Origin: Cohaesibacter sp.
GTDB taxonomy: Bacteria; Pseudomonadota; Alphaproteobacteria; Rhizobiales; Cohaesibacteraceae
DNA: 64,000 bases
Direction of reading: 5' to 3'
NCBI GenBank assembly: GCA_025800145.1
Contig: JAOXSH010000082.1
Coordinates: forward strand, 1 to 64,000
Part shown: in pieces, positions 1 to 64,000 of the stretch
How the letters are laid out: every line of letters begins with the position of its first letter
Numbering within the stretch: the stretch's first letter is position 1
The notes under the pieces: generated by a model
The model's input: the letters and a program-made list of their open reading frames with translations, nothing else
Told to the model about the DNA's origin: nothing
The model's database searches: none
Translations under genes and position numbers: made by a program

Positions 1-147
1 AACACTAAAACAAAAATAAGCAAACTTTATTCAAAGAAATATCACACACCACAACAAAACCCCAGAAATCCAACAGTTCAAGCAGGGGAAAACATAAAAC
101 AAACAACCCACAAGCCAACAGACAAAGAAACAGCAAAAAAAACAAAA
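1..147. other. A+C-rich non-coding stretch downstream of clpB
   Basis: The plus strand is very rich in A and C and poor in G and T over about 147 bases. It lies beyond the clpB terminator. A 66-codon reading frame on the minus strand crosses it but is cysteine/phenylalanine-rich low-complexity sequence that runs through the terminator into clpB, so I do not call it a gene. No other signal is seen. Confidence 0.5.
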
Positions 148-172
148 CCCCTCGCAAAACCTTGCGAGGGGG
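134..172 (-). terminator. Rho-independent terminator of clpB
   Basis: A perfect 10-bp stem (148-157 with 162-171, loop of four) reads on the minus strand as CCCCTCGCAA, loop, TTGCGAGGGG. It is followed by TTTTGTTTTTTTT. It lies 34 bases beyond the clpB stop codon. Confidence 0.93.
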
Positions 173-205
173 AAAAAGCTTACATCATAACCCAAAGCCT
201 GACGC

Positions 206-2827
206 TCAATGAACAGAGCGCGTTGCAGCAAAAGTCAGACCATCTGCATCACAGCCAATGCTGACAACTGAATGATCGGAAATTTCACCCCCCAACAATT
301 GCTCAGCCAACGGATCTTGCAGATATTTCTGGATAACCCGCTTTAAAGGCCGCGCACCATAGGCCGGATCATACCCTTTATCCGCAAGCCACTCAATCGC
401 AGCAACAGACAAATCAAGACCGATAGAGCGATCAGACAAGAGCTGTGACAAAGAAGACAGCTGAATTTGAACAATCAAAGACATATCAACCCGCGCCAAA
501 CGATGGAAAATCAAAATCTCATCAATCCGGTTCAAAAATTCCGGACGAAAACCACCACGAACGACATCCATTACTCTGGCAGCTTCTTCCTCACTCACGT
601 CACCACCTTCATTGGTTGCCAAAAATTCCGCCCCCAAATTAGATGTCATAATGATCAGGCTATTGCGGAAATCAACGGTGCGCCCCTGCCCATCTGTCAG
701 GCGGCCATCATCGAGCACCTGCAACAAAATATTGAACACATCAGGATGCGCCTTCTCAACCTCATCAAACAAAATAACCTGATAAGGACGACGACGCACC
801 GCTTCGGTTAACACCCCGCCTTCTTCATAGCCAACATAACCGGGAGGCGCCCCGATCAGGCGAGCAACGGAATGCTTCTCCATAAATTCCGACATATCCA
901 GTCGCACCATGGCTTGCTCATCATCAAACAAAAAATCAGCCAAAGCTTTGGTCAATTCTGTTTTACCAACACCCGTTGGCCCCAAAAACATGAAAGAGCC
1001 AATCGGGCGGTTAGGATCTTGCAATCCGGCACGCGCCCGGCGCACAGCCTTGGACACTGCGCTGACAGCATCTGCCTGCCCAATCACACGGCTACCAAGC
1101 TCTTCTTCCATGCGCAACAGCTTGTCCCGCTCGCCTTCCAGCATCTTGTCGACCGGAATACCAGTCCAGCGTGACACAACATGAGCCACATGGTCAGGAG
1201 TGACCACCCGCTCTACCATGCTGGGTGGAACTTCAGAAGAAGACTGCGCAGCATTTTGCGCTTGCAAATCCTCTACCAATGTCAACTGCGATTCCAGCAA
1301 AGGAATTTGACCATAAGCCAGCTCTCCGGCACGGGCCAAATCGCCCTGCCGTTGGGCCTGATCCAGAGCAAGCCGCGCTTCATCCAGCTGTTCCTTGATT
1401 TTGGTGGCATCAGACAAAGTTTCTTTCTCGGCCTGCCAACGCTGGGTCAGGATGGCTGATTCCTCTTCCAGCCGCACCAATTCCTGCTGCAATTTGGCAA
1501 GGCGATCCATAGAGGCGCTATCCTCTTCCTTGCGCAAAGCCTCGCGCTCGATTTTGAGCTGAATAATCTTACGGTCCAGCTCATCCAGCTCTTCAGGCTT
1601 GGAATCCACCTGCATACGCAAACGCGATGCCGCTTCATCGACCAGATCAATGGCTTTGTCGGGCAAAAAGCGATCCGTAATATAGCGATCGGACAACATG
1701 GCAGCAGAGACAAGCGCTGCATCTCCAACACGAATGCCATGATGCAATTCATATTTCTCTTTCAACCCACGCAGAATGGAAATGGTATCTTCCACATTTG
1801 GCTCCGGCACCACAACAGGCTGGAACCGCCGCGCAAGGGCTGCATCTTTCTCGACATATTTACGATATTCATCCAGCGTGGTTGCACCAACACAATGCAA
1901 CTCGCCCCGCGCCAAAGCAGGTTTGAGCAAATTGGAGGCATCCATCGCACCATCGGATTTGCCAGCACCAACCAGCGTATGCATTTCATCAATGAAGAGG
2001 ACAATCTCTCCTGCTGCCCCTTCCACCTCGCTTAAGACAGCTTTCAAACGCTCTTCAAATTCTCCGCGATATTTGGCACCAGCAATCAAAGCCCCCATAT
2101 CAAGGGCCAACAATTTTTTGTCTTTTAACGATTCAGGCACATCACCATTGATAATGCGCAACGCTAACCCTTCAGCAATGGCTGTTTTGCCAACGCCCGG
2201 CTCGCCGATTAGAACAGGATTATTTTTGGTACGGCGCGATAGAACCTGAATGGTACGGCGAATTTCATCATCACGCCCAATCACAGGATCCAGCTTGCCA
2301 TCGCGGGCATCTTGCGTCAGATCACGGGCATATTTTTTCAAAGCATCATAGCCATCTTCCGCGCTGGCACTATCTGCAGTGCGGCCACCGCGCAAGGCTT
2401 CAATGGCAGCATTGAGATTTTGCGCATTCACACCAGCCTTGGATAAAAGCTTGGCAACATCGCTGCCGTTCAACAAGGCCATAGCCAGCAACATGCGCTC
2501 AACTGTGACATAAGAATCACCAGCTTTTTTGGCAACCTCGCCAGCCTTCTCCATCCATTTAGCCATGTCTGGGGCAAGATAAAGCTGCCCGGCACCAGAG
2601 CCAGAAATAGAAGGCATGGCTTGCAAATGGGTTTCCAGCAAAGTCCGCGCGGCTTTGCTATCGCCGCCAGAGCGATCAATCAGGCCAGAAACCAGTCCTT
2701 CGCGATCATCCAGCAACACTTTCAACAAATGCGCAGGGGTAAAAGCCTGATGCCCCTGCCCAATGGCATATGTCTGGGCAGATTGCATAAACCCGCGCGA
2801 ACGCTCGGTAAATTGATCCAAATTCAT
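206..2827 (-). CDS. clpB: ClpB disaggregase (AAA+ chaperone)
   Basis: ATP-dependent cytosolic disaggregase that works with DnaK to rescue aggregated proteins. The 873-residue product is full length for the family. It has the N-terminal Clp repeat domain (about 1-150), a first AAA+ domain with Walker A GEPGVGKT at 208-215 and Walker [13 protein letters not shown], a charged coiled-coil middle domain (about 410-540), and a second AAA+ domain with GPTGVGKT near residue 610 and the C-terminal D2 region ([10 protein letters not shown]). The ATG is preceded by GAGGAGATG at good spacing. It is a single-gene unit ending in a strong hairpin terminator. I saw no clear sigma-32 promoter upstream. Confidence 0.98.
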
Positions 2828-3064
2828 TCTTCATCTCCTCGTGCGCAATCCACATCACCCAACCGGCATGATGTCGGACACCACTTTTTTGTCTCAGCCC
2901 TCTTTGCTCCCATCCTTGGCAAGCAAGAAAAACTGTGGCAGTCCTTTAGGAGCTTACGCCCTAGCTCAGTGTAATGGCTCCTGCCTTTAAATATAGTGTT
3001 GCACTTTCATCACAAAAGAGGGCATGATCCATTTTTTCGCTACCCCTTTTTGGAACCCGCAACC

Positions 3065-3862
3065 ATGCCCAATAAATTGACGGCCATTTACCGCTATCCG
3101 GTCAAAGGCTTTTCTGCCCAAGCTCTTGAAGTGGCCGAGATTGAAGCAGGCAAACCCTTGCATTGGGACCGCGCCTTTGCCATAGAAAATGGCCCAAGCG
3201 GCTTTGATGCCACAAAGCCAGAACATATCAGAAAAAATGCTTTTCTGGTTTTGATGCGACAACCAGAATTGGCACGCCTGAAAACCGACTTTGACCCCCA
3301 AAGCGGTCTCATGACCATCAAACTTGATGATGAGATCAAGGCAAAAGGCAATTTGCTCGATCATAAAGATCAAAGTGAGTTGATCAGTTTTTTGGAAAAT
3401 TTCTGCGAAAAGCCGTTGCGGGGCAAAGCGAGCATCATTCATAGCCAAGACCATGCTTTCACCGATTCTCGCACCCAGGACATGACCCTGATCAATCTGG
3501 CCAGCCTGCGCGCCTTGGAAGAAAAAATCGGCGGCACGCTGGACCCCTTACGCTTTCGCGCCAATTTTTATTTTGACAGCACCACCCCATGGATCGAACA
3601 TGATTGGGTCGGACAAAAACTGCAAATTGGTGATGTGACCTTCCATGTGCGCAAACGAACCCAACGCTGCGCTGCCACCAATGCCAATCTTGTAACTGGC
3701 AAACGGGATCAGATGATCCCCAAAGTCCTCATGCAACATTTTGATCATGCCGATATGGGCATTCACATTGTCGCAGAACAGGCAGGACAAATACAAATCG
3801 GCAACAGCGTCAAAGCGACAGAACCAACCAACCGACCCATAAAACAAAAAGCCACTCTCTGA
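3065..3862 (+). CDS. MOSC domain protein
   Basis: The 265-residue protein combines an N-terminal MOSC beta-barrel domain (LTAIYRYPVKGFSAQ at the start) with a C-terminal MOSC domain carrying the conserved cysteine in RTQRCAATNAN. MOSC proteins bind molybdenum cofactor or handle sulfur through that cysteine; the substrate cannot be told here. The frame opens 69 bases further upstream, but the upstream residues do not resemble the family, so the ATG at 3065 is preferred. It stands alone, tail to tail with the DUF4167 gene. Confidence 0.88.
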   Translation: MPNKLTAIYRYPVKGFSAQALEVAEIEAGKPLHWDRAFAIENGPSGFDATKPEHIRKNAFLVLMRQPELARLKTDFDPQSGLMTIKLDDEIKAKGNLLDHKDQSELISFLENFCEKPLRGKASIIHSQDHAFTDSRTQDMTLINLASLRALEEKIGGTLDPLRFRANFYFDSTTPWIEHDWVGQKLQIGDVTFHVRKRTQRCAATNANLVTGKRDQMIPKVLMQHFDHADMGIHIVAEQAGQIQIGNSVKATEPTNRPIKQKATL

Positions 3863-3882
3863 TAGTCAGAAGCGGCTTTTTT
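3847..3882. terminator. Bidirectional hairpin terminator between MOSC gene and DUF4167 gene
   Basis: AAAAGCC pairs with GGCTTTT around a variable loop, and T-runs follow on both strands (TTTTTT on plus, TTTTTGTTTT on minus). It overlaps the MOSC stop codon and can serve both convergent genes. Confidence 0.75.
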
Positions 3883-3903
3883 GAAAATTATTTTAAAGAC
3901 TTT

Positions 3904-3940
3904 AATACCAGCGGCATGAAAGATTACCCCATAGGATGCT
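3904..3940 (+). repeat. Family A repeat, single end
   Basis: This 37-bp sequence begins TACCAGCGGCATGAAAGATT and ends CCATAGGATGCT. It matches the terminal inverted repeats of the element at 52365-52583 with a few differences. Its inner end touches the stop codon of the DUF4167 gene. Confidence 0.8.
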
Positions 3941-4624
3941 CTAGTCCTCAGCAATCACCGGCTGAGGTGCATCCGCCAAGGCCGCAGCAGGAACGGCCGG
4001 GGCATCGCCAGCCTCCTCACTGGCATTTTTAGCAGGAGCACGACGTCTGGTCCGTGGTGTGCGCGGCGTGCGCGGAGCCGGCGCACGGCGACGACGCTTT
4101 GGCGCTGGCGCTTCCTCTTCGCCCTCACCATTGGCATCATCCGCTGCCTCTACCTCTTGCGCAACAGGCGCTGCCTCTGACGCATCATTAGCAGGATCAT
4201 CCTGAACGCTGGCGGGTTTGACATCAGCAATCTCGACCACTTCGATATCTGGCTGTTCTTCACCAGCCAAATCAACAGGGGCAGAACGCGGACGACGCGC
4301 GGGGCGTGCACTTCCTTGCGGCTGTTCGCCAGATCCATTCACAGCAGGCTGATTGCGCTGATCACTCTGCTGCTCGCGGCTATTGGCCTGAGCAGAAGCA
4401 ATAATACGCAGATAATGTTCCGCATGCTGATAATAATTTTCAGCCATCACAATATCGCCAGACGCCAGAGCATCGCGCGCCAGAGACTGATATTTCTCGG
4501 CAATGTGATTGGCAGTGCCGCGAATTTTCACATCCGGGCCATTGCTGTCATAAGAGCGGGTCAACGGATTGGAAGGCTTACGGCCACGGCCACGCATCCG
4601 ATTATTTTTCTGTCCTTGTCGCAT
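3941..4624 (-). CDS. DUF4167 family protein, basic C-terminal tail
   Basis: The 227-residue product has the N-terminal DUF4167 domain (roughly 10-80; RMRGRGRKPSNPLTRSYDSN and the helix ending NYYQHAEHYLRI). A long low-complexity tail follows, with acidic and Ala/Pro-rich parts and an Arg-rich stretch resembling RRRRAPAPRTPRTPRTRRR. The basic ends suggest nucleic-acid or ribosome contact, which is inference only; the function is unknown. In Hyphomicrobiales this gene usually sits next to prmC-prfA, as it does here, although 393 bases separate them. Confidence 0.85.
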   Translation of the reverse strand: MRQGQKNNRMRGRGRKPSNPLTRSYDSNGPDVKIRGTANHIAEKYQSLARDALASGDIVMAENYYQHAEHYLRIIASAQANSREQQSDQRNQPAVNGSGEQPQGSARPARRPRSAPVDLAGEEQPDIEVVEIADVKPASVQDDPANDASEAAPVAQEVEAADDANGEGEEEAPAPKRRRRAPAPRTPRTPRTRRRAPAKNASEEAGDAPAVPAAALADAPQPVIAED

Positions 4625-5017
4625 TGCACTTTCTCACGCACTGATAAGGGCTTGAGGCTATGAAGGAATAAACCATCAATCAAACCACGTCATGTGCCAA
4701 CAGACAGCGGCTTGCCATCCGGTCACATATCACACAAAAACAGTCAGCGTCTGCCATACCATTTCTGTTCGAAAAATTTGAAATCTGCCAAAGGGCTCTC
4801 TTTCCCATCTCGAAAAAGGCTTGCCCAATATGCACTATATGGAGCTCTAAAATCTGTCAAAAATCAACAGCTTCACAAAAGAGCGTCTCATTTGCTAATA
4901 GACTCAACTTATCTGGTTCATAAACAATTTCAAGGGAAATTTTATCCAAAAAGGCAAAAATTGAAAAGCTTTCCCAAAACAAATCAGCATTTGTAACCCA
5001 AATCTCTGCCATATCCC
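4625..5017. other. Intergenic region between DUF4167 gene and prmC
   Basis: This stretch of 393 bases is AT-rich. A 100-codon plus-strand frame (4694-4996) fills much of it but has no recognisable domain, no convincing ribosome site and unusual composition, so it is not called. The region should hold the DUF4167 promoter. No hairpin or repeat stood out. Confidence 0.5.
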
Positions 5018-5872
5018 CTAAAAGCCAACCACAACCACCCGATCCCGTCCACCAAGATCTTGCCTGAGCGCTCTGACATACCCCTCATACTGCCAAGCGA
5101 GCTGTTGCAAATCACCAGCCTGCTGATGACCAATTTCAAAATACACACCCGGCTTTGGCGCAGGCCAAAGCACAACAGAGGACAAAATGCTATCATAGGC
5201 TTCCAACCCTGAAGCCCCGGAGACAAGCGCCAAATAGGGATCATAATTGGCAACATCCGCATCCAGCCCGGCAAATTCTACTTCTGCCAGATAAGGCGGG
5301 TTAGAAATCACATAATCAATCTTGCCCGCAATAACAGGCAAAAAAGCCGTTGCATAATCCCCGCAAACAAACAAGACCCGATCCCAAAGCCCAAGAGCTT
5401 TTGCATTTTGTTGCGCCATCTCTAACGCTGCCGGGCTTTTATCCACTGCAATGCCATGAGCATTGGGCAATTCGCTCAACAGAGACAGCAACAAACAGCC
5501 AGATCCCGTACCAATATCCAATAAAGTCAAGTCTGCCCTGGGATCAGAGATATCATCTAGCACCGCATGCACCAAAGTCTCGCTATCAGGACGAGGCACC
5601 AGAACATCGCCATTGACTGCAAAATCCAATCCCCAAAATTCCCGCTTACCAACAAGATGGGCAACGGGTTCGCGCTTCAACCGTCGCTCGCCCAAGCAAG
5701 CAATATTGTCTTGCTCGCTCTCAGATAAAATCCGGTCAAACTGCACCAACATATCCACATCAGACAAGCCAAGGGCATATTGCACAATCAGCCTGGCATC
5801 GAGCTGGGCAGTCTCAATGCCACTTTGACGAAATGTTCCGGCCCAATGGCCAATCATCTGATCAAGCCGCAT
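5018..5872 (-). CDS. prmC: PrmC (HemK) release factor glutamine methyltransferase
   Basis: Methylates the glutamine of the GGQ motif of peptide release factors using S-adenosylmethionine. The product has about 284 residues: an N-terminal helical PrmC domain, then a Rossmann methyltransferase with LDIGTGSGCLLLSLL for SAM and the diagnostic catalytic NPPY (ISNPPYLAE). The start is GTG or the adjoining ATG; ATG at 5872 is chosen. It lies directly downstream of prfA, its substrate gene, with 39 bases between, so the two are probably co-transcribed. Confidence 0.95.
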   Translation of the reverse strand: MRLDQMIGHWAGTFRQSGIETAQLDARLIVQYALGLSDVDMLVQFDRILSESEQDNIACLGERRLKREPVAHLVGKREFWGLDFAVNGDVLVPRPDSETLVHAVLDDISDPRADLTLLDIGTGSGCLLLSLLSELPNAHGIAVDKSPAALEMAQQNAKALGLWDRVLFVCGDYATAFLPVIAGKIDYVISNPPYLAEVEFAGLDADVANYDPYLALVSGASGLEAYDSILSSVVLWPAPKPGVYFEIGHQQAGDLQQLAWQYEGYVRALRQDLGGRDRVVVVGF

Positions 5873-5911
5873 CACATTGTTCCGTCAATGACAAAAAGAG
5901 AAGGGCCAAAA

Positions 5912-7003
5912 TCAAATTTCATCCGCTTCAACAGCCGCCAACAATTGCGCCTGATGCTCTGCAATCAGGGCATCCACCAATTCCGGCAGGCCTTCCCCGG
6001 CCAACACCCGATCCAGCTTGTAAAGCGTAAGGTTGATACGATGATCTGTCACCCGCCCTTGCGGAAAATTATAGGTACGAATGCGCTCAGAGCGATCCCC
6101 AGATCCAACCTGACCACGCCGGGCATCCGCCCGCTCACTATCCGCCCGATCCCGTTCCGCTTCATAAAGCCGTGCTTGCAACACCTTCATGGCATTGGCG
6201 CGGTTCTGATGCTGGGATTTTTCTGAAGACGTCACCACAATACCTGTCGGCAAATGGGTAATGCGCACCGCCGAATCGGTGGTGTTCACATGCTGGCCAC
6301 CAGCGCCAGAAGCTCGCATCGTATCAATGCGAATATCCTCGGAGCGAATTTCAATATCCACCTCTTCTGCCTCTGGCAAAACCGCAACCGTCGCCGCAGA
6401 AGTATGAATACGACCACCCGATTCGGTTTCCGGTACCCGCTGAACCCGATGCACCCCGGATTCAAACTTCATTTTGGCAAATACACCAACACCGGAAATA
6501 GAGGCAACAATCTCTTTAAATCCGCCAACATCGCCCTCTGATACCGACATGACAGAGACTTTCCAGCCATTATCTTCGGCATATTTCTGATACATGCGAA
6601 ACAAATCACCTGCAAATAGAGCAGCCTCATCGCCCCCCGTTCCGGCCCGCACTTCCAAAATGGCACTTTTATTGTCTGCGGCATCTTTTGGCAGCAGCAA
6701 AATTTGCATCTCTGCCGCCAATTCCTCTATTTTCTCTTCCGCTGGCTTATATTCCATCTGCGCCAACTCGGCCATGTCCGCATCCGTCTCGGAATCCGCC
6801 AAAATCTCCTTGATATCGTCAAATTCCGACAAAGCCGCCAGATAAGCACGCGCTTTTTCCGCCACTGGCTCCAGTTCAGCATAATCACGGCTCAATTTGA
6901 CATATAAGTCCGGCTCTGGTCCGGCGGCCATTTCAGCAGAAATTGCCTCAAAACGATCAATCAGGGCTTCAACCCGCGAAAGAGGAATAGAAACAGCGGC
7001 CAT
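5912..7003 (-). CDS. prfA: Peptide chain release factor 1
   Basis: Recognises UAA and UAG stop codons and triggers peptide release on the ribosome. The product has about 363 residues, typical length. It shows the RF1 N-terminal domain, the tripeptide anticodon region following [19 protein letters not shown], and the catalytic GGQ in [21 protein letters not shown] codons at 7012 and 7003 are both possible; the second gives a start ([18 protein letters not shown]) that better matches relatives. It precedes prmC in the same orientation. Confidence 0.96.
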
Positions 7004-7092
7004 AAAGTCCATCCAGTTCGGTTACATATCACACAGCCAACCCCATGCTCCAAAGGCTGACCAACAAAGAAGAGAAAAAGATCCTGACCTGG

Positions 7093-9360
7093 CTAAAGGG
7101 GGACAGAATGCGCCTCGGCAAAGTCTTTCAGAAAAGCCTGAACCTCATCACCGCCAACGCTGGTTGCAAGCATTTTTGCAAAGGCTGCGCTCAAATCATC
7201 AAGATCTAACGCCAGCACCATAGCCTTGACCGGCCCAATAGCAGACGGTGACATAGACAAATTGCGATAGCCCATCGCCAAAAGGGCCATCGCTGCCAAA
7301 GGCCGACCAGCAATCTCGCCACACACAGTCACCGGCACATTTTTTTCTTTCGCTTTTTGCTGAATGCGCTGCAAAGCCCGCAAAAAGGCCGGAGACAGAT
7401 TGCTATAACGACCAGACAGGCGCGTATTGCCACGATCACTGGCCATCATGAACTGATGCAAATCATTGGTACCAACCGAGATAAAGTCCACCCGATCCAA
7501 CAATTCTTCCAGCTGGAACAGCAGGCTGGGCACTTCCAACATGGCACCCAAATCTATCTTGGCAGGCTTTTCATAGCCATGGCGCTCCAGATGGGCAATT
7601 TCGCGCTCAAACAAGGCTTTGGCTGCATCAAATTCGCCCACTTCCGAAATCATCGGGAACATCAAACGCAAATGACGACCAGCCGCGGCATGTAAAAGAG
7701 CACGCATCTGCGTGCGCAACAATCCCGGTCGATCCAGCCCAAGGCGAATGGCCCGCCAACCCATAGCCGGATTTTCTTCCGGTGCCAGACGCAAAAAGGC
7801 CAGAACCTTATCGCCCCCAACATCCAGCGAGCGAAACGTCACGGGCAAATCTTGCGTTGCATCCAGAACCGAGCGATAAACCTTTTCCTGCTCGCGCATC
7901 CGCGGAAAGCTCTCCGCTACCATGAATTGCAGCTCGGTGCGGAACAGGCCAATACCTTGCGCCCCCGCGCCTTCCAGATTGGGCAAATCCACCAACAATC
8001 CGGCATTCATCATCAAATTGATGTCAATTCCATCACGCGAACGGGCTTTTTTATCGCGCAATTTGCAATATTGTTCCAACCGATGAGCGCGGAAGCGCAC
8101 CTGATCCACATAGGAGGCTTCCACATCAGGCAGCGGGCGCAAATGCACATGGGCCATATCCCCATCTACAATAATGGCATCGCCATCTTCGCAAAGGGTC
8201 ACCGCCCCTTCCACCTGCCCAACAGTGGGAATACCCAAAGCTCGTGCCACAATCACCACATGACTGGTCGGCGCGCCCTCTTCCAGCACCAGCCCGCGCA
8301 AACGATCCTTGCCATAATCCAACAGCTCTGCCGCGCCCATATTGCGCGCCACAATAATGGCGTCAGATGGCATATGATCATCATCAATACGGTTCTTCTC
8401 CCCCATCAATTTGCGCAAGAGGCGATTGGCCAAATCATCAAAATCATGCAACCGCTCGCGCAAATAGGGATCAGTGGAGCGCAACATCCGCGCCCGCGTA
8501 TCAGATTGCACCCGCTCAACAGCCGCCTCTGCGGTCAAGCCGGAATGGATGGCCTCTTTCATCCGCCGCAGCCAGCCCCGATCATAAGCAAACATGCGGT
8601 AAGCTTCGAGAATATCGCGATGCTCCCCCCCATGGGAAATATCATCACGATTGAGCAAATCATCGACCGAGAGGCGCAGACGTTCCACCGCGCTCTCCAA
8701 CCGCCGCTCTTCTGCGCCAGCATCCTCGGCAATCAGATTGGTTACCACCACGCGCGGCTCATGCAACACCACATGGCCAAGACCAATGCCTTCAGCCATG
8801 GACAAACCGGAAATTTGCATCGGCCGGTTCAGATCCAGATCACTGTCCGGCCCGGTCAGGCTTTCCAGCTCACCCGAGGCAATCAGCTCGGCCAGCACCA
8901 TAGCTGTGGTCTGCATCGCCTCAACTTCTTCGTCGCTATACAGCCTTTGGGCTTTGTTCTGCACCACAAGCACACCCAACATGCGCCCGGCGCGCAAAAT
9001 CGGCACCCCCAAAAAGGCATGATAGGCCTCTTCTCCCGTTTCTGGACGATAGGCAAAAGCCGGGTGATTTTGTGGCTCGGATAAATTCAGATGCCGCGCT
9101 TCAGACGCAATATAGCCCACCAGACCCTCACCCACTTTCAGGCTGGTATGATGAACGGCGGACGGGTTCAAGCCCTGTGTAGCATACAATTCCAGCAGGT
9201 TATCGGCGCGCAAAACATAGACAGAGCAGACCTCGGCCACCATATTGGCCGCGATCAGTGCAACAATCTCGTTCAAACGTTCCTGCGCATCTGTCGGCTT
9301 TGCCATCGTCTCGCGAAGACGTCGCAACAACAGGCGCGGACCTGCCATGTTACCCCACAT
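7093..9360 (-). CDS. ptsP: PtsP, phosphoenolpyruvate-protein phosphotransferase of the nitrogen PTS
   Basis: Enzyme I-Ntr starts the regulatory phosphorelay PEP to EI-Ntr to NPr to EIIA-Ntr. The product is about 755 residues from the chosen ATG. It has an N-terminal GAF domain (IVALIAANMVAEVCSVYVLR, about 15-150), the PEP-utilising N and swivelling domains with active-site histidine in GAPTSHVVIVARALGIP, and the C-terminal TIM barrel (FRTELQFM, FISVGTNDLHQF, VCGEIAGRPLA). The frame extends 14 codons further, but those residues do not resemble the family. NPr and EIIA-Ntr are not in the window. PtsP next to prfA-prmC and lysC is typical for this order. Confidence 0.95.
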   Translation of the reverse strand: MWGNMAGPRLLLRRLRETMAKPTDAQERLNEIVALIAANMVAEVCSVYVLRADNLLELYATQGLNPSAVHHTSLKVGEGLVGYIASEARHLNLSEPQNHPAFAYRPETGEEAYHAFLGVPILRAGRMLGVLVVQNKAQRLYSDEEVEAMQTTAMVLAELIASGELESLTGPDSDLDLNRPMQISGLSMAEGIGLGHVVLHEPRVVVTNLIAEDAGAEERRLESAVERLRLSVDDLLNRDDISHGGEHRDILEAYRMFAYDRGWLRRMKEAIHSGLTAEAAVERVQSDTRARMLRSTDPYLRERLHDFDDLANRLLRKLMGEKNRIDDDHMPSDAIIVARNMGAAELLDYGKDRLRGLVLEEGAPTSHVVIVARALGIPTVGQVEGAVTLCEDGDAIIVDGDMAHVHLRPLPDVEASYVDQVRFRAHRLEQYCKLRDKKARSRDGIDINLMMNAGLLVDLPNLEGAGAQGIGLFRTELQFMVAESFPRMREQEKVYRSVLDATQDLPVTFRSLDVGGDKVLAFLRLAPEENPAMGWRAIRLGLDRPGLLRTQMRALLHAAAGRHLRLMFPMISEVGEFDAAKALFEREIAHLERHGYEKPAKIDLGAMLEVPSLLFQLEELLDRVDFISVGTNDLHQFMMASDRGNTRLSGRYSNLSPAFLRALQRIQQKAKEKNVPVTVCGEIAGRPLAAMALLAMGYRNLSMSPSAIGPVKAMVLALDLDDLSAAFAKMLATSVGGDEVQAFLKDFAEAHSVPL

Positions 9361-9579
9361 ATGGGCTTCTCCAATTATCAGCTCATGACAGAGCCAAGCC
9401 AAAGCAGGGAAAGATCAAAGCCCTCCCAACTATGACAAAGAAGCAAGCAAGCCAAAATGGCAAGCTGCCTCTGGATGGATATCTCGATTGCTGCACTATG
9501 GCATTGATCCAGCAAGCAGATCAATCGCAGCTGCCACGCATTGGGCATGACAGCCATTTTTTCATGGGAAAATAACGAA

Positions 9580-10836
9580 CTAATGATTATCATCCAGCCC
9601 ATAAAGCGAGTGCAAGGCACGCACAGCCAGCTCGGTAAAGTCCGAATCAATCAAAATCGAGATTTTGATTTCAGACGTAGTGATCGCGCGAATATTAATG
9701 CCTTTGTCCGCCAGAGCCTGAAATGCCTGTGAGGCAACCCCGGCATGGCTGCGCATACCAATGCCAATCACCGAGACCTTAACCACATCTGTGGAGCCTT
9801 GCAGCACTTCATAGCCAATCTCGCCTTTGGACTGTTCCAGCACACTCTGGGCGCGATCAAAATCGCCTTCAGGCACGGTGAAAGTCATATCGGTAATGGT
9901 GCCATCTTCGGAGATATTCTGCACAATCATATCAACATTGATATTGGCTTCAGCCAACGGACCAAAGACATGAGCCGCAATGCCCGGCTTGTCAGCCACC
10001 CGGCGCAGAGAAATCTGTGCTTCATCTCTGGAAAAGGCGATGCCTGTTACAACCTGTTTTTCCACAATCTCATCCTCATCACAGATCAATGTTCCAGACG
10101 GAATATCCGTATTCAAAAGTTCCGGCGCATCCGGCTCGATAAAGCTGGAGCGCACAAAGGTGCGAACATTATGCACCATGGCCATTTCAACAGAGCGCAC
10201 CTGCAAGACCTTGGCACCCAATGAGGCCATTTCCAGCATTTCTTCATAAGAGACCTGATCAAGCCTGCGCGCTTCGGGCACAATGCGCGGATCTGTCGTA
10301 TAAACCCCGTCCACATCGGTATAAATATCGCAGCGATCCGCTTCAATCGCCGCAGCAATGGCAACTGCAGAGGTATCAGAGCCACCCCGACCAAGCGTAG
10401 AAATGCGATGATCCGGGCCAATGCCCTGAAAACCGGCCACCACCGCCACCTGATTCATCTCAAGGCGCTCAATCAAGGTGGAACCGTCAATCTCTTCAAT
10501 TCGCGCAGCCCCATGCACCCCATTGGTTTTAATGGGAATTTGCCATCCCAACCAGGAACGGGCATCCACACCCATATTCTGCAAGGTCAGCGCCAGCAAC
10601 CCGGATGTCACCTGTTCACCAGAGGCAACAACCGTATCATATTCACGGGCATCATAAAGGGGCGAGCTTTCCTCTACCCAGCCAACCAGCTCATTGGTTT
10701 TGCCAGACATGGCCGACACCACAACCGCAACCTGATTGCCTGCATCCACTTCGCGTTTCACATGCCGCGCAACACGCTGAATGCGCTCCAGATCACCAAC
10801 AGAGGTGCCCCCAAATTTCATTACAAGACGGGCCAT
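9580..10836 (-). CDS. lysC: Aspartate kinase
   Basis: Phosphorylates aspartate, the first step to lysine, threonine and methionine. The 418-residue protein has the amino-acid kinase domain (KFGGTSVGD at the start; GRGGSDTSAVAIAAAI in the middle) and two C-terminal ACT domains for feedback control (FGPLAEANINVDMIVQNIS and LADKGINIRAITTSEIKISILID). The length matches single-function aspartokinases of the LysC class. A 399-base intergenic region with repeats lies upstream and ubiG diverges beyond it, the usual arrangement in Hyphomicrobiales. Confidence 0.97.
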   Translation of the reverse strand: MARLVMKFGGTSVGDLERIQRVARHVKREVDAGNQVAVVVSAMSGKTNELVGWVEESSPLYDAREYDTVVASGEQVTSGLLALTLQNMGVDARSWLGWQIPIKTNGVHGAARIEEIDGSTLIERLEMNQVAVVAGFQGIGPDHRISTLGRGGSDTSAVAIAAAIEADRCDIYTDVDGVYTTDPRIVPEARRLDQVSYEEMLEMASLGAKVLQVRSVEMAMVHNVRTFVRSSFIEPDAPELLNTDIPSGTLICDEDEIVEKQVVTGIAFSRDEAQISLRRVADKPGIAAHVFGPLAEANINVDMIVQNISEDGTITDMTFTVPEGDFDRAQSVLEQSKGEIGYEVLQGSTDVVKVSVIGIGMRSHAGVASQAFQALADKGINIRAITTSEIKISILIDSDFTELAVRALHSLYGLDDNH

Positions 10837-10970
10837 TCACGTTTCTCTTTCTGCCAAGGCTTTGCCGTCAAAAAGAAAGATGCCAAATGATCTGAAACCA
10901 GATCCTTGCCATCTGTTGCGACATACATAAACGGGACGCACCATAATCGCAATGGATTTATGGTTATATA

Positions 10971-11230
10971 TCTCTTGCGGCTATTCCGAGCAAAGCTCGG
11001 GCCTGCGAGGGCACGGACCATACGGTCCGGTCACCTATCGGTTCCCGGTAAAATCTATATTTTCACCATATTCTTTTGTCCTTGCACCATCGAATAGAAC
11101 GTGAGAAAAACCAGTTCTCTAGGGGAAAAGACCCCACAAAAGAAAATCCTTTCTTTTGTGACGGCCGATAGGCAAGCGCGAAGCGTGCACTCGCAGGCCG
11201 ACGCGCAAGCGGCGAATAGCCGGTAAGAGG
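10971..11230. repeat. Family B mosaic hairpin repeat array (two inverted units)
   Basis: Two units face each other around about 11095. Each has the conserved block order CGGCTATTC, short hairpin, GGCCTGCGAG, second hairpin, CCTATCGG. The hairpin stems differ between units yet pair internally: CGAGC-AAA-GCTCG and GGACC-ATAC-GGTCC in the left unit. The left unit ends in GGTAAAATCTATATTTTCACC, itself a hairpin. The right end runs into the ubiG ribosome site (GTAAGAGG). A larger array of the same family is at 34687-35060. Confidence 0.85.
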
Positions 11231-11235
11231 TAAAA

Positions 11236-11994
11236 ATGACCAAACAGGAAAATTTTGCTGGCAGCACAGTGGATGATGCGGAAATTGCCCATTTTTCTGC
11301 CATGGCAGCTGAATGGTGGAGCCCAACCGGTAAATTTCGTCCTTTGCATAAGCAAAATCCCACACGCCTTGCTTTCATCCGCGAAAATATTGTCAGCCAT
11401 TTTGGCTTGGATGCCAAAGCCCAAAGTCCCTTAAAGGGCCTCACCATGCTAGACATTGGCTGTGGTGGCGGCTTGATTTGCGAGCCTCTCACCCGCATGG
11501 GCGCAAATATGACTGGCGCTGATGCATCAGAGGTCAATATCGGCATTGCCAGCACCCATGCCAGCGAGAGCGGACTTGATATCAACTATTGTGCCACAAC
11601 CGCCGAAAGTCTGGCCGAAGCAGGCGAACAATTTGACGTGGTTCTGGCTATGGAAGTGGTGGAACATGTCAGCGATGTGCCGCTTTTCATCAAGGCTTGC
11701 ACCTCTATGGTCAAACCCGGTGGTCTGATGTTCATGTCTACTCTCAATCGCACGCTCAAAAGCTGGGCTGGTGCCATTGTTGGTGCGGAATATGTCTTGC
11801 GCTGGCTCCCCATTGGCACTCACCAATGGGATAAGTTTATCACCCCAGATGAGTTGGAAGCCGCCTTTCAAAGCACCAATCTGACCATGACCAAAAAAGA
11901 AGGCATGATCTATAACCCGCTCTTTGATCGCTGGTCACGCGGCCCCGATATGTCCATCAATTATATGGTCATGTGCGAACGGCCCCTAACATAA
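11236..11994 (+). CDS. ubiG: UbiG, ubiquinone biosynthesis O-methyltransferase
   Basis: Carries out both O-methylations of the ubiquinone ring. The 252-residue protein is typical in length, with [18 protein letters not shown] near the start, the SAM motif [19 protein letters not shown], the post-motif [13 protein letters not shown], and [18 protein letters not shown] lies six bases ahead of the ATG, and this ribosome site is the last part of the family B repeat. It is divergent from lysC, as in related genomes. Confidence 0.96.
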
Positions 11995-12066
11995 CAATCT
12001 CTTCATTCAACATGTCTCTCAGTCTTTGCTATGATGCTCTATAGATTGCTTGAGGAGAGAGATGGA

Positions 12067-13224
12067 ATGAAGAGAAAAATATGTGTTGCAATTCGTTCAA
12101 CCCTGATTCTGCTCATCACCATTATGGGCCTGAGCGCAAAGAGCCATGCCGCGCAATGTTGCGTGGCAAATGAGGGCACCACGCCGTTAAAAACACAGAT
12201 CATGGCAAGCGGACTGGATAGTCCTTGGTCTATGGCCTTTTTGCCCGATGGCTCGCTGTTGATCGCAGAACGTCCGGGCGCTTTACGCCGCCTTCATAAG
12301 AGCAAACTGTCACAGCCTTTGAAAGGCCTGCCAGAGATTGAGGAAATTGGCCAAGGGGGCTTGCTGGATTTAGCGCTTGATCCCGATTTTGACAAAACGA
12401 GCCATTTGTTCTTTTCCTATGCGCAACGATCAAAAGATGGCGGCCAGTATGGCACAAATATTGGCCGTGCCACGCTCAACCTTGCTCAAAACAGGCTGGA
12501 CAATCTGCGCATCATTTTCTCCTCCAATATCAAAAGTTCCGGTGGCCGCCATTTTGGCTCGCGCCTGCGCTTTGGAGCTGACAAAAGCCTCTATGCCACA
12601 TTAGGCGATCGTGGCACCCAAATGCGCGCCCAAGATCCCTTCGACCATGCAGGCTCTATCATTCGCATCAACCGTGATGGCTCTATCCCGCCTGACAATC
12701 CCTTTGCTGACGGCAAAAAAGCCCTGCCGGAAATCTGGTCCATTGGCCACAGAAACCCGCAAGGTGCGGCCATTCATCCCAAAACAGGCGCACTTTGGAC
12801 CCTCTCTCATGGCGCAGCTGGAGGCGATGAAATCAACCAACCCAAAGCAGGGCGCAATTATGGTTGGCCGCTTATTTCCTATGGCAGCAATTATTCGGGA
12901 CGTGGCTTTGCAAAGGGAAGCAAGGCAAGCGGGTTAGAGCAACCAATTTTCTATTGGGATCCTTCGATCGCCCCATCAGGTTTTAGTTTTTACAGCCATA
13001 AAAAGCCCCTCATTCCTGCATGGAATGGCTCGCTGTTGGCCGGGGCCTTGCGCGAGCAATATCTCTCGCGGCTTATCCTCAAAGGCGATGACATCATCAA
13101 GGAAGAGCGGTATCTGGTCTCGCAATTTGGCAGGATTCGCGATGTCAGAACCGGCCCGGACGGCGCGGTCTGGCTGCTAACGGACAGTTCAAACGGACAA
13201 GTGATCAGGCTTACACAGGAATAA
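12067..13224 (+). CDS. PQQ-dependent aldose sugar dehydrogenase-like periplasmic protein
   Basis: The product (385 residues) begins with a signal peptide (MKRKICVAIRSTLILLITIM, cleavage near SHA-AQCC), so it should be exported. The rest is the six-bladed propeller of the soluble aldose dehydrogenase family (YliI/Asd): GLDSPWSMAFLPDGSLLIAE, QGGLLDLALDPDF, LGDRG, GHRNPQGAAIHP, GDEINQPKAGRNYGWPL. GAGGAGAGA precedes the ATG at 12067; an ATG 12 codons upstream lacks such a site. It follows ubiG by 72 bases. The sugar substrate is unknown. Confidence 0.87.
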   Translation: MKRKICVAIRSTLILLITIMGLSAKSHAAQCCVANEGTTPLKTQIMASGLDSPWSMAFLPDGSLLIAERPGALRRLHKSKLSQPLKGLPEIEEIGQGGLLDLALDPDFDKTSHLFFSYAQRSKDGGQYGTNIGRATLNLAQNRLDNLRIIFSSNIKSSGGRHFGSRLRFGADKSLYATLGDRGTQMRAQDPFDHAGSIIRINRDGSIPPDNPFADGKKALPEIWSIGHRNPQGAAIHPKTGALWTLSHGAAGGDEINQPKAGRNYGWPLISYGSNYSGRGFAKGSKASGLEQPIFYWDPSIAPSGFSFYSHKKPLIPAWNGSLLAGALREQYLSRLILKGDDIIKEERYLVSQFGRIRDVRTGPDGAVWLLTDSSNGQVIRLTQE

Positions 13225-13230
13225 AGGTGG

Positions 13231-13785
13231 TCAATTGCGCTCTTCTGGCAAAATGGGCAAAGGCAGGCAATCAATGCCGTCTTCGCTCAATTCCTTGACC
13301 TCTTGCAATGTCGCATGACCATAAATGCCGCGCGTCTCAGTCTCATTAAAATGCATTTTGCGGGCTTCATCTGCAAATTTATCACCCACATAATCAGAAT
13401 TGGCGACCACTTTGTCGCGCAATTCACGCAGCTTTTGAACGATCTCTGTTTGTTGAGACAAATCGGGCTGTACTGCAAGTGATTGCTCCCCACTCCCTTG
13501 AGCTATAGTGGCAGGGACAGGCGCCTGCGATGGGGGCGTAGTCTCTTTGGCACCGTCATCTGTGACAGCCTCACGAGGGACAGATGACTGAGGACTATTG
13601 TGATTTTTATCTTGGGTGCGCGTGCCAGAAATTGCAGGGGCCATCAGCGCTTTGCTGACATGCTCTGACCCACAAGCGGGACATTGCAAAAACCCTCGCG
13701 CTTTTTGGCTATCAAAATCATCAGAATTACGAAACCAGCCTTCAAAGCCATGACCAGCCTCGCATTGAAGCGAAAATTTAATCAC
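13231..13785 (-). CDS. DUF1178 family protein
   Basis: The 184-residue protein opens with the DUF1178 zinc-ribbon-like segment (IKFSLQCEAGHGFEGWF, later LQCPACGS), which places four cysteines as a possible metal site. It ends with the conserved C-terminal part (DYVGDKFADEARKMHFNETE, GIYGHATLQE). The middle (about 60-110) is Pro/Gln/Ser-rich linker. The start is GTG behind GAGGG. It is the last gene of the comF-grxC-nitrilase operon and is tail to tail with the sugar dehydrogenase gene. Function unknown. Confidence 0.85.
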   Translation of the reverse strand: MIKFSLQCEAGHGFEGWFRNSDDFDSQKARGFLQCPACGSEHVSKALMAPAISGTRTQDKNHNSPQSSVPREAVTDDGAKETTPPSQAPVPATIAQGSGEQSLAVQPDLSQQTEIVQKLRELRDKVVANSDYVGDKFADEARKMHFNETETRGIYGHATLQEVKELSEDGIDCLPLPILPEERN

Positions 13786-13883
13786 GCCAACGCCCTCGCA
13801 TATTCAGCATGCCTCATTCGTTTCAAAAGCAGCTTGCGCCACAAAACGAAAACAGCAGCTTTTTATAGAATAAAGCAAAAGAG

Positions 13884-14720
13884 TTAAAGAGCAAAGTCTG
13901 CGTCATGCATAAGCGAGGGAACGGATCGACGGCAAGCCTGTACCTGAGCCATATCAAGATCAGCGGCAATGAAACAAGGCTCCTCGCCCGCCTCTGCCAA
14001 AATTGTTCCCCACGGATCAATGATTAAGGAATGCCCGTAAGTGCGGCGGCCATTTTCATGGACGCCCCCTTGGGCTGCGGCCAGCACAAAGGCCCCATTT
14101 TCAATGGCCCGCGCCCGCAACAAAATATGCCAATGGGCTGCCCCTGTTTTGGCCGTAAAAGCAGCAGGCACCGCCAAAAGCGAAGCACCTTTCTGGCTCA
14201 AAGCCCGATAAAGATGGGGGAAGCGCACATCATAGCAAATGGAAAACCCCAATTTGCCCCAAGGCAAGGAAGCCAGCACCAGCTCACGCCCGGCCTGAAA
14301 ACTCGCCGATTCGCGATAACTCTCACCATTGGCAAGATCCACGTCAAACATATGGATCTTGTCATACTGCGCTTTGATAGACCCATCTGAGCGAATCAAA
14401 AAAGAGCGGTTGGCCACTTTTGGTCGTCCCACATCATCCAGCCCATCAGCCAGAACCGCCATGGAGCCGATATGGAGCCAAATCCCCAACGATTTGGCAA
14501 GAGAGCACAAGCGCTTCAGCCCCTCATCCTGTTCTTGAGAGGAGATCTTTTCCAGCAATTTGGCGCGGTTCAGCTCCATTGTAGCCGTTTGTTCCGGGGT
14601 CTGGATATAGACGCACCCATGCTTTGCCGCCTGCTGGATCAAATCTTGTGCCTGATCCAGATTGGCCACAATGTCACGCCCGGCACGCAATTGCACACAG
14701 GCCGCCCTTATTTGCGTCAT
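13884..14720 (-). CDS. Carbon-nitrogen hydrolase (nitrilase superfamily, Nit-like)
   Basis: The product has about 278 residues. It shows the complete Glu-Lys-Cys triad: Glu in YIQTPEQTATME, Lys in AQYDKIHMFDVDL, and Cys in GFSICYDVRFPHLY. These contexts fit the Nit1/Nit2 branch, which hydrolyses omega-amides or deaminated glutathione. The frame starts with a TTG, but the ATG at 14720 has GGGAGAGGG just upstream. It is the third gene of the comF operon, 34 bases after grxC. The pairing with a glutaredoxin gene fits deaminated-glutathione repair, which is inference. Confidence 0.9.
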   Translation of the reverse strand: MTQIRAACVQLRAGRDIVANLDQAQDLIQQAAKHGCVYIQTPEQTATMELNRAKLLEKISSQEQDEGLKRLCSLAKSLGIWLHIGSMAVLADGLDDVGRPKVANRSFLIRSDGSIKAQYDKIHMFDVDLANGESYRESASFQAGRELVLASLPWGKLGFSICYDVRFPHLYRALSQKGASLLAVPAAFTAKTGAAHWHILLRARAIENGAFVLAAAQGGVHENGRRTYGHSLIIDPWGTILAEAGEEPCFIAADLDMAQVQACRRSVPSLMHDADFAL

Positions 14721-14754
14721 ATATCCCTCTCCCCCGATCAATCAGCCCGATCAA

Positions 14755-15009
14755 TCAGCTTGCCAATTTAACATCCAGCTGACCGGCTTTTTCCAGATCA
14801 AACAAATCATCACACCCACCCACATGTTCATCATTGATGAAAATTTGCGGGAATGTCTTGCGACCTGATTTTTTGATCATTTCCTGTTTCACATCAAAAT
14901 CAAAGGTTGCGTCATGCTCAACAAAGCTGACACCCTTATCAGACAAAAGCTTTTTCGCTGCTGTACAAAAACCGCACATCTTACGGGTATAAATGACAAT
15001 CTCAGCCAT
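14755..15009 (-). CDS. grxC: Glutaredoxin 3
   Basis: Small dithiol glutaredoxin of 84 residues that reduces disulfides with glutathione. The active site is CGFC (MAEIVIYTRKMCGFCTAAKK) rather than the common CPYC. The glutathione-binding TFPQIFINDEHVGGCDDL follows. ATG at 15009 with GGAGAGAAAA upstream is the real start; the open frame runs 56 codons further but into comF. It lies 77 bases downstream of comF. Confidence 0.94.
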   Translation of the reverse strand: MAEIVIYTRKMCGFCTAAKKLLSDKGVSFVEHDATFDFDVKQEMIKKSGRKTFPQIFINDEHVGGCDDLFDLEKAGQLDVKLAS

Positions 15010-15086
15010 TTTTCTCTCCAATTCTGCTTTCAAAACCAGAGTCATGTGATCATAAGGACATCTGGTATAAACTATAATTTCCGGCC

Positions 15087-15884
15087 TTATATGGGCATTC
15101 GCCCTGACTCTACAACCCGTGCAAAGACGATAACAAAAATTTGAGCAGCCCCGGCTCTTCGCAAGGCCCGTGCGCAAGCCTCAATCGTTGCCCCTGTTGT
15201 CATCACATCATCAATCAAAACAACGCTTCTACCCGATATGCTATGTCTGTAAGTCTCGTTTAATCGAAACGCCCCGCGCACATTGACTTCTCGTTCCTCA
15301 TCACTCAAGCCAACCTGTTGGCGCGTGGCACGCCGCCGCACCAGACAATCAGGCCAATAAGCAAGCTCTTTTTGATCAGCAATTGCCTTTGCCAGCAGAG
15401 CCGCCTGATTATAACGACGGCCAATCAAACGCCGCCAATATAGCGGAACCGGCACAACAACCAAAGGCACCGAAGAATCGGCCAAAAAATCAGCACCAGC
15501 CCGAACCATCCAGTCTCCCATAGAGACAGCAAGGTCTGTCCGGTCATAATATTTCAATTTGTGGACAAGCGCCCGCGCCGTTGCATCATAAAGCGCAACA
15601 CAACGCGCTTTATCATAAGCAGGAGGATCAGCAAGAACAGCAGGGCTAACAATATCTTCTCCAGCATCATAAGGGTAAGGCACCCCTGAAATTGGACAAA
15701 AAGGGCGATCCACCCAATGCATCTCTTGCCAGCATCCGCCGCATAAATGATTGCTATCACAGATTCCCCGACCACAATTGGCACAAACCGGAGGCCAAAG
15801 AAAAGTCGTTATAAGAGACAAAATGCCCCTTGTTTTTTGCGACATATCTAACAAAAGCCCACAATCCGTATCTTTCGCTGCCAT
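15087..15884 (-). CDS. ComF family phosphoribosyltransferase-like protein
   Basis: The 265-residue protein has the ComF N-terminal zinc-finger part (PPVCANCGRGICDSNHLCGGCW) and a C-terminal phosphoribosyltransferase fold with the PRPP loop VVLIDDVMTTGATIEACARAL. ComF proteins support DNA uptake in competent bacteria, but many are housekeeping with unclear roles. ATG at 15884 is preferred over the upstream TTG. It is the first gene of the operon running to DUF1178 and diverges from the next methyltransferase gene. Confidence 0.9.
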   Translation of the reverse strand: MAAKDTDCGLLLDMSQKTRGILSLITTFLWPPVCANCGRGICDSNHLCGGCWQEMHWVDRPFCPISGVPYPYDAGEDIVSPAVLADPPAYDKARCVALYDATARALVHKLKYYDRTDLAVSMGDWMVRAGADFLADSSVPLVVVPVPLYWRRLIGRRYNQAALLAKAIADQKELAYWPDCLVRRRATRQQVGLSDEEREVNVRGAFRLNETYRHSISGRSVVLIDDVMTTGATIEACARALRRAGAAQIFVIVFARVVESGRMPI

Positions 15885-15986
15885 ATTGACAGATCCCTGC
15901 AATAGACATAAGCCACATTTGATATGCTAGTAGCCTAGTGCCAAGAAAGGCAGCAAACAAGAAGCATACAAGTAAACGGAACATTC

Positions 15987-16892
15987 ATGACAAATTTCCC
16001 GCGTATTTTTGACCGTTCTCTCGTACAAAAACGCCGCCAAAAAGCGTGGAAAGAGTATGGCAGTGAGGCCGATTTTCTGCTCGCCCACGTCAGCTGCGAT
16101 ATGGCCGAGCGACTATCAATCGTCTTGCGAGAGTTTCCCAAAGTGCTGGAATTGGGCGGTCATAGCGGACTATTGGCCCAAAAAATCATCAAACGCCAAG
16201 GAACGGAGCTGATCATTCGTCAGGAACACCAGACGGATTATCTGGCACATGTCACACATGCAGACACAAGAACCAAAATCATCCCCCTGATTGGCGATGA
16301 AGAAGCCCTTCCCATTGCCCCGCAAAGCCTTGATCTGATTCTTTCCCCTTTGAGCTTGCACTGGGTCAATGATCTGCCCGGAAGTCTTTTACAAATCCGC
16401 AACAGTTTAAAGCCAGACGGCCTGTTTCTTGCAGCAGTATTGGGCAATGAAAGCCTGAAGGAATTACGCACCGCTTTTCTAAAAGCGGAAACAGAAGTCA
16501 GCCAAGGCGCAAGCCCCCATGTGGCGCCTTTTCCTGAATTAAAAGATATGGGCAGCTTGTTGCAACGCGCCGGTTTTGCCTTGCCTGTGGCCGATCAAGA
16601 TATGGTAACCGTGCGCTATGATACGATGTTCGATCTCATGGCTGATTTACGGAAAATGGGTGCCGCCAACGCCCTGCAAGATCGCGCAAAAAAGCCTTTG
16701 CGCCGCGATATATTGATGCGAGCAGCAGAAATTTACCAATCAGATTTTTCAGATGAAGATGGTAGAATCCGTGCCAGCTTTCAAATCTTGTCCATTTCAG
16801 GATGGGCACCCCATAAAAGCCAGCAAAAACCACTGCAACCCGGATCGGCCAAAACGCATTTTTCTAATGTACTGGTGGATAAATCGAAATAA
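15987..16892 (+). CDS. SAM-dependent methyltransferase-like protein of the NDUFAF5/BioC group
   Basis: The 301-residue protein begins FPRIFDRSLVQKRRQKAW, a hallmark of the NDUFAF5-like family. It carries the SAM-site region VLELGGHSGLLAQKI and LSPLSLHWVNDLPGSLLQIR. Mitochondrial NDUFAF5 hydroxylates an arginine of complex I and was first taken for a methyltransferase; whether this homologue does the same is inference. It diverges from comF, as in other Hyphomicrobiales. Confidence 0.83.
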   Translation: MTNFPRIFDRSLVQKRRQKAWKEYGSEADFLLAHVSCDMAERLSIVLREFPKVLELGGHSGLLAQKIIKRQGTELIIRQEHQTDYLAHVTHADTRTKIIPLIGDEEALPIAPQSLDLILSPLSLHWVNDLPGSLLQIRNSLKPDGLFLAAVLGNESLKELRTAFLKAETEVSQGASPHVAPFPELKDMGSLLQRAGFALPVADQDMVTVRYDTMFDLMADLRKMGAANALQDRAKKPLRRDILMRAAEIYQSDFSDEDGRIRASFQILSISGWAPHKSQQKPLQPGSAKTHFSNVLVDKSK

Positions 16893-16955
16893 AAACAGAG
16901 CCTCCATGTGCGGTCTTCTGCTTTTAAAATCCCATTGACTTGATACCGTAAATCA

Positions 16956-16994
16956 AACCATCCTATGGGTTAATCTTTTATACCGTTTGTATTA
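16956..16994 (-). repeat. Family A repeat, single degenerate end
   Basis: On the minus strand it reads AATACAAACGGTATAAAAGA, then the conserved TTAACCCATAGGATGG. Its outer TAATAC provides the stop codon (TAA) of the Flp pilin gene, so the repeat probably defines the 3' end of that gene. Confidence 0.7.
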
Positions 16995-17183
16995 TTGGCT
17001 GGTATCTTTAAAGACACTATCCAATTTAACACCAATTTGATCAAGCAAAGCTATCAATTTGCCGGTTAAATCCTGCGTGGCACCAACAATAAGAACACCA
17101 ATAAGCCCAACGATAATGCCATATTCCAAAGCCGTCGCGCCGCTCTCGTCCTGCCAAAATATTTTCAATCTCAATTTACACAT
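16992..17183 (-). CDS. Flp family type IVb pilin
   Basis: A 63-residue prepilin-like protein with a short basic leader, the motif DESGATALEYGIIVGLIGVL (the Glu-Tyr pair and hydrophobic helix of Flp pilins, the processing site being at Gly-Ala), and a hydrophilic tail. It would be cleaved by a TadV/CpaA-type peptidase and assembled by a Tad apparatus, but no tad/cpa genes are nearby. A TTG 14 codons upstream is possible; ATG is chosen although no strong ribosome site precedes either. The 3' end runs into a family A repeat. Confidence 0.82.
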   Translation of the reverse strand: MCKLRLKIFWQDESGATALEYGIIVGLIGVLIVGATQDLTGKLIALLDQIGVKLDSVFKDTSQ

Positions 17184-17288
17184 ATAGTATTGCAGATAAA
17201 CCGCAACCTTTCCCCATAAGCCCAACCATAAAGCATTGGATACAAAGACTAGGATAAATTCTTAAACAAAGATCTAAGTGCCCCATTT

Positions 17289-17311
17289 AAAAGTCTCCGA
17301 GCGAGACTTTT
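17289..17311. terminator. Hairpin downstream of mutT
   Basis: AAAAGTCTC pairs perfectly with GAGACTTTT around a five-base loop. It lies about 110 bases after mutT and upstream of the Flp pilin gene. It may terminate the argJ-mutT transcript, although a clean T-run is missing. Confidence 0.45.
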
Positions 17312-17322
17312 AGGCGGCATAT

Positions 17323-17395
17323 CCAGCTCTTTCCCCCTTTTCAGACCGCCCATAAGGGTACCATGACGGGTGGTCTGCAAGGGGGAGAGGGCTGG
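17323..17395. repeat. Long imperfect palindrome between mutT and the pilin gene
   Basis: The left arm CCAGCTCTTTCCCCCTTTTC and the right arm (ending AAGGGGGAGAGGGCTGG) pair over about 28 bases with few mismatches. The pairing includes AGACCGCC with GGTGGTCT. The size and sequence look like an interspersed palindromic unit rather than a simple terminator. It may also stop transcription from mutT. Confidence 0.75.
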
Positions 17396-17417
17396 CTCAG
17401 AACTTTTAAATCAGTCT

Positions 17418-17861
17418 CTAAACACCCAGCAAATCAATCAAAGGTGGAATAAGGGGAAGGTCGGCAGGCGGCATCGGATAATCGCGCAATTGTCCGGCCC
17501 GCACCCATTTCAGCGCTTGCCCTTCGCGTGATTGCGGCACCCCTTCCCAACGCCGACAAATATAAAGCGGCATCATCAAATGAAAATCCTCATAGCCATA
17601 GCTGGCAAAGGTGAGCGGCGCGAGGCAACTGTCCCACGTCTTAATGCCCAATTCCTCTTCCAATTCTCGAATGAGAGCTGTTTCGGGTCGCTCGCCAGCA
17701 TCAATCTTGCCACCAGGAAATTCCCATAATCCGGCCAGATTTTTGCCTTCCGGTCGCTGGGCAATCAGAATCCGGTTGTCAACATCCACCAAGGCCACAG
17801 CCACCACCAGCAACAATCTCACCGGCGCAACACTGCTTTGTTCATTCTTTTGCTCAACCAT
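17418..17861 (-). CDS. mutT: MutT-type Nudix hydrolase (8-oxo-dGTP diphosphatase)
   Basis: Removes oxidised dGTP from the nucleotide pool. The 147-residue protein has the full Nudix box GGKIDAGERPETALIRELEE followed by ELGI, preceded by LLVVAVALVDVDNRILIAQR and LAGLWEFPGG, typical of MutT. It sits 44 bases downstream of argJ in the same orientation; the PpiC-argJ-mutT order is a standard Hyphomicrobiales arrangement. Confidence 0.93.
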   Translation of the reverse strand: MVEQKNEQSSVAPVRLLLVVAVALVDVDNRILIAQRPEGKNLAGLWEFPGGKIDAGERPETALIRELEEELGIKTWDSCLAPLTFASYGYEDFHLMMPLYICRRWEGVPQSREGQALKWVRAGQLRDYPMPPADLPLIPPLIDLLGV

Positions 17862-17905
17862 CTTTTTAATCTTCTAAACAGAATACAAACTTATAATTTA
17901 AGCGC

Positions 17906-19153
17906 CTAACTCCGGTAATCGCCATTGATGGTGATATATCCATGGGTCAAATCGCAGGTCCAGACCGTCGCCGAACCATCGCCAACACCAAGATCAGTGC
18001 GAATGTCAATCTCCGCATTCTTCATATACTCACTGGCCGCGGCCTCGCTATAATCAGGATCACGCTGGCCTTCATGCGCCAGCCGCATAGGGCCAAACCA
18101 GATTGACAATTTATCACGATCGGCCATCTCGCCTGCTTTACCAACCGCCATCACCACACGGCCCCAATTGGCATCTTCCCCGGCAGCAGCGGTTTTGACC
18201 AACGGACTATTGGCAATGGACAGCGCCACCCGCTTGGCCGCTTCATCGCTTTGCGCCCCTTCCACGGTAATAGAAAGGAATTTGGAAACTCCTTCTCCGT
18301 CTTTTACCACCAGTTTAGCAAGGTCTTTGAGCAAGGCTGATAAGGCCTCTGAAAAGGTCTCAAGCCGCCCATCGTCAAGCTCGGAAATCTGTGCACAGCC
18401 ACGCGCCTTGGCAGCACCTGAGGCAAAAGCCATAAGCGTATCAGAGGTGGAAGTATCACTATCCACCGTAATAGCATTGAAAGAGGTCTCCACATGGCGC
18501 GAGAGCAAAGCCTGCAAAACAGGCGCATCAATCGGCGCATCCGTGAAAACAAAACTCAACATGGTTGCCATATCCGGCGCAATCATGCCGGAGCCTTTGG
18601 CAATGCCATGCAAGGTTACCCCCACACCGTCAATATCAGCACTGGCCGTTGCCACTTTCAAAAAGGTATCCGTGGTCATAGTGGCGGCGGCAGCCTTATG
18701 CCAATCGACAAGGGAGCCTGCACCCCCTTCCATCAAACGGGCCATATGCATGGTGATAAAATCAGGATCCATTGGCTCACCAATCACGCCTGTTGAGGCC
18801 ATAAACACCTCGAACGGGCTACAATCCGCCAATTTGGCAGCAGCATCAGCCACCGCCTTGACAGAACTTGCCCCATAACTGCCCGTAAACGCATTGGCAT
18901 TGCCAGCATTGACCACCAACATGCGCGCAGCCCCTTGCTCCTGATGGGCCTTGCACCAATCAACGGGAGCCGAACAACATTTGGACTTGGTATAAACCCC
19001 GGCAACGCTGGTGCCTTCATCCATGGCAACCACCAGCAAATCATCCCGTCCCTGATATTTCATACCCATGGCAGCGCTCATGGGGCGAAAACCGTCCAAA
19101 GCATCCATTTGCGGAAAGTCTTCTGGGGCAAAGGGAGAGGGGTGCAGGTCCAT
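17906..19153 (-). CDS. argJ: ArgJ, glutamate N-acetyltransferase / amino-acid acetyltransferase
   Basis: Transfers acetyl from N-acetylornithine to glutamate, and often makes N-acetylglutamate from acetyl-CoA, in arginine synthesis. The product has about 415 residues. The self-cleavage site with the nucleophilic threonine is in KGSGMIAPDMATMLSFVFTD; MAKAGEDANWGRV-like and DLTHGYITING segments are also present. The frame continues 24 codons upstream without homology, so the ATG at 19153 is used. It lies between the PpiC gene and mutT. Confidence 0.95.
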   Translation of the reverse strand: MDLHPSPFAPEDFPQMDALDGFRPMSAAMGMKYQGRDDLLVVAMDEGTSVAGVYTKSKCCSAPVDWCKAHQEQGAARMLVVNAGNANAFTGSYGASSVKAVADAAAKLADCSPFEVFMASTGVIGEPMDPDFITMHMARLMEGGAGSLVDWHKAAAATMTTDTFLKVATASADIDGVGVTLHGIAKGSGMIAPDMATMLSFVFTDAPIDAPVLQALLSRHVETSFNAITVDSDTSTSDTLMAFASGAAKARGCAQISELDDGRLETFSEALSALLKDLAKLVVKDGEGVSKFLSITVEGAQSDEAAKRVALSIANSPLVKTAAAGEDANWGRVVMAVGKAGEMADRDKLSIWFGPMRLAHEGQRDPDYSEAAASEYMKNAEIDIRTDLGVGDGSATVWTCDLTHGYITINGDYRS

Positions 19154-19271
19154 CACACAGATCCTTGAAAGCAAGCACTGGTAGCAAAAGCACCAGCCAA
19201 ACAAAAAGAGAGGCTGAAAAATCAACCTCTCTCTCTTAACTTTTCTTATCGATCAGGAAAAGCCCACTTTC

Positions 19272-19289
19272 AAAAAAGCCAGCTTTTTT
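19272..19289. terminator. Small A/T-rich hairpin between PpiC gene and argJ
   Basis: AAAAAAG and CTTTTTT flank a four-base loop CCAG just past the PpiC gene stop codon. It could weakly attenuate transcription into argJ. Confidence 0.35.
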
Positions 19290-19322
19290 ACCGCCCAATA
19301 ACAGGCGAAAGACCAATTGAGC

Positions 19323-20147
19323 CTATTTTTTGACATCAATCTTGGCTTTGGCTTTCAAACCATTGAGAATTTCAGAGAATTTCTGCTCTGCCAACACACG
19401 GCGAATATTGGCTTTAACCGCATCAAATTGCGGCTTTGGTGCTTCACGTGTTTCTTCAGTCAACACAACATGATAGCCAAACTGGGTTTTAACCGGCACC
19501 TTGGTATAGGCGCCTTTTTCCAGCGCAAACGCCGCTGCTTCAAAGGCTGGCACCATTTGGCCCTTACCAAAGAAGCCAAGATCCCCACCGCGCGGACCAG
19601 AAGGACCAGTGGATTTTTTCTTGGCCAATTCAGCAAAATCCGCTCCACCATCCAGCTCTTTAATCACCTCAAGGGCCTGCTTTTCTTCTTTGAGTAGAAT
19701 GTGGCGTGCTTTGACTTCCTTCTCAGCTGGCTTGGACCCAATTTCCTTGTCATACAGGGCTTTCACATCTCCATCGCTGATTTTTTCATCCACATTGACG
19801 CGGAAAAATTCATTGCGCAGCGCCCGGTTTTTCAAAAAGACCATTTGCTTTTTGAACAAATCACCTTCTTGCAGCTTTTGTTTCTCTGCCGCTTCTGCGA
19901 CCAATTGCAGATCAATCAAAATCGCCATCAGCGCTTCTTTGCGTTGCTCGGCTGTCATTTGACCCAAACGGCCACCAAGCTCTTGCCCAATGAAACCAAG
20001 TTCGGTTGTGGTGATGGCACGCCCATTCACCGTTGCAACCACGCTTTCCTTACCGCTATCCTGTGCGATAGCGGACGCTGCGCCGCCAAGCAAAACCAAA
20101 CCGGTTGCAGCAGCCATTAAAGAGCGGGAGAAAAAGGTACGAACCAT
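19323..20147 (-). CDS. Exported peptidyl-prolyl isomerase, parvulin (PpiC/SurA-type)
   Basis: The 274-residue product starts with a signal peptide (MVRTFFSRSLMAAATGLVLL, cleavage near AIA-QDS). It has a SurA-like N-terminal helical part (VNGRAITTTELGFIGQELGG) and one parvulin rotamase domain (about 135-230; VKARHILLKEEKQALEVIKE, GPRGGDLGFFGKGQMVPAFE, TQFGYHVVL). It should assist folding of envelope proteins in the periplasm. ATG at 20147 behind AGGAAA is chosen; the frame runs 30 codons further without support. It diverges from secA. Confidence 0.93.
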   Translation of the reverse strand: MVRTFFSRSLMAAATGLVLLGGAASAIAQDSGKESVVATVNGRAITTTELGFIGQELGGRLGQMTAEQRKEALMAILIDLQLVAEAAEKQKLQEGDLFKKQMVFLKNRALRNEFFRVNVDEKISDGDVKALYDKEIGSKPAEKEVKARHILLKEEKQALEVIKELDGGADFAELAKKKSTGPSGPRGGDLGFFGKGQMVPAFEAAAFALEKGAYTKVPVKTQFGYHVVLTEETREAPKPQFDAVKANIRRVLAEQKFSEILNGLKAKAKIDVKK

Positions 20148-20409
20148 CTCTATTTTCCTATGATTGTTCACTTTCACGCGAAAAAGTCTAAAAACTGACA
20201 CTATAGCTGACCTAGTTGCTTTTCTGGACGTTGACAAGGCCGGACCCCAATCTTATCTCTCAGCGCAATAGTTTCTTGCATGATCTGTTGAAAGACACAG
20301 AACAGACAGGGACGAAGCGCCAACAAGCGGCTAGTCTTGTGTCACTTGCATAAGGTCACATATCTGTTGCGCCAAAATGCGGCAACATCTTGAAGGAAGG
20401 ACCCTCTCA

Positions 20410-23094
20410 ATGGTCGGTCTTGGAGCCATCGCTCGTAAATTGTTTGGCACGGCAAATGATCGCCGCATCAAAGGCTATCGCCCTATCGTTGCTGCCATCA
20501 ACGCACTTGAAGACGAATATTCAAAGCTCTCCGACGAAGAGCTGAAAAACAAAACTGCCGAATTTCGCCAGCAATTGGCCGATGGAACCAAATTGGACAG
20601 CCTTCTGGTTCCCGCCTTTGCCACCGTGCGCGAAGCCGCCAAACGCACCCTTGGTCAACGCCATTATGATGTGCAGCTAATGGGCGGCATGGTTCTCAAT
20701 GATGGCTCCATCTCTGAAATGCGCACAGGCGAGGGCAAAACCCTTGTCGCAACATTGGCCGCCTATCTCAATGCGCTCCCCGGCAAAGGCGTGCATGTGG
20801 TCACCGTCAACGACTATCTGGCCAAACGCGATGGCGAATGGATGAGCCAGGTCTATGGCTTTTTGGGCATGAGCACCGGCATCATCATTCACGGCATTGA
20901 AGATGACGAGCGCAAGGCCGCCTATGAAGCCGACATCACCTATGGCACCAACAATGAATATGGCTTTGATTATCTGCGCGATAATATGAAATATGATCTG
21001 GACCAAATGGTTCAGCGCGGCCATCATTTCGCGATTGTCGATGAGGTCGATTCCATTCTGGTCGATGAAGCCCGAACCCCGCTGATCATTTCCGGCCCGC
21101 TGGATGACAGATCAGACATGTATAACAGCATCGATACCTTCATTCCAAAGCTGGAAGACAGCCATTTCGAAATTGATGAAAAATCCAAATCTGCCACCTT
21201 CACCGAAGAGGGCACGGAATTTTTGGAAAATCTGCTCAAAGAAGCCGGAATGCTTCAGGGCAATTCCCTTTATGACATCGAAAATGTCACCATTGTTCAC
21301 CATCTCAATCAGGGCCTGCGCGCCCATAAATTATTTGTGCGTGACAAGGATTATATCGTTAAAAATGGTCAGGTTGTCATCATTGACGAATTTACCGGCC
21401 GCATGATGGAAGGCCGTCGCTATTCCGAAGGCCTGCATCAGGCTTTGGAAGCCAAGGAAGGACAGCCAATCCAGCCTGAAAACCAGACCCTTGCCTCTGT
21501 CACATTCCAGAATTATTTCCGCCTTTATAACAAGCTCTCAGGCATGACTGGCACCGCCCAGACAGAAGCCGAAGAATTGATGGACATTTACAGCCTCGAA
21601 GTTGTGGAAGTGCCAACCAATCTAAACGTTCAGCGTCTGGATGATGATGATGAAGTCTATCGCACCACCCGCGAAAAAGATCTCGCATTGGTGGACCTGA
21701 TCAAGGATTGTAAAGAGCGTGGCCAGCCTGCCTTGGTCGGCACCACCTCTATTGAGCGCTCGGAAGAGCTGTCCAACCTGCTCAAACAGTCCAAAATTGA
21801 CCATCAGGTGCTCAATGCCCGCTTCCACGAGCAAGAAGCAAGCATTGTGGCACAAGCAGGCGCTCCAGGTGCGGTGACCATTGCCACTAATATGGCAGGT
21901 CGCGGCACCGACATTCAGCTGGGTGGCAATCTGGATATGCGCATCGCAGCCGAAGTGCCCGATAGCATTGAGGGCGAAGCCCGCCAGAAAAAGATTGATG
22001 ACATCAAGTCTGATATCGAAACCAAGAAACAACAGGCACTGGCCGCCGGTGGCCTCTATGTGATTGGTACCGAACGCCACGAAAGCCGCCGCATCGACAA
22101 TCAGCTGCGTGGCCGCTCCGGCCGTCAGGGCGACCCCGGCCATTCAAAATTCTTCCTGTCTCTGGAAGATGATTTGATGCGCATTTTCGGCTCCGAAAAA
22201 ATGGACGGCATGTTGCAAAAGCTTGGTCTGAAAGAAGGCGAGGCTATCATCCATCCATGGATCAACAAGGCGCTGGAAAAAGCCCAGAAAAAGGTCGAGG
22301 CCCGCAACTTCGATATCCGTAAAAATCTGCTCAAATTCGATGACGTGATGAATGATCAACGGAAAGTGATTTTCGATCAGCGCATTGATTTGATGAAAGA
22401 TGAGGGTATTGCCGAAGTCGTCTCCGACATGCGCCATGAAATCATCGAAGATATCGTGGCCCATCACATTCCTGAAAAAGCTTATGCCGAACAATGGGAC
22501 GTGGATGGCCTGCATGATGAGGTCAAAGACATTCTCAATCTTGATGTTCCGGTCAAGGACTGGGCCAAGGAAGAAGGCATTGCCGATGAGGAAATCATTG
22601 ATCGCCTGAAAAAAGCCGCCGACGAGCTGACCGCCTCCAAAGCCGCCAATTTCACCCCGGACATTATGCGTCAGGTGGAAAAATCGGTTCTGCTGCAAAC
22701 CCTTGACCATCTCTGGCGCGAACATCTGGTGGCGCTTGATCACTTGCGTAATGTGATTGGCTTCCGCGGCTATGGACAGCGCGATCCGTTACAGGAATAT
22801 AAGACCGAGAGCTTTGAGCTGTTTCAGGCACTTCTCAGCAATTTGCGCAAAATGGTCACCCAGCAATTGGCCCATGTGGTGCTGCGCACCGAGGAAGAGG
22901 CACTGGCCGAGCAACAATTGCCCGAAATGCCAGAGTTTCAGGAACAACACCTCAATCCGTTAACCGGTGAAAATGAAGTCGCCGAAGAGGATGAGGCAGC
23001 TGTCGCCGAGATGATGGGCAAAGTTCCGCGCAATGCACCATGCCCATGTGGCTCTGGCAAAAAATTCAAACATTGCCACGGCCAATTGCGTTAA
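20410..23094 (+). CDS. secA: SecA preprotein translocase ATPase
   Basis: Motor ATPase that drives proteins through SecYEG. The product is about 894 residues from the ATG at 20410, which has GAAGGAAGGA upstream. Visible parts are Walker A in [40 protein letters not shown], the preprotein cross-linking domain, the second nucleotide domain ([29 protein letters not shown]) and the C-terminal zinc-binding tail [14 protein letters not shown] that contacts SecB. It ends in a strong terminator. Confidence 0.98.
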
Positions 23095-23125
23095 AAGCGC
23101 TGCAATAAGCAAAATAAAACAAACG

Positions 23126-23166
23126 AAAACCCGGTCCCGAGCAGTTCGAGGCCGGGTTTTCTTTTT
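23126..23166 (+). terminator. Rho-independent terminator of secA
   Basis: AAAACCCGG pairs with CCGGGTTTT around a GC-containing loop and is followed by CTTTTT. It lies about 30 bases after the secA stop codon. Confidence 0.9.
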
Positions 23167-23250
23167 CAAAACACAAAAACCGATTCAGGAAAACGAAAAC
23201 TATCAGGCATTGATCACCGTATAAATTATGAATTTAAAAAAGGTGCCACA

Positions 23251-23544
23251 ATGCCAGATATGTCCTACAGCGCGTTTGATACAGATTTAAAGCTCGAAGT
23301 GGCCAAAGCCCTTAGTGTTTTTAATCGCATTATCAAACAGGGCGAGCGGCAAAAAAACGGCCATCACCTTTTCGAAGGCATGCATGCCGAAATGGGCTAT
23401 GACGGCTACACAGTCTCACTTTATGATGCAGGGGCACGACTGGATATTTTCTTTCATAACAAGTTCAAAATGAGCTTTGAGACCAACAAGCAAAAGCAAT
23501 CTTTCCTACGCAAACTTGATGCCATTTATGAGATGGCAGAGTGA
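23251..23544 (+). CDS. Small hypothetical protein, 97 residues
   Basis: I do not recognise a family. The protein is soluble, mixed alpha/beta-looking, with GMHAEMGYDGYTVSLYDAGA in the middle and a basic C-terminal helix (KQKQSFLRKLDAIYEMAE). AAAGGTG lies at good spacing before the ATG, and codon use resembles the neighbours. It stands between the secA terminator and the SLC13 permease gene, same strand, with 93 bases to the latter. Judged likely real. Confidence 0.65.
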   Translation: MPDMSYSAFDTDLKLEVAKALSVFNRIIKQGERQKNGHHLFEGMHAEMGYDGYTVSLYDAGARLDIFFHNKFKMSFETNKQKQSFLRKLDAIYEMAE

Positions 23545-23637
23545 GTTTGTCATATCCGCAACAAAGATAGCGGTTGGCCATGCTTTGCACTCAGTCTAGA
23601 CTGGCGAATATTCTGATAATTTTGAGTCTGTTTTTCC

Positions 23638-25422
23638 ATGTCCAGTCTGACCACCGATCAAATCGCCCTTTTTTCGCTCTTTGGCATTGTCTTTGCGATG
23701 CTGCTTTGGGGGCGGGTGCGCTATGATCTGGTGGCCTTTGGCGCGCTGGTGATCGCCATAATGGCTGGCCTTGTGCCAAAAGAGCAGGCTTTTTCCGGTT
23801 TTGCCCATCCCGCCACGATGATTGTGGCGCTGGTGCTGATCATTTCGCGCGGACTGGTGCTCTCTGGTGCGGTCGATAAAATCACCGCCCTTGTGGTGGA
23901 TAAGGACCGCTCGGTGCAAAGTCATGTCTCGATCATTGGCGCAGCAGGCGGGGCCATGTCCGCCATCATGAACAATGTTGCCGCCCTTGCCCTTCTCATG
24001 CCCGTCGATATTCAAGCGGCCAAAAAATCCAAACGCAGTCCCGCTCTCACCCTGATGCCGCTGGCCTTTGCCACCATTTTGGGGGGCATGATCACATTGA
24101 TCGGCACCCCACCCAACATTATCATCGCCGCCTTTCGCGAAAAAGCGCTGGGTGAACCCTTCGCCATGTTTGATTTTGCCCCCGTTGGGCTAGTGGCTTC
24201 CCTTGTCGGGATTGCCTTCATTGCGCTGATTGGCTGGCGGCTGATCCCCAACAGCGCCAATCGCAAAGAGGGAGAAGACAGTCTGTTTGATATCGGCAAA
24301 TATATTGCCGAAGTGGTGGTGTTGGAAGACAGCCTCACCAAAGACAAACGGGTGGAAGAGCTGGACCCGCTGGCAGAAGAGCATGACATTGCCATTTTAG
24401 GCATCATCCGCAATGGTCGCCGCTTGGCTGGGAATGGCCGCCTGACCGAATTGCGGCACAAGGATATTCTGGTGCTGGAAGCAACCCCAGAGTCCATCGA
24501 TAAATTTGTCGGCGCAGCAAAATTGGGATATGAGCGCAAAACAACCGAAGCCCCGGCAGCTGGCAAAGGGATGCAGCTAGTGGAATGTGTGGTGCCCGAT
24601 GATGCCCGCATTGCTGGACGCTCGGCCATGGAGCTGCGCTTACTTGGCCGCAAAAATGTCACCCTGCTTGGCATTGCAAGACAAGGAAAGCGCGTCTATC
24701 AACGTGTGCGCAAGGAAAAAATCCAGCCCGGCGATGTTTTGTTGCTGCTAGGGCGCTCCAGCCAGATTGGCGATGTGGTGAAATGGCTTGGCTGTTTGCC
24801 ACTGGCAAGCCGTGGCCTGACCCTGACCCAGCATGGCCGAGCAGGCCTTGCCGCAGGTCTCTTTGCCTTGGCCATTCTTGCCGCCAGCCTCAATCTTATT
24901 TACCTGCCCATTGCACTGGCCGGGGTGGTTGCGCTTTATGCATTGTTATCCATTGTGCCAGCCCGCGATATTTACGGCGCTGTCGAATGGCCCGTTGTGG
25001 TGTTGCTTGGCTCCATGCTGCCTCTGGGCGCCGCGCTGGAGCAATCAGGCGGTACAGCGCTGATTGCCCAATCCATTGTCACGCTCACAGAAGGTTTCTC
25101 ACCGCTCATGGTCCTGACCATCCTGATGGTGGTCACTATGAGCCTGTCAGACATTCTTAACAACACCGCCACAGCGGTTGTTGCCGCTCCCATTGCGCTA
25201 GACATTGCCAACAAGCTCAATGTCAATCCAGACGCTTTTTTAATGGCCGTGGCTGTCGCAGCTTCTTGCGCCTTTCTCACCCCCATCGGGCACAAAAACA
25301 ACACCCTGATCATGGGGCCCGGCGGCTATAAATTTGGCGATTACTGGCGCATGGGCTTGCCACTGGAATTGCTTATCATCGCCATTTCTGTGCCAGCTTT
25401 GGCCTTTTTCTGGCCGCTCTGA
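23638..25422 (+). CDS. SLC13/DASS-type permease with two RCK_C (TrkA-C) domains
   Basis: The 594-residue membrane protein has an N-terminal half of hydrophobic helices, two cytosolic TrkA-C domains (about 205-295 and 305-390; ECVVPDDARIAGRSAMELRL, IQPGDVLLLLGRSSQIGDVV), and a C-terminal helical half. The transport motifs are NNVAALALLMPV with GTPPNIIIAAF in the first half and DILNNTATAVVAAP in the second. The family moves sulfate, carboxylates or similar anions with Na+ or H+; the substrate cannot be assigned. It is a single-gene unit, tail to tail with the ChaC-like gene. Confidence 0.88.
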   Translation: MSSLTTDQIALFSLFGIVFAMLLWGRVRYDLVAFGALVIAIMAGLVPKEQAFSGFAHPATMIVALVLIISRGLVLSGAVDKITALVVDKDRSVQSHVSIIGAAGGAMSAIMNNVAALALLMPVDIQAAKKSKRSPALTLMPLAFATILGGMITLIGTPPNIIIAAFREKALGEPFAMFDFAPVGLVASLVGIAFIALIGWRLIPNSANRKEGEDSLFDIGKYIAEVVVLEDSLTKDKRVEELDPLAEEHDIAILGIIRNGRRLAGNGRLTELRHKDILVLEATPESIDKFVGAAKLGYERKTTEAPAAGKGMQLVECVVPDDARIAGRSAMELRLLGRKNVTLLGIARQGKRVYQRVRKEKIQPGDVLLLLGRSSQIGDVVKWLGCLPLASRGLTLTQHGRAGLAAGLFALAILAASLNLIYLPIALAGVVALYALLSIVPARDIYGAVEWPVVVLLGSMLPLGAALEQSGGTALIAQSIVTLTEGFSPLMVLTILMVVTMSLSDILNNTATAVVAAPIALDIANKLNVNPDAFLMAVAVAASCAFLTPIGHKNNTLIMGPGGYKFGDYWRMGLPLELLIIAISVPALAFFWPL

Positions 25423-25440
25423 ACGCGCAAAACCCGAAAA

Positions 25441-25977
25441 TTATCCACGCAACTGATCGGCAAGGGAAAACAGTCCCGGATCATCAATATCAATCTCCTT
25501 GAGATGATCCACAGTATTGAGCACATACTCAACATTTGGTCCGGCCTTGCCATGGCCCTGACGCACATAGCGCATCTGTTGATCCAGCGCCAAATGCCCC
25601 GCATATTGCTTATGCTGGCTGTCAGCAATATAGGTCACCGCCTCAACTTGTTCGCCCGTTTCCCTGCCAGAACCATCCAACAAGAACAAAGGACCATAAT
25701 GTTCCAGATAGACCGAGGTCACCTGCTCGCGCTCACGTAAATAATCAATCACTTTATCACGCTGATCTGCGGCCACCTCAAAGGCAATTCCCATAGCCGA
25801 GCCGCCACTGGAAAGGCCCAAGACCAGACCGGGCTGCTCAGGCGTGCCACGATAGACATGGGAATAAATACAAAGCGAGCGATGATAGCCTTCAAGTCGT
25901 GCAGGCATGGACCGTAAAAACTCAAAGCCCGGATTCCACATCAAAGACCCATAGCCAAAAACCCAAAGATTGCTCAT
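25441..25977 (-). CDS. ChaC-like gamma-glutamylcyclotransferase
   Basis: The 178-residue protein begins with the substrate-binding loop of the ChaC family (LWVFGYGSLMWNPGFEF). It continues RLEGYHRSLCIYSHVYRGTP and YLREREQVTSVYLEHYGPL, which holds the likely catalytic glutamate. Family members split glutathione to 5-oxoproline and Cys-Gly in the cytosol. AAGGTGA precedes the ATG. In related genomes the gene lies beside the DUF2125 gene, as here. Confidence 0.88.
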   Translation of the reverse strand: MSNLWVFGYGSLMWNPGFEFLRSMPARLEGYHRSLCIYSHVYRGTPEQPGLVLGLSSGGSAMGIAFEVAADQRDKVIDYLREREQVTSVYLEHYGPLFLLDGSGRETGEQVEAVTYIADSQHKQYAGHLALDQQMRYVRQGHGKAGPNVEYVLNTVDHLKEIDIDDPGLFSLADQLRG

Positions 25978-26035
25978 AAAATCACCTTGATCATTATCTG
26001 GGATGTAAACTCATAAATGTGTTGCATTTGGTAGA

Positions 26036-26124
26036 GGCTTATTTTTTCTCACACTAGGAGTAAGGATGCAGACAATGTATTGCATTTTCAAATCCTTACG
26101 ACGACATGGGAGAAAAAATAAGCC
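26036..26124. repeat. Nested palindrome, 89 bp
   Basis: The outer arms GGCTTATTTTTTCTC and GAGAAAAAATAAGCC are exact complements (15 bp). Inner arms GTAAGGAT and ATCCTTAC are also exact, separated by unpaired bulges. The size suggests a small palindromic repeat or structured transcript. Confidence 0.8.
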
Positions 26125-26137
26125 CTATCCTGCGGAC

Positions 26138-26231
26138 GTTTAAATGGCTTCGCTCTCGCTTTGTCAAAGTGTTTTAATGGGCAACCAGCCCATCCTACAC
26201 ACTTTTCCGCGCGATAGCGGGCCATTTAAGC
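26138..26231. repeat. Second palindromic structure with an internal hairpin
   Basis: GTTTAAATGGC (26138) pairs with GCCATTTAAGC (26221) and CGCTCTCGC with GCGATAGCG, each with one mismatch. Inside is an exact hairpin ATGGG-CAACCAG-CCCAT. The arrangement is a branched stem. Confidence 0.7.
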
Positions 26232-26322
26232 GCCAAATGCACCAGATTTATGAATTTACGTCCCTGCATCCTGTGCTATCAAGAGCCTTATCAATTTGCA
26301 ACCGATCAAGAGCCGCACCTTC

Positions 26323-27381
26323 ATGTCTGAGCAACAAATGACACCAAAGTCTTCCTCACCACAAACGGATAAATCTTCTGCCACACGCTATATCATTTTG
26401 CTCGGCCTTGTTCTGCTTGTGCTGGCTGGCTGGTCCGGCTTTTGGCTGGTTAGCAAAAACAAAACCCAAGACCTGATTGATAAAGTGCTGGCCAAACAAA
26501 TCAACGGCCAGCCTGTTGCTATCTGTCACGATCAGACATTGGGTGGCTTTCCCTTTCGCCTGACCCTTAACTGCTCCTCTTATGAAGTGAACGAGCCAAA
26601 ATCAGGCTGGCAAATCAAGGGCGATGCTTTGCGCGCTCTGTGGCAAATTTATGCGCCCAATCTGGCATTGATCGAAAGCGACAATCAGCTCACAGCTCGC
26701 CATGTCAGCTCTGGTCTGGAAATGGATATGAAGGCGGATCTGATTCGCGCCTCTGTCCGGCTGGATGGCAGCTTGAAAATTGGCCGCCTATCGGTCGAAA
26801 GCCAAAATGCCACCTTACAAAGCAACCTGCCGCAATTTGCCCAAAGTTTGGGCAAGCTACAGGCCAAACGGCTGGAAGTGCATGGCCGACCAGTGCCGGG
26901 GGAGCGGGACAATCTGGACATCGCCCTTGTCACTCAAGATCTGGACAGTATGAGCTTGCCGCGCTTTTCCGGCTCCCTCTCCTTCATCATCGAAAAAGGC
27001 CTTGTGTCAGCCATTGTCACGGCCTCCAACCCAACCAAAGCATGGCTGGCGCAGGGCGGCAAAGTACAAAATCTCTATGGCATAATGGAAATCGGCCAAA
27101 AAACCCTCAAACTCTCTGGCGATCTCTCTTTCACCCAGCAAGGAGAGGCCAATGGCGATCTTGCACTTAAAATCCTCAATCCAAAACCGGAAGCTGGCAG
27201 GGCAAAACAGGCCTTGAATGCCAAACAGGACGGCCTCAACGGACCCCTCACAGCTTTGCAATTGATGGGCAAACCGATAAGCGAAGGCGATCTGGTCGGC
27301 TCCAACATCGATTTGACCATCCGCAACGGCCAAATCAGCGCAGGCTTCCTGCCTCTCGGTCAATTGCCAAGACTGCGTTAA
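26323..27381 (+). CDS. DUF2125 family membrane-anchored protein
   Basis: The 352-residue protein has one N-terminal membrane anchor (RYIILLGLVLLVLAGWSGFW, about 22-41). The long extracytoplasmic part carries the DUF2125 pattern AICHDQTLGGFPFRLTLNC (two cysteines that could pair) and beta-rich repeats with IGQKTLKLSGDLSF. The function is unknown; the fold recalls outer-membrane lipid-handling proteins, which is inference. The frame opens at a TTG nine codons earlier; ATG at 26323 is chosen. It sits near tyrC-hisC as in related genomes. Confidence 0.83.
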   Translation: MSEQQMTPKSSSPQTDKSSATRYIILLGLVLLVLAGWSGFWLVSKNKTQDLIDKVLAKQINGQPVAICHDQTLGGFPFRLTLNCSSYEVNEPKSGWQIKGDALRALWQIYAPNLALIESDNQLTARHVSSGLEMDMKADLIRASVRLDGSLKIGRLSVESQNATLQSNLPQFAQSLGKLQAKRLEVHGRPVPGERDNLDIALVTQDLDSMSLPRFSGSLSFIIEKGLVSAIVTASNPTKAWLAQGGKVQNLYGIMEIGQKTLKLSGDLSFTQQGEANGDLALKILNPKPEAGRAKQALNAKQDGLNGPLTALQLMGKPISEGDLVGSNIDLTIRNGQISAGFLPLGQLPRLR

Positions 27382-27404
27382 AATCAACAAATTATCTACC
27401 AGCT

Positions 27405-27704
27405 TTAATTTGCGATAGTGCAGCGGTATTTAGCCAATGGATATTTCAAAACATAAAGATTGGACATATCTTCGCACGTCTCATAATCGCCTACATATCC
27501 AAAAAAGAGAGCAACTCTCGTCCAGCTACCGTCCCAAACACGCTTTTCTAGCCACACGTCTTCAGTAAAGCCGATTTGGTTGCCCTTCATTAAGTTGCCA
27601 AGCTTCTCTTCTGGAGTTTGATCCATACAAGAAGATAATATAAGCGTTATCGATAGAATTATTACCGATATTTTCAAGCGAATAATGAGGAATGGCAGTG
27701 TCAT
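27405..27704 (-). CDS. Small putative lipoprotein
   Basis: The 99-residue protein has a basic start, a hydrophobic segment (IIRLKISVIILSITLILSSC) and a lipobox with cysteine at position 26. It should therefore be lipidated and anchored in the envelope. The mature part (MDQTPEEKLGNLMKGNQIGF onward) has Trp-rich WLEKRVWDGSW and two more cysteines. I know no family. The ribosome site is weak. The gene is AT-richer than its neighbours and lies between the convergent DUF2125 gene and tyrC, hinting at an accessory origin. Confidence 0.6.
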   Translation of the reverse strand: MTLPFLIIRLKISVIILSITLILSSCMDQTPEEKLGNLMKGNQIGFTEDVWLEKRVWDGSWTRVALFFGYVGDYETCEDMSNLYVLKYPLAKYRCTIAN

Positions 27705-27788
27705 AAGATATTATCCATAATTGCAATAAGACAAATCAATCAAACAATGCCAAATGTTGCAACCGAAAAGATATTATCAAACCATCCC

Positions 27789-28745
27789 TCACAACCGTGT
27801 CTGGGATTTTTGCGCTTCACCTTCTGCCTCATTGATATGACGGCCAAAGTCTGGGGCTTCTATTTCCTGACCGGCATCAATGATAGAGCGGCGAATGGAG
27901 CGGGTGCGTGAGAAAAGCTCAAACAAAGCATCGCCATCGCCCCAGCGAATGGCCCGTTGCAGGGCAGTTAAATCCTCTGTGAAACGTCCCAGCATTTCCA
28001 GAGCTGCTTCCTTGTTATGTAAAAAAACATCGCGCCACATGGTGGGGTCAGAAGCGGCAAGGCGAGTAAAATCTCGAAAACCACCAGCGGAATATTTAAT
28101 GACTTCAGAATTGCGCACCATTTCCAGATCAGAAGCTGTGCCAACAATGTTATAGGCAATCAAATGCGGCAAATGCGATGTGATGGCCAACACCTGATCA
28201 TGGTGGTTGGCATCCATCAATTCCACATTAGAGCCTAAAATCTCCCAAAAGGCTTGAAGACGGGAAACGGCATCCCGATCAACGCTATCCGCTGGTGTTA
28301 AAATACACCAACGGCCAATGAACAATTCTGCAAAGCCAGCATCGGGACCGGAATTTTCAGTCCCGGCAATAGGATGGCCGGGAATGAAATGCACATGCTC
28401 TGGCAAATATGGAGCCATTTGTTTGACAATCGAGCCTTTGACCGACCCAACATCGGTAACAATTGCCCCATCTTTCAAATGATCCGCAATGGATTTGGCA
28501 ATCGCCTCACACACACCAACCGGGGTACAGACAATCACCAGATCAGCCTCGCGCACACAGGCGATGATATCCTGATGATAGCTGTCGCCAAGGCCCAAAT
28601 CTTGCGCTCGTGCCAGCGTGTCAGCCGAGCGGGTATGAATAGCAATATGCTCCACCACCCCATGCTGACGCGCCGCCAAGGCAATAGACGAGCCAAGCAG
28701 ACCAATGCCAATCAGGGCCATGCGCGGAAACAAACAGTCAGCCAT
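27789..28745 (-). CDS. tyrC: TyrC, prephenate/arogenate dehydrogenase
   Basis: NAD(P)-dependent oxidation of prephenate or arogenate toward tyrosine. The 318-residue protein starts with the dinucleotide-binding fold (MALIGIGLLGSSIALAARQ). It then shows VIVCTPVGVCEAIA, TDVGSVKGSIV, the active-site HFIPGHPIAGTENSGPDAG, and MWRDVFLHNKEAALEML. It starts two bases after the hisC stop codon, with the hisC 3' end (GGAAAGAGG) supplying the ribosome site, so the genes are translationally coupled. Confidence 0.94.
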   Translation of the reverse strand: MADCLFPRMALIGIGLLGSSIALAARQHGVVEHIAIHTRSADTLARAQDLGLGDSYHQDIIACVREADLVIVCTPVGVCEAIAKSIADHLKDGAIVTDVGSVKGSIVKQMAPYLPEHVHFIPGHPIAGTENSGPDAGFAELFIGRWCILTPADSVDRDAVSRLQAFWEILGSNVELMDANHHDQVLAITSHLPHLIAYNIVGTASDLEMVRNSEVIKYSAGGFRDFTRLAASDPTMWRDVFLHNKEAALEMLGRFTEDLTALQRAIRWGDGDALFELFSRTRSIRRSIIDAGQEIEAPDFGRHINEAEGEAQKSQTRL

Positions 28746-28747
28746 GG

Positions 28748-29863
28748 CTAGCCTCTTTCCTTGATAAATCTATCGAGCAGATCAATGACACTCTCACAAG
28801 CCTCAGCCGAGCCAATGGTCATGCGCAAACAATTGGGCAAGCCATAACTGCCCACCTGCCGCAACACACAGCCATGTTCCAGCAAATAAGTGTCAGCATC
28901 TTGCGCCCGTTTGCCATCCTCGTCAGGGAAATGGATCAAGATGAAATTGGTCACGCTTGGGGTCACCCGCAAGCCCATCTCTTCAAGGGCTTTGGTGACT
29001 TTGGGCAACCATTCGCTGTTATGGGCGACGGCCATTTTGACAAAATCCTGATCGCGCACAGCCGCAGCCCCTGCCGCCAAGGCAGGCCCGTTCATATTGA
29101 ACGGCCCTCGAATGCGGTTCATGGCATCAATGATCGCCTCTGGCCCATAGCCCCAGCCAACGCGCAAACTGGCCAAGCCATAAAGCTTGGAATAGGTGCG
29201 CGTCATCACCACATTGTCAGCCGAGCCTGCCAGCTCAATCCCTGCCTGATAATCCTGTGCGGTGACATATTCCGCATAAGCGGCATCCAGCACCAGCAAG
29301 ACATCAGAGGGCAAGCCATCATGCAGGCGGCGCACCTCGGAAAAAGGCAAATAAGTGCCTGTAGGATTGTTGGGATTGGCAATGAAAACCATTTTGGTGC
29401 GCGCGCTCACCCGCTCAAGGATCGCATCCACATCGGTGGTTAAATTCTTCTCCGGTGCCACAATGCATGTCGCCCCTGCCGCCTTGATGGCAATGGGATA
29501 GACCAAAAAGCCATGCTGGCTATAAATAGCCTCATCGCCTTCTGACAAAAATGTATAGGCGAGCAGGCTCAAAATCTCGTCCGAACCGGCGCCACAAATA
29601 ATCCGCGATAGATGGATGCCATGAACATCACCAATCGCCTCACGCAAAGCCATTGCCGAGCCATCGGGATAAAGCTCCAGATGGCCAGCTGCTTGCCGAT
29701 AGGCGTCAATCGCTTTTGGGCTGGCTCCAAACGGCGTTTCATTGGAGGACAATTTGAAGCTTCGCTCACCACCATGCGCAGCGGATTTCCCCGGCACATA
29801 GGCGGCAATCTGCATGACACCGGCACGAGGTTGCGGGCGGGGCGCACGAACAGATTGCGACAT
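28748..29863 (-). CDS. hisC: HisC, histidinol-phosphate/aromatic aminotransferase
   Basis: PLP-dependent class I/II aminotransferase of 371 residues. It has the internal aldimine lysine in [37 protein letters not shown] and [10 protein letters not shown]. Named HisC by similarity; next to tyrC it probably also serves tyrosine/phenylalanine synthesis. CAGGAGA precedes the ATG. It is the first gene of the hisC-tyrC pair, 137 bases after the chorismate mutase gene on the same strand. Confidence 0.93.
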
Positions 29864-30000
29864 GACATAGTCTCCTGACGGATTTCGAAAAATTACAGCA
29901 TTTTTCGGATGAAAAACGCAAAAACACAGATGTCCAGCATCTGAAGGGAGTCAAAAATCGCTCCAGATGCTGCAAACAACAGGCTTACATAAAGAAAAGA

Positions 30001-30858
30001 TCAGGCAGAAGGCAAGGAAATTGGCGGCCAATAACCACCAACTTCACCATGAATGGTAAAATCAGCCTCCTTTTGCTGGCTCAAGGCTTCGATCTCCACA
30101 TCCGCCACAGAAAAAGGCAAGGCAACAAGAAAGTCAGCTGCCTCTCCATCCTGCTCTTTTGCAACAATAAAGCCACCAATTTTCTCAATCTCTGGAACCG
30201 CCAGCGCCGCATTGCCAGCCCCAAGGGCCACAAGACGCATATCCGGCACGGTGGTATCCATCAAGGGCATGGACAGCACAAAGGCATCCACATCGACCGG
30301 GCGACCTGTTTGCGCAATCACCGGCAAGCGGGCAATCACCTGAACGCCATCCTTGCACAAATCCCGCCACCAGACGCCTTGCCCTTCTTCATTGGCAACA
30401 ACACCCAAAACACGACCTTTGCCAGCACGCACTTTTTCCTTCACCGCCTCAATATCAGTGCGTTCGCTGAAATCCACCGTAAAGCCAAAATAAAAGCGCG
30501 CCACATCACGCAAGGCAGATCCGGGGGCGACCACCACTTCATAGGGGGCCTGCATATGGGTGAAAGTGGCAATAATTTCGCGCCACAAATGCTCCACCGT
30601 GGTGATGGGCAAAATACCGCGATGACGCCCAACAAGGCGGCGCATCATATCCACCTCACGCCCGGGTCGAAATGCAGCACCGGGCTTGTCGGTCCGCTTG
30701 ACCGCAATCAGCGCTTCAACAATCTCACTGCGTTCAATCAATTGCCGGTGAATGGTCTCGTCAATCTTATCGATACGCTGGCGCAATTCATCCAGCGTTG
30801 GCGCATCATCCTGCTTTGAAGCAGGGGCAAACTCGCCTTGGGGTGCATTTCCCGTCAT
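30001..30858 (-). CDS. Chorismate mutase with C-terminal prephenate-dehydratase-like extension
   Basis: The 285-residue protein has an AroQ-type chorismate mutase domain at about 20-105 (LDELRQRIDKIDETIHRQLI, GAAFRPGREVDMMRRLVGRH, HLWREIIATFTHMQ). About 175 residues follow that resemble a decayed prephenate-dehydratase-like substrate domain (VVAPGSALRDVARFYFGF, VVANEEGQGVWWRD). The mutase arginines and Glu are visible; dehydratase activity is doubtful because I do not see the TRF catalytic motif. ATG at 30858 behind GGTTAAGG is chosen over an upstream TTG. It lies upstream of hisC-tyrC and diverges from metX. Confidence 0.85.
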   Translation of the reverse strand: MTGNAPQGEFAPASKQDDAPTLDELRQRIDKIDETIHRQLIERSEIVEALIAVKRTDKPGAAFRPGREVDMMRRLVGRHRGILPITTVEHLWREIIATFTHMQAPYEVVVAPGSALRDVARFYFGFTVDFSERTDIEAVKEKVRAGKGRVLGVVANEEGQGVWWRDLCKDGVQVIARLPVIAQTGRPVDVDAFVLSMPLMDTTVPDMRLVALGAGNAALAVPEIEKIGGFIVAKEQDGEAADFLVALPFSVADVEIEALSQQKEADFTIHGEVGGYWPPISLPSA

Positions 30859-31026
30859 CCTTAACCATCCATTTTCACGCAAACATCAATCTTGTTGCAT
30901 CCTTCTTAAAAAAGCCCAAGCCCAAAAGCAAAGAAAACATTTGACAGAAAGCGCTTTGCCCCCCTAGCTATGGCTTTCATCAAAATGCCACCGAGACAAA
31001 ATCAGGTCAAAAGCAGGGAAGGCTCT

Positions 31027-32280
31027 ATGACAGACGGCCCATTCAACCCCAATGCGCCAGAACAGCAAAACCCATCCCAGACCGATATCGATCAGGATAT
31101 CGCCCTGCAACAGGCGCGGATGCCAGCATCAAACACGATCACCTTTGGCAAGGACAATCCTTTGCAACTGGATGCAGGTCTGGATCTGTCTCCCTTCACT
31201 CTGGCTTATGAGAGTTATGGCACCCTTAATGACGACAAAAGCAATGCCATTTTGATTTGCCATGCACTGACCGGCGATCAATATGCCAATTCCCCCTCAC
31301 CAGTCACCCAAAAACCCGGCTGGTGGAAGCGTCTGATTGGCCCCGGCAAACCGGTGGATACCGACAAATATTTTGTCATTTGCTCCAATGTACTGGGCGG
31401 CTGCAATGGCTCCACAGGGCCTGCCTCAATCAACCCGCAAACCAATAAGGCCTATGGGCTTGAATTGCCCATCATCACCATTCGCGACATGGTGCGCGCC
31501 CAAGCCATGCTTATAGAGCATCTGGGCATTGAGCAACTTTTTTGCGTTATGGGCGGCTCTATGGGCGGTATGCAAGTCATTCAATGGGCCGCAGCCTATC
31601 CAGAGCGCTGCTTTGCGGCCATTCCTATTGCTACAGGTGCCCGCCATACCTCGCAAAATATCGCTTTTCATGAAGTGGGACGACAAGCCATTATGGCTGA
31701 TCCCAACTGGCATGGCGGGCGCTATCTGGATTATGACACCACCCCGCGAAAAGGGCTAGGTGTGGCACGCATGGCTGCCCATGTCACCTATATGTCCGAG
31801 CAAAGCCTGCAAAATAAATTTGGCCGTAATCTACAAAATCGCCAATCAAAAACCTTCACCTTTGATGCCGATTTCCAGATTGAGAGTTATTTGCGCCATC
31901 AGGGCATGACCTTTGTTGACCGCTTTGATGCCAATTCCTATCTTTATGTCACACGCGCCATGGATTATTACGATCTGGCCGCCGATCATGACGGACAATT
32001 GGCCAAGGCCTTTATGGGCACGCAAACCCGCTTTTGCATTGTTGCTTTCAGCACCGACTGGCTTTTCCCCCCAGCAGAAGGCCGCCTTGTGGTCCATGCT
32101 CTCAATGCAGCAGGGGCGAGCGTCTCCTTTGTCGAAATTGATAGCGACAAGGGCCATGATGCCTTTTTGCTGGATGAGCCGGAAATGTTGGATGCCATTG
32201 ACGGCTTTTTGAAATCAGCCCACAAAGCCAGAGGCCTGCCAGAGCACAAAAGCCGAGAAGAACAAGAGGCGCACTCATGA
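31027..32280 (+). CDS. metX: MetX, homoserine O-acetyltransferase
   Basis: Acylates homoserine in methionine synthesis. The product has about 417 residues with the alpha/beta-hydrolase fold. Nucleophile serine is in [20 protein letters not shown], Asp in [10 protein letters not shown] and His in [19 protein letters not shown] and [13 protein letters not shown] are typical. ATG at 31027 with AGGGAAGG upstream is used. The stop overlaps the metW start (ATGA), so the two are translationally coupled. Relatives may use succinyl-CoA instead. Confidence 0.95.
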
Positions 32281-32903
32281 GCCAGCGTTATGACAATACC
32301 CGCATTGATCATTTGCTGGTGGCCAAAATGGTTGAGCCCGGCTCCAAAGTGCTGGATGTTGGCAGTGATGACGGCGCCTTGCTCGATATTCTGTGCCATC
32401 AACGCAACATCAAAGGGCGCGGCATCGAATTGTCGCAAAAAGGCGTCAACAAATGCGTTGCCCGCGGCCTATCTGTCATTCAGGGCGATGCCGACAAGGA
32501 TTTGATCTATTATCCCGATGATAGCTTTGATTATGTGATTCTGAGCCAAACCATTCAGGCCACCCATAATCCAAAAGCTGTACTGGAACATCTCTTGCGC
32601 ATTGGCCGCAAGGCCATTGTGTCTTTCCCCAATTTCGGCCATTGGCGTGTGCGCGCGGATCTGTTGTTGCATGGTCGCATGCCGGTCAATGACTATTTGC
32701 CCTATAGCTGGTATGACACGCCCAACATTCACTTTTGCACGGTGCGCGATTTCGTCAATCTCTGCTCCGAGACCAATGCCATAATCGAAAAAGCCCATGG
32801 TCTAAAAGCCAATGGTGAAGGCATCAGCTTTTCTGCGCCTTGGTGGTTCTGGAATCTCTTTGCCGAACAAGCCATTTTCCTGCTGTCTCGCAAGCAAGAT
32901 TAA
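32277..32903 (+). CDS. metW: MetW, methionine biosynthesis methyltransferase-like protein
   Basis: The 208-residue MetW protein works with MetX in homoserine acylation and has a methyltransferase fold ([38 protein letters not shown]-like region, [19 protein letters not shown]). It overlaps metX by four bases and its 3' end overlaps the convergent methyltransferase gene by four bases. Confidence 0.93.
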
Positions 32904-33655
32904 TCTTCCTTTGAGTCCAGCTCAAAAGGCAAATTGGGCACCGGCAAAAAGATGGGGCGAAAGCCGCTTTGCATCCTCGAACCTTCCTTTGCAAGCAGGC
33001 CCTGACGCATTAATTTGGTCGCCTCAACAATCAAAACACCAGAAAAAGCAGGCCAGAATCTGGCCCCCATCCGCTCCCATGCGCGGGCAGAGCCAAAGGG
33101 CGAGCGCCCTTTAAAGGGGCCAAAATACAAAGCCTCGCTCCAGCGCACAGGGGTGAAAAGCGTATCGCGCAACAAATGCGTCAATTGCCCCCGCGAAAAG
33201 GGCCGCCCATAAGCAAAAGGCGACTGCTCAAGTCGCGCCCACACTCCCCGTCTGTTCGGCACCACAATCAGCAAACGCCCCCCCGGTGTCAAAACCCGCC
33301 AGATTTCACGCAAATGATCCGCCGGATTGTCCACCAGCTCCAGCAAATGGGTCAGCACAATGCGGTCCATGCAGGCATCAGGCAAAGGCAGGCAATCATC
33401 CTCGACCAAAGCCGTCAAACCACGCTGATTGGAAGGCCAGTAAACCGCCCCTTGCCGCGCGGGCATAAAAGCAAGGGTGCGTTGCGCCCGCTCACGCATC
33501 TCGCGAATATAAGGCAAAGTATAGCCAAGCCCTAAAACCGACAATCCGTTCACATTGGGCCAATGATCACCAATGCGCTGATTGATAAATTGCGCGGTCA
33601 CTCTTCCCAGAGGCTGGGCGTAGAAATCCCGAAGATCGACAACATCAAGATACAT
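32900..33655 (-). CDS. Class I SAM-dependent methyltransferase, type 11
   Basis: The 251-residue protein shows LSVLGLGYTLPYIREMRERA in place of the usual SAM motif, LPLPDACMDRIVLTHLLELV, and LREIWRVLTPGGRLLIVVPN. A C-terminal region (VEATKLMRQGL) is typical of this family next to gloB in Hyphomicrobiales. The substrate is unknown. It is convergent with metW and divergent from gloB. Confidence 0.85.
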   Translation of the reverse strand: MYLDVVDLRDFYAQPLGRVTAQFINQRIGDHWPNVNGLSVLGLGYTLPYIREMRERAQRTLAFMPARQGAVYWPSNQRGLTALVEDDCLPLPDACMDRIVLTHLLELVDNPADHLREIWRVLTPGGRLLIVVPNRRGVWARLEQSPFAYGRPFSRGQLTHLLRDTLFTPVRWSEALYFGPFKGRSPFGSARAWERMGARFWPAFSGVLIVEATKLMRQGLLAKEGSRMQSGFRPIFLPVPNLPFELDSKED

Positions 33656-33895
33656 GCCAGCTCACGCTCCCTATAGCGAACCAAAAGATAACCCCACTTG
33701 GTTCACGCCCATTAACTACGTATTTTTACGAATAAACTCATACTTATCCATCGGCAATGTGGCATCTCACAGCCTATTTTCCAAGCCTTTGTCAAAATAG
33801 AAGTCGCAGCCCTTCCAATTCTGTCATTGTTAAATATGCTGAGACAAAGACCGCAGAATCGCTCAAAATATCACCCAAGGCCACAGGATCCGCCC

Positions 33896-34675
33896 ATGAT
33901 GCAGGAACTCGACCTTCAGACCTATCTCATTCCATGCCTTGAAGACAATTATTCCGTCTTGGTTCATGATGCCTTGAGCGGACAAACTCTGCTGGTCGAT
34001 GTGCCTGATCAAGCCCCCATTCTTGCAGCATTAGAAGAAAAAAGCTGGCCGCTCACTCATATCCTGATCACCCACCATCATTGGGACCATACGCAAGGCC
34101 TTGAAGCCCTCAAGCGCGAGACCGGAGCCAAAGTCTATGGCCCAAAGGCGAGCCTTGATAAGGTGCCACTCATCGATCATGCTCTGGAAGATGGCGACGA
34201 AATTTCCTTTTCTGACAGCCTGCTCTATGCCCTTAGCACGCCGGGCCATACATTGGATCATCTCTGCTATTGGCTGCCAGATGGTGAAATTGCCTTCACG
34301 GGCGATACGCTTTTCTCGCTTGGCTGTGGCCGGGTCTTTGAAGGCACCCTCAAGGATATGTGGTTCTCGGTCGACAAACTGGCCAAACTGCCTCCAGAGA
34401 CCACCATTTTCTGTGGCCATGAATATACCAAGGCCAATGCCGACTTCTGCCTCTCTATCGAACCAGACAATGAATTGCTCAAACGCCGCATAAAGGAGGT
34501 AGAAGACCTACGCGCCCAAGGCAAACCAACCATTCCCACCACAATTCTGGAAGAAAGAGCCACCAACACCTTCATCCGCGCCAACGACCCAGCCCTCAAA
34601 CAGGCTCTTGGCATGGCAGACAAGGAAGATTGGGAAGTCTTTACCGAACTCCGCACCCGCAAAGATAATTTCTAA
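33896..34675 (+). CDS. gloB: GloB, hydroxyacylglutathione hydrolase (glyoxalase II)
   Basis: Hydrolyses S-lactoylglutathione to lactate and glutathione in methylglyoxal detoxification. The 259-residue product has the metallo-beta-lactamase metal motif THHHWDHTQGLEAL, further ligands in STPGHTLDHLCYW and FTGDTLFSLGCGR, and CGHEYTKANADFCLSI. Two ATG codons in tandem (33896 and 33899) can start it; the frame runs 23 codons further without homology. A family B repeat array follows directly. Confidence 0.95.
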   Translation: MMQELDLQTYLIPCLEDNYSVLVHDALSGQTLLVDVPDQAPILAALEEKSWPLTHILITHHHWDHTQGLEALKRETGAKVYGPKASLDKVPLIDHALEDGDEISFSDSLLYALSTPGHTLDHLCYWLPDGEIAFTGDTLFSLGCGRVFEGTLKDMWFSVDKLAKLPPETTIFCGHEYTKANADFCLSIEPDNELLKRRIKEVEDLRAQGKPTIPTTILEERATNTFIRANDPALKQALGMADKEDWEVFTELRTRKDNF

Positions 34676-34686
34676 AGAAGTTTTTT

Positions 34687-35060
34687 CTTATCTCTCTTAC
34701 GGCTATTCTGCGCTTTAATATCTCTCACGTGCTATTCGATGCTACGCATCGGCACTACGAGGTGCGCTTCGCGCTTGCCTATCGGCCGCCAGAAAAAGAA
34801 AGATTTCTTTTTCTGGATCCTTTTCCCTTACTAATCTCTCAAGAGACAAGAAGATGGTGAAAATATAGATTTTCACCGGGAACCGATAGGTGACCGCAGC
34901 TTGTCTGCGCACCTCGTAGGCCGATGCGTAGCATCGAATAGCCGTGAGAGACAAGATACGATGAAAACATCACGTTTTTATCGGGAGCCGATAGGCGACC
35001 GGACCGCAAGGTCAGTGCTCTCGCAGGCCTGCGCGCAAGCGCAGAATAGCCGCAAGAGAG
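34687..35060. repeat. Family B mosaic hairpin repeat array (three units plus a fragment)
   Basis: Read on the minus strand from 35060, unit one is GCGGCTATTC, hairpin, GGCCTGCGAG, hairpin, GCCTATCGGCTCCCG, then a hairpin near ACGTGATGTTTTCATCG. Unit two (34957 downward) is CACGGCTATTC, GATGC-TAC-GCATC hairpin, GGCCTACGAG, then CACCTATCGGTTCCC, ending GGTGAAAATCTATATTTTCACC. A third unit from about 34720 on the plus strand is inverted (GTGCTATTC, same hairpin, GCCTATCGG). A fragment (ACGGCTATTCTGCGC) precedes it at 34699. No coding sequence is apparent; the array fills the gap between gloB and lrp. Confidence 0.88.
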
Positions 35061-35552
35061 TTAAAGAGGCACCGAGCCAAATAATTTCTTGGCCGTTTCA
35101 TTGATAAGGGTATGGCGACGGTCGAACTTTTTCGCCAGCACAATATTGGTCATGGTCTTGTTCACACCTTCAATCTCGCCAATTTCATCAAGCAAAGCGT
35201 CCAGATCCTCCAATTGGGGCATTTCCACAATCAGCGATAAATCAAACGCACCATTAACGGTGAAGCAGGAAGAAATTTCAGGAAAATCCTCCAGTCGGGT
35301 GACAATGGCATGTTGCAATTTGGGATCAATCTCAACAAACACAATCGCCCGGTTCAAGGTCTCCAAGGGATCACGATTGAGCAAAACCGTAAAGCCGTCA
35401 ATCACCCCTTCGCGTTTCAATCGCTCAATCCGCTCATGAACAGTTGAACGAGCAACATCCAGCCGCCGCCCAATCTCGGACGTAGACATCCGTGCATCAC
35501 CTTGCAAAAGGCGGATCAATTTCCGGTCCAATTCATCCAGATTACGGCGCAT
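35061..35552 (-). CDS. Lrp/AsnC family transcriptional regulator
   Basis: The 163-residue protein has an N-terminal winged HTH (LDELDRKLIRLLQGDARMST, SEIGRRLDVARSTVHERIERL) and a C-terminal RAM/ACT-like ligand domain (FVEIDPKLQHAIVTRLEDFP, GAFDLSLIVEMPQLEDLDAL). It is divergent from the ALDH7-type dehydrogenase gene, so it probably controls that gene in response to an amino acid such as lysine; this is inference from position. GGGAGATG precedes the ATG. Confidence 0.9.
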   Translation of the reverse strand: MRRNLDELDRKLIRLLQGDARMSTSEIGRRLDVARSTVHERIERLKREGVIDGFTVLLNRDPLETLNRAIVFVEIDPKLQHAIVTRLEDFPEISSCFTVNGAFDLSLIVEMPQLEDLDALLDEIGEIEGVNKTMTNIVLAKKFDRRHTLINETAKKLFGSVPL

Positions 35553-35571
35553 CTATCATCTCCCAGTCTGT

Positions 35572-35672
35572 TAGAGCATATTTCCGAAAAGTATGTGCGG
35601 CTTTCGGAAATATGTTTAAAAACAAAAACTAGAACATTTTGAATAACGACGTATTTATTCAAAATGTTCTAG
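35572..35672. repeat. Family C repeat (double hairpin, about 100 bp)
   Basis: It begins TAGAGCATATTTCCGAAAAG and ends in the palindrome CTAGAACATTTTGAATAA ... TTATTCAAAATGTTCTAG. An inverted homologous copy is at 49911-50016. Confidence 0.88.
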
Positions 35673-35813
35673 GCAGGCAAGAAGGCCTGCAACCACACCA
35701 TTCACCGATATCATTTACTCATGGGCAAATGAGACAACAGAATGGCAATACAAAGCTTGATCACAATTCACAAAGCCTGCTTTTGATGGCTGCATAAAAG
35801 CAGCCCCCAAATT

Positions 35814-35869
35814 GTCAATTTATAGCATTTCATCCAGCAATATACCGGTTTTTGTCGTCAATCTATAGC
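35814..35869. promoter_or_regulatory. Possible Lrp operator: 13-bp direct repeat
   Basis: GTCAATTTATAGC at 35814 and GTCAATCTATAGC at 35857 differ at one base and are 43 bases apart, about four helical turns. They lie between the divergent lrp and dehydrogenase genes. A separate palindrome AATGAC-N5-GTCATT is at 35928-35944. The assignment to Lrp is inference. Confidence 0.4.
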
Positions 35870-36015
35870 GAAGGCTTGATAAAGGTCTTTTTCCAGAGGC
35901 AAGTTTAGATAGAATGAAATTGGATACAATGACAATTAGTCATTACAGATCAATCAGATAATAAAAATCAGATGCAAATAGGCGATACAGAGCCCAAATA
36001 TGGAGTGCCGTTTCC

Positions 36016-37530
36016 ATGAGCAATCTCTTCAATGAGACAAAATCCCTGCTGTCTGCTCTTGGCGTCAGCGCCGACAAACTGACCACCTCTGGCATTGCAG
36101 TGACTAGCCCGATTGATGGCAGCCTCATTGGCCATGTAGCCGAGCAAGGTGCACAAGACACCAATGAGGCTGTGGCAAAAGCCCATGAGGCCTTTAAAAC
36201 ATGGCGCAGCCTACCCGCCCCCACCCGTGGGGAATTGGTGCGTCTGCTGGGCGAAGAATTACGCGCCCATAAAGACATGCTGGGCAAATTGGTCACCATC
36301 GAATGCGGCAAGATCTATTCCGAAGGTCTGGGCGAAGTGCAGGAAATGATCGACATTTGCGACTTTGCCGTCGGTCTGTCCCGCCAGCTTTACGGCAAGA
36401 CCATTGCCTCAGAGCGTCCCGGCCATCGCATGATGGAAACATGGCATCCAATGGGCGTGTGCGGTGTGATTTCCGCTTTCAATTTCCCAGTTGCGGTTTG
36501 GTCATGGAATACCTGTCTTGCTCTGGTCTGCGGCGATAGTGTGGTCTGGAAACCATCAGAGAAAACACCGCTCACCGCTCTGGCCTGTGAAGCCATTTTG
36601 AACAAAGCCCTGAAGCGTTTCGAACATGCCCCAGAAGGCCTGCATCAATTGGTCATTGGCGGGCCGGATGCAGGGCAAGCGCTGGTTGATCATCCGCTGG
36701 CTCCCATCATCTCAGCCACCGGCTCCACCCGCATGGGCGCCATTGTTGGCCCACGAGTTGCCAGCCGCTTTGGCCGCTCTATTCTGGAGCTAGGCGGCAA
36801 CAATGCCATGGTCGTGGCCCCAAGTGCCGATCTGGATATGGCAGTGCGCGCCATTTGCTTCTCGGCCGTTGGTACGGCTGGCCAGCGTTGCACCACCCTG
36901 CGCCGCGTCATTGCCCATGAAAGCATCGCAGACGAATTAATTGCTCGCTTGAAAAAAGCCTACGCTTCTCTGCCCGTCGGCTCACCACTCGATGAAGGCA
37001 CTCTGATTGGCCCGCTCATTGACGAGCCATCTTTTGAGGCCATGCAAGCCTCGATCAAGCAGGCGCAAGCCGAGGGTGGCACCATCTTTGGCGGTGGCCG
37101 CGCAGACATCAAGGGCAAGAATGGCGGCTTCTATCCCGTGCCTGCCATTGTTGAAATGCCCGCTCAAAGCGATGTGGTCAAAACAGAAACTTTCGCCCCG
37201 ATCCTCTATATCCTGCGCTATAGCGATATGGATCAGGCGCTGGAATTGCATAACGAAGTGCCGCAAGGCCTGTCTTCCTGTATCTTCACCCTCAATATGC
37301 GCGAGGCAGAAACCTTCATGTCTGCGGCAGGCTCTGACTGTGGCATTTGCAACGTCAATATCGGCCCATCTGGCGCAGAAATTGGCGGCGCCTTTGGTGG
37401 CGAAAAAGAAACCGGCGGCGGTCGTGAATCCGGTTCAGACGCCTGGAAAGGCTATATGCGCCGCGCCACCAACACGGTCAATTATTCTGCAGAGTTGCCA
37501 TTGGCCCAAGGCGTAAAATTCGATATCTGA
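36016..37530 (+). CDS. ALDH7-type aldehyde dehydrogenase (probable aminoadipate semialdehyde dehydrogenase)
   Basis: The 504-residue enzyme matches the ALDH7/AmaB group that oxidises L-2-aminoadipate 6-semialdehyde in lysine catabolism. It shows PMGVCGVISAFNFPVAVWSW, VWKPSEKTPLTALACEAILN, the catalytic Glu in LELGGNNAMVVAP and Cys in VGTAGQRCTTLRRVIAHES, and AFGGEKETGGGRESGSDAWK near the end. GGAGTG precedes the ATG. The divergent Lrp gene supports an amino-acid role. No lysine 6-aminotransferase is adjacent. A terminator follows, so the aminotransferase downstream may be separate. Confidence 0.87.
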   Translation: MSNLFNETKSLLSALGVSADKLTTSGIAVTSPIDGSLIGHVAEQGAQDTNEAVAKAHEAFKTWRSLPAPTRGELVRLLGEELRAHKDMLGKLVTIECGKIYSEGLGEVQEMIDICDFAVGLSRQLYGKTIASERPGHRMMETWHPMGVCGVISAFNFPVAVWSWNTCLALVCGDSVVWKPSEKTPLTALACEAILNKALKRFEHAPEGLHQLVIGGPDAGQALVDHPLAPIISATGSTRMGAIVGPRVASRFGRSILELGGNNAMVVAPSADLDMAVRAICFSAVGTAGQRCTTLRRVIAHESIADELIARLKKAYASLPVGSPLDEGTLIGPLIDEPSFEAMQASIKQAQAEGGTIFGGGRADIKGKNGGFYPVPAIVEMPAQSDVVKTETFAPILYILRYSDMDQALELHNEVPQGLSSCIFTLNMREAETFMSAAGSDCGICNVNIGPSGAEIGGAFGGEKETGGGRESGSDAWKGYMRRATNTVNYSAELPLAQGVKFDI

Positions 37531-37551
37531 TATCAAGCCTCATCAAACCAC

Positions 37552-37577
37552 AAAGAGCCAGCCCCGCTGGCTCTTTT
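37552..37577 (+). terminator. Rho-independent terminator of the aldehyde dehydrogenase gene
   Basis: AAAGAGCCAGC and GCTGGCTCTTT pair exactly (11 bp) around CCC and are followed by a T. Confidence 0.88.
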
Positions 37578-37604
37578 CATATCAGCCATAGCCGGAGCTT
37601 TCCC

Positions 37605-38816
37605 ATGACCGCTCACCTAGCCCTGTCGAAACGCGTACAATCCATCGGCCTGTCCAAAATTGCCCAACTTGTCGCCCGTGCCGCACATTTACGCGAACAG
37701 GGCAAAGATGTCATATCCCTTGGCTTTGGCGAGCCGGATTTCGACACCCCGCTCAATATCCAAGAAGCCGCAACAAAGGCCATGGAAGCGGGCCAAACCC
37801 GCTATACAGCAACCGGTGGCACCAACGAGCTAAAAAAGGCCATTCAGCACAAATTCAAAAAAGACAATGGCCTCACCGTCGATATGGACCAGATCATGGT
37901 CAGCGTTGGCGCAAAGCATGTCATTTTCAATGCTTTTCTTGCCACACTTGATGAAGGCGATGAAGTCATCATCCCCGCCCCCTATTGGACCAGCTATCCC
38001 GACATTGTCAAAGTGGCGCAAGGAACCCCGGTCTTTGTCTCTTGTGGGGCTGATGTGGGCTTCAAACTAACGCCACAAGCGCTGGAAGCCGCCATCACAC
38101 CCAAAACCAAATGGGTGATGATCAATTCCCCCTCTAACCCGACAGGAGCCGTTTATAACGCCAGCGAGCTGGAAAAGTTGGCCGCAATTTTGCGCAAATA
38201 TCCTCATGTGTGGATTTTGTCAGACGATATTTACGAGCATATCCGCTTCAATGATGCACCTTATGCCACCATAGCCGCTCTTGCCCCAGATCTGGCAGAG
38301 CGAACGCTCACCATGAATGGTGTCTCTAAAGCATATGCCATGACCGGCTGGCGCATTGGCTATTGCGCAGGCCCCAAAGACCTGATCAAGGCCATGATCG
38401 CCATTCAGGGTCAGGCAACCTCTGGCCCCAATTCCATTGCCCAGGCCGCAGCTTTGGAAGCCTTACAAGGCCCACAGGATTTTATCCATCAATCACGCGC
38501 AATTTTTCAAGAACGTCGCGACAAAGTCGTTCAATGGCTCAATGAGTGCGAAGGCATAAGCTGCCAGACACCCGAAGGTGCCTTTTATGCCTTTCCCACC
38601 TGCTCGAACTGTTTTGGCAAAAAAACACCCAATGGAAAAATGATAAACAATATTGATGATCTGGCCACCTTCCTGCTTGAACAGCATCAGGTGACCATCA
38701 TCCCCGGTACCGCCTTTGGCGCGCCCAATGAATTTCGCATCTCTTATGCCGCTTCTCTCGATATGTTACAAAAAGCCTGCCTGCGCATCAAAACAGGCTG
38801 CGCACAGCTCAGTTAG
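37605..38816 (+). CDS. Aspartate aminotransferase, class I (type Ib)
   Basis: PLP-dependent aminotransferase of 403 residues. It shows VISLGFGEPDFDTPLNIQEA, YTATGGTNELKKAI, MINSPSNPTGAVYNASELEK, and the aldimine lysine in MNGVSKAYAMTGWRIGYCAG. Members of this group convert aspartate/oxaloacetate or prephenate. CGGAG is upstream of the ATG. It lies downstream of the ALDH7 terminator and upstream of the Zur-box region. Confidence 0.9.
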   Translation: MTAHLALSKRVQSIGLSKIAQLVARAAHLREQGKDVISLGFGEPDFDTPLNIQEAATKAMEAGQTRYTATGGTNELKKAIQHKFKKDNGLTVDMDQIMVSVGAKHVIFNAFLATLDEGDEVIIPAPYWTSYPDIVKVAQGTPVFVSCGADVGFKLTPQALEAAITPKTKWVMINSPSNPTGAVYNASELEKLAAILRKYPHVWILSDDIYEHIRFNDAPYATIAALAPDLAERTLTMNGVSKAYAMTGWRIGYCAGPKDLIKAMIAIQGQATSGPNSIAQAAALEALQGPQDFIHQSRAIFQERRDKVVQWLNECEGISCQTPEGAFYAFPTCSNCFGKKTPNGKMINNIDDLATFLLEQHQVTIIPGTAFGAPNEFRISYAASLDMLQKACLRIKTGCAQLS

Positions 38817-38872
38817 GACGAAGAGACACAAGACAAGCTTTTCTGTGCGCAGCAAGTCAGCACACTATCGCA

Positions 38873-38909
38873 GTTTAAAGAAATGTTATAATATAACATT
38901 TCTTTAAAC
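38873..38909. promoter_or_regulatory. Zur box: 37-bp perfect palindrome upstream of znuCB
   Basis: All 18 base pairs of this 37-base sequence are symmetrical around 38891. The core TGTTATAATATAACA is the known alphaproteobacterial Zur-binding motif. It ends 17 bases before the znuC start codon, where bound Zur would block transcription or initiation when zinc is plentiful. Confidence 0.88.
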
Positions 38910-38926
38910 AAAAATCAGATCAACTC

Positions 38927-39763
38927 GTGGCCGAAAATCCTTCTTCTCTTATCAATGCCAAGGCAATCAGTGTGTTGGCGGACGGCAAAAGCCTTCTTGA
39001 TAATGTCACCATCAATGTCAAACGCGGCGAAATTGTCACCATCATCGGCCCCAATGGCGGCGGCAAGACAACCCTGATAAAATCCCTTTTGGGCTTAAGA
39101 CCCATTTCCGATGGTTCCATTCACCGCTGCCCGGATTTGAAAATTGGCTATGTGCCGCAAAAATTGGCCATTGACCGCACCCTGCCCCTCACCGTCAAGC
39201 GCTTAATGTCCCTGACACAAAAAAGCACAAAGACGGAGATCTTGAAGGCCATGAATGAGACCGGCATTGCCCACAAACTCCATGACAGCGTGCATACCCT
39301 GTCTGGCGGTGAAATGCAGCGCGTACTCTTGGCCCGCGCCTTGGTGAGAAAACCCACACTTTTGGTACTGGACGAACCGGTCCAAGGAGTGGATTATGTC
39401 GGAGAGCTGGCCCTTTATCGCCTGATCGAAGAAATACGGGACCGCCATCAATGTGGCATTTTGTTGGTCTCTCACGATCTGCACATGGTCATGCGTGCCT
39501 CTAACCATGTTATTTGCCTCAACACCCATATTTGCTGCGAGGGAAAACCAGCCCAAGTGGAACAATCCCACAGCTATAGACAACTCTTTGGACAAAAAAG
39601 TCTGCAAACCATGGTGCCCTATTCCCACCATCACAGCCACAGTCATGACCCGCTGGATGCCGACATCCTGCAAGAGGGGGATTGCTCCTGTGGTCATAAC
39701 CATGATCATGAGAATGACCATGGCACGGATCCACAATCCGATGAAAAAGAGACAAGACCATGA
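38927..39763 (+). CDS. znuC: ZnuC, zinc ABC transporter ATPase
   Basis: ATP-binding subunit of the high-affinity zinc importer, 278 residues, with GTG start. Walker A is IIGPNGGGKTTLIKSLLGL, signature LSGGEMQRVLLARALV, Walker B LLVLDEPVQGVDY and switch His in LLVSHDLHMVMR. The C-terminal tail (about 230-278) is rich in His and has two Cys (SHHHSHSHDPLDAD, CSCGHNHDHENDHG), which may bind zinc. No good ribosome site is visible before the GTG. Overlaps znuB (ATGA). Confidence 0.95.
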   Translation: MAENPSSLINAKAISVLADGKSLLDNVTINVKRGEIVTIIGPNGGGKTTLIKSLLGLRPISDGSIHRCPDLKIGYVPQKLAIDRTLPLTVKRLMSLTQKSTKTEILKAMNETGIAHKLHDSVHTLSGGEMQRVLLARALVRKPTLLVLDEPVQGVDYVGELALYRLIEEIRDRHQCGILLVSHDLHMVMRASNHVICLNTHICCEGKPAQVEQSHSYRQLFGQKSLQTMVPYSHHHSHSHDPLDADILQEGDCSCGHNHDHENDHGTDPQSDEKETRP

Positions 39764-40596
39764 GTTGGGATATGAATTGGCTACTGGATGATTTTTTCAT
39801 GCGCGCCATCCTTGGCGGCCTTGGCATTGCACTGATTGCAGGCCCCCTTGGCTGTTTCATCGTCTGGCGCCGCATGGCCTATTTTGGCGAAACCATGGCC
39901 CATGCTGCCCTGCTTGGCATTGCGTTGAGCCTTTTGATGGATATTTTCCCGGTTTCGGGCGTCTTCCTGATTTCACTTTGTATCGCCACCCTTCTGTATT
40001 GGCTGGAGCATCTCGACCGTCTCTCAACTGATACGCTTTTGGGCATTCTCTCCCATGCTTCCCTCTCCATTGGCCTGATCACCCTTGGCTTCATGACATG
40101 GTTGCGCATTGATATAATGAGCTTGCTATTTGGGGACATCTTGTCAATCGGGCGGCAAGATCTGCTCATCATCTGGGGCGGAGGAGCGCTTGTGTTGCTG
40201 CTGTTGCTCTCTCATTGGCAAAGCCTGCTGGCCAGCACCATCAGCCCAGACATTGCCAGCGCCGAAGGCCTGCCGGTCAAGCGTGCCAATCTGCTGTTCA
40301 TTTTTCTGATTGCTCTGGTCATTGCCGTGGCCATGAAGCTGATTGGCGTCTTGCTCATCACTTCTCTTTTGATCATTCCAGCCGCAACGGCGCGTCAATT
40401 CTCGCTCTCACCAGAAGCAATGGCGATCATGGCAGCGATCATGGCGGCCTTGGCTGTTTATCTGGGCCTGCAAAGCTCTCTGCAATGGGACAGCCAACCC
40501 GGCCCCTCCATTGTCTTGTCAGCTTTTATGCTGTTCTTAATATCTTTAGCCCTTGGCCCCAGTGTGCAAAAATTGCTCAAGAAAAATCGAAATTAA
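39760..40596 (+). CDS. znuB: ZnuB, zinc ABC transporter permease
   Basis: Membrane subunit of the ZnuABC importer, 278 residues with about eight hydrophobic helices (RRMAYFGETMAHAALLGIAL, SLLFGDILSIGRQDLLII, LLITSLLIIPAATARQF), typical of the metal-type ABC-3 permease family. Start overlaps znuC by four bases. The stop overlaps the convergent EamA gene by four. The substrate-binding protein gene znuA is not in the window. Confidence 0.94.
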   Translation: MSWDMNWLLDDFFMRAILGGLGIALIAGPLGCFIVWRRMAYFGETMAHAALLGIALSLLMDIFPVSGVFLISLCIATLLYWLEHLDRLSTDTLLGILSHASLSIGLITLGFMTWLRIDIMSLLFGDILSIGRQDLLIIWGGGALVLLLLLSHWQSLLASTISPDIASAEGLPVKRANLLFIFLIALVIAVAMKLIGVLLITSLLIIPAATARQFSLSPEAMAIMAAIMAALAVYLGLQSSLQWDSQPGPSIVLSAFMLFLISLALGPSVQKLLKKNRN

Positions 40597-41471
40597 TCCT
40601 TTGATTTCACAATCAAATCTTTGGAGGCCAGTACCGCGCCAAAGGTGATCAGGAGCGCCGCACCCCCAATGGCCCAGCTAAAATCGGCAAATCCGGCCAA
40701 CACCAAAATGGCGGTAGAGAGTAAGGGCGCGGCATAAGAGGCCGCCCCCAAAACCTGAATATCCCCATGCTTAACCCCATAATCCCACACATAAAAGGCC
40801 GCCCCAACCGGCATCAAACCCAGCCCCAAAATGGCCAACCATTGCGAAGCGGCATCCGGCCACACAGTCTCTTCAAACAAAAGATGGGCAACCCCACTTA
40901 AAACAGCTGTCACCAGACAAAAGCCAATCACAATATCGGTCGGCACACTGGCAAAACGACGTGAGAGAATGGAATAGCCTGACCAGGTAAAGGCACAAAC
41001 AAAAGCGGCCAGATAGCCCGGCCCATAGCGCCAGTCAATCACAATGCCCTGACCTTTGGTGACAATCAAAATGGTGCCAACCAGCCCAAACACACTGCCT
41101 GCCACATGATACCAACGCAACGTCTCCCCCGGCAAAAGCGCGGAAAGCACCACAATCAGCAACGGCCAGAGATAGGCAATCAACCCCGCCTCAACCGGAG
41201 GTGCAAGCCGCAACGCCGTATAATAGAGAAAATGATAGCCAAACAGACCCAAAATCCCCAACGCCCAGACAGGCCAAGGTTGTTTGAGGGCCTTGACAGA
41301 GCCGGGCCGAAACAACCAGCTCACCACTCCCAAAGAGCCACCGATGGCAAAGGTAAGGGCTGTTAGCTGAAAAGGCGGCATGGTGCCACTGGCCGCCGTA
41401 AACAAGGCAAGCAAGGCCCACATCAAAATAGCCGTAAAGCCAATCGCTGTTGCAATCACTTGTCTGGACAT
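40593..41471 (-). CDS. EamA/DMT family exporter, YddG-like
   Basis: The 292-residue protein has ten predicted transmembrane helices in two EamA repeats (ILMWALLALFTAASGTMPPF; LGLMPVGAAFYVWDYGVKHG). The start and second half resemble aromatic amino-acid exporters of the YddG type; the substrate is not certain. GGGAGAGA precedes the ATG. Convergent with znuB, and it shares orientation with phaAB upstream across the phaB terminator. Confidence 0.84.
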   Translation of the reverse strand: MSRQVIATAIGFTAILMWALLALFTAASGTMPPFQLTALTFAIGGSLGVVSWLFRPGSVKALKQPWPVWALGILGLFGYHFLYYTALRLAPPVEAGLIAYLWPLLIVVLSALLPGETLRWYHVAGSVFGLVGTILIVTKGQGIVIDWRYGPGYLAAFVCAFTWSGYSILSRRFASVPTDIVIGFCLVTAVLSGVAHLLFEETVWPDAASQWLAILGLGLMPVGAAFYVWDYGVKHGDIQVLGAASYAAPLLSTAILVLAGFADFSWAIGGAALLITFGAVLASKDLIVKSKD

Positions 41472-41523
41472 AACATCTCTCCCAATTGGAAGATTATCCT
41501 AACCATGTTCCCTATACCGGCAA

Positions 41524-41556
41524 TAAAAAAAGCCGCACAAGGATAGTGTGCGGCTT
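41524..41556 (-). terminator. Rho-independent terminator of phaB
   Basis: AGCCGCACA pairs with TGTGCGGCT around a seven-base loop. On the minus strand it is followed by TTTTTTTATTG. It lies about 40 bases past the phaB stop codon. Confidence 0.88.
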
Positions 41557-41597
41557 CTTATCAAAGGCTTTTAGGAGTCTATGTCCTAAATGAACAC

Positions 41598-42320
41598 TTA
41601 TGTCATATATTGACCGCCATTGGCTGTCATGGTTGCACCGGTGATAAAACCTGCCTCATCAGAAGCAAGGAAGGTCACCAAAGCCGCAATTTCAGAGGCT
41701 TTGCCAAGACGCCCAACCGGAATACCGGCAATGATGCTTTCCAGAACTTTCTCCGGCACAGCCGCCACCATATCGGTGTCAATATAACCCGGACAAATGG
41801 TATTGACCGTAATACCCTTGCGAGCCGTCTCCTGCGCCAATGCCTTGGAGAAACCGGCAACACCAGCCTTGGCAGCAGAATAATTGGTCTGGCCCATCTG
41901 ACCCTTTTGACCATTGATAGAAGAGATATTGATGATACGGCCAAAGCCGCGCGAGCGCATCCCCTCAATCAGGGGTTTGGTCATATAGAACATGGAATTG
42001 AGGTCCACATTGATCACCTCTTCCCACTGCTCCACAGTCATTTTATGCAACATACCATCGCGGGTGATACCAGCATTATTGACCACAATCTCAACCGGCC
42101 CCAGATCAGCCTCAACCTGCGCCAAGCCTGCGGCACAGGCATCAGCATTGCCAACATTCCATTTATAAACAGCAATGCCATTGGCATCGGAAAAAGCCTG
42201 TGCCTTCTCATCATTGCCCGCATAATTGGCCGCAACCGTATAGCCTGCCGCTTTCAAGGCAATGGAAATAGCTTCCCCGATACCGCGTGTTCCACCGGTA
42301 ACAACAGCAACTTTTGACAT
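41598..42320 (-). CDS. phaB: PhaB, acetoacetyl-CoA reductase
   Basis: NADPH-dependent reduction of acetoacetyl-CoA to (R)-3-hydroxybutyryl-CoA in PHB synthesis. The 240-residue SDR protein has VAVVTGGTRGIGEAISIALK, NNAGITRDGMLHKMTVEQW, catalytic Ser/Tyr/Lys in INISSINGQKGQMGQTNYSA and the following AKAG, and the C-terminal GATMTANGGQYMT. GGGGAGGA is before the ATG. It follows phaA on the same strand after 164 bases that hold an inverted repeat. Confidence 0.95.
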   Translation of the reverse strand: MSKVAVVTGGTRGIGEAISIALKAAGYTVAANYAGNDEKAQAFSDANGIAVYKWNVGNADACAAGLAQVEADLGPVEIVVNNAGITRDGMLHKMTVEQWEEVINVDLNSMFYMTKPLIEGMRSRGFGRIINISSINGQKGQMGQTNYSAAKAGVAGFSKALAQETARKGITVNTICPGYIDTDMVAAVPEKVLESIIAGIPVGRLGKASEIAALVTFLASDEAGFITGATMTANGGQYMT

Positions 42321-42410
42321 GAAAATCCTCCCCTAACTCAAACAAACCGGACTGTTCCTCTCAACCCGGATAAGGGAAGCGGCAAAGACACCGCTCCCAC
42401 TGATATAATC

Positions 42411-42471
42411 TCTCGCCTGTCTTGAAAGCATCCCGGCCTTCCTCATATTCAGGTGACCAAAACAGGCGAGA
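42411..42471. repeat. Inverted repeat between phaA and phaB
   Basis: TCTCGCCTGT at 42411 and ACAGGCGAGA at 42462 are exact complements with about 41 bases between. It may affect how phaB is expressed relative to phaA. Confidence 0.5.
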
Positions 42472-42484
42472 TAAACAGACAGAC

Positions 42485-43666
42485 TTAGCGCTCAACCGTC
42501 AGCGCAACGCCCATGCCGCCGCCGATACACAAGGTCGCCAGACCCTTTTTGGCATCGCGGCGCTTCATTTCATGCAACAAGGTGACCAGCACACGGCAGC
42601 CAGACGCACCGATTGGGTGACCAATGGCAATCGCACCACCATTGACATTGACCTTCTCAACATCCCAGCCCATATCCTTGTTCACGGCGCAGGCTTGCGC
42701 AGCAAAGGCCTCATTGGCTTCAATCAAATCCAGATCAGAAGCAGACCAGCCGGCTTTTTCCAAAGCTTTGGTGGAAGCAGGGATCGGACCAGAGCCCATA
42801 ATGGCCGGGTCCAGACCAACGGACGCCCAGGAACGAATGGTTGCCAAAGGCGTCAGGCCACGCTTTTGCGCTTCCTCTGCACTCATCAACACAACAACAG
42901 CAGCTCCATCATTGATACCGGATGCGTTACCGGCAGTGACCGACCCATCCTTTTTGAAAGCCGCCCGCAATTTCTGCATCCCTTCAACGCTGGCACCATG
43001 ACGAATATATTCGTCATCTTCCACCACACGCTCTTTGCGACGCTCAACCACAGTAACAGGGACAATCTCATCTTTGAATTTGCCATCCTTTTGCGCAGCT
43101 TCCGCCTTATTCTGGGACTGGGCAGCAAATTCGTCCTGCACATCACGGCTAATGCCCCATTGATCGGCCACATTCTCGGCAGTGATGCCCATATGATAAT
43201 CATTAAACGCACACCAAAGACCATCCTTGATCATGGTGTCAGTCATTTTCACATCGCCCATTTTGGTGCCGGACCGCATCTCGGATGCATGCATCGACAG
43301 GCTCATATTTTCCTGACCACCGGCAACCACGATACTGGCATCACCCATGGCAATTTGCTGCATGCCCAAAGCAACCGTGCGCAAACCCGATCCGCAGACC
43401 TGATTGATCAACCATGCAGGTGCCCGCTCACCAACACCTGCTTTCAATGCCGCCTGACGGGCCGGATTCTGGCCCTGTCCTGCGGTCAGAACCTGACCGA
43501 GAATCACTTCATCCACGTCTTGCGCATCAATCCCGGCCTGCTCCAGCGCTCCCTTGATTGCCACAGCGCCCAAATCATGGGCAGGCATGTTGGCAAAAGA
43601 GCCCAAAAAAGAGCCAACAGGTGTGCGGGCAGCTGCCACGATGACAATATCATTGCCTTGAGTCAT
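42485..43666 (-). CDS. phaA: PhaA, acetyl-CoA acetyltransferase (beta-ketothiolase)
   Basis: Condenses two acetyl-CoA to acetoacetyl-CoA, the entry to PHB, or runs in reverse in breakdown. The product is about 393 residues with nucleophile Cys in [16 protein letters not shown], His in [17 protein letters not shown] and second Cys in [14 protein letters not shown] at 43666 (AGAGGA upstream) is chosen over the near ATG at 43672; the frame runs about 50 codons further without homology. Diverges from phaR. Confidence 0.96.
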
Positions 43667-43962
43667 GTTCATGTTCCTCTTGTCTTCCGGGAAACAACAA
43701 AAGAACCCGGTTACAGACAGTACACCCAGAAAGTCGCCGCAATGCAACACAGAAGTCAATGCGACCATGGATCTACAACAGACCTCGACCATGACCGGCC
43801 AATATGAAAGGCTCATTACGCAAAAGAAAAAATTGACCTTTGGGCAACAAACTTCTCAAGCCATGTTGGCAATGCAGCATGAACCAACTAAGCTGGAACA
43901 AAAGACAGCCTTCCCTCATTGTTAGAACAATGTCGGAAAGCGCCATCAAAAGGCCAGAAATC

Positions 43963-44544
43963 ATGAGCGATACATCAGAGCAGACAATTATCAAAAAATA
44001 TGCCAACCGGCGCCTCTATAATACAGGCACAAGCACCTATGTGACGCTGGAAGATCTCTCTGAAATGGTCAAGGCAGGCGAGGATTTTGTCGTCTTCGAT
44101 GCCAAAAGCGGCGAGGATATCACCCGCTCGGTCCTCACCCAGATCATCTTTGAACATGAAAATAAGGGCCAGAACCTGCTCCCGATCGCGTTTTTGCGTC
44201 AATTGATCCGCTTTTACGGCGATTCCATGCAAACGCTGGTGCCCAGCTATCTGGAATTTTCCATGGACAATCTCACCAAGGATCAAGACAATTTACGCAA
44301 GCAATTGAGCGATTCTTTTGGAAATAGTGCCTTTGACGCCATGGAAGAGCAGGTGCGCCGCAATACTGAAATGTTTGAAAATGCCATGAAAATGTTCATG
44401 CCTTTCAGCACTGGTGCCGCGCAAGAACCACCAACTGCAAAGACACCCCCCAGCCAACAAGACAAAAACGAACTGGATGCTTTGAAAGAGCAAATGGCTG
44501 ACATGCAAAAAATGCTCTCAACCCTGACAGAAAAGAAAAAGTAG
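43963..44544 (+). CDS. phaR: PhaR, polyhydroxyalkanoate synthesis repressor
   Basis: The 193-residue protein has the PHB/PHA accumulation regulator DNA-binding domain (IIKKYANRRLYNTGTSTYVT and LEDLSEMVKAGEDFVVFDAK), the central PHB-binding segments (ITRSVLTQIIFEHE, PIAFLRQLIRFYGDSMQTLV), and a C-terminal coiled-coil tail (DALKEQMADMQKMLSTL). It represses phasin and pha genes until PHB is made. ATG at 43963 behind AAAGG is preferred; the frame opens 41 codons earlier. Divergent from phaAB. Confidence 0.92.
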   Translation: MSDTSEQTIIKKYANRRLYNTGTSTYVTLEDLSEMVKAGEDFVVFDAKSGEDITRSVLTQIIFEHENKGQNLLPIAFLRQLIRFYGDSMQTLVPSYLEFSMDNLTKDQDNLRKQLSDSFGNSAFDAMEEQVRRNTEMFENAMKMFMPFSTGAAQEPPTAKTPPSQQDKNELDALKEQMADMQKMLSTLTEKKK

Positions 44545-44612
44545 AAAGAACCGCCAGATCCTACCACCAACTGTCATTGCTTCAATCACAGCAAGCACAG
44601 AAAGATCAAATC

Positions 44613-45404
44613 GTGCCCAAACTCGAGACAATCAATCTGCGCGTTCAAAATATTGACGCACAAAAGCGTTTTTATTGCAATCATTTGGGCATGAAAGATA
44701 TGGGCAACAATGTCGTCGGCTATAGCAGGACAGAAGCCCATATCCGCTTTTTACAAACCGATGAAGCGTATCAGCCACAGCCAAATGATCTTTACTGGAA
44801 AATCGCCATCTCGGTGCCAGATATCCTGCTCGCCTGCAAACAATTGACGAAAAAAGGCATAAAAGTCACCCAACCCATGCAATTTCAGGATGTTGGATAT
44901 CTAGCCCATTTCACAGACCCCGAAGGGTTGGCAATCGAATTGATTGACCATCATTTCCTTGATCCAACCAAGTCCCCTGAACCGACAAAAACACCGGCAA
45001 CAATCATAGAGCAAGAACAATTGGGCGGCGGCGCGCATCTCAGCCTGATCACCTTGCGCGCCCATGATATGGAACCGATCCATAGCCTTTGCCAAACACT
45101 GGGCATGAAACCATTATCTGTTCAACCAGTGCAAAGCCATGGCTTCATTCTCTATTTCTTTGGACTGACCGATGAAACACCACCAAACGCAGATTTGACC
45201 GCCATCGAAAACCGGCCATGGCTCTATCAACGCACCTTTACCAGTCTGGAAATCCAACATATCCATCATCTGGACAGAGTGAACCAACCCCATGCCAAAG
45301 GCGCAGGATATGCAGGCATAAGCCTATCAGACATGGGGCAAAACCCTGCTTCAAAGGCAGAAATCGAGAATGACTTGCTGATCTCTATAAAAAGTGATGA
45401 ATAG
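44613..45404 (+). CDS. Two-domain VOC (glyoxalase/extradiol dioxygenase-like) protein
   Basis: The protein has about 263 residues. Two VOC modules are visible: VPKLETINLRVQNIDAQKRF to FTDPEGLAIELIDHHF, and AHLSLITLRAHDMEPIHSLC to the C-terminus. Some metal-ligand positions (His in IHHLD, Glu in LAIELI) are kept, so it may be a glyoxalase- or dioxygenase-like enzyme of unknown substrate. Start is uncertain: a TTG at 44577 or the GTG at 44613, the latter better placed behind AGAAAG and closer to the domain. It follows phaR by 32-68 bases and may share its transcript. Confidence 0.75.
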   Translation: MPKLETINLRVQNIDAQKRFYCNHLGMKDMGNNVVGYSRTEAHIRFLQTDEAYQPQPNDLYWKIAISVPDILLACKQLTKKGIKVTQPMQFQDVGYLAHFTDPEGLAIELIDHHFLDPTKSPEPTKTPATIIEQEQLGGGAHLSLITLRAHDMEPIHSLCQTLGMKPLSVQPVQSHGFILYFFGLTDETPPNADLTAIENRPWLYQRTFTSLEIQHIHHLDRVNQPHAKGAGYAGISLSDMGQNPASKAEIENDLLISIKSDE

Positions 45405-45416
45405 AAAGATCATCCA

Positions 45417-47156
45417 TCAGGCAACCACAACCTGATCTGATCCGCTTTGGCCAGAGCATTCATCAAGCGATAGCCATGGTTTGGTCAGGCTGGCTTTGCC
45501 AAAATGATAGCCTTGTAAATAATCAACCCCCATTTGCTCTAAAAGATCAGCCACCTCTTCGCTCTCGACCCATTCCGCAACCACATCCAGATCCAGCTCT
45601 TTGGCAAGCTCGGTAAACATCCGCACAAAAGCCCTGTTATGGGCATTTTCATGCACATCCTGCACAAATGAGCCGTCAATCTTGACCAGATCCACTTTCA
45701 AGGCCTGCAAATTGCGAAAAGACGTATAGCCCGCCCCAAAATCATCAATCGCCACACGACAGCCCAGTTTTTGTAAGAATTTCACAAAATCGACCGCTTC
45801 CTGCATATGGCGAATGGCCGCTGTTTCGGTAATTTCAACAATCAACCGCTCAGCCACATCGGGACAATTGCCAATCCGCGCTTTCAGATAAGAGCGCCAT
45901 TGTTCATCCATCCCCACATCAGGCGATACATTGATCGAGAGATGCGCATCAGGATAAGAGAAGAGAACATCCAGCGTCATTTCCAGAATGCGATGATCCA
46001 GCATACCGGCAAGCCCAAGCTTCTCGGCAAAATCAACAAATTGACCGGCAGGAATGGCTTGCCCATCGCTATCATCAACACGCAACAAAACTTCATAAAA
46101 AGCGGTCTGTTCACTATCCGAGCGCACAATCGGCTGAAAAGCCAAAGCAATCCGCCTCTCATTCAAAGAGCCAATCACCTCATGGGCCATTTTGATGGTA
46201 TGCTCACGCTCGTCCATAGCAAAGGGTGCTGCATTGAAAGAGCGAAAAGAGCCGCGATGATGATGCTTTGCACGATCCAATGCATCCAACGCGCAAACTT
46301 GCGCCGTACGCAAATCTTTGGCCACATCCCCAAGCGCCACCCCGCCCATTGTCAGTGTCACATGAATGGGACCAGCTTGTGTCATGATCAGTTCCTCGCG
46401 AATCGCTTCCAAAAAGCGCTCAGCCGTGGCAGGCATTTCCTGCTCGGAACAATGATTGATCAATAAGCCAAATTTGGTGCCCGAAACCCGGCCCACCAAA
46501 TCCCCATCTCGCAAACGACGCGAAATACGGCTGGCCACTTCTCGGATCACCTGATCGGCAATATCAAAGCCATAAGCTTCATTGACCACACGAAAATTAT
46601 CAATATGGGCAATCAGGAAACAGGCCTTTAAGTCCTTCTCCTTCACCTTGCGCAAACTTTGGCTCAATTGGTCACAAAAGAAAGAGCGATTATAAAGACC
46701 GGTCAATTCATCAAATTGCGAGAGAAATAACAAACGCTGCTGACGTTGATATTGCTCATCCACCACACGCAGCACGCCATGCACATGTTTGGCCCGACCA
46801 TCCGCACCAGCAAACCAACGCCCACACTCTTCCACCCAAATCCGGCGTTCTTGCTCCAAACCGTCCGGTGCCAGACAATAAAGACAGGCGAAGGGCACGC
46901 CATTGCCATCATCTGTAGTGCCAGACCCAAAGATCGAACGATAACGACCAGCAATGGTGTCAGGGGTGATCAGCGCAGAGAATTGTTTGCCAGTGGCAAA
47001 AATCTCAGCCGCCTCAAAACCCAGAACCTCATTGGAATTGCTACTCCAGCGCAAGCGATCACCAGAGGCAGCCCAGTCATAAACCACCTCTCCAATTGAT
47101 GTCAGAATATCGCGCGCCTTAGCCGCAAGCTTTTGATTTGCTACAGCTTGTTCCAA
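45417..47156 (-). CDS. PAS-like / degenerate GGDEF / EAL cyclic-di-GMP phosphodiesterase
   Basis: The protein has about 579 residues. An N-terminal PAS-like segment (EVVYDWAASGDRLRWSSNSN) leads to a GGDEF domain (FDELTGLYNRSFFCDQLSQS) whose signature is SGTKF, so no cyclase activity is expected. The C-terminal EAL domain keeps its catalytic residues: Glu of EVL in FYEVLLRV, Asn in LSINVSPD, IVEITETA, AIDDFGAGYTSF, VKIDGSFV, VAEWVESEEV and YLQGYHFGKA. It should degrade c-di-GMP. A TTG at 47156 preceded by GGAGGAAG is the best start; no ATG exists near the N-terminus. Confidence 0.86.
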   Translation of the reverse strand: MEQAVANQKLAAKARDILTSIGEVVYDWAASGDRLRWSSNSNEVLGFEAAEIFATGKQFSALITPDTIAGRYRSIFGSGTTDDGNGVPFACLYCLAPDGLEQERRIWVEECGRWFAGADGRAKHVHGVLRVVDEQYQRQQRLLFLSQFDELTGLYNRSFFCDQLSQSLRKVKEKDLKACFLIAHIDNFRVVNEAYGFDIADQVIREVASRISRRLRDGDLVGRVSGTKFGLLINHCSEQEMPATAERFLEAIREELIMTQAGPIHVTLTMGGVALGDVAKDLRTAQVCALDALDRAKHHHRGSFRSFNAAPFAMDEREHTIKMAHEVIGSLNERRIALAFQPIVRSDSEQTAFYEVLLRVDDSDGQAIPAGQFVDFAEKLGLAGMLDHRILEMTLDVLFSYPDAHLSINVSPDVGMDEQWRSYLKARIGNCPDVAERLIVEITETAAIRHMQEAVDFVKFLQKLGCRVAIDDFGAGYTSFRNLQALKVDLVKIDGSFVQDVHENAHNRAFVRMFTELAKELDLDVVAEWVESEEVADLLEQMGVDYLQGYHFGKASLTKPWLSLDECSGQSGSDQVVVA

Positions 47157-47410
47157 ATTGGTCTTCCTCCAGTGTGCATCTTGCCCAACCTTTGGCAAAA
47201 TGAACCCACCTGAAACCAAAATAAGACCGACTAGGTTAAGACTTTACGAAAATCTACGGATTGCCTTTAACCTTAAGACAAACCTCGTCTATGAGCGGGG
47301 CAAATCTTAACAAATGCCTAAAGAACTGGCCCATCCCTTGCTGATCTCTGTGCAAAGACAGTCACAAAACACCAAACTGTCTCATAATGAAACAGGCAGC
47401 AGGCATAACA

Positions 47411-47746
47411 ATGGTTTCAATCGCACAATCCAATCGTCTTGCAATTCCCTATATGGGAAAAGACCATCCCCAAAAGGATAGGCAGACCCTGCAACAAGAT
47501 GCAGAGGATGCAAAGGCGCAAGCTAAGAATCACAATAACAGCAAAGATCAGTCAGACCATACAAACCAAGGGGATATGGGTAGCTATGCGCGCTATCAGG
47601 CCCACATCATTGGTGTACAATTAGCCGCAAGTCACGAACGTCACAAAGCCAAAACCTCACCACGCGAAGCAGCACGCGCCTATGGTCAGGCCCGCCGCCG
47701 CCCCATACAAGTCAGCGAACGCCCACGCCTTAAAACCATCATGTAA
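47411..47746 (+). CDS. Hypothetical basic protein, about 111 residues
   Basis: Family not recognised. The protein is hydrophilic with a Gln/Lys/Asn/Asp-rich middle (QDAEDAKAQAKNHNNSKDQS) and a basic C-terminal part (YGQARRRPIQVSERPRLKT). An earlier ATG at 47387 is possible. It lies between the divergent-facing EAL protein gene and the gamma-glutamyltransferase gene and may be a small regulatory or DNA-binding protein; coding status is uncertain. Confidence 0.5.
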   Translation: MVSIAQSNRLAIPYMGKDHPQKDRQTLQQDAEDAKAQAKNHNNSKDQSDHTNQGDMGSYARYQAHIIGVQLAASHERHKAKTSPREAARAYGQARRRPIQVSERPRLKTIM

Positions 47747-47785
47747 AAACAAGCGCCAAATACATCACATTTATGAGTCTATGTC

Positions 47786-49372
47786 CTAATACCCAACGGC
47801 CTGACCGTCTTTGCGAAAATCTGACGCTGCCCGATAAATCCCGTGCGCCCGATCAAATTCCACAATCTGACCGCCTCCATGGGGGCTTTTCGCCCAATCC
47901 ATGACATGGCCTTTGCCTGCCAAACCCTCAAAAACGCTCTTTGCAAGACCGCGCTCAGCCATAATGTCTCCATTCTCATTCCAAAACAGACGTGGCATAT
48001 CCAGTGCGTCTTGCACATCCATGCCATAATCAACCAGATTGGCAATGACCTGTGCATGGCCCTGTGCCTGATAGGCTCCACCCATCACGCCAAAAGATAG
48101 CCACGGCAAACCATCACGAAACGCCATAGCCGGAATAATGGTATGCAAAGGCCGCTTGCCGCCATCAATACAATTGGCATGGCCCGGTTCCAGCACAAAA
48201 CAGGAGCCGCGATTTTGCATCATCACACCAGAGCGCACGGTACAGCGCCTTGCCCCAAAGCCACGATAAACGGAATTGATGAAAGACACCATCCGCCCAT
48301 CGCGATCCGCCACCGACAAATAAATTGTATCAGATTGAGACGGCACCAAAGACGGCAAAGCCCCATTGCGCCCAGATTGCGAGATAGAAGCCGCCAATTG
48401 ACGGGCAAAATCATCGCCAATCAAACGCTCAACCGCCTGCTGCATATGATCGGGATCAGCAATATGGGCATCTCGCATAGCATAGGCCAAACGCCCAGCC
48501 TCCAATTGCAAATGATGGCGCTCCACGCCATGAGGATCCAGCACAGCCATATCAAATTGTTCTAAAATCTTCAGCAAAGTCAAAGCCGCAATGCCCTGAC
48601 CATTGGGTGGCAATTCGGCCACTTCAACCTCACGATAATTGGCAAAGACTGGCGCAATGGCATCGCAAGACACATTGGCCAAATCCTCTTCGCTCAAAAG
48701 CCCGCCATAAGAGCGCACCAAAGCGACGATTTCCTCACCAATCGCACCGCGATAAAACACATCACTGCCATACTCCGCAATCTGGCGCAACGTGCTGGCC
48801 AAAGCGGGCGCATGATGCACTTCACCCCACAAAGGCGCCCGCCCATCTGGCAGATAATGCTGTGCTGCCCCTCTATCCTTGGCCAGATCATCAGCCAAAA
48901 GCGCCCAATCTTTGGCCACACGCGGGGCCACGCCATAGCCCTGCTCGGCATAATCAATGGCAAAAGACAAAACACGATCCAGCCCCCAAGACCCGTGAGA
49001 CGCCGAAATGCACTCCCATGCTTTCACCGCACCGGGCACTGTCACCGCATGAATACTGTCTTCAGAAATGGCTGAGATGCCCTGCTGCTGAAAGTAATCA
49101 AGCATTGCCCCCTTGGCCGCACGGCCTGACCCATTATAGCCATGCAAAGCCCCATCGGGCTCGGCAATGATCGCAAAACAATCACCACCAAGGCCGGTCA
49201 TATGCGGCTCGACCACACACAAAACCGCACTCGCCGCCAGCGCTGCATCCACAGCATTGCCTCCTTGCTGCAAAACGCGCAGGGCTGTGCTGCTGGCCAG
49301 AGGATGAGAGGTGGCCGCCACCCCGGATCGTGCAAGAATGGGCGAGCGCCCCGGCAATTGAAAATCGCGCAT
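47786..49372 (-). CDS. ggt: Gamma-glutamyltransferase
   Basis: Hydrolyses or transfers the gamma-glutamyl group of glutathione and similar peptides. The product has about 528 residues. The self-processing nucleophile threonine lies in SQSDTIYLSVADRDG, with VEPHMTGLGGDCFAIIAEPD, GGKRPLHTIIPAMAF and LSFGVMGGAYQAQGH. I see no signal peptide, so this is the cytoplasmic-type branch. The start may be the GTG five codons upstream. Single gene. Confidence 0.9.
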   Translation of the reverse strand: MRDFQLPGRSPILARSGVAATSHPLASSTALRVLQQGGNAVDAALAASAVLCVVEPHMTGLGGDCFAIIAEPDGALHGYNGSGRAAKGAMLDYFQQQGISAISEDSIHAVTVPGAVKAWECISASHGSWGLDRVLSFAIDYAEQGYGVAPRVAKDWALLADDLAKDRGAAQHYLPDGRAPLWGEVHHAPALASTLRQIAEYGSDVFYRGAIGEEIVALVRSYGGLLSEEDLANVSCDAIAPVFANYREVEVAELPPNGQGIAALTLLKILEQFDMAVLDPHGVERHHLQLEAGRLAYAMRDAHIADPDHMQQAVERLIGDDFARQLAASISQSGRNGALPSLVPSQSDTIYLSVADRDGRMVSFINSVYRGFGARRCTVRSGVMMQNRGSCFVLEPGHANCIDGGKRPLHTIIPAMAFRDGLPWLSFGVMGGAYQAQGHAQVIANLVDYGMDVQDALDMPRLFWNENGDIMAERGLAKSVFEGLAGKGHVMDWAKSPHGGGQIVEFDRAHGIYRAASDFRKDGQAVGY

Positions 49373-49455
49373 AGAGAGAGCCCTCACGCAACAAAGAACT
49401 GGAAACAGGAAGAAAGGTTCAGACTATGCGAAAATTTACAAAACCGATAGCCCTA

Positions 49456-49875
49456 TTACGGATACCCACCCGGCCCCATGGTCAAATCACGGCGCGCACT
49501 GCGAATGGTCACACTATAACCTGCAATCACATCAATAGCTGAGATGATCATCAAAATGAAAAAGACGGAGGTTGCAGTCTCGCGGATCAGCAAAAATTCG
49601 ATCAGATAAATCACAAAGACCAATGTTGAGAGAATATGATCAACAATCGAGCCCATACCCGTGCGGGTGGCTTTTAAAATTTCGATGAATAACAGCACCA
49701 ACGCTGCAACAATCATCACATCGCCCAAAGTCAACGTCCAGCGAGCATCCGAAATCATCTCAATTGTAAAAATAGGCGCGCTCCAGGGATCACCAATTGA
49801 GGTGCCAAACAGACCAAAGGCAAAGGCATTATAAATGGCCAAAGGCGCAATCAATAGCGGAATATTAAAAAACAT
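49456..49875 (-). CDS. Small integral membrane protein, 139 residues
   Basis: Four hydrophobic segments are visible (FFNIPLLIAPLAIYNAFAFG, DVMIVAALVLLFIEILKATR, ILSTLVFVIYLIEFLLIRE, VFFILMIISAIDVIAGYSVT). I recognise it as a conserved hypothetical inner-membrane protein found in Hyphomicrobiales but know of no function. GGGTGAG precedes the ATG. A family C repeat lies upstream. Confidence 0.78.
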   Translation of the reverse strand: MFFNIPLLIAPLAIYNAFAFGLFGTSIGDPWSAPIFTIEMISDARWTLTLGDVMIVAALVLLFIEILKATRTGMGSIVDHILSTLVFVIYLIEFLLIRETATSVFFILMIISAIDVIAGYSVTIRSARRDLTMGPGGYP

Positions 49876-49910
49876 GGCTCACCCGAAAACATTTGCGATT
49901 GGACACACTC

Positions 49911-50016
49911 TAGAGCATTTTGAATAAACACGTCGTTATTCAAAATGCTCTAGTCTTTGTTTCTAAGCATATTTTTGTCCAAAAACCGCACACACTTTTC
50001 GAAAAATATGCTCTAG
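49911..50016. repeat. Family C repeat, inverted copy
   Basis: Begins TAGAGCATTTTGAATAAACA and ends AAATATGCTCTAG. Its reverse complement aligns along its whole length with 35572-35672, including the internal palindrome. Confidence 0.88.
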
Positions 50017-50113
50017 AAGGAAGAAGGATCTTAGTCCGGTTTGGAAGCAAAGCTATCACCACACAATGGCCAAACAAAGTCCCAAACAGAGCATCAAAGA
50101 CAAAAGAAAACAC

Positions 50114-50147
50114 AAAAAGGCCGGATCCTTACGGATCCGGCCTTTTT
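50114..50147 (-). terminator. Rho-independent terminator of rpmF
   Basis: GGCCGGATCC and GGATCCGGCC are exact complements around a four-base loop, flanked by AAAAA and TTTTT. Works in either direction but lies just after rpmF. Confidence 0.93.
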
Positions 50148-50179
50148 AAATCTTGTGATATCGTCAAAGGAGCAAAGAC

Positions 50180-50359
50180 TTAGTCTTTGGCTTCCAGAAC
50201 CTGACGACCACGATACATGCCGGTCTTCAAATCGATATGATGAGGACGGCGCAGCTCGCCAGAATCCTTATCTTCGACATAGACCGACTGCTTGAGTGCG
50301 TCCGCAGAGCGGCGGAAGCCACGCTTCATGCGGGTCACTTTTTTCTTTGGCACAGCCAT
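50180..50359 (-). CDS. rpmF: 50S ribosomal protein L32
   Basis: The 59-residue protein begins [20 protein letters not shown] and continues with [20 protein letters not shown], the L32 pattern. The zinc-binding cysteines of some L32 forms are absent, so this is the Cys-minus type. The frame starts 20 codons upstream, but the ATG at 50359 with GGAG upstream is the real start. Confidence 0.97.
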
Positions 50360-50643
50360 GGTCAAAACTCCGTCGTCTTTACCGGGATATTTCGGACATA
50401 GCCAACCCGGAATCTGCACATAATTGTCAGAGATTGCGCGCCTTATACAGAAGGAATCTCTTCTTGACCAGATGTCTTATCAAAAAATGCGCGCTTTTTT
50501 AGCGATTCTTTTTGCTTCTACCCGATTTTCACGACTTCTTAACCATAAAAGAGTGCTCCAGCAAGCATCACATCGCAATTGAAAAGCCACCTGCCAAACA
50601 ATCACAAAGGCCTGATTAAACTCCTAAGCCAGCCCTCTCCCCA

Positions 50644-51543
50644 TCACGCACCAACAAATCTCGCCAAATGATCCGCCAAAGGCGGGCAATTTTGCTCCAA
50701 TGCCGAATGGGGCCGCCAGACAAGGGCCAACTCGCGATCCACTTCTTCCCCTTCCATCGCCAGCAATTCCACTTCCAACCCTGCCACAAGCCCTGCTCGC
50801 ACCGCAAGATCCGGCAACAACGTCACCCCCAATCCATTGGCCACCATCTGCACAATGGTAATCAAACTGGTGGCGTGGACATCATCCCCCTGATTCTGCC
50901 CCCGTTTAAGACGGGCCAGAATATGGTCGCGCAAACAATGACCATCTTCGAGCAAGATCAAAGTCTCTTCGCGCAAATCCTGCTTTCCCACCATATGCCT
51001 TGTGCATAAATCATGGCCCTTTGGCACCGCAATCTGAAAATAATCCCGCCCAAAGACCTGCACCGCCAAATCATCCAGCCGATAGGGCAAGGCCAGAATG
51101 GCCCCATCCAACCGCCCGGCACGCAAATCCGTCAGCAAATCGCGCGTCAGGGCCTCGCGCAAATAAAGCCGCAAATCGGGATAAGCCTGACGCAAACTGG
51201 GCAAGGCACGGGGCAACAAAAACGGCCCGATAGAGGGAATAATCCCAAGACGAAAACTTCCAGAGAGCACCCGGTCATTTTGCTGCACACTGGCAACCAA
51301 ATCATCCACATCACGCAGCAAAAGTTGCGCCCGTTGCAAAACTTCCTCACCCGTTGTCGTCAAGCGAAAAGACGGACTGCTGCGGTCCACCAAAGCGCTT
51401 TGTAACCCATCTTCCAACTGTTTGATGCCGGAAGACAAGGTCGATTGCGAGACAAAACAGGCCTCTGCCGCCGCCCGAAACGACCCCTTTTGCGCCAAAA
51501 CACACAGATAATGCAATTGTCGTATCGTTGGTCTGATCGCCAT
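50644..51543 (-). CDS. oxyR: OxyR-like LysR regulator of peroxide response
   Basis: The 299-residue protein has a LysR HTH (IRQLHYLCVLAQKGSFRAAA, FVSQSTLSSGIKQLEDGLQ) and the OxyR substrate domain with the peroxidatic cysteine in LEDGHCLRDHIL. The second (resolving) cysteine expected about nine residues later is absent (ILARLKRGQNQGDD). It is divergent from ahpC, its usual target, which supports the name. Confidence 0.9.
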   Translation of the reverse strand: MAIRPTIRQLHYLCVLAQKGSFRAAAEACFVSQSTLSSGIKQLEDGLQSALVDRSSPSFRLTTTGEEVLQRAQLLLRDVDDLVASVQQNDRVLSGSFRLGIIPSIGPFLLPRALPSLRQAYPDLRLYLREALTRDLLTDLRAGRLDGAILALPYRLDDLAVQVFGRDYFQIAVPKGHDLCTRHMVGKQDLREETLILLEDGHCLRDHILARLKRGQNQGDDVHATSLITIVQMVANGLGVTLLPDLAVRAGLVAGLEVELLAMEGEEVDRELALVWRPHSALEQNCPPLADHLARFVGA

Positions 51544-51560
51544 AACCCACCTGAAAGACT

Positions 51561-51613
51561 TAATCGAACTACGTGTTATTATATAATCGAAAAAATCGAT
51601 CAGTAAATTCGAA
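51561..51613. promoter_or_regulatory. Possible OxyR-binding region between oxyR and ahpC
   Basis: ATCGA occurs at 51563, 51586 and 51595, and TTCGAA at 51608, in an AT-rich stretch between the divergent genes. The clustering fits a LysR-type operator, but I cannot assign the site. Confidence 0.35.
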
Positions 51614-51735
51614 ATTAGAGGTTTGCGTCTTCAAAGGGGATATGCTTCATAGGGAACAGATTTTGAATCATTCTAAGATGGATTCTCCCAAACCATCTGG
51701 ATAAAAATACCACCGTTCAACCCTGGAGAAAGAAC

Positions 51736-52284
51736 ATGCACGGTATTGGCGATAAGCTTCCTGAATTTAAAATTGTTGGTGTAAAGCCTGGCTTCAATGA
51801 TATTGTTGAAAATGGCGAAAATGCTTTTGAAGACATCACGGAAAAAAGCTTTGACGGCAAATGGAAAGTCATCTTCTTTTACCCAAAAGACTTCACCTTT
51901 GTCTGCCCAACCGAAATTGCAGAATTTGCCCGTCTGAACGAAGAATTTGCTGACCGTGACGCCGTGGTTCTGGGCGGCTCTACCGACAACGAATTCTGTA
52001 AACTGGCTTGGCGTCGTGATCACCCTGATCTCGATAAACTGCCAATCTGGATGTTTGCAGACACCAACGGCTCTTTGGTTGATGGCTTGGGCGTTCGTCA
52101 CCCTGATGGCGTTGCTTATCGCTACACCTTCATCGTTGACCCAGACAACACAATCCAGCACGTTTATGCAACCAACCTCAATGTTGGCCGCAACCCAAAA
52201 GACACCCTGCGCGTTCTCGATGCTTTGCAGACCGATGAGCTCTGCCCATGCAACCGCGAAGTAGGCGGCGCTGTTCTCGGCTAA
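51736..52284 (+). CDS. ahpC: AhpC, peroxiredoxin
   Basis: Two-Cys peroxiredoxin of 182 residues that reduces hydrogen and organic peroxides. The peroxidatic Cys is in DFTFVCPTEIAEFARL and the resolving region is DELCPCNREVGG with two Cys, as in AhpC proteins reduced by AhpD. GGAGAAAG precedes the ATG. A terminator and a 219-bp repeat element separate it from ahpD. Confidence 0.95.
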   Translation: MHGIGDKLPEFKIVGVKPGFNDIVENGENAFEDITEKSFDGKWKVIFFYPKDFTFVCPTEIAEFARLNEEFADRDAVVLGGSTDNEFCKLAWRRDHPDLDKLPIWMFADTNGSLVDGLGVRHPDGVAYRYTFIVDPDNTIQHVYATNLNVGRNPKDTLRVLDALQTDELCPCNREVGGAVLG

Positions 52285-52300
52285 TCAAGACCCAAAATCC

Positions 52301-52326
52301 AGAGGGCAGGTTCTCCTGCCCTCTTT
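52301..52326 (+). terminator. Rho-independent terminator of ahpC
   Basis: AGAGGGCAGG and CCTGCCCTCT are exact complements with loop TTCT, followed by TT. Confidence 0.88.
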
Positions 52327-52364
52327 GCCTGATCATCCAAGGCACGCAATTTTCCCGACAATTT

Positions 52365-52583
52365 ATACCAACGGCATGAAAGATTGACCCATAGGATGCC
52401 TTGAAATGGTTTAATGGCAAGGCGTCGGCTCGATCGGACAATGCCGAGGCATTTTCTTTTTTGATGCGAACCTTTTGCATTGAATTGTCAAGACAATTCA
52501 ATGAGGCGCGCCCTAGAAAGACAACGCAGCTCAGTGAGCCATGTCAAGGCATCCTATAGGTCAATCTTTCGTGCCGTTGGTAT
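52365..52583. mobile_element. Family A MITE-like element, 219 bp
   Basis: The terminal inverted repeats of about 37 bp match at 35 positions. The left end begins TACCAACGGCATGAAAGATT and the right end closes with the complement. Inside is a second palindrome (ATTGAATTGTC-AA-GACAATTCAAT at about 52480-52502). There is no transposase frame, and no clear target duplication is seen. It sits between ahpC and ahpD. Confidence 0.85.
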
Positions 52584-52650
52584 TATCCACTATCCCTTGC
52601 GTCATGGCCCGACGCAAGACCGCCGCGCCTGCCCAAATGAAAGTAAAATC

Positions 52651-53172
52651 ATGACCATTGACGCTCTGAAAGCACAAATGCCCGACTTTGCCAAAGATGT
52701 GAAGCTCAACCTTTCCAACATTTCCGGCGAAGAAGCCCTGTCTGATCAGCAAAAATATGGCCTGATGGTCGCCTGCGCCATTGCCAGCCGCAATGACACC
52801 GTCAAAGCCGCCTTTCTGGCAGAAGCCACAGACAAGCTCTCCGCAGAAGCCCTGGCTGCGGCCAAGGGTGCCGCAACCCTAATGGGCATGAACAATATTT
52901 ATTACCGCTTCGTGCATATGGCCTCCAACAAGGAATATGGCACCCTACCAGCGAAATTGCGCATGAATTTCATCGCCCGCCCCGGCGTTGACAAAGTAGA
53001 CTTCGAACTGTGGAGCCTTGCCGTATCAGCCATCAATGGCTGTGGCATGTGCATTGACAGCCACGAAAACACCTTGCGCCAACATGGCGTAACCAGCGAG
53101 CAGGTACAAATTGCCATCCGCTTTGCAGCCATCATCCAGTCTGCCGCCATTGCACTGGAAGCAAACGCCTGA
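52651..53172 (+). CDS. ahpD: AhpD, alkylhydroperoxidase reductase partner
   Basis: The 173-residue protein supplies electrons to AhpC. It has the catalytic [18 protein letters not shown] (Cys-x-x-Cys with following His) and the CMD-family helix [16 protein letters not shown]. The frame runs 57 codons upstream into the repeat element, but the ATG at 52651 matches family starts. It has its own terminator. Confidence 0.94.
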
Positions 53173-53207
53173 TCATTACGATCACAGCACCCTTTCATGC
53201 AATTGCT

Positions 53208-53230
53208 AATATCAACGGCATAAAGCATGA
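53208..53230 (+). repeat. Family A repeat fragment
   Basis: AATATCAACGGCATAAAGCA resembles the outer end of family A (TAATACCAACGGCATGAAAG) but lacks the inner part. Confidence 0.55.
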
Positions 53231-53244
53231 ATGGCACCTAAACG

Positions 53245-53281
53245 AAAGCCCCGGCAGGGACATATCCCTGCCGGGGCTTTC
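53245..53281 (+). terminator. Rho-independent terminator of ahpD
   Basis: AAAGCCCCGGCAGGGA and TCCCTGCCGGGGCTTT are exact complements (16 bp) around CATA. Confidence 0.93.
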
Positions 53282-53355
53282 CTATGATCAGACTTGACTT
53301 GACAGGCAATATCAGGCTCTGTGCAGGACAAGGAAAAGATAGCCAGATCGAATGC

Positions 53356-54285
53356 ATGTCCCACATCAAAACAGACAACCAGCAAGAAAGATTTCTAGAG
53401 CGCCTGACACAGGATGCTCAATTGGTTCAAGACCAGTTGCAACACCTGTTATGCGATGCCCCCCATGGAGCAGAACAAACACGCCCAAAAAATTTGCTTT
53501 TTGCCATGCGCCATGGCGTTTTAAATGGCGGCAAACGCATCCGCCCCTTTTTGATGATGGAAGCCGCCCGCATGTTGGGCTCAGACCATGAAGGCATCTT
53601 GCGGGCCGCCTGCGCTCTGGAATGCGTGCATTGTTACAGCCTTATCCATGACGACTTACCTGCCATGGATGATGATGATTTGCGGCGGGGCAAACCAACC
53701 ATCCATATTGCTTTTGACGAGGCAACCGCCATTCTGGCAGGCGACGCTCTGCTAACCATGGCTTTTGACATTCTGGCTGACGAAGCCACCCATCCCGATG
53801 CCAAGATACGGGCAAATCTGGTGCTCGGCCTTGCGCAAAATGCCGGTCTTGGTGGCATGGCAGGCGGACAAAGTCTGGATATCGAGGCAGAAGGGCGTAG
53901 CCGTACAGAAGCTGAGATCCGACAAATGCAGGCCATGAAAACCGGAGCCTTGCTGCGCTATGCCTGCGAAGCAGGGGCCATTCTTGCAGGCAGCGACCAA
54001 AAAACCCAAACCACCATGCGCAACTTTGGCCAGCTCATTGGCCTTGCCTTTCAATTGGCCGATGATTTGCTGGACATCACCGCCAGTTCCGAGCAATTGG
54101 GCAAAACAGCCGGCAAGGATCTGGACACAGACAAGGCCACTCTGGTCAGCCTATATGGCATTGAAAAAACGAAGAAAATGCTGGATGATTTGATTGAGCA
54201 AAGCCACACAATGCTGTCCCCTTTTGGCGACAAGGCCAACATCCTGATCGCGGCAAGTGAATTCATCGCCAAACGCCAAAATTAG
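53356..54285 (+). CDS. ispA: Polyprenyl diphosphate synthase (farnesyl/geranylgeranyl)
   Basis: Condenses IPP with allylic diphosphates. The product has about 309 residues, with the first aspartate-rich motif DDLPAMDDDDLRRG, the second in FQLADDLLDI, NGGKRIRPFLMMEAARML and GGMAGGQSLDIEAEG. These are typical of IspA. Start is uncertain: the ATG at 53356 is preferred; a frame from 53284 begins inside the ahpD terminator area. No strong ribosome site. Confidence 0.92.
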   Translation: MSHIKTDNQQERFLERLTQDAQLVQDQLQHLLCDAPHGAEQTRPKNLLFAMRHGVLNGGKRIRPFLMMEAARMLGSDHEGILRAACALECVHCYSLIHDDLPAMDDDDLRRGKPTIHIAFDEATAILAGDALLTMAFDILADEATHPDAKIRANLVLGLAQNAGLGGMAGGQSLDIEAEGRSRTEAEIRQMQAMKTGALLRYACEAGAILAGSDQKTQTTMRNFGQLIGLAFQLADDLLDITASSEQLGKTAGKDLDTDKATLVSLYGIEKTKKMLDDLIEQSHTMLSPFGDKANILIAASEFIAKRQN

Positions 54286-54334
54286 GATTGGCATGAAAGC
54301 ATTAAGACATAAAGCCACCAATGCTGAAAGCCGT

Positions 54335-55213
54335 TCAAAGCCGCTCAACAACAAAATCAATCAACGCACGAGTGGCGCGCAAATTCACCTCTGCTTCTGG
54401 CCAAACCAGATAAAGCGGCATAGCCTCGGCTTCATAATCGGGCAATAAGGCAACAAGCTCCCCCTTTGCCAGTGCTTCCTCGACCAGAAAATCAGGCGGC
54501 GTGCATAACCCAAAGCCTTGCAAGCAAAACCGCACCATCGCCTGCACACTATTGACCGTCAGCACCGGATCATACCCCACCGCAATCCGCTCTCCCTCCG
54601 GCGATAGGAAAGTGCGCATATGGGGCATCATTTCCAGCTGAATCCAGTCCCAGTCAGATAAAGTGTCAGGATGCAGCGGCACATTCCGACTTTGCAAATA
54701 AGCAGGCGTGCAAACCAGTTTACGCTCAATCATACCAATGCGGCGACTTTTCAAACTGCTATCTTCCAGCATGCCAGCACGAAAAACCACATCCACCCCA
54801 TCTGCCAACAAATCGGTACGCTGATCGCTATAACGAATGCAAAGCGATAAATCAGGATGAGCTTTGGCAAATTCCCCCAAAACAGCAGTCAGCGGCCCAT
54901 CCATCAAAACCGTCGTCGCAGACACACATAAGGATCCCCGCAAGCTCCCATCACTGCGCAACAAACATTGCAAAGCCTTGTCTGCCGCCTCACTCATATT
55001 GGCAGCATGATCAAACAAACGCTCCCCATCTGCCGTCAAAACCAATTTGCGGGTCGAGCGATAGATCAAAGCCGTACCAAGACGCTTTTCCAATTCAGCA
55101 ATATTATAGCTGACAGAAGAAGGAGACAGACCCAGTTTGCGGGCTGCCCCGCGAAAAGATCCTTGCCGAATGGTCTCTGCAAAAATCGCCAAAGCGCGTA
55201 TCTCATCAATCAT
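54335..55213 (-). CDS. LysR family regulator
   Basis: The 292-residue protein has an N-terminal HTH (IRALAIFAETIRQGSFRGAA, GLSPSSVSYNIAELEKRLG) and a LysR substrate domain (DLSLCIRYSDQRTDLLADGV, VVFRAGMLEDSSL). It is divergent from the LysE-type exporter gene and probably controls it. ATG at 55213 is chosen; a TTG five codons upstream gives a longer product. Confidence 0.88.
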   Translation of the reverse strand: MIDEIRALAIFAETIRQGSFRGAARKLGLSPSSVSYNIAELEKRLGTALIYRSTRKLVLTADGERLFDHAANMSEAADKALQCLLRSDGSLRGSLCVSATTVLMDGPLTAVLGEFAKAHPDLSLCIRYSDQRTDLLADGVDVVFRAGMLEDSSLKSRRIGMIERKLVCTPAYLQSRNVPLHPDTLSDWDWIQLEMMPHMRTFLSPEGERIAVGYDPVLTVNSVQAMVRFCLQGFGLCTPPDFLVEEALAKGELVALLPDYEAEAMPLYLVWPEAEVNLRATRALIDFVVERL

Positions 55214-55311
55214 TGTTCGTTTATCCAAACAATCAAAATCAATTAACCAGGATAATCAATCAAACAAACTCTGGCTAGGGTGAAATAAAAAGATCAATCA
55301 AGGAAGAGACC

Positions 55312-55929
55312 ATGATCAGCCAGCTTGCCCCTGCTATATTGCCTATGGCCCTATTCTCCCTGACCACGTCAATCCTGCCCGGGCCGGTCAATTTCATTGC
55401 CCTGTCGCTCGGCAGTCAAAACAGAAAAAGGCAGGCCTTTGCCTTTGTCTCTGGGGCCACAATCGGCTTTACCATTCTGTTGGCCCTGTTGGGGCTGGGC
55501 ATGGATCAAATCCTCACCCATTACCAATCCCTGCTGATCGTCTTTAACAGCCTTGGCTCGCTTTTCATCGCCTATCTTGGCTATAAAATTTTCACCAGCC
55601 AAAACCCCATTAACACAAACAACAGCACCAACATTATGGGCGGTTTTTTCCATGGCTTTGTCTTGCAATGGCTCAACCCCAAAGCATGGGGAAGCTGTCT
55701 TGCAGGCCATGCCGCCTTTCAAACCAGCAATGCCCCGCAATTGCTGGCTTTGTTCATAGCCATATATCTGATTGTCTGTTTCATCGGCGTTGGCAGCTGG
55801 GCGATAGTAGGAACGCAGATTTCACACTATCTGTCCAACAAACGCAGCTTGCGCCGCTTCAATCACATAATGGGCAGCGCTTTAATCCTGCTGGCGCTGT
55901 TTTTGATGATGCAGCCACATATTCAATAG
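55312..55929 (+). CDS. LysE family translocator
   Basis: The 205-residue membrane protein has about six helices and the LysE/RhtB pattern (LTTSILPGPVNFIALSLGSQ, FIAYLGYKIF, FVLQWLNPKAWGSCLAGHAA). These proteins export amino acids or related metabolites; the substrate is unknown. AGGAAGAG precedes the ATG. Divergent from the LysR gene. Confidence 0.88.
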   Translation: MISQLAPAILPMALFSLTTSILPGPVNFIALSLGSQNRKRQAFAFVSGATIGFTILLALLGLGMDQILTHYQSLLIVFNSLGSLFIAYLGYKIFTSQNPINTNNSTNIMGGFFHGFVLQWLNPKAWGSCLAGHAAFQTSNAPQLLALFIAIYLIVCFIGVGSWAIVGTQISHYLSNKRSLRRFNHIMGSALILLALFLMMQPHIQ

Positions 55930-55933
55930 AAAC

Positions 55934-55968
55934 AAAAATGGCATCGCTTGAAAGGCGATGCCATTTTT
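55934..55968. terminator. Rho-independent terminator after the LysE gene
   Basis: AATGGCATCGC and GCGATGCCATT are exact complements around a seven-base loop, with A- and T-runs outside. It lies between convergent lysE-type and ispG genes and can serve both. Confidence 0.9.
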
Positions 55969-55993
55969 AGAAATAAAGCTCTATTCAAATATC

Positions 55994-57229
55994 TCAAGTC
56001 GATTGCCCGAAACGTTTGTCAACATAATCCAGCACCATTTCGTGAAAATCCTTGGCAATCGTCTCGCCGCGCAAGGTGGCCTTTTTCTGCCCATCAATAA
56101 AAACAGGCGCCGCAGGCGTCTCCCCTGTGCCGGGAAGCGAAATACCAATATCGGCATGTTTTGATTCTCCCGGACCATTAACAATACAGCCCATAACCGC
56201 AACATTGAGCGCTTCAACACCGGGATATTTCTCCCGCCAAACCGGCATATGTGTGCGGATATCTTCTTGAATTTCCTGTGCCAATTCCTGAAAAACCGTC
56301 GATGTCGTGCGCCCACATCCGGGACAAGCTGCAACGATGGGGATGAAAGAGCGAAAGCCCATCGTCTGCAACAATTCCTGCGCAACCTGCACTTCGCGAG
56401 TCCGATCCCCGCCCGGTTCAGGCGTCAAAGAAATGCGGATCGTGTCACCAATGCCCTGCTGCAACAAAATTCCCAAGGCAGCAGAGGAAGCCACAATTCC
56501 CTTGGACCCCATCCCCGCTTCAGTCAGACCCAAATGGGTGGCATAATCAGAACGCCGCGCCAACTCTGTATAGACGGCAACCAAATCCTGAACCTGACTG
56601 ACCTTAGCTGACAAAATAATCTTGTCCGCCCCAAGCCCCAATTCTTCGGCCCGATTGGCTGATAACAAAGCGGATTGGATGATCGTTTCATGCATCACTT
56701 TTTCGGCAGGCAAAGGCACATCACTTTTAGAATTTTCATCCATCAACCGGGTCAGCAAGTCCTGATCGAGCGATCCCCAATTCACCCCAATGCGAATAGC
56801 CTTGTCATATTTTTGGGCCAGATCAATCAGCGTACCAAACTGAATATCTTTACGTTTTTTAAAACCGACATTGCCCGGATTGATACGATATTTGCCAAGC
56901 GCCTCGGCACAAGCCGGATGGTCAGTGAGCAATTTATGGCCAATATAGTGAAAATCCCCAACCAAAGGCACATCAATGCCAAGCCGGTCCAGCCGCTCGC
57001 GAATATAGGGAACAGCCTTGGCCGACTCATCCCGGTCAACAGTGATCCGCACCAATTCCGAACCTGCCTTATGCAGAGCTGCTACTTGCTGAACCGTGGA
57101 ATCCACATCAGCCGTATCCGTATTGGTCATCGATTGTACAACCACGGGCGCGCCGCCCCCCACAGTCACATGATCAATTTTTACCGCTTTGGTAATGCGG
57201 CGCTCCAATGGCGCAGAAAGTACCGGCAT
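55994..57229 (-). CDS. ispG: IspG (GcpE), HMBPP synthase
   Basis: Iron-sulfur enzyme of the MEP isoprenoid route that makes HMBPP. The 411-residue protein shows [29 protein letters not shown], the 4Fe-4S cysteines in [20 protein letters not shown] and the Cys in [28 protein letters not shown] is upstream of the ATG. A 12-bp tandem repeat lies upstream, then zur. Confidence 0.96.
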
Positions 57230-57258
57230 GGTCCCTCGCTGAACAGATGAAACTCAAC

Positions 57259-57294
57259 CCAATAACAGGGCCAATAACAGGGCCAATAACAGGG
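57259..57294. repeat. 12-bp tandem repeat, three copies
   Basis: CAATAACAGGGC occurs three times in a row between zur and ispG, upstream of ispG. A length-variable repeat here could change ispG leader or promoter spacing. Confidence 0.85.
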
Positions 57295-57361
57295 CCAAAA
57301 TCAGGCTTTGACGTTTATATGGCACTCTCCCCATCACGGCGCAACCACGCCACAAAAGAAA

Positions 57362-57895
57362 TTATCCATCTTCTGCCATTCGCTCCTCAGCGAAGCTGTT
57401 CTGGCATTGCGAACACAAGCCCGAAATCTCCAAAACAGGTGCATTGGCTCTGAATTTTTGCGTGGCGGCAATGGTTTCCAGCAAGCCTTGCAAGGCATCG
57501 CTGTGAAACTCCCCCGCCCGGCCACATTGATCGCAGAGCAAAAAGACGGTAACATGATCGCCACGACACCCCCCAACGACATCATCATCATGGGAACTAT
57601 GCGCATGGGTACAGGCAACATAACCATTGCGACTTTCAATGCGATGGATCAGGCCCTGGCCCGTCAAAAATTCCAAAGCCCGATAAATCGACACAGGAGC
57701 AAGCTTGTTGCCCTGCCGGTTGATCTTGTCAAGAATATCATAGGCAGAGGCAGGCACATGACTATCCGCCAACACAGCCAGGACTTTACGCCGCTGCTCC
57801 GTCAGCCGAACCCCACGCTGCTGACATAAAAGCTCTGCATGACTCAAAATCCGGTCCACGCATTTGGCATGATCATGCTCTTCCAACTCAATCAT
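57362..57895 (-). CDS. zur: Zur, zinc uptake regulator (Fur family)
   Basis: The 177-residue protein has the winged HTH (GVRLTEQRRKVLAVLADSHV, APVSIYRALEFLTGQG) and metal-site residues HRIESRNGYVACTHAHSSH, LLCDQCGRAGEF and ISGLCSQCQNS. The ESRN / CTHAH context and CxxC pairs fit alphaproteobacterial Zur more than Fur or Irr. GGAGAGAG precedes the ATG. The presumed target znuCB is 18 kb away. ispG lies downstream on the same strand. Confidence 0.87.
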   Translation of the reverse strand: MIELEEHDHAKCVDRILSHAELLCQQRGVRLTEQRRKVLAVLADSHVPASAYDILDKINRQGNKLAPVSIYRALEFLTGQGLIHRIESRNGYVACTHAHSSHDDDVVGGCRGDHVTVFLLCDQCGRAGEFHSDALQGLLETIAATQKFRANAPVLEISGLCSQCQNSFAEERMAEDG

Positions 57896-58044
57896 GACAG
57901 GCTCTCTCCTTCTTTATGCCAAACGACCTGATTTGACCTTGCCAAGACTAGCATGACAATTATGCTGCAATGCAGAATTTCATACGCCATAAGGCGTTTT
58001 TGTGGAAAGCTTCATCCCACACAGAACAGAGATGCGAGAAAGCA

Positions 58045-58860
58045 ATGTCAAACTCACCGGCCCAGCCCTCCAACAACCCCCATAGCGGGCGCACCGCTCT
58101 TGTCACCGGCTCCACCAGCGGCATCGGCCTTGCAATCGCCAGAGCCTTTGCCGAACAGGGGGCCAATATCGTCCTCAATGGCTTTGGCGATACCAATGAG
58201 ATCGAACAAAACCGCGCCGCCATTGAACAGGATTTTGGCGTCAAAGCCCTCTATAACGGCGCCAATATGCTCAATCCAGACGAGATTGAAGCCATGGTCA
58301 AAGAAGCGGTCGAAACATTTGGATCGGTTGATATTGTCGTCAATAATGCCGGCATTCAGCATGTCTCACCCATTGATGAATTTCCCGTTGATAAATGGGA
58401 CGCCATCATTGCTATCAATCTCAGCTCAGCATTCCACACCATCCGTGCCGCCCTGCCGGGCATGAAGCAAAAAGGCTGGGGCCGCATCATCAACACCGCC
58501 TCCGCCCATGCGCTTGTCGCCTCTCCTTACAAATCGGCCTATGTCGCAGCAAAACATGGCATTGCAGGCCTGACCAAAACAGCCGCTCTGGAAGTCGCCG
58601 AACAGGGCATCACCGTCAATGCCATTGCCCCGGGCTATGTCTGGACACCATTGGTAGAGCGCCAAATCCCCGATACCATGAAAGCCCGTGGCCTTAGCGA
58701 AGAAGAAGTCAAACGCGATATACTCTTGGCCGCCCAGCCCACCAAAGAATTTGTCACCGTCGATCAGGTGGCACAATTGGCGCTTTATCTGGCAAGCGAT
58801 GCAGCCTCAGCCATTACCGGCACCACTATGAGTATTGATGGCGGCTGGACCGCAAAATAA
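58045..58860 (+). CDS. bdhA: 3-hydroxybutyrate dehydrogenase
   Basis: Oxidises (R)-3-hydroxybutyrate, the PHB monomer, to acetoacetate with NAD. The product has about 271 residues with SDR motifs ALVTGSTSGIGLAIARAFAE, NNAGIQHVSPIDEFP, catalytic Ser and Tyr-x3-Lys in NTASAHALVASPYKSAYVAA, and APGYVWTPLVERQIPDTMKA, diagnostic for this enzyme. ATG at 58045 with GAGAAAG upstream is used. Divergent from zur. Confidence 0.95.
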   Translation: MSNSPAQPSNNPHSGRTALVTGSTSGIGLAIARAFAEQGANIVLNGFGDTNEIEQNRAAIEQDFGVKALYNGANMLNPDEIEAMVKEAVETFGSVDIVVNNAGIQHVSPIDEFPVDKWDAIIAINLSSAFHTIRAALPGMKQKGWGRIINTASAHALVASPYKSAYVAAKHGIAGLTKTAALEVAEQGITVNAIAPGYVWTPLVERQIPDTMKARGLSEEEVKRDILLAAQPTKEFVTVDQVAQLALYLASDAASAITGTTMSIDGGWTAK

Positions 58861-58946
58861 ACGAAAACCACTTGCGCCACGGCACGGCCGCTATATCTCT
58901 GTCATGGCGCAAGTCCCTCACAACAAGCCTTCCGCACAACATGTCA

Positions 58947-59234
58947 TCAGACAATAAAGCCCTGCCGCAAAGCCTCTGCCACAGCCTGTCTCCGATTCAC
59001 CGCTTGCAATTTCTTACTGGCAGACGCTGGATACCAATCAGCGGTATAGTGCGAAATAACCAGGATCTGGGAAATATCCCAAGAGCTTTTGCCATCTGAC
59101 GCCCATTTCAAACAATCACATTCACGAGGCGTGAGCTTGATTTTGCGTTCTGCTCTCTCCGGCTTACACAAATCCTGCATCCGGTTATGGACATAAATAC
59201 CAACCAAACGCAGCATATATTTCTCATCCGGGCT
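58947..59234 (-). pseudogene. Truncated LuxR-type regulator (DNA-binding domain only)
   Basis: The last 65 codons encode a LuxR-type HTH (KLTPRECDCLKWASDGKSSW, DISQILVISHYTADWY, then KLQAVNRRQAVAEALRQGFI), of the autoinducer-regulator kind. The usual N-terminal acyl-homoserine-lactone domain is missing: only about 30 residues precede it. The 5' end runs directly into a family A repeat (59235-59262). The recognition helix has unusual Trp/Tyr changes (HYTADWYPAS). A broken remnant of a quorum-sensing regulator is most likely. Confidence 0.75.
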
Positions 59235-59262
59235 TAATACCAACGGCACGAAAGATTACCCC
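59235..59262 (+). repeat. Family A repeat end abutting the luxR remnant
   Basis: TAATACCAACGGCACGAAAG followed by ATTACCCC matches the terminal repeat of family A. It directly meets the surviving luxR sequence, so it probably marks the truncation point. Confidence 0.8.
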
Positions 59263-59407
59263 CCGCTCCGCCAAAAGAAAAACCTGCCATCAAACAGGAT
59301 CAAAAAACATTGTTAGAGAAGGGCTTATTCATCACAATCTGTGGGGATACAGAAAGGGCCGTAACATATTTGTTGCGGCCCGGATCATAGATCGGTTCAC
59401 AAAAAAA

Positions 59408-59878
59408 TCAGGGCATCAAAGAAGGCTTGGTCCCGTCAGGCTCTTTTTCAATATGCAGCAAATTGCGCATATCACCCTCTTTTTCGGTCAAATCAGCCAA
59501 GGTATATTTGTCCAGAGCGTTCAAAAAGGCTTCCAGCGCATCATTGAGCGCATGGTTAAAGTCACACATCGACAAAAGCGGACAATCATAACTGCCTTCA
59601 TCAAAACAATCTGCCAAATGAAAATTCTCTTCGGCGGCGCGGATGATCTCGCCCAGCGTAATGTCTTTTGGTTCACGCGCCAGCTTCAAGCCCCCATTGC
59701 GGCCTCTGTGAGTGGTAATAAAGCCGTTGGACACAAGGATCGGTAAAATCTTGAACAAATGATATTCAGAAATATCATATACCCGTGCAATCTCGCTCAC
59801 TTTGGCAAACTCGTCACGTTTCGCCACGCAATACATCAAGATACGGACAGAATAATTTGCCTGCTGCGTCAGTCTCAT
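59408..59878 (-). CDS. rirA: RirA-like Rrf2 family iron regulator
   Basis: The 156-residue protein starts MRLTQQANYSVRILMYCVAK with a winged HTH (ISEYHLFKILPILVSNGFIT, RGRNGGLKLAREP) and has the three-cysteine iron-sulfur motif CFDEGSYDCPLLSMC. This pattern matches RirA, which represses iron uptake genes when iron is sufficient, more than IscR or NsrR. The start codon region carries AAGGAAAT. It stands alone between the luxR remnant and the family A element. Confidence 0.88.
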   Translation of the reverse strand: MRLTQQANYSVRILMYCVAKRDEFAKVSEIARVYDISEYHLFKILPILVSNGFITTHRGRNGGLKLAREPKDITLGEIIRAAEENFHLADCFDEGSYDCPLLSMCDFNHALNDALEAFLNALDKYTLADLTEKEGDMRNLLHIEKEPDGTKPSLMP

Positions 59879-60461
59879 AGTCCAGATTTCCTTATATCAA
59901 TTCAAATCCATCTTGTCATAAGCAAGCGCCTTGGTCATGGGCTGATTTGAACTATCACCCCTTTATAAAGGGCAAACGCCACCAAAGCAAATCACCTTAT
60001 GACGCAAAAGCATAGTCTTTTGGCATGCCACACCATTTAATACCAACGAGCAGAAATAATGACTTATATGACCGGATTCCCTGGGTTTTCTGGCAAGAAA
60101 CTTTTGCTGCCATGGTCTGGTTGCCACAAAGCAAGAGCGACGCAGTCCAGAAAGCCAATAAAATCCGGTCATATGGGTTAATCTTTCATGCCGTTGGTAT
60201 AAACCATTTAAAGGCATCCTATGGGTCATTATTTCTACTCGTTGGTATAAGAGCCTGATTTAAAAGTCCTGTACCAAACCATCATAAAGAATCAAAAAAC
60301 AAATAATCGTTCGCTTCATTTCATCATAGCTTATTCTTATGTCGCAGGGGCGAAAATATTTAAGACTGCGGTAATTTACCTCTTTTCTTAAGGAAAATAC
60401 TGCTTTAGCTTATATAGAAAAAGCCAAAAGTTGCGCCGCAACATAACCAAAGCACATAGCC
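59879..60461. other. Intergenic region between rirA and the GcdR-like gene
   Basis: 583 bases with no credible gene. About 210 bases are a family A element (60040-60248). Two overlapping frames (59963-60229 minus, 60025-60258 plus) exist only because of the element. The remainder (60250-60460) is AT-rich and probably promoter. Confidence 0.6.
60040..60248. mobile_element. Family A element with three ends, 209 bp
   Basis: The left end ATACCAACGAGCAGAAATAA matches the complement of the far right end (AGAAATAATGACCCATAGGA). A second right-type end closes at 60200 (ATGCCGTTGGTAT) and pairs with the left inner part (CATATGACCGGATT). No transposase gene is seen. The double right end suggests nested insertion. 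Confidence 0.78.
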
Positions 60462-61394
60462 ATGTTAAAATATCTTCCCTCTCTCAGTGCTTTACGCGCC
60501 TTTGAAGCAGCAGCCCGCCATCTCAGCTTCACAAAAGCTGCCAGCGAACTGGGTGTCACGCAAAGCGCAATCTCCAGACAAATGCGCGCAATGGAAGATT
60601 TACTGGGCTTGCGTTTGTTCGAGCGCACAGGACATGGCCTTGTCCTGACAGAAGCTGGCGAGGTCTATGCGCACAAAATCCGCACAAAATTACAGGATAT
60701 TGAAACCGCAACACTGGAATTGCTGGCCTATCGCGGACAGGGCGGCGAATTGACCATTGCCTGCCTGCCCACTTTTGGCGCCCGCTGGCTGGTGCCCCGC
60801 CTCACCAAATTCACCGCCGCCCACCCCGAAGTGCTCATCCATATCGTCACAAAAATCGAACAATTCGAGTTTATGGGCGAAGATATAGACGCAGCTTTTC
60901 ATTTTGGCGAAGGCGCATGGCCCAATGCCCTGACCGATCCCTTGATGCCGGAATATATTGTTCCCCTTGCTCATCCAGATCTCTTAACCCATAAAAATGA
61001 AATCGGCCTGAGCCAATTGCTGCTCGAATACCCCTTGCTGCAAGCAAGCTCACGCCCCAATCTGTGGAGCCACTGGTGCAATGTGACCGGCCATCATCAC
61101 CCAAACCCCCATGTTGGCCCCCGCTTTGAACATTTTCATATGGTCATCCGTGCCGCAGCCTCCAAAATGGGCATCGCGCTACTGCCCCGCTTTTTGGTGG
61201 AAGAAGAACTGGCAAGCGGAGAATTGGTGCCCCTTGATCGGCTCCTCACCCGATCCAATGGCGATTATTATTTCGTCTATCCCCAATCAAAACGCGCCAA
61301 TCCCAATTTGCAAATTTTCCGAGCATGGATCATGCGAGAAGCCATCACAGCCAAAAAAGAACTAAACAAACTGGAAAAATACCCGCAGGTTTGA
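60462..61394 (+). CDS. LysR family regulator, GcvA/GcdR-like
   Basis: The 310-residue protein has an HTH (LPSLSALRAFEAAARHLSFT, GVTQSAISRQMRAMEDLLGL) and a GcvA-type substrate domain (IACLPTFGARWLVPRLTKFT, DIDAAFHFGEGAWP). It is immediately upstream of gcdH on the same strand; GcdR proteins regulate glutaryl-CoA dehydrogenase, so it likely controls this cluster. The function name is inferred from context. Confidence 0.87.
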   Translation: MLKYLPSLSALRAFEAAARHLSFTKAASELGVTQSAISRQMRAMEDLLGLRLFERTGHGLVLTEAGEVYAHKIRTKLQDIETATLELLAYRGQGGELTIACLPTFGARWLVPRLTKFTAAHPEVLIHIVTKIEQFEFMGEDIDAAFHFGEGAWPNALTDPLMPEYIVPLAHPDLLTHKNEIGLSQLLLEYPLLQASSRPNLWSHWCNVTGHHHPNPHVGPRFEHFHMVIRAAASKMGIALLPRFLVEEELASGELVPLDRLLTRSNGDYYFVYPQSKRANPNLQIFRAWIMREAITAKKELNKLEKYPQV

Positions 61395-61603
61395 AGGGCT
61401 GAAACATAACTTAAACGCACTGATCTCGGTAAAAATCAACGATAAAGAGCCATACAAACACCACAACACATAACCAAAGCGCATGAAGCTCTGAAATTTA
61501 TTCGTTTCTCTTTCCCAAAGAGGGACGCTAGGGTGCCTGTCAGAACGGGATCTACGTCCTAAATCCCATAATGCTGACTTTTAAAGATTTTTGAGGAAGT
61601 ACC

Positions 61604-62791
61604 ATGTGCGCCAAACCACAATTCACTTGGGATGATCCCTTTCATGTTCGTGATCAATTAAGCGAAGACGAGCGCCTCATCATGGATGCCGCCCGTTCTT
61701 TCTGCGATAATCGGTTAATGCCCCGCATTCTCGAAGCCAATCGTCACGAGACATTTGATCGCGAAATCATGAATGAATTGGGCGAAAATGGCTTCCTTGG
61801 CTCCACCATTCCCGAAGACTATGGCTGCGCTGGCGTCAATCACGTTGCTTATGGTCTGGTTGCCCGCGAGGTGGAACGCGTTGATTCAGGGTATCGTTCT
61901 GCCATGTCCGTGCAATCATCCCTCGTCATGCATCCGATCCATGCCTATGGTTCTGAAGAGCAGCGCCAGAAATTCTTGCCCAAATTGGCCACAGGCGAGC
62001 TGGTCGGCTGTTTTGGCCTGACAGAACCTGATCACGGCTCTGACCCCGGTTCCATGGTCACCCGCGCCGAAAAAGTTGATGGCGGCTACAAGCTCAATGG
62101 CGCAAAAATGTGGATAACCAATTCCCCAATCGCCGATATTGCCATTGTCTGGGCCAAGTCTGACGCCCATAACAACAAGATCAAGGGTTTCATTATCGAG
62201 CGCGGCATGGAAGGTTTCTCGACGCCAAAAATTGAAGGCAAAATGAGCCTGCGTGCCTCTATCACCGGCGAAATTGTCCTCGACAATGTCTTGGTGCCAG
62301 AAGAAAATCTTTTGCCAAATGTCTCCGGTCTGGCTGGTCCCTTTGGCTGTTTGAACAAAGCCCGCTATGGCATTGCCTGGGGTGTCTTGGGTGCCGCAGA
62401 ATTTTGCTGGCATGCCGCTCGACAATATACCCTTGATCGCAAACAATTTGGCCGCCCGCTGGCACAAACCCAGTTGATGCAATTGAAAATGGCCAATATG
62501 CAAACCGAAATCACCCTTGGCCTGCAAGCCGCCTTGCGCGTTGGCCGCATGATGGATGAGGGCAATTGCCCGGTTGAAAATATCTCTCTGATCAAGCGCA
62601 ACAATTGTGGCAAGTCTCTGGATATTGCCCGCCTTGCCCGCGACATGCATGGCGGCAATGGCATTTCGGACGAATATCACGTCATTCGCCACATGATGAA
62701 TCTGGAAACCGTCAACACCTATGAAGGCACCCACGATATCCATGCCCTCATTCTGGGCCGCGCCCAAACCGGCCTTCAGGCTTTCTTCTGA
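61604..62791 (+). CDS. gcdH: Glutaryl-CoA dehydrogenase
   Basis: FAD-dependent oxidation and decarboxylation of glutaryl-CoA to crotonyl-CoA in lysine, tryptophan and glutarate breakdown. The 395-residue product has [60 protein letters not shown], and catalytic Glu in [28 protein letters not shown] is before the ATG. It lies between the GcdR-like gene and the CoA-transferase gene. A hairpin follows. Confidence 0.95.
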
Positions 62792-62817
62792 TCCTTCCTC
62801 ATTATGCGATCAGATCC

Positions 62818-62858
62818 GAGAGGCGGGGAGCTTTCCCCTACCCGCCTCTCATGATTTT
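62818..62858 (+). terminator. Hairpin terminator after gcdH
   Basis: GAGAGGCGGG and CCCGCCTCTC are exact complements around 13 bases and are followed by ATGATTTTAT. It may reduce but not abolish read-through into the CoA-transferase gene. Confidence 0.7.
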
Positions 62859-62898
62859 ATAGTATCTCAAATCCCATAATTTTTTTCAGGATTGCACA

Positions 62899-64000
62899 AT
62901 GACCGGTGCCCTTTCCCATATTCGCGTGCTTGACTTAACCCGTATTCTGGCAGGCCCATGGTCTGGGCAAATTTTAGGGGATCTGGGGGCCGATATCATC
63001 AAGGTGGAACGCCCGGGCACAGGTGACGACACCCGCCAATGGGGCCCTCCTTACACAAAAGACAAAGAGGGCAATGAACGCCCGGACGCTGCTTATTTTG
63101 GCTGTGCCAATCGTAACAAGCAGTCGGTCACAATCGATATCACCAAAGCCCAGGGGCAGGCCCTGATCCACGAGCTTGTGGCAAAGTCTGATATTCTGGT
63201 CGAAAATTACAAAGTCGGAGGCCTGAAGAAATATGGCCTCGACTATGATAACCTTAAAAACATCAAGCCGGATCTAATTTATTGTTCCATCACCGGCTTT
63301 GGTCAAACCGGACCAAATGCCTCAAAAGCCGGTTATGACTTTATGATCCAAGGCATGGGCGGGCTGATGAGTGTCACCGGCCAGCCAGTAGGATCTCCGG
63401 GGGGTGCACCTTTGAAAGTTGGGGTGGCACTGGCAGATGTCATGACAGGACTCTATTCTACCATCGGCATTTTGGCAGCCCTCGCCCATCGCGATCAAAC
63501 AGGAGAGGGTCAGCATATCGATATGGCCTTGCTGGATGTGCAAATTGCCAGCCTTGCCAATCAGGCAACCAATTATCTTGTCTCTGGCAAAGCCCCCACC
63601 CATATGGGCAATGCCCACCCCAATCTGGTGCCATATCAAACCTTTCCCACCTCTGATGGCCATTTCATTCTTGCGGTTGGCAATGACAGCCAATTTGCCA
63701 AATTTTGCACACTCGCAGGTTTGGACGATCTGGCCACCGACCCCCGCTTTGACACCAACCGCCACAGGGTAGAGCATCGCGAGATTTTGGCCGCAAAAAT
63801 CGCCGCTGTCACCGCAGACAAGCCCCTTGATCACTGGATGGAGGCCTTGGGCAAAGCAGGCGTGCCATGCGGGCCAATCAATTCCATCGATCGTGTTTTT
63901 GAAGAGCCACAAGTCAAACATCGCGGCATGGCAATAGAAATTCCGGCAAAAGATGGCAGCCTGCAACCGGGCGTCGCCAATCCGATCAAACTCTCCAAAA
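62899..64000 (+). CDS. CaiB/BaiF family CoA transferase, 3' end beyond window (probable succinyl-CoA:glutarate CoA-transferase)
   Basis: 367 codons are visible from the ATG and the frame is still open at 64000, so the gene is partial. Family III CoA-transferase features are RVLDLTRILAGPWSGQILGD, GADIIKVERPGTGDDTRQWG, YFGCANRNKQSVTIDI, the catalytic Asp in HIDMALLDVQIA, and SITGFGQTGPNASKAGYDFM. Its place after gcdR-gcdH suggests activation of glutarate to glutaryl-CoA (the SUGCT role); this is inference from context. Confidence 0.9.
   Translation, partial: MTGALSHIRVLDLTRILAGPWSGQILGDLGADIIKVERPGTGDDTRQWGPPYTKDKEGNERPDAAYFGCANRNKQSVTIDITKAQGQALIHELVAKSDILVENYKVGGLKKYGLDYDNLKNIKPDLIYCSITGFGQTGPNASKAGYDFMIQGMGGLMSVTGQPVGSPGGAPLKVGVALADVMTGLYSTIGILAALAHRDQTGEGQHIDMALLDVQIASLANQATNYLVSGKAPTHMGNAHPNLVPYQTFPTSDGHFILAVGNDSQFAKFCTLAGLDDLATDPRFDTNRHRVEHREILAAKIAAVTADKPLDHWMEALGKAGVPCGPINSIDRVFEEPQVKHRGMAIEIPAKDGSLQPGVANPIKLSK

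Follow-up and report, generated by a model that had tools for sequence, protein, structure and literature searches.

We describe a family of palindromic mosaic repeats that forms two arrays in the window, i.e. the whole 64-kb stretch of DNA analyzed here. The family is probably a non-coding, non-autonomous DNA repeat, similar in kind to BIMEs and MITEs, which is reshuffled by hairpin-driven DNA events. In this naturally occurring example, pairing appears to be maintained at the DNA level while stem sequences are free and the unpaired blocks fixed, and structure recognition and templated correction are separable by experiment in this family.

Organization of the two arrays

Three units of ~100 nt and an end fragment are located at window positions 34688-35064, and two further units at 10970-11231. 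Each unit has four hairpins and is of one of two kinds, R, which is often found in tandem with a period of 105-109 bp, and L. The opening blocks and the first hairpin are common to both kinds, whereas the second hairpin and the tail (last hairpin) are different. In minus-strand order, the 34688-35064 array consists of R, R, a spacer, an inverted L and a truncated end block. The outer R unit (unit 1, 34957-35060, minus strand) matched R1, a covariance model that we built from nine R units, with 104.7 bits; it has blocks at 35044-35052, 35020-35029 and 34988-34995 and the hairpin-1 stem CTGCGC/GCGCAG. The inner R unit (unit 2, 34853-34952, minus strand, 79.7 bits) has its blocks at 34936-34944, 34913-34922 and 34883-34890, and the stem CGATGC/GCATCG. 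Between it and the facing L unit (34720-34817, plus strand, 50.7 bits) is the spacer, a gap between model matches at 34818-34852. Hairpin 1 of the L unit (34737-34751) is identical to that of R unit 2 and is followed by GCGCTTGCCTATCGGCCGCC and an A/T-rich last hairpin, and an inverted repeat with 100% identity (34731-34753/34920-34942) joins these two units. The truncated outer end block (TCTCTTACGGCTATTCTGCGCTT, ~34693-34715, plus strand) repeats the outer end of R unit 1 in inverted form, and the inverted repeat 34688-34715/35037-35064 (93%) represents the inverted ends of the array. At the second locus an R unit (10970-11070, plus strand, 100.9 bits, hairpin-1 stem CCGAGC/GCTCGG) is accompanied by an L unit (11133-11231, minus strand, 45.7 bits) that stops 5 bp ahead of the start codon of the ORF at 11236-11994.

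The conserved blocks in fixed order described in the original prediction were confirmed at both loci. Its changing complementary stems were also found, GATGC/GCATC and CGAGC/GCTCG in the first hairpin and GGACC/GGTCC in the second, and the tandem and inverted arrangement noted there corresponds to one L unit facing two tandem R units, plus the truncated end block. In the 64-kb window CGGCTATTC is present in 5 copies vs 0.39 expected and GCCTATCGG in 5 copies vs 0.35 expected, with two sites of the latter (26786 and 29696) outside both arrays. GGCCTRCGAG has 4 exact copies in the window; at one mismatch its 12 copies (7.05 expected) are not above chance, as 6 of 100 shuffles reached 12.

The array at 34688-35064 lies between convergent genes for a hydroxyacylglutathione hydrolase and an Lrp/AsnC regulator, and this Lrp/GloB neighborhood gave no functional lead. 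The adjoining Lrp-type protein is 95% identical to a protein of Cohaesibacter sp. McBI.23 and 87-88% identical to those of three named Cohaesibacter species. The second locus is found between divergent ORFs, which we take to be lysC and ubiG, the latter being the ORF at 11236-11994. Window 35572-35672 holds a different interspersed palindromic repeat, with inverted pairs at 35577-35614 and 35629-35672. It accounts for about 20 of the listed matches in genomes G002 and G007, and by eye a stretch like it is present inside an element of our family at locus L023, where it separates the fifth R unit from the L unit.

Conservation of pairing and structure of the core

In the alignment of 9 sequences 92.0% of cells were paired, and changes on both sides of a pair numbered 37, vs 0-5 with slid partners. 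For 102 distinct rows, obtained from 103 R1 matches in 34 loci by an alignment fitted to the model, 89.9% of cells were paired and both-side changes numbered 705 vs 53-111, the H0 rows resting on a weaker first register of the outer helix. In the core this first register was dropped; it left one position unpaired in 20 and another in 12 of the 25 rows, and the revised register, 3-5 with 41-43, is paired in 98.7% of cells (25 cores). For these 25 cores, chosen from many genera, pairing was 94.1% and both-side changes 75 vs 2-16. The covariance model and covariation test called for in the original prediction hence gave both-side changes far above the slid-partner background. Of the selection on structure that was proposed there, the pairing constraint is strongly supported, but selection and templated correction are not separated by these counts.

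The outer helix alternates between CGC/GCG, CTC/GAG, ATC/GAT and GTC/GAC, outside a TCAC/TRC loop, and is followed by an invariant GGC/GCC with mostly a TATT bulge and then by a free stem. The unpaired TCAC/TRC and TATT blocks are fixed while the stem sequences vary. The hairpin-1 stem is ~6 bp long and its first pair is C-G in 94 of the 100 rows with letters. A longer form was seen in 14 of the 103 R1 matches, in which hairpin 2 is larger by ~40-50 bases and the total length is 142-153 nt (G002 loci L066, L069, L070, L073, L074, L079, L081 and L082); several of these read as a nested hairpin GATACGC...GCGTATC, and it is in tandem in L072.

Pairing at the DNA or the RNA level

If selection acted on one RNA strand, G.U would be expected to be tolerated above A.C. 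Imperfect pairs amounted to 198 G.T and 174 A.C over all helices, and to 95 and 71 when four doubtful column pairs were excluded, again with H0 rows in the weaker first register. Hairpins 1 and 4 alone had 24 G.T and 44 A.C, and the core 3 and 5 of 440 cells, while hairpin 2 showed the opposite trend (117 and 14), mostly from one near-invariant column. As G.T is hardly above A.C (95:71), the pairing looks to be kept at the level of DNA and not of one RNA strand, through selection or through templated correction within the palindrome. The mean fold was -45.7 kcal/mol for the reverse strand vs -43.2 kcal/mol for the unit strand, which was the lower of the two in 22 of 97 cases.

The strong covariation, the four hairpins per unit and the genes near units on both sides are what a structured RNA would give, such as a leader, a terminator or an sRNA array, with unit-strand transcripts that fold and act on their neighbors. 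Such selection at the RNA level is nevertheless quite unlikely, given the near balance of G.T and A.C in all three comparisons (95:71, 24:44 and 3:5) and a reverse strand that folds equally well or better. In addition, Rfam 15 gave no matches at gathering thresholds in the 64-kb window, either orientation of one element is found at one site (see below), and the genes flanking the loci are convergent in some cases and divergent in others. The structured RNA first suggested for this array is therefore not favored. This also serves as a warning that strong covariation alone does not prove an RNA gene.

Distribution across genomes

The whole-genome search, likewise called for earlier, gave 24 R1 matches at E ≤ 0.1 on 9 contigs of the own Cohaesibacter-like MAG, thus the family extends beyond the two window loci. 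Of the 18 genus genomes, R1 detected it in four (G000 with 23 matches at E ≤ 0.001, G002 with 54, G006 with 2 and G007 with 16). At E ≤ 0.001, 44 of the 397 genomes in an order sample matched R1, in 21 of 141 genera, and the top score outside Cohaesibacter was 58.5 bits vs 114.2 bits inside. One locus was inspected in each of 27 of the 40 order carriers outside Cohaesibacter. The first two hairpins and the unpaired blocks are common to these 27 loci and the tail is different; the opening block deviates in some of them (L089, L118, L128 and L132). R2, a model of the two-hairpin core, matched at E ≤ 1e-4 in 11 of 385 genomes of a class sample, one of them the own genome, and in 7 of 398 of a phylum sample. 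These seven comprise the own genome and genomes of the same order or the same class, and R2 had no matches among the other-class genomes of the phylum sample, which number ~263 if this sample is the same draw as that used for the exact pattern below. An exact pattern, found in 2 of the 398 phylum-sample genomes, was too strict compared with the core model (7 of 398). These large-sample counts are lower bounds because of the stricter filters used in scoring. A plasmid collection and phage records gave no match to the window array at E ≤ 1e-5. Taken together, the two-hairpin core with its fixed unpaired blocks is patchy in the order and the class.

Fixed unpaired blocks next to free stems are also compatible with an array that binds a nucleoid protein, gyrase or similar, where the hairpins would be putative binding sites. 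This we regard as very improbable; 14 of the 18 genus genomes are without the family, which argues against an essential chromosome function.

Arrays, orientation and mobility

Among 48 clusters the commonest forms were R+L- (8) and L+R- (7), and tandem forms had up to five R units. The commonest element is thus an R unit facing an inverted L unit, with 25 facing R/L pairs. From the inner pair of the window array came the idea that facing units share hairpin 1, but this was rejected (4 of 25 match, 3.1 expected, P ~0.39).

Four two-ended loci had both flanks matched between G000 and G007, with flank identities of 92.9-97.2%. The element was in opposite orientation in three of the four (L023/L085, L027/L049 and window 10970/L059, where L059 is additionally rearranged) and in the same orientation at L033/L052. 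The difference could also reflect replacement by an oppositely oriented copy, since unit content differs at the flipped loci, or misassembly, since G000 and G007 are fragmented (161 and 1220 contigs). At the two cleaner loci the orientation switches inside the inverted ends, where the shared ends are ~10-15 bp: inside TTTCTCTCACGGCT for L023/L085 and at TCTCTCACG for L027/L049. Other two-flank comparisons showed the same orientation, i.e. the lrp locus (G000, G002 and G006), L027/L069, the R-only locus L036/L061/L071, and L037/L070 at ~70% identity. The orientation counts leave out loci matched on one flank only (L022 and L032 with L077, and others). That close relatives differ in orientation suggests that the rate of flipping can be measured.

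Within 70 bp outside the end, 19 of 73 ends carry an additional end block of like orientation, as compared to 1/73, 1/73, 1/73, 0/73 and 0/72 in five more distant windows. Such doubled end blocks, e.g. window 34693-34715, suggest insertion of newer copies into or beside older ones.

Some individual loci have further features. At L068:1756-2249 an 86-aa ORF (1826-2086) lies between an L unit and an R half that is broken in hairpin 2. At L068:4240-5010 two R-L elements are found beside a tRNA-like sequence, in which ARAGORN reported no tRNA, and the second of them has GGAAGTCTGGCTT on one side and its complement on the other, as though placed in a hairpin loop. At L134:1200-1520 (genome G926) the core continues in frame into the 3' end of a gene, presumably that of an enoyl-ACP reductase.

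G000, G002 and G006 carry the lrp-side element, which L010-L012 and G001 lack; its hairpin-1 stems differ between carriers at the one site. The left flank of the C8 locus was matched in G006 and G002 at 74%, and its right flank was unmatched. No empty site in a close relative and no recent jump were seen, and by eye the flanks had no constant target duplication. In the loci read no transposase was seen between the ends. The original prediction also pointed to a RAYT elsewhere in the genome; PF01797, the RAYT-type Y1 transposase, is however absent from the own genome, and it was found in 3 of 12 other carriers searched and in 1 of 3 non-carriers; the genomes G000, G006 and G007 are incomplete. 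In G002, the four PF01797 places off contig C10 are at least tens of kb away from model matches, and C10 itself is without model matches. A palindromic mobile unit with REP-like hairpins, as also proposed there, is the best fit as to kind, but no linked RAYT was found.

A dedicated recombinase or transposase could read the hairpin ends and both move and invert the element. At ~10-15 bp, the shared ends that contain the switch points are short for ordinary homologous recombination, and the fixed unpaired TCAC/TRC and TATT blocks next to variable stems would suit such an enzyme. We still hold this to be unlikely: PF01797, the sole enzyme family sought, is not consistently present, the ends are unmatched within elements (the 4 of 25 pairs above), and the small plastid inversions between 18-19 bp inverted repeats described in PMC6342102 indicate that an enzyme is not required. 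The narrower idea of mobile invertible elements restricted to Alphaproteobacteria, with DNA-hairpin ends recognized by a recombinase unrelated to RAYT, appears similarly unlikely.

For the non-autonomous repeat that we favor, an element would consist of two inverted ends (R and L), each with several hairpins, around a short spacer. Copies would first reach new intergenic sites through an insertion process. The hairpins would then act as DNA, either single-stranded at the replication fork or as cruciforms, and may favor template switching and slippage as well as exchange between the two inverted ends. Such events would reshuffle the element in place, and possibly they themselves re-pair the stems.

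Comparison with known repeat families

The BIMEs of enterobacteria, which are built from REP units with RAYT, are mosaic palindromes found in several orientations and in amplified arrays. Our family is likewise a mosaic of several palindromic units with arrays and both orientations (48 clusters), but apparently without the REP tag, and no linked RAYT was found. RIMEs (Rhizobium-specific intergenic mosaic elements) are palindromic mosaic repeats between genes in the same order, and by this description the family would resemble them as an intergenic palindromic mosaic.

According to PMC3733652, GTAG/CGTC REPs are 20-40 bp long, mostly extragenic and usually paired as inverted dimers around a structured spacer. 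The CGTC type is described there as commonest in Alphaproteobacteria and not associated with transposase genes, with a stem of 8-9 bp in which the first two pairs are almost invariably A-T, rare head-to-tail arrays and, by definition, a terminal CGTC (or TGTC, CCTC) tag beside the stem. The two have in common repeated, mostly extragenic palindromes, mostly in inverted pairs, and the lack of a transposase link. Unlike CGTC REPs as presented in that source, however, our family has ~100-nt multi-hairpin units, frequent head-to-tail arrays, a first stem starting with C-G, a TATT bulge and a TCAC/TRC loop. A minority of units start with CGTCTTCAC or TGTCTTCAC and others with CCTCTCAC or TCTCTCAC, and the CGTC-type tag is away from the stem. 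From the differences in stem start and architecture, the family is not the CGTC REP described in PMC3733652.

MITEs, given in the same source as 70-300 bp long with terminal inverted repeats of 15-30 bp, are similarly short and non-coding with inverted ends. The hairpin ends here are of variable sequence with only ~10-15 bp fixed, many elements exceed 300 bp, and neither a target duplication nor a parent transposon was found in the loci inspected. In the hairpin-associated small inversions of plastids described in PMC6342102, loops of 5-9 bp flip between 18-19 bp repeats. Here too relatives appear to differ by the flipping of a segment bounded by inverted repeats, although the elements are several hundred bp long.

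In a limited literature search we found no account of the family, and the listed papers with ACGGCTATTC were unrelated by title, which agrees with the original statement that no named family has these blocks. Apparently, the family is so far undescribed, and it looks more like a cousin of REP, BIME and MITE than like a gene or a classic RNA.
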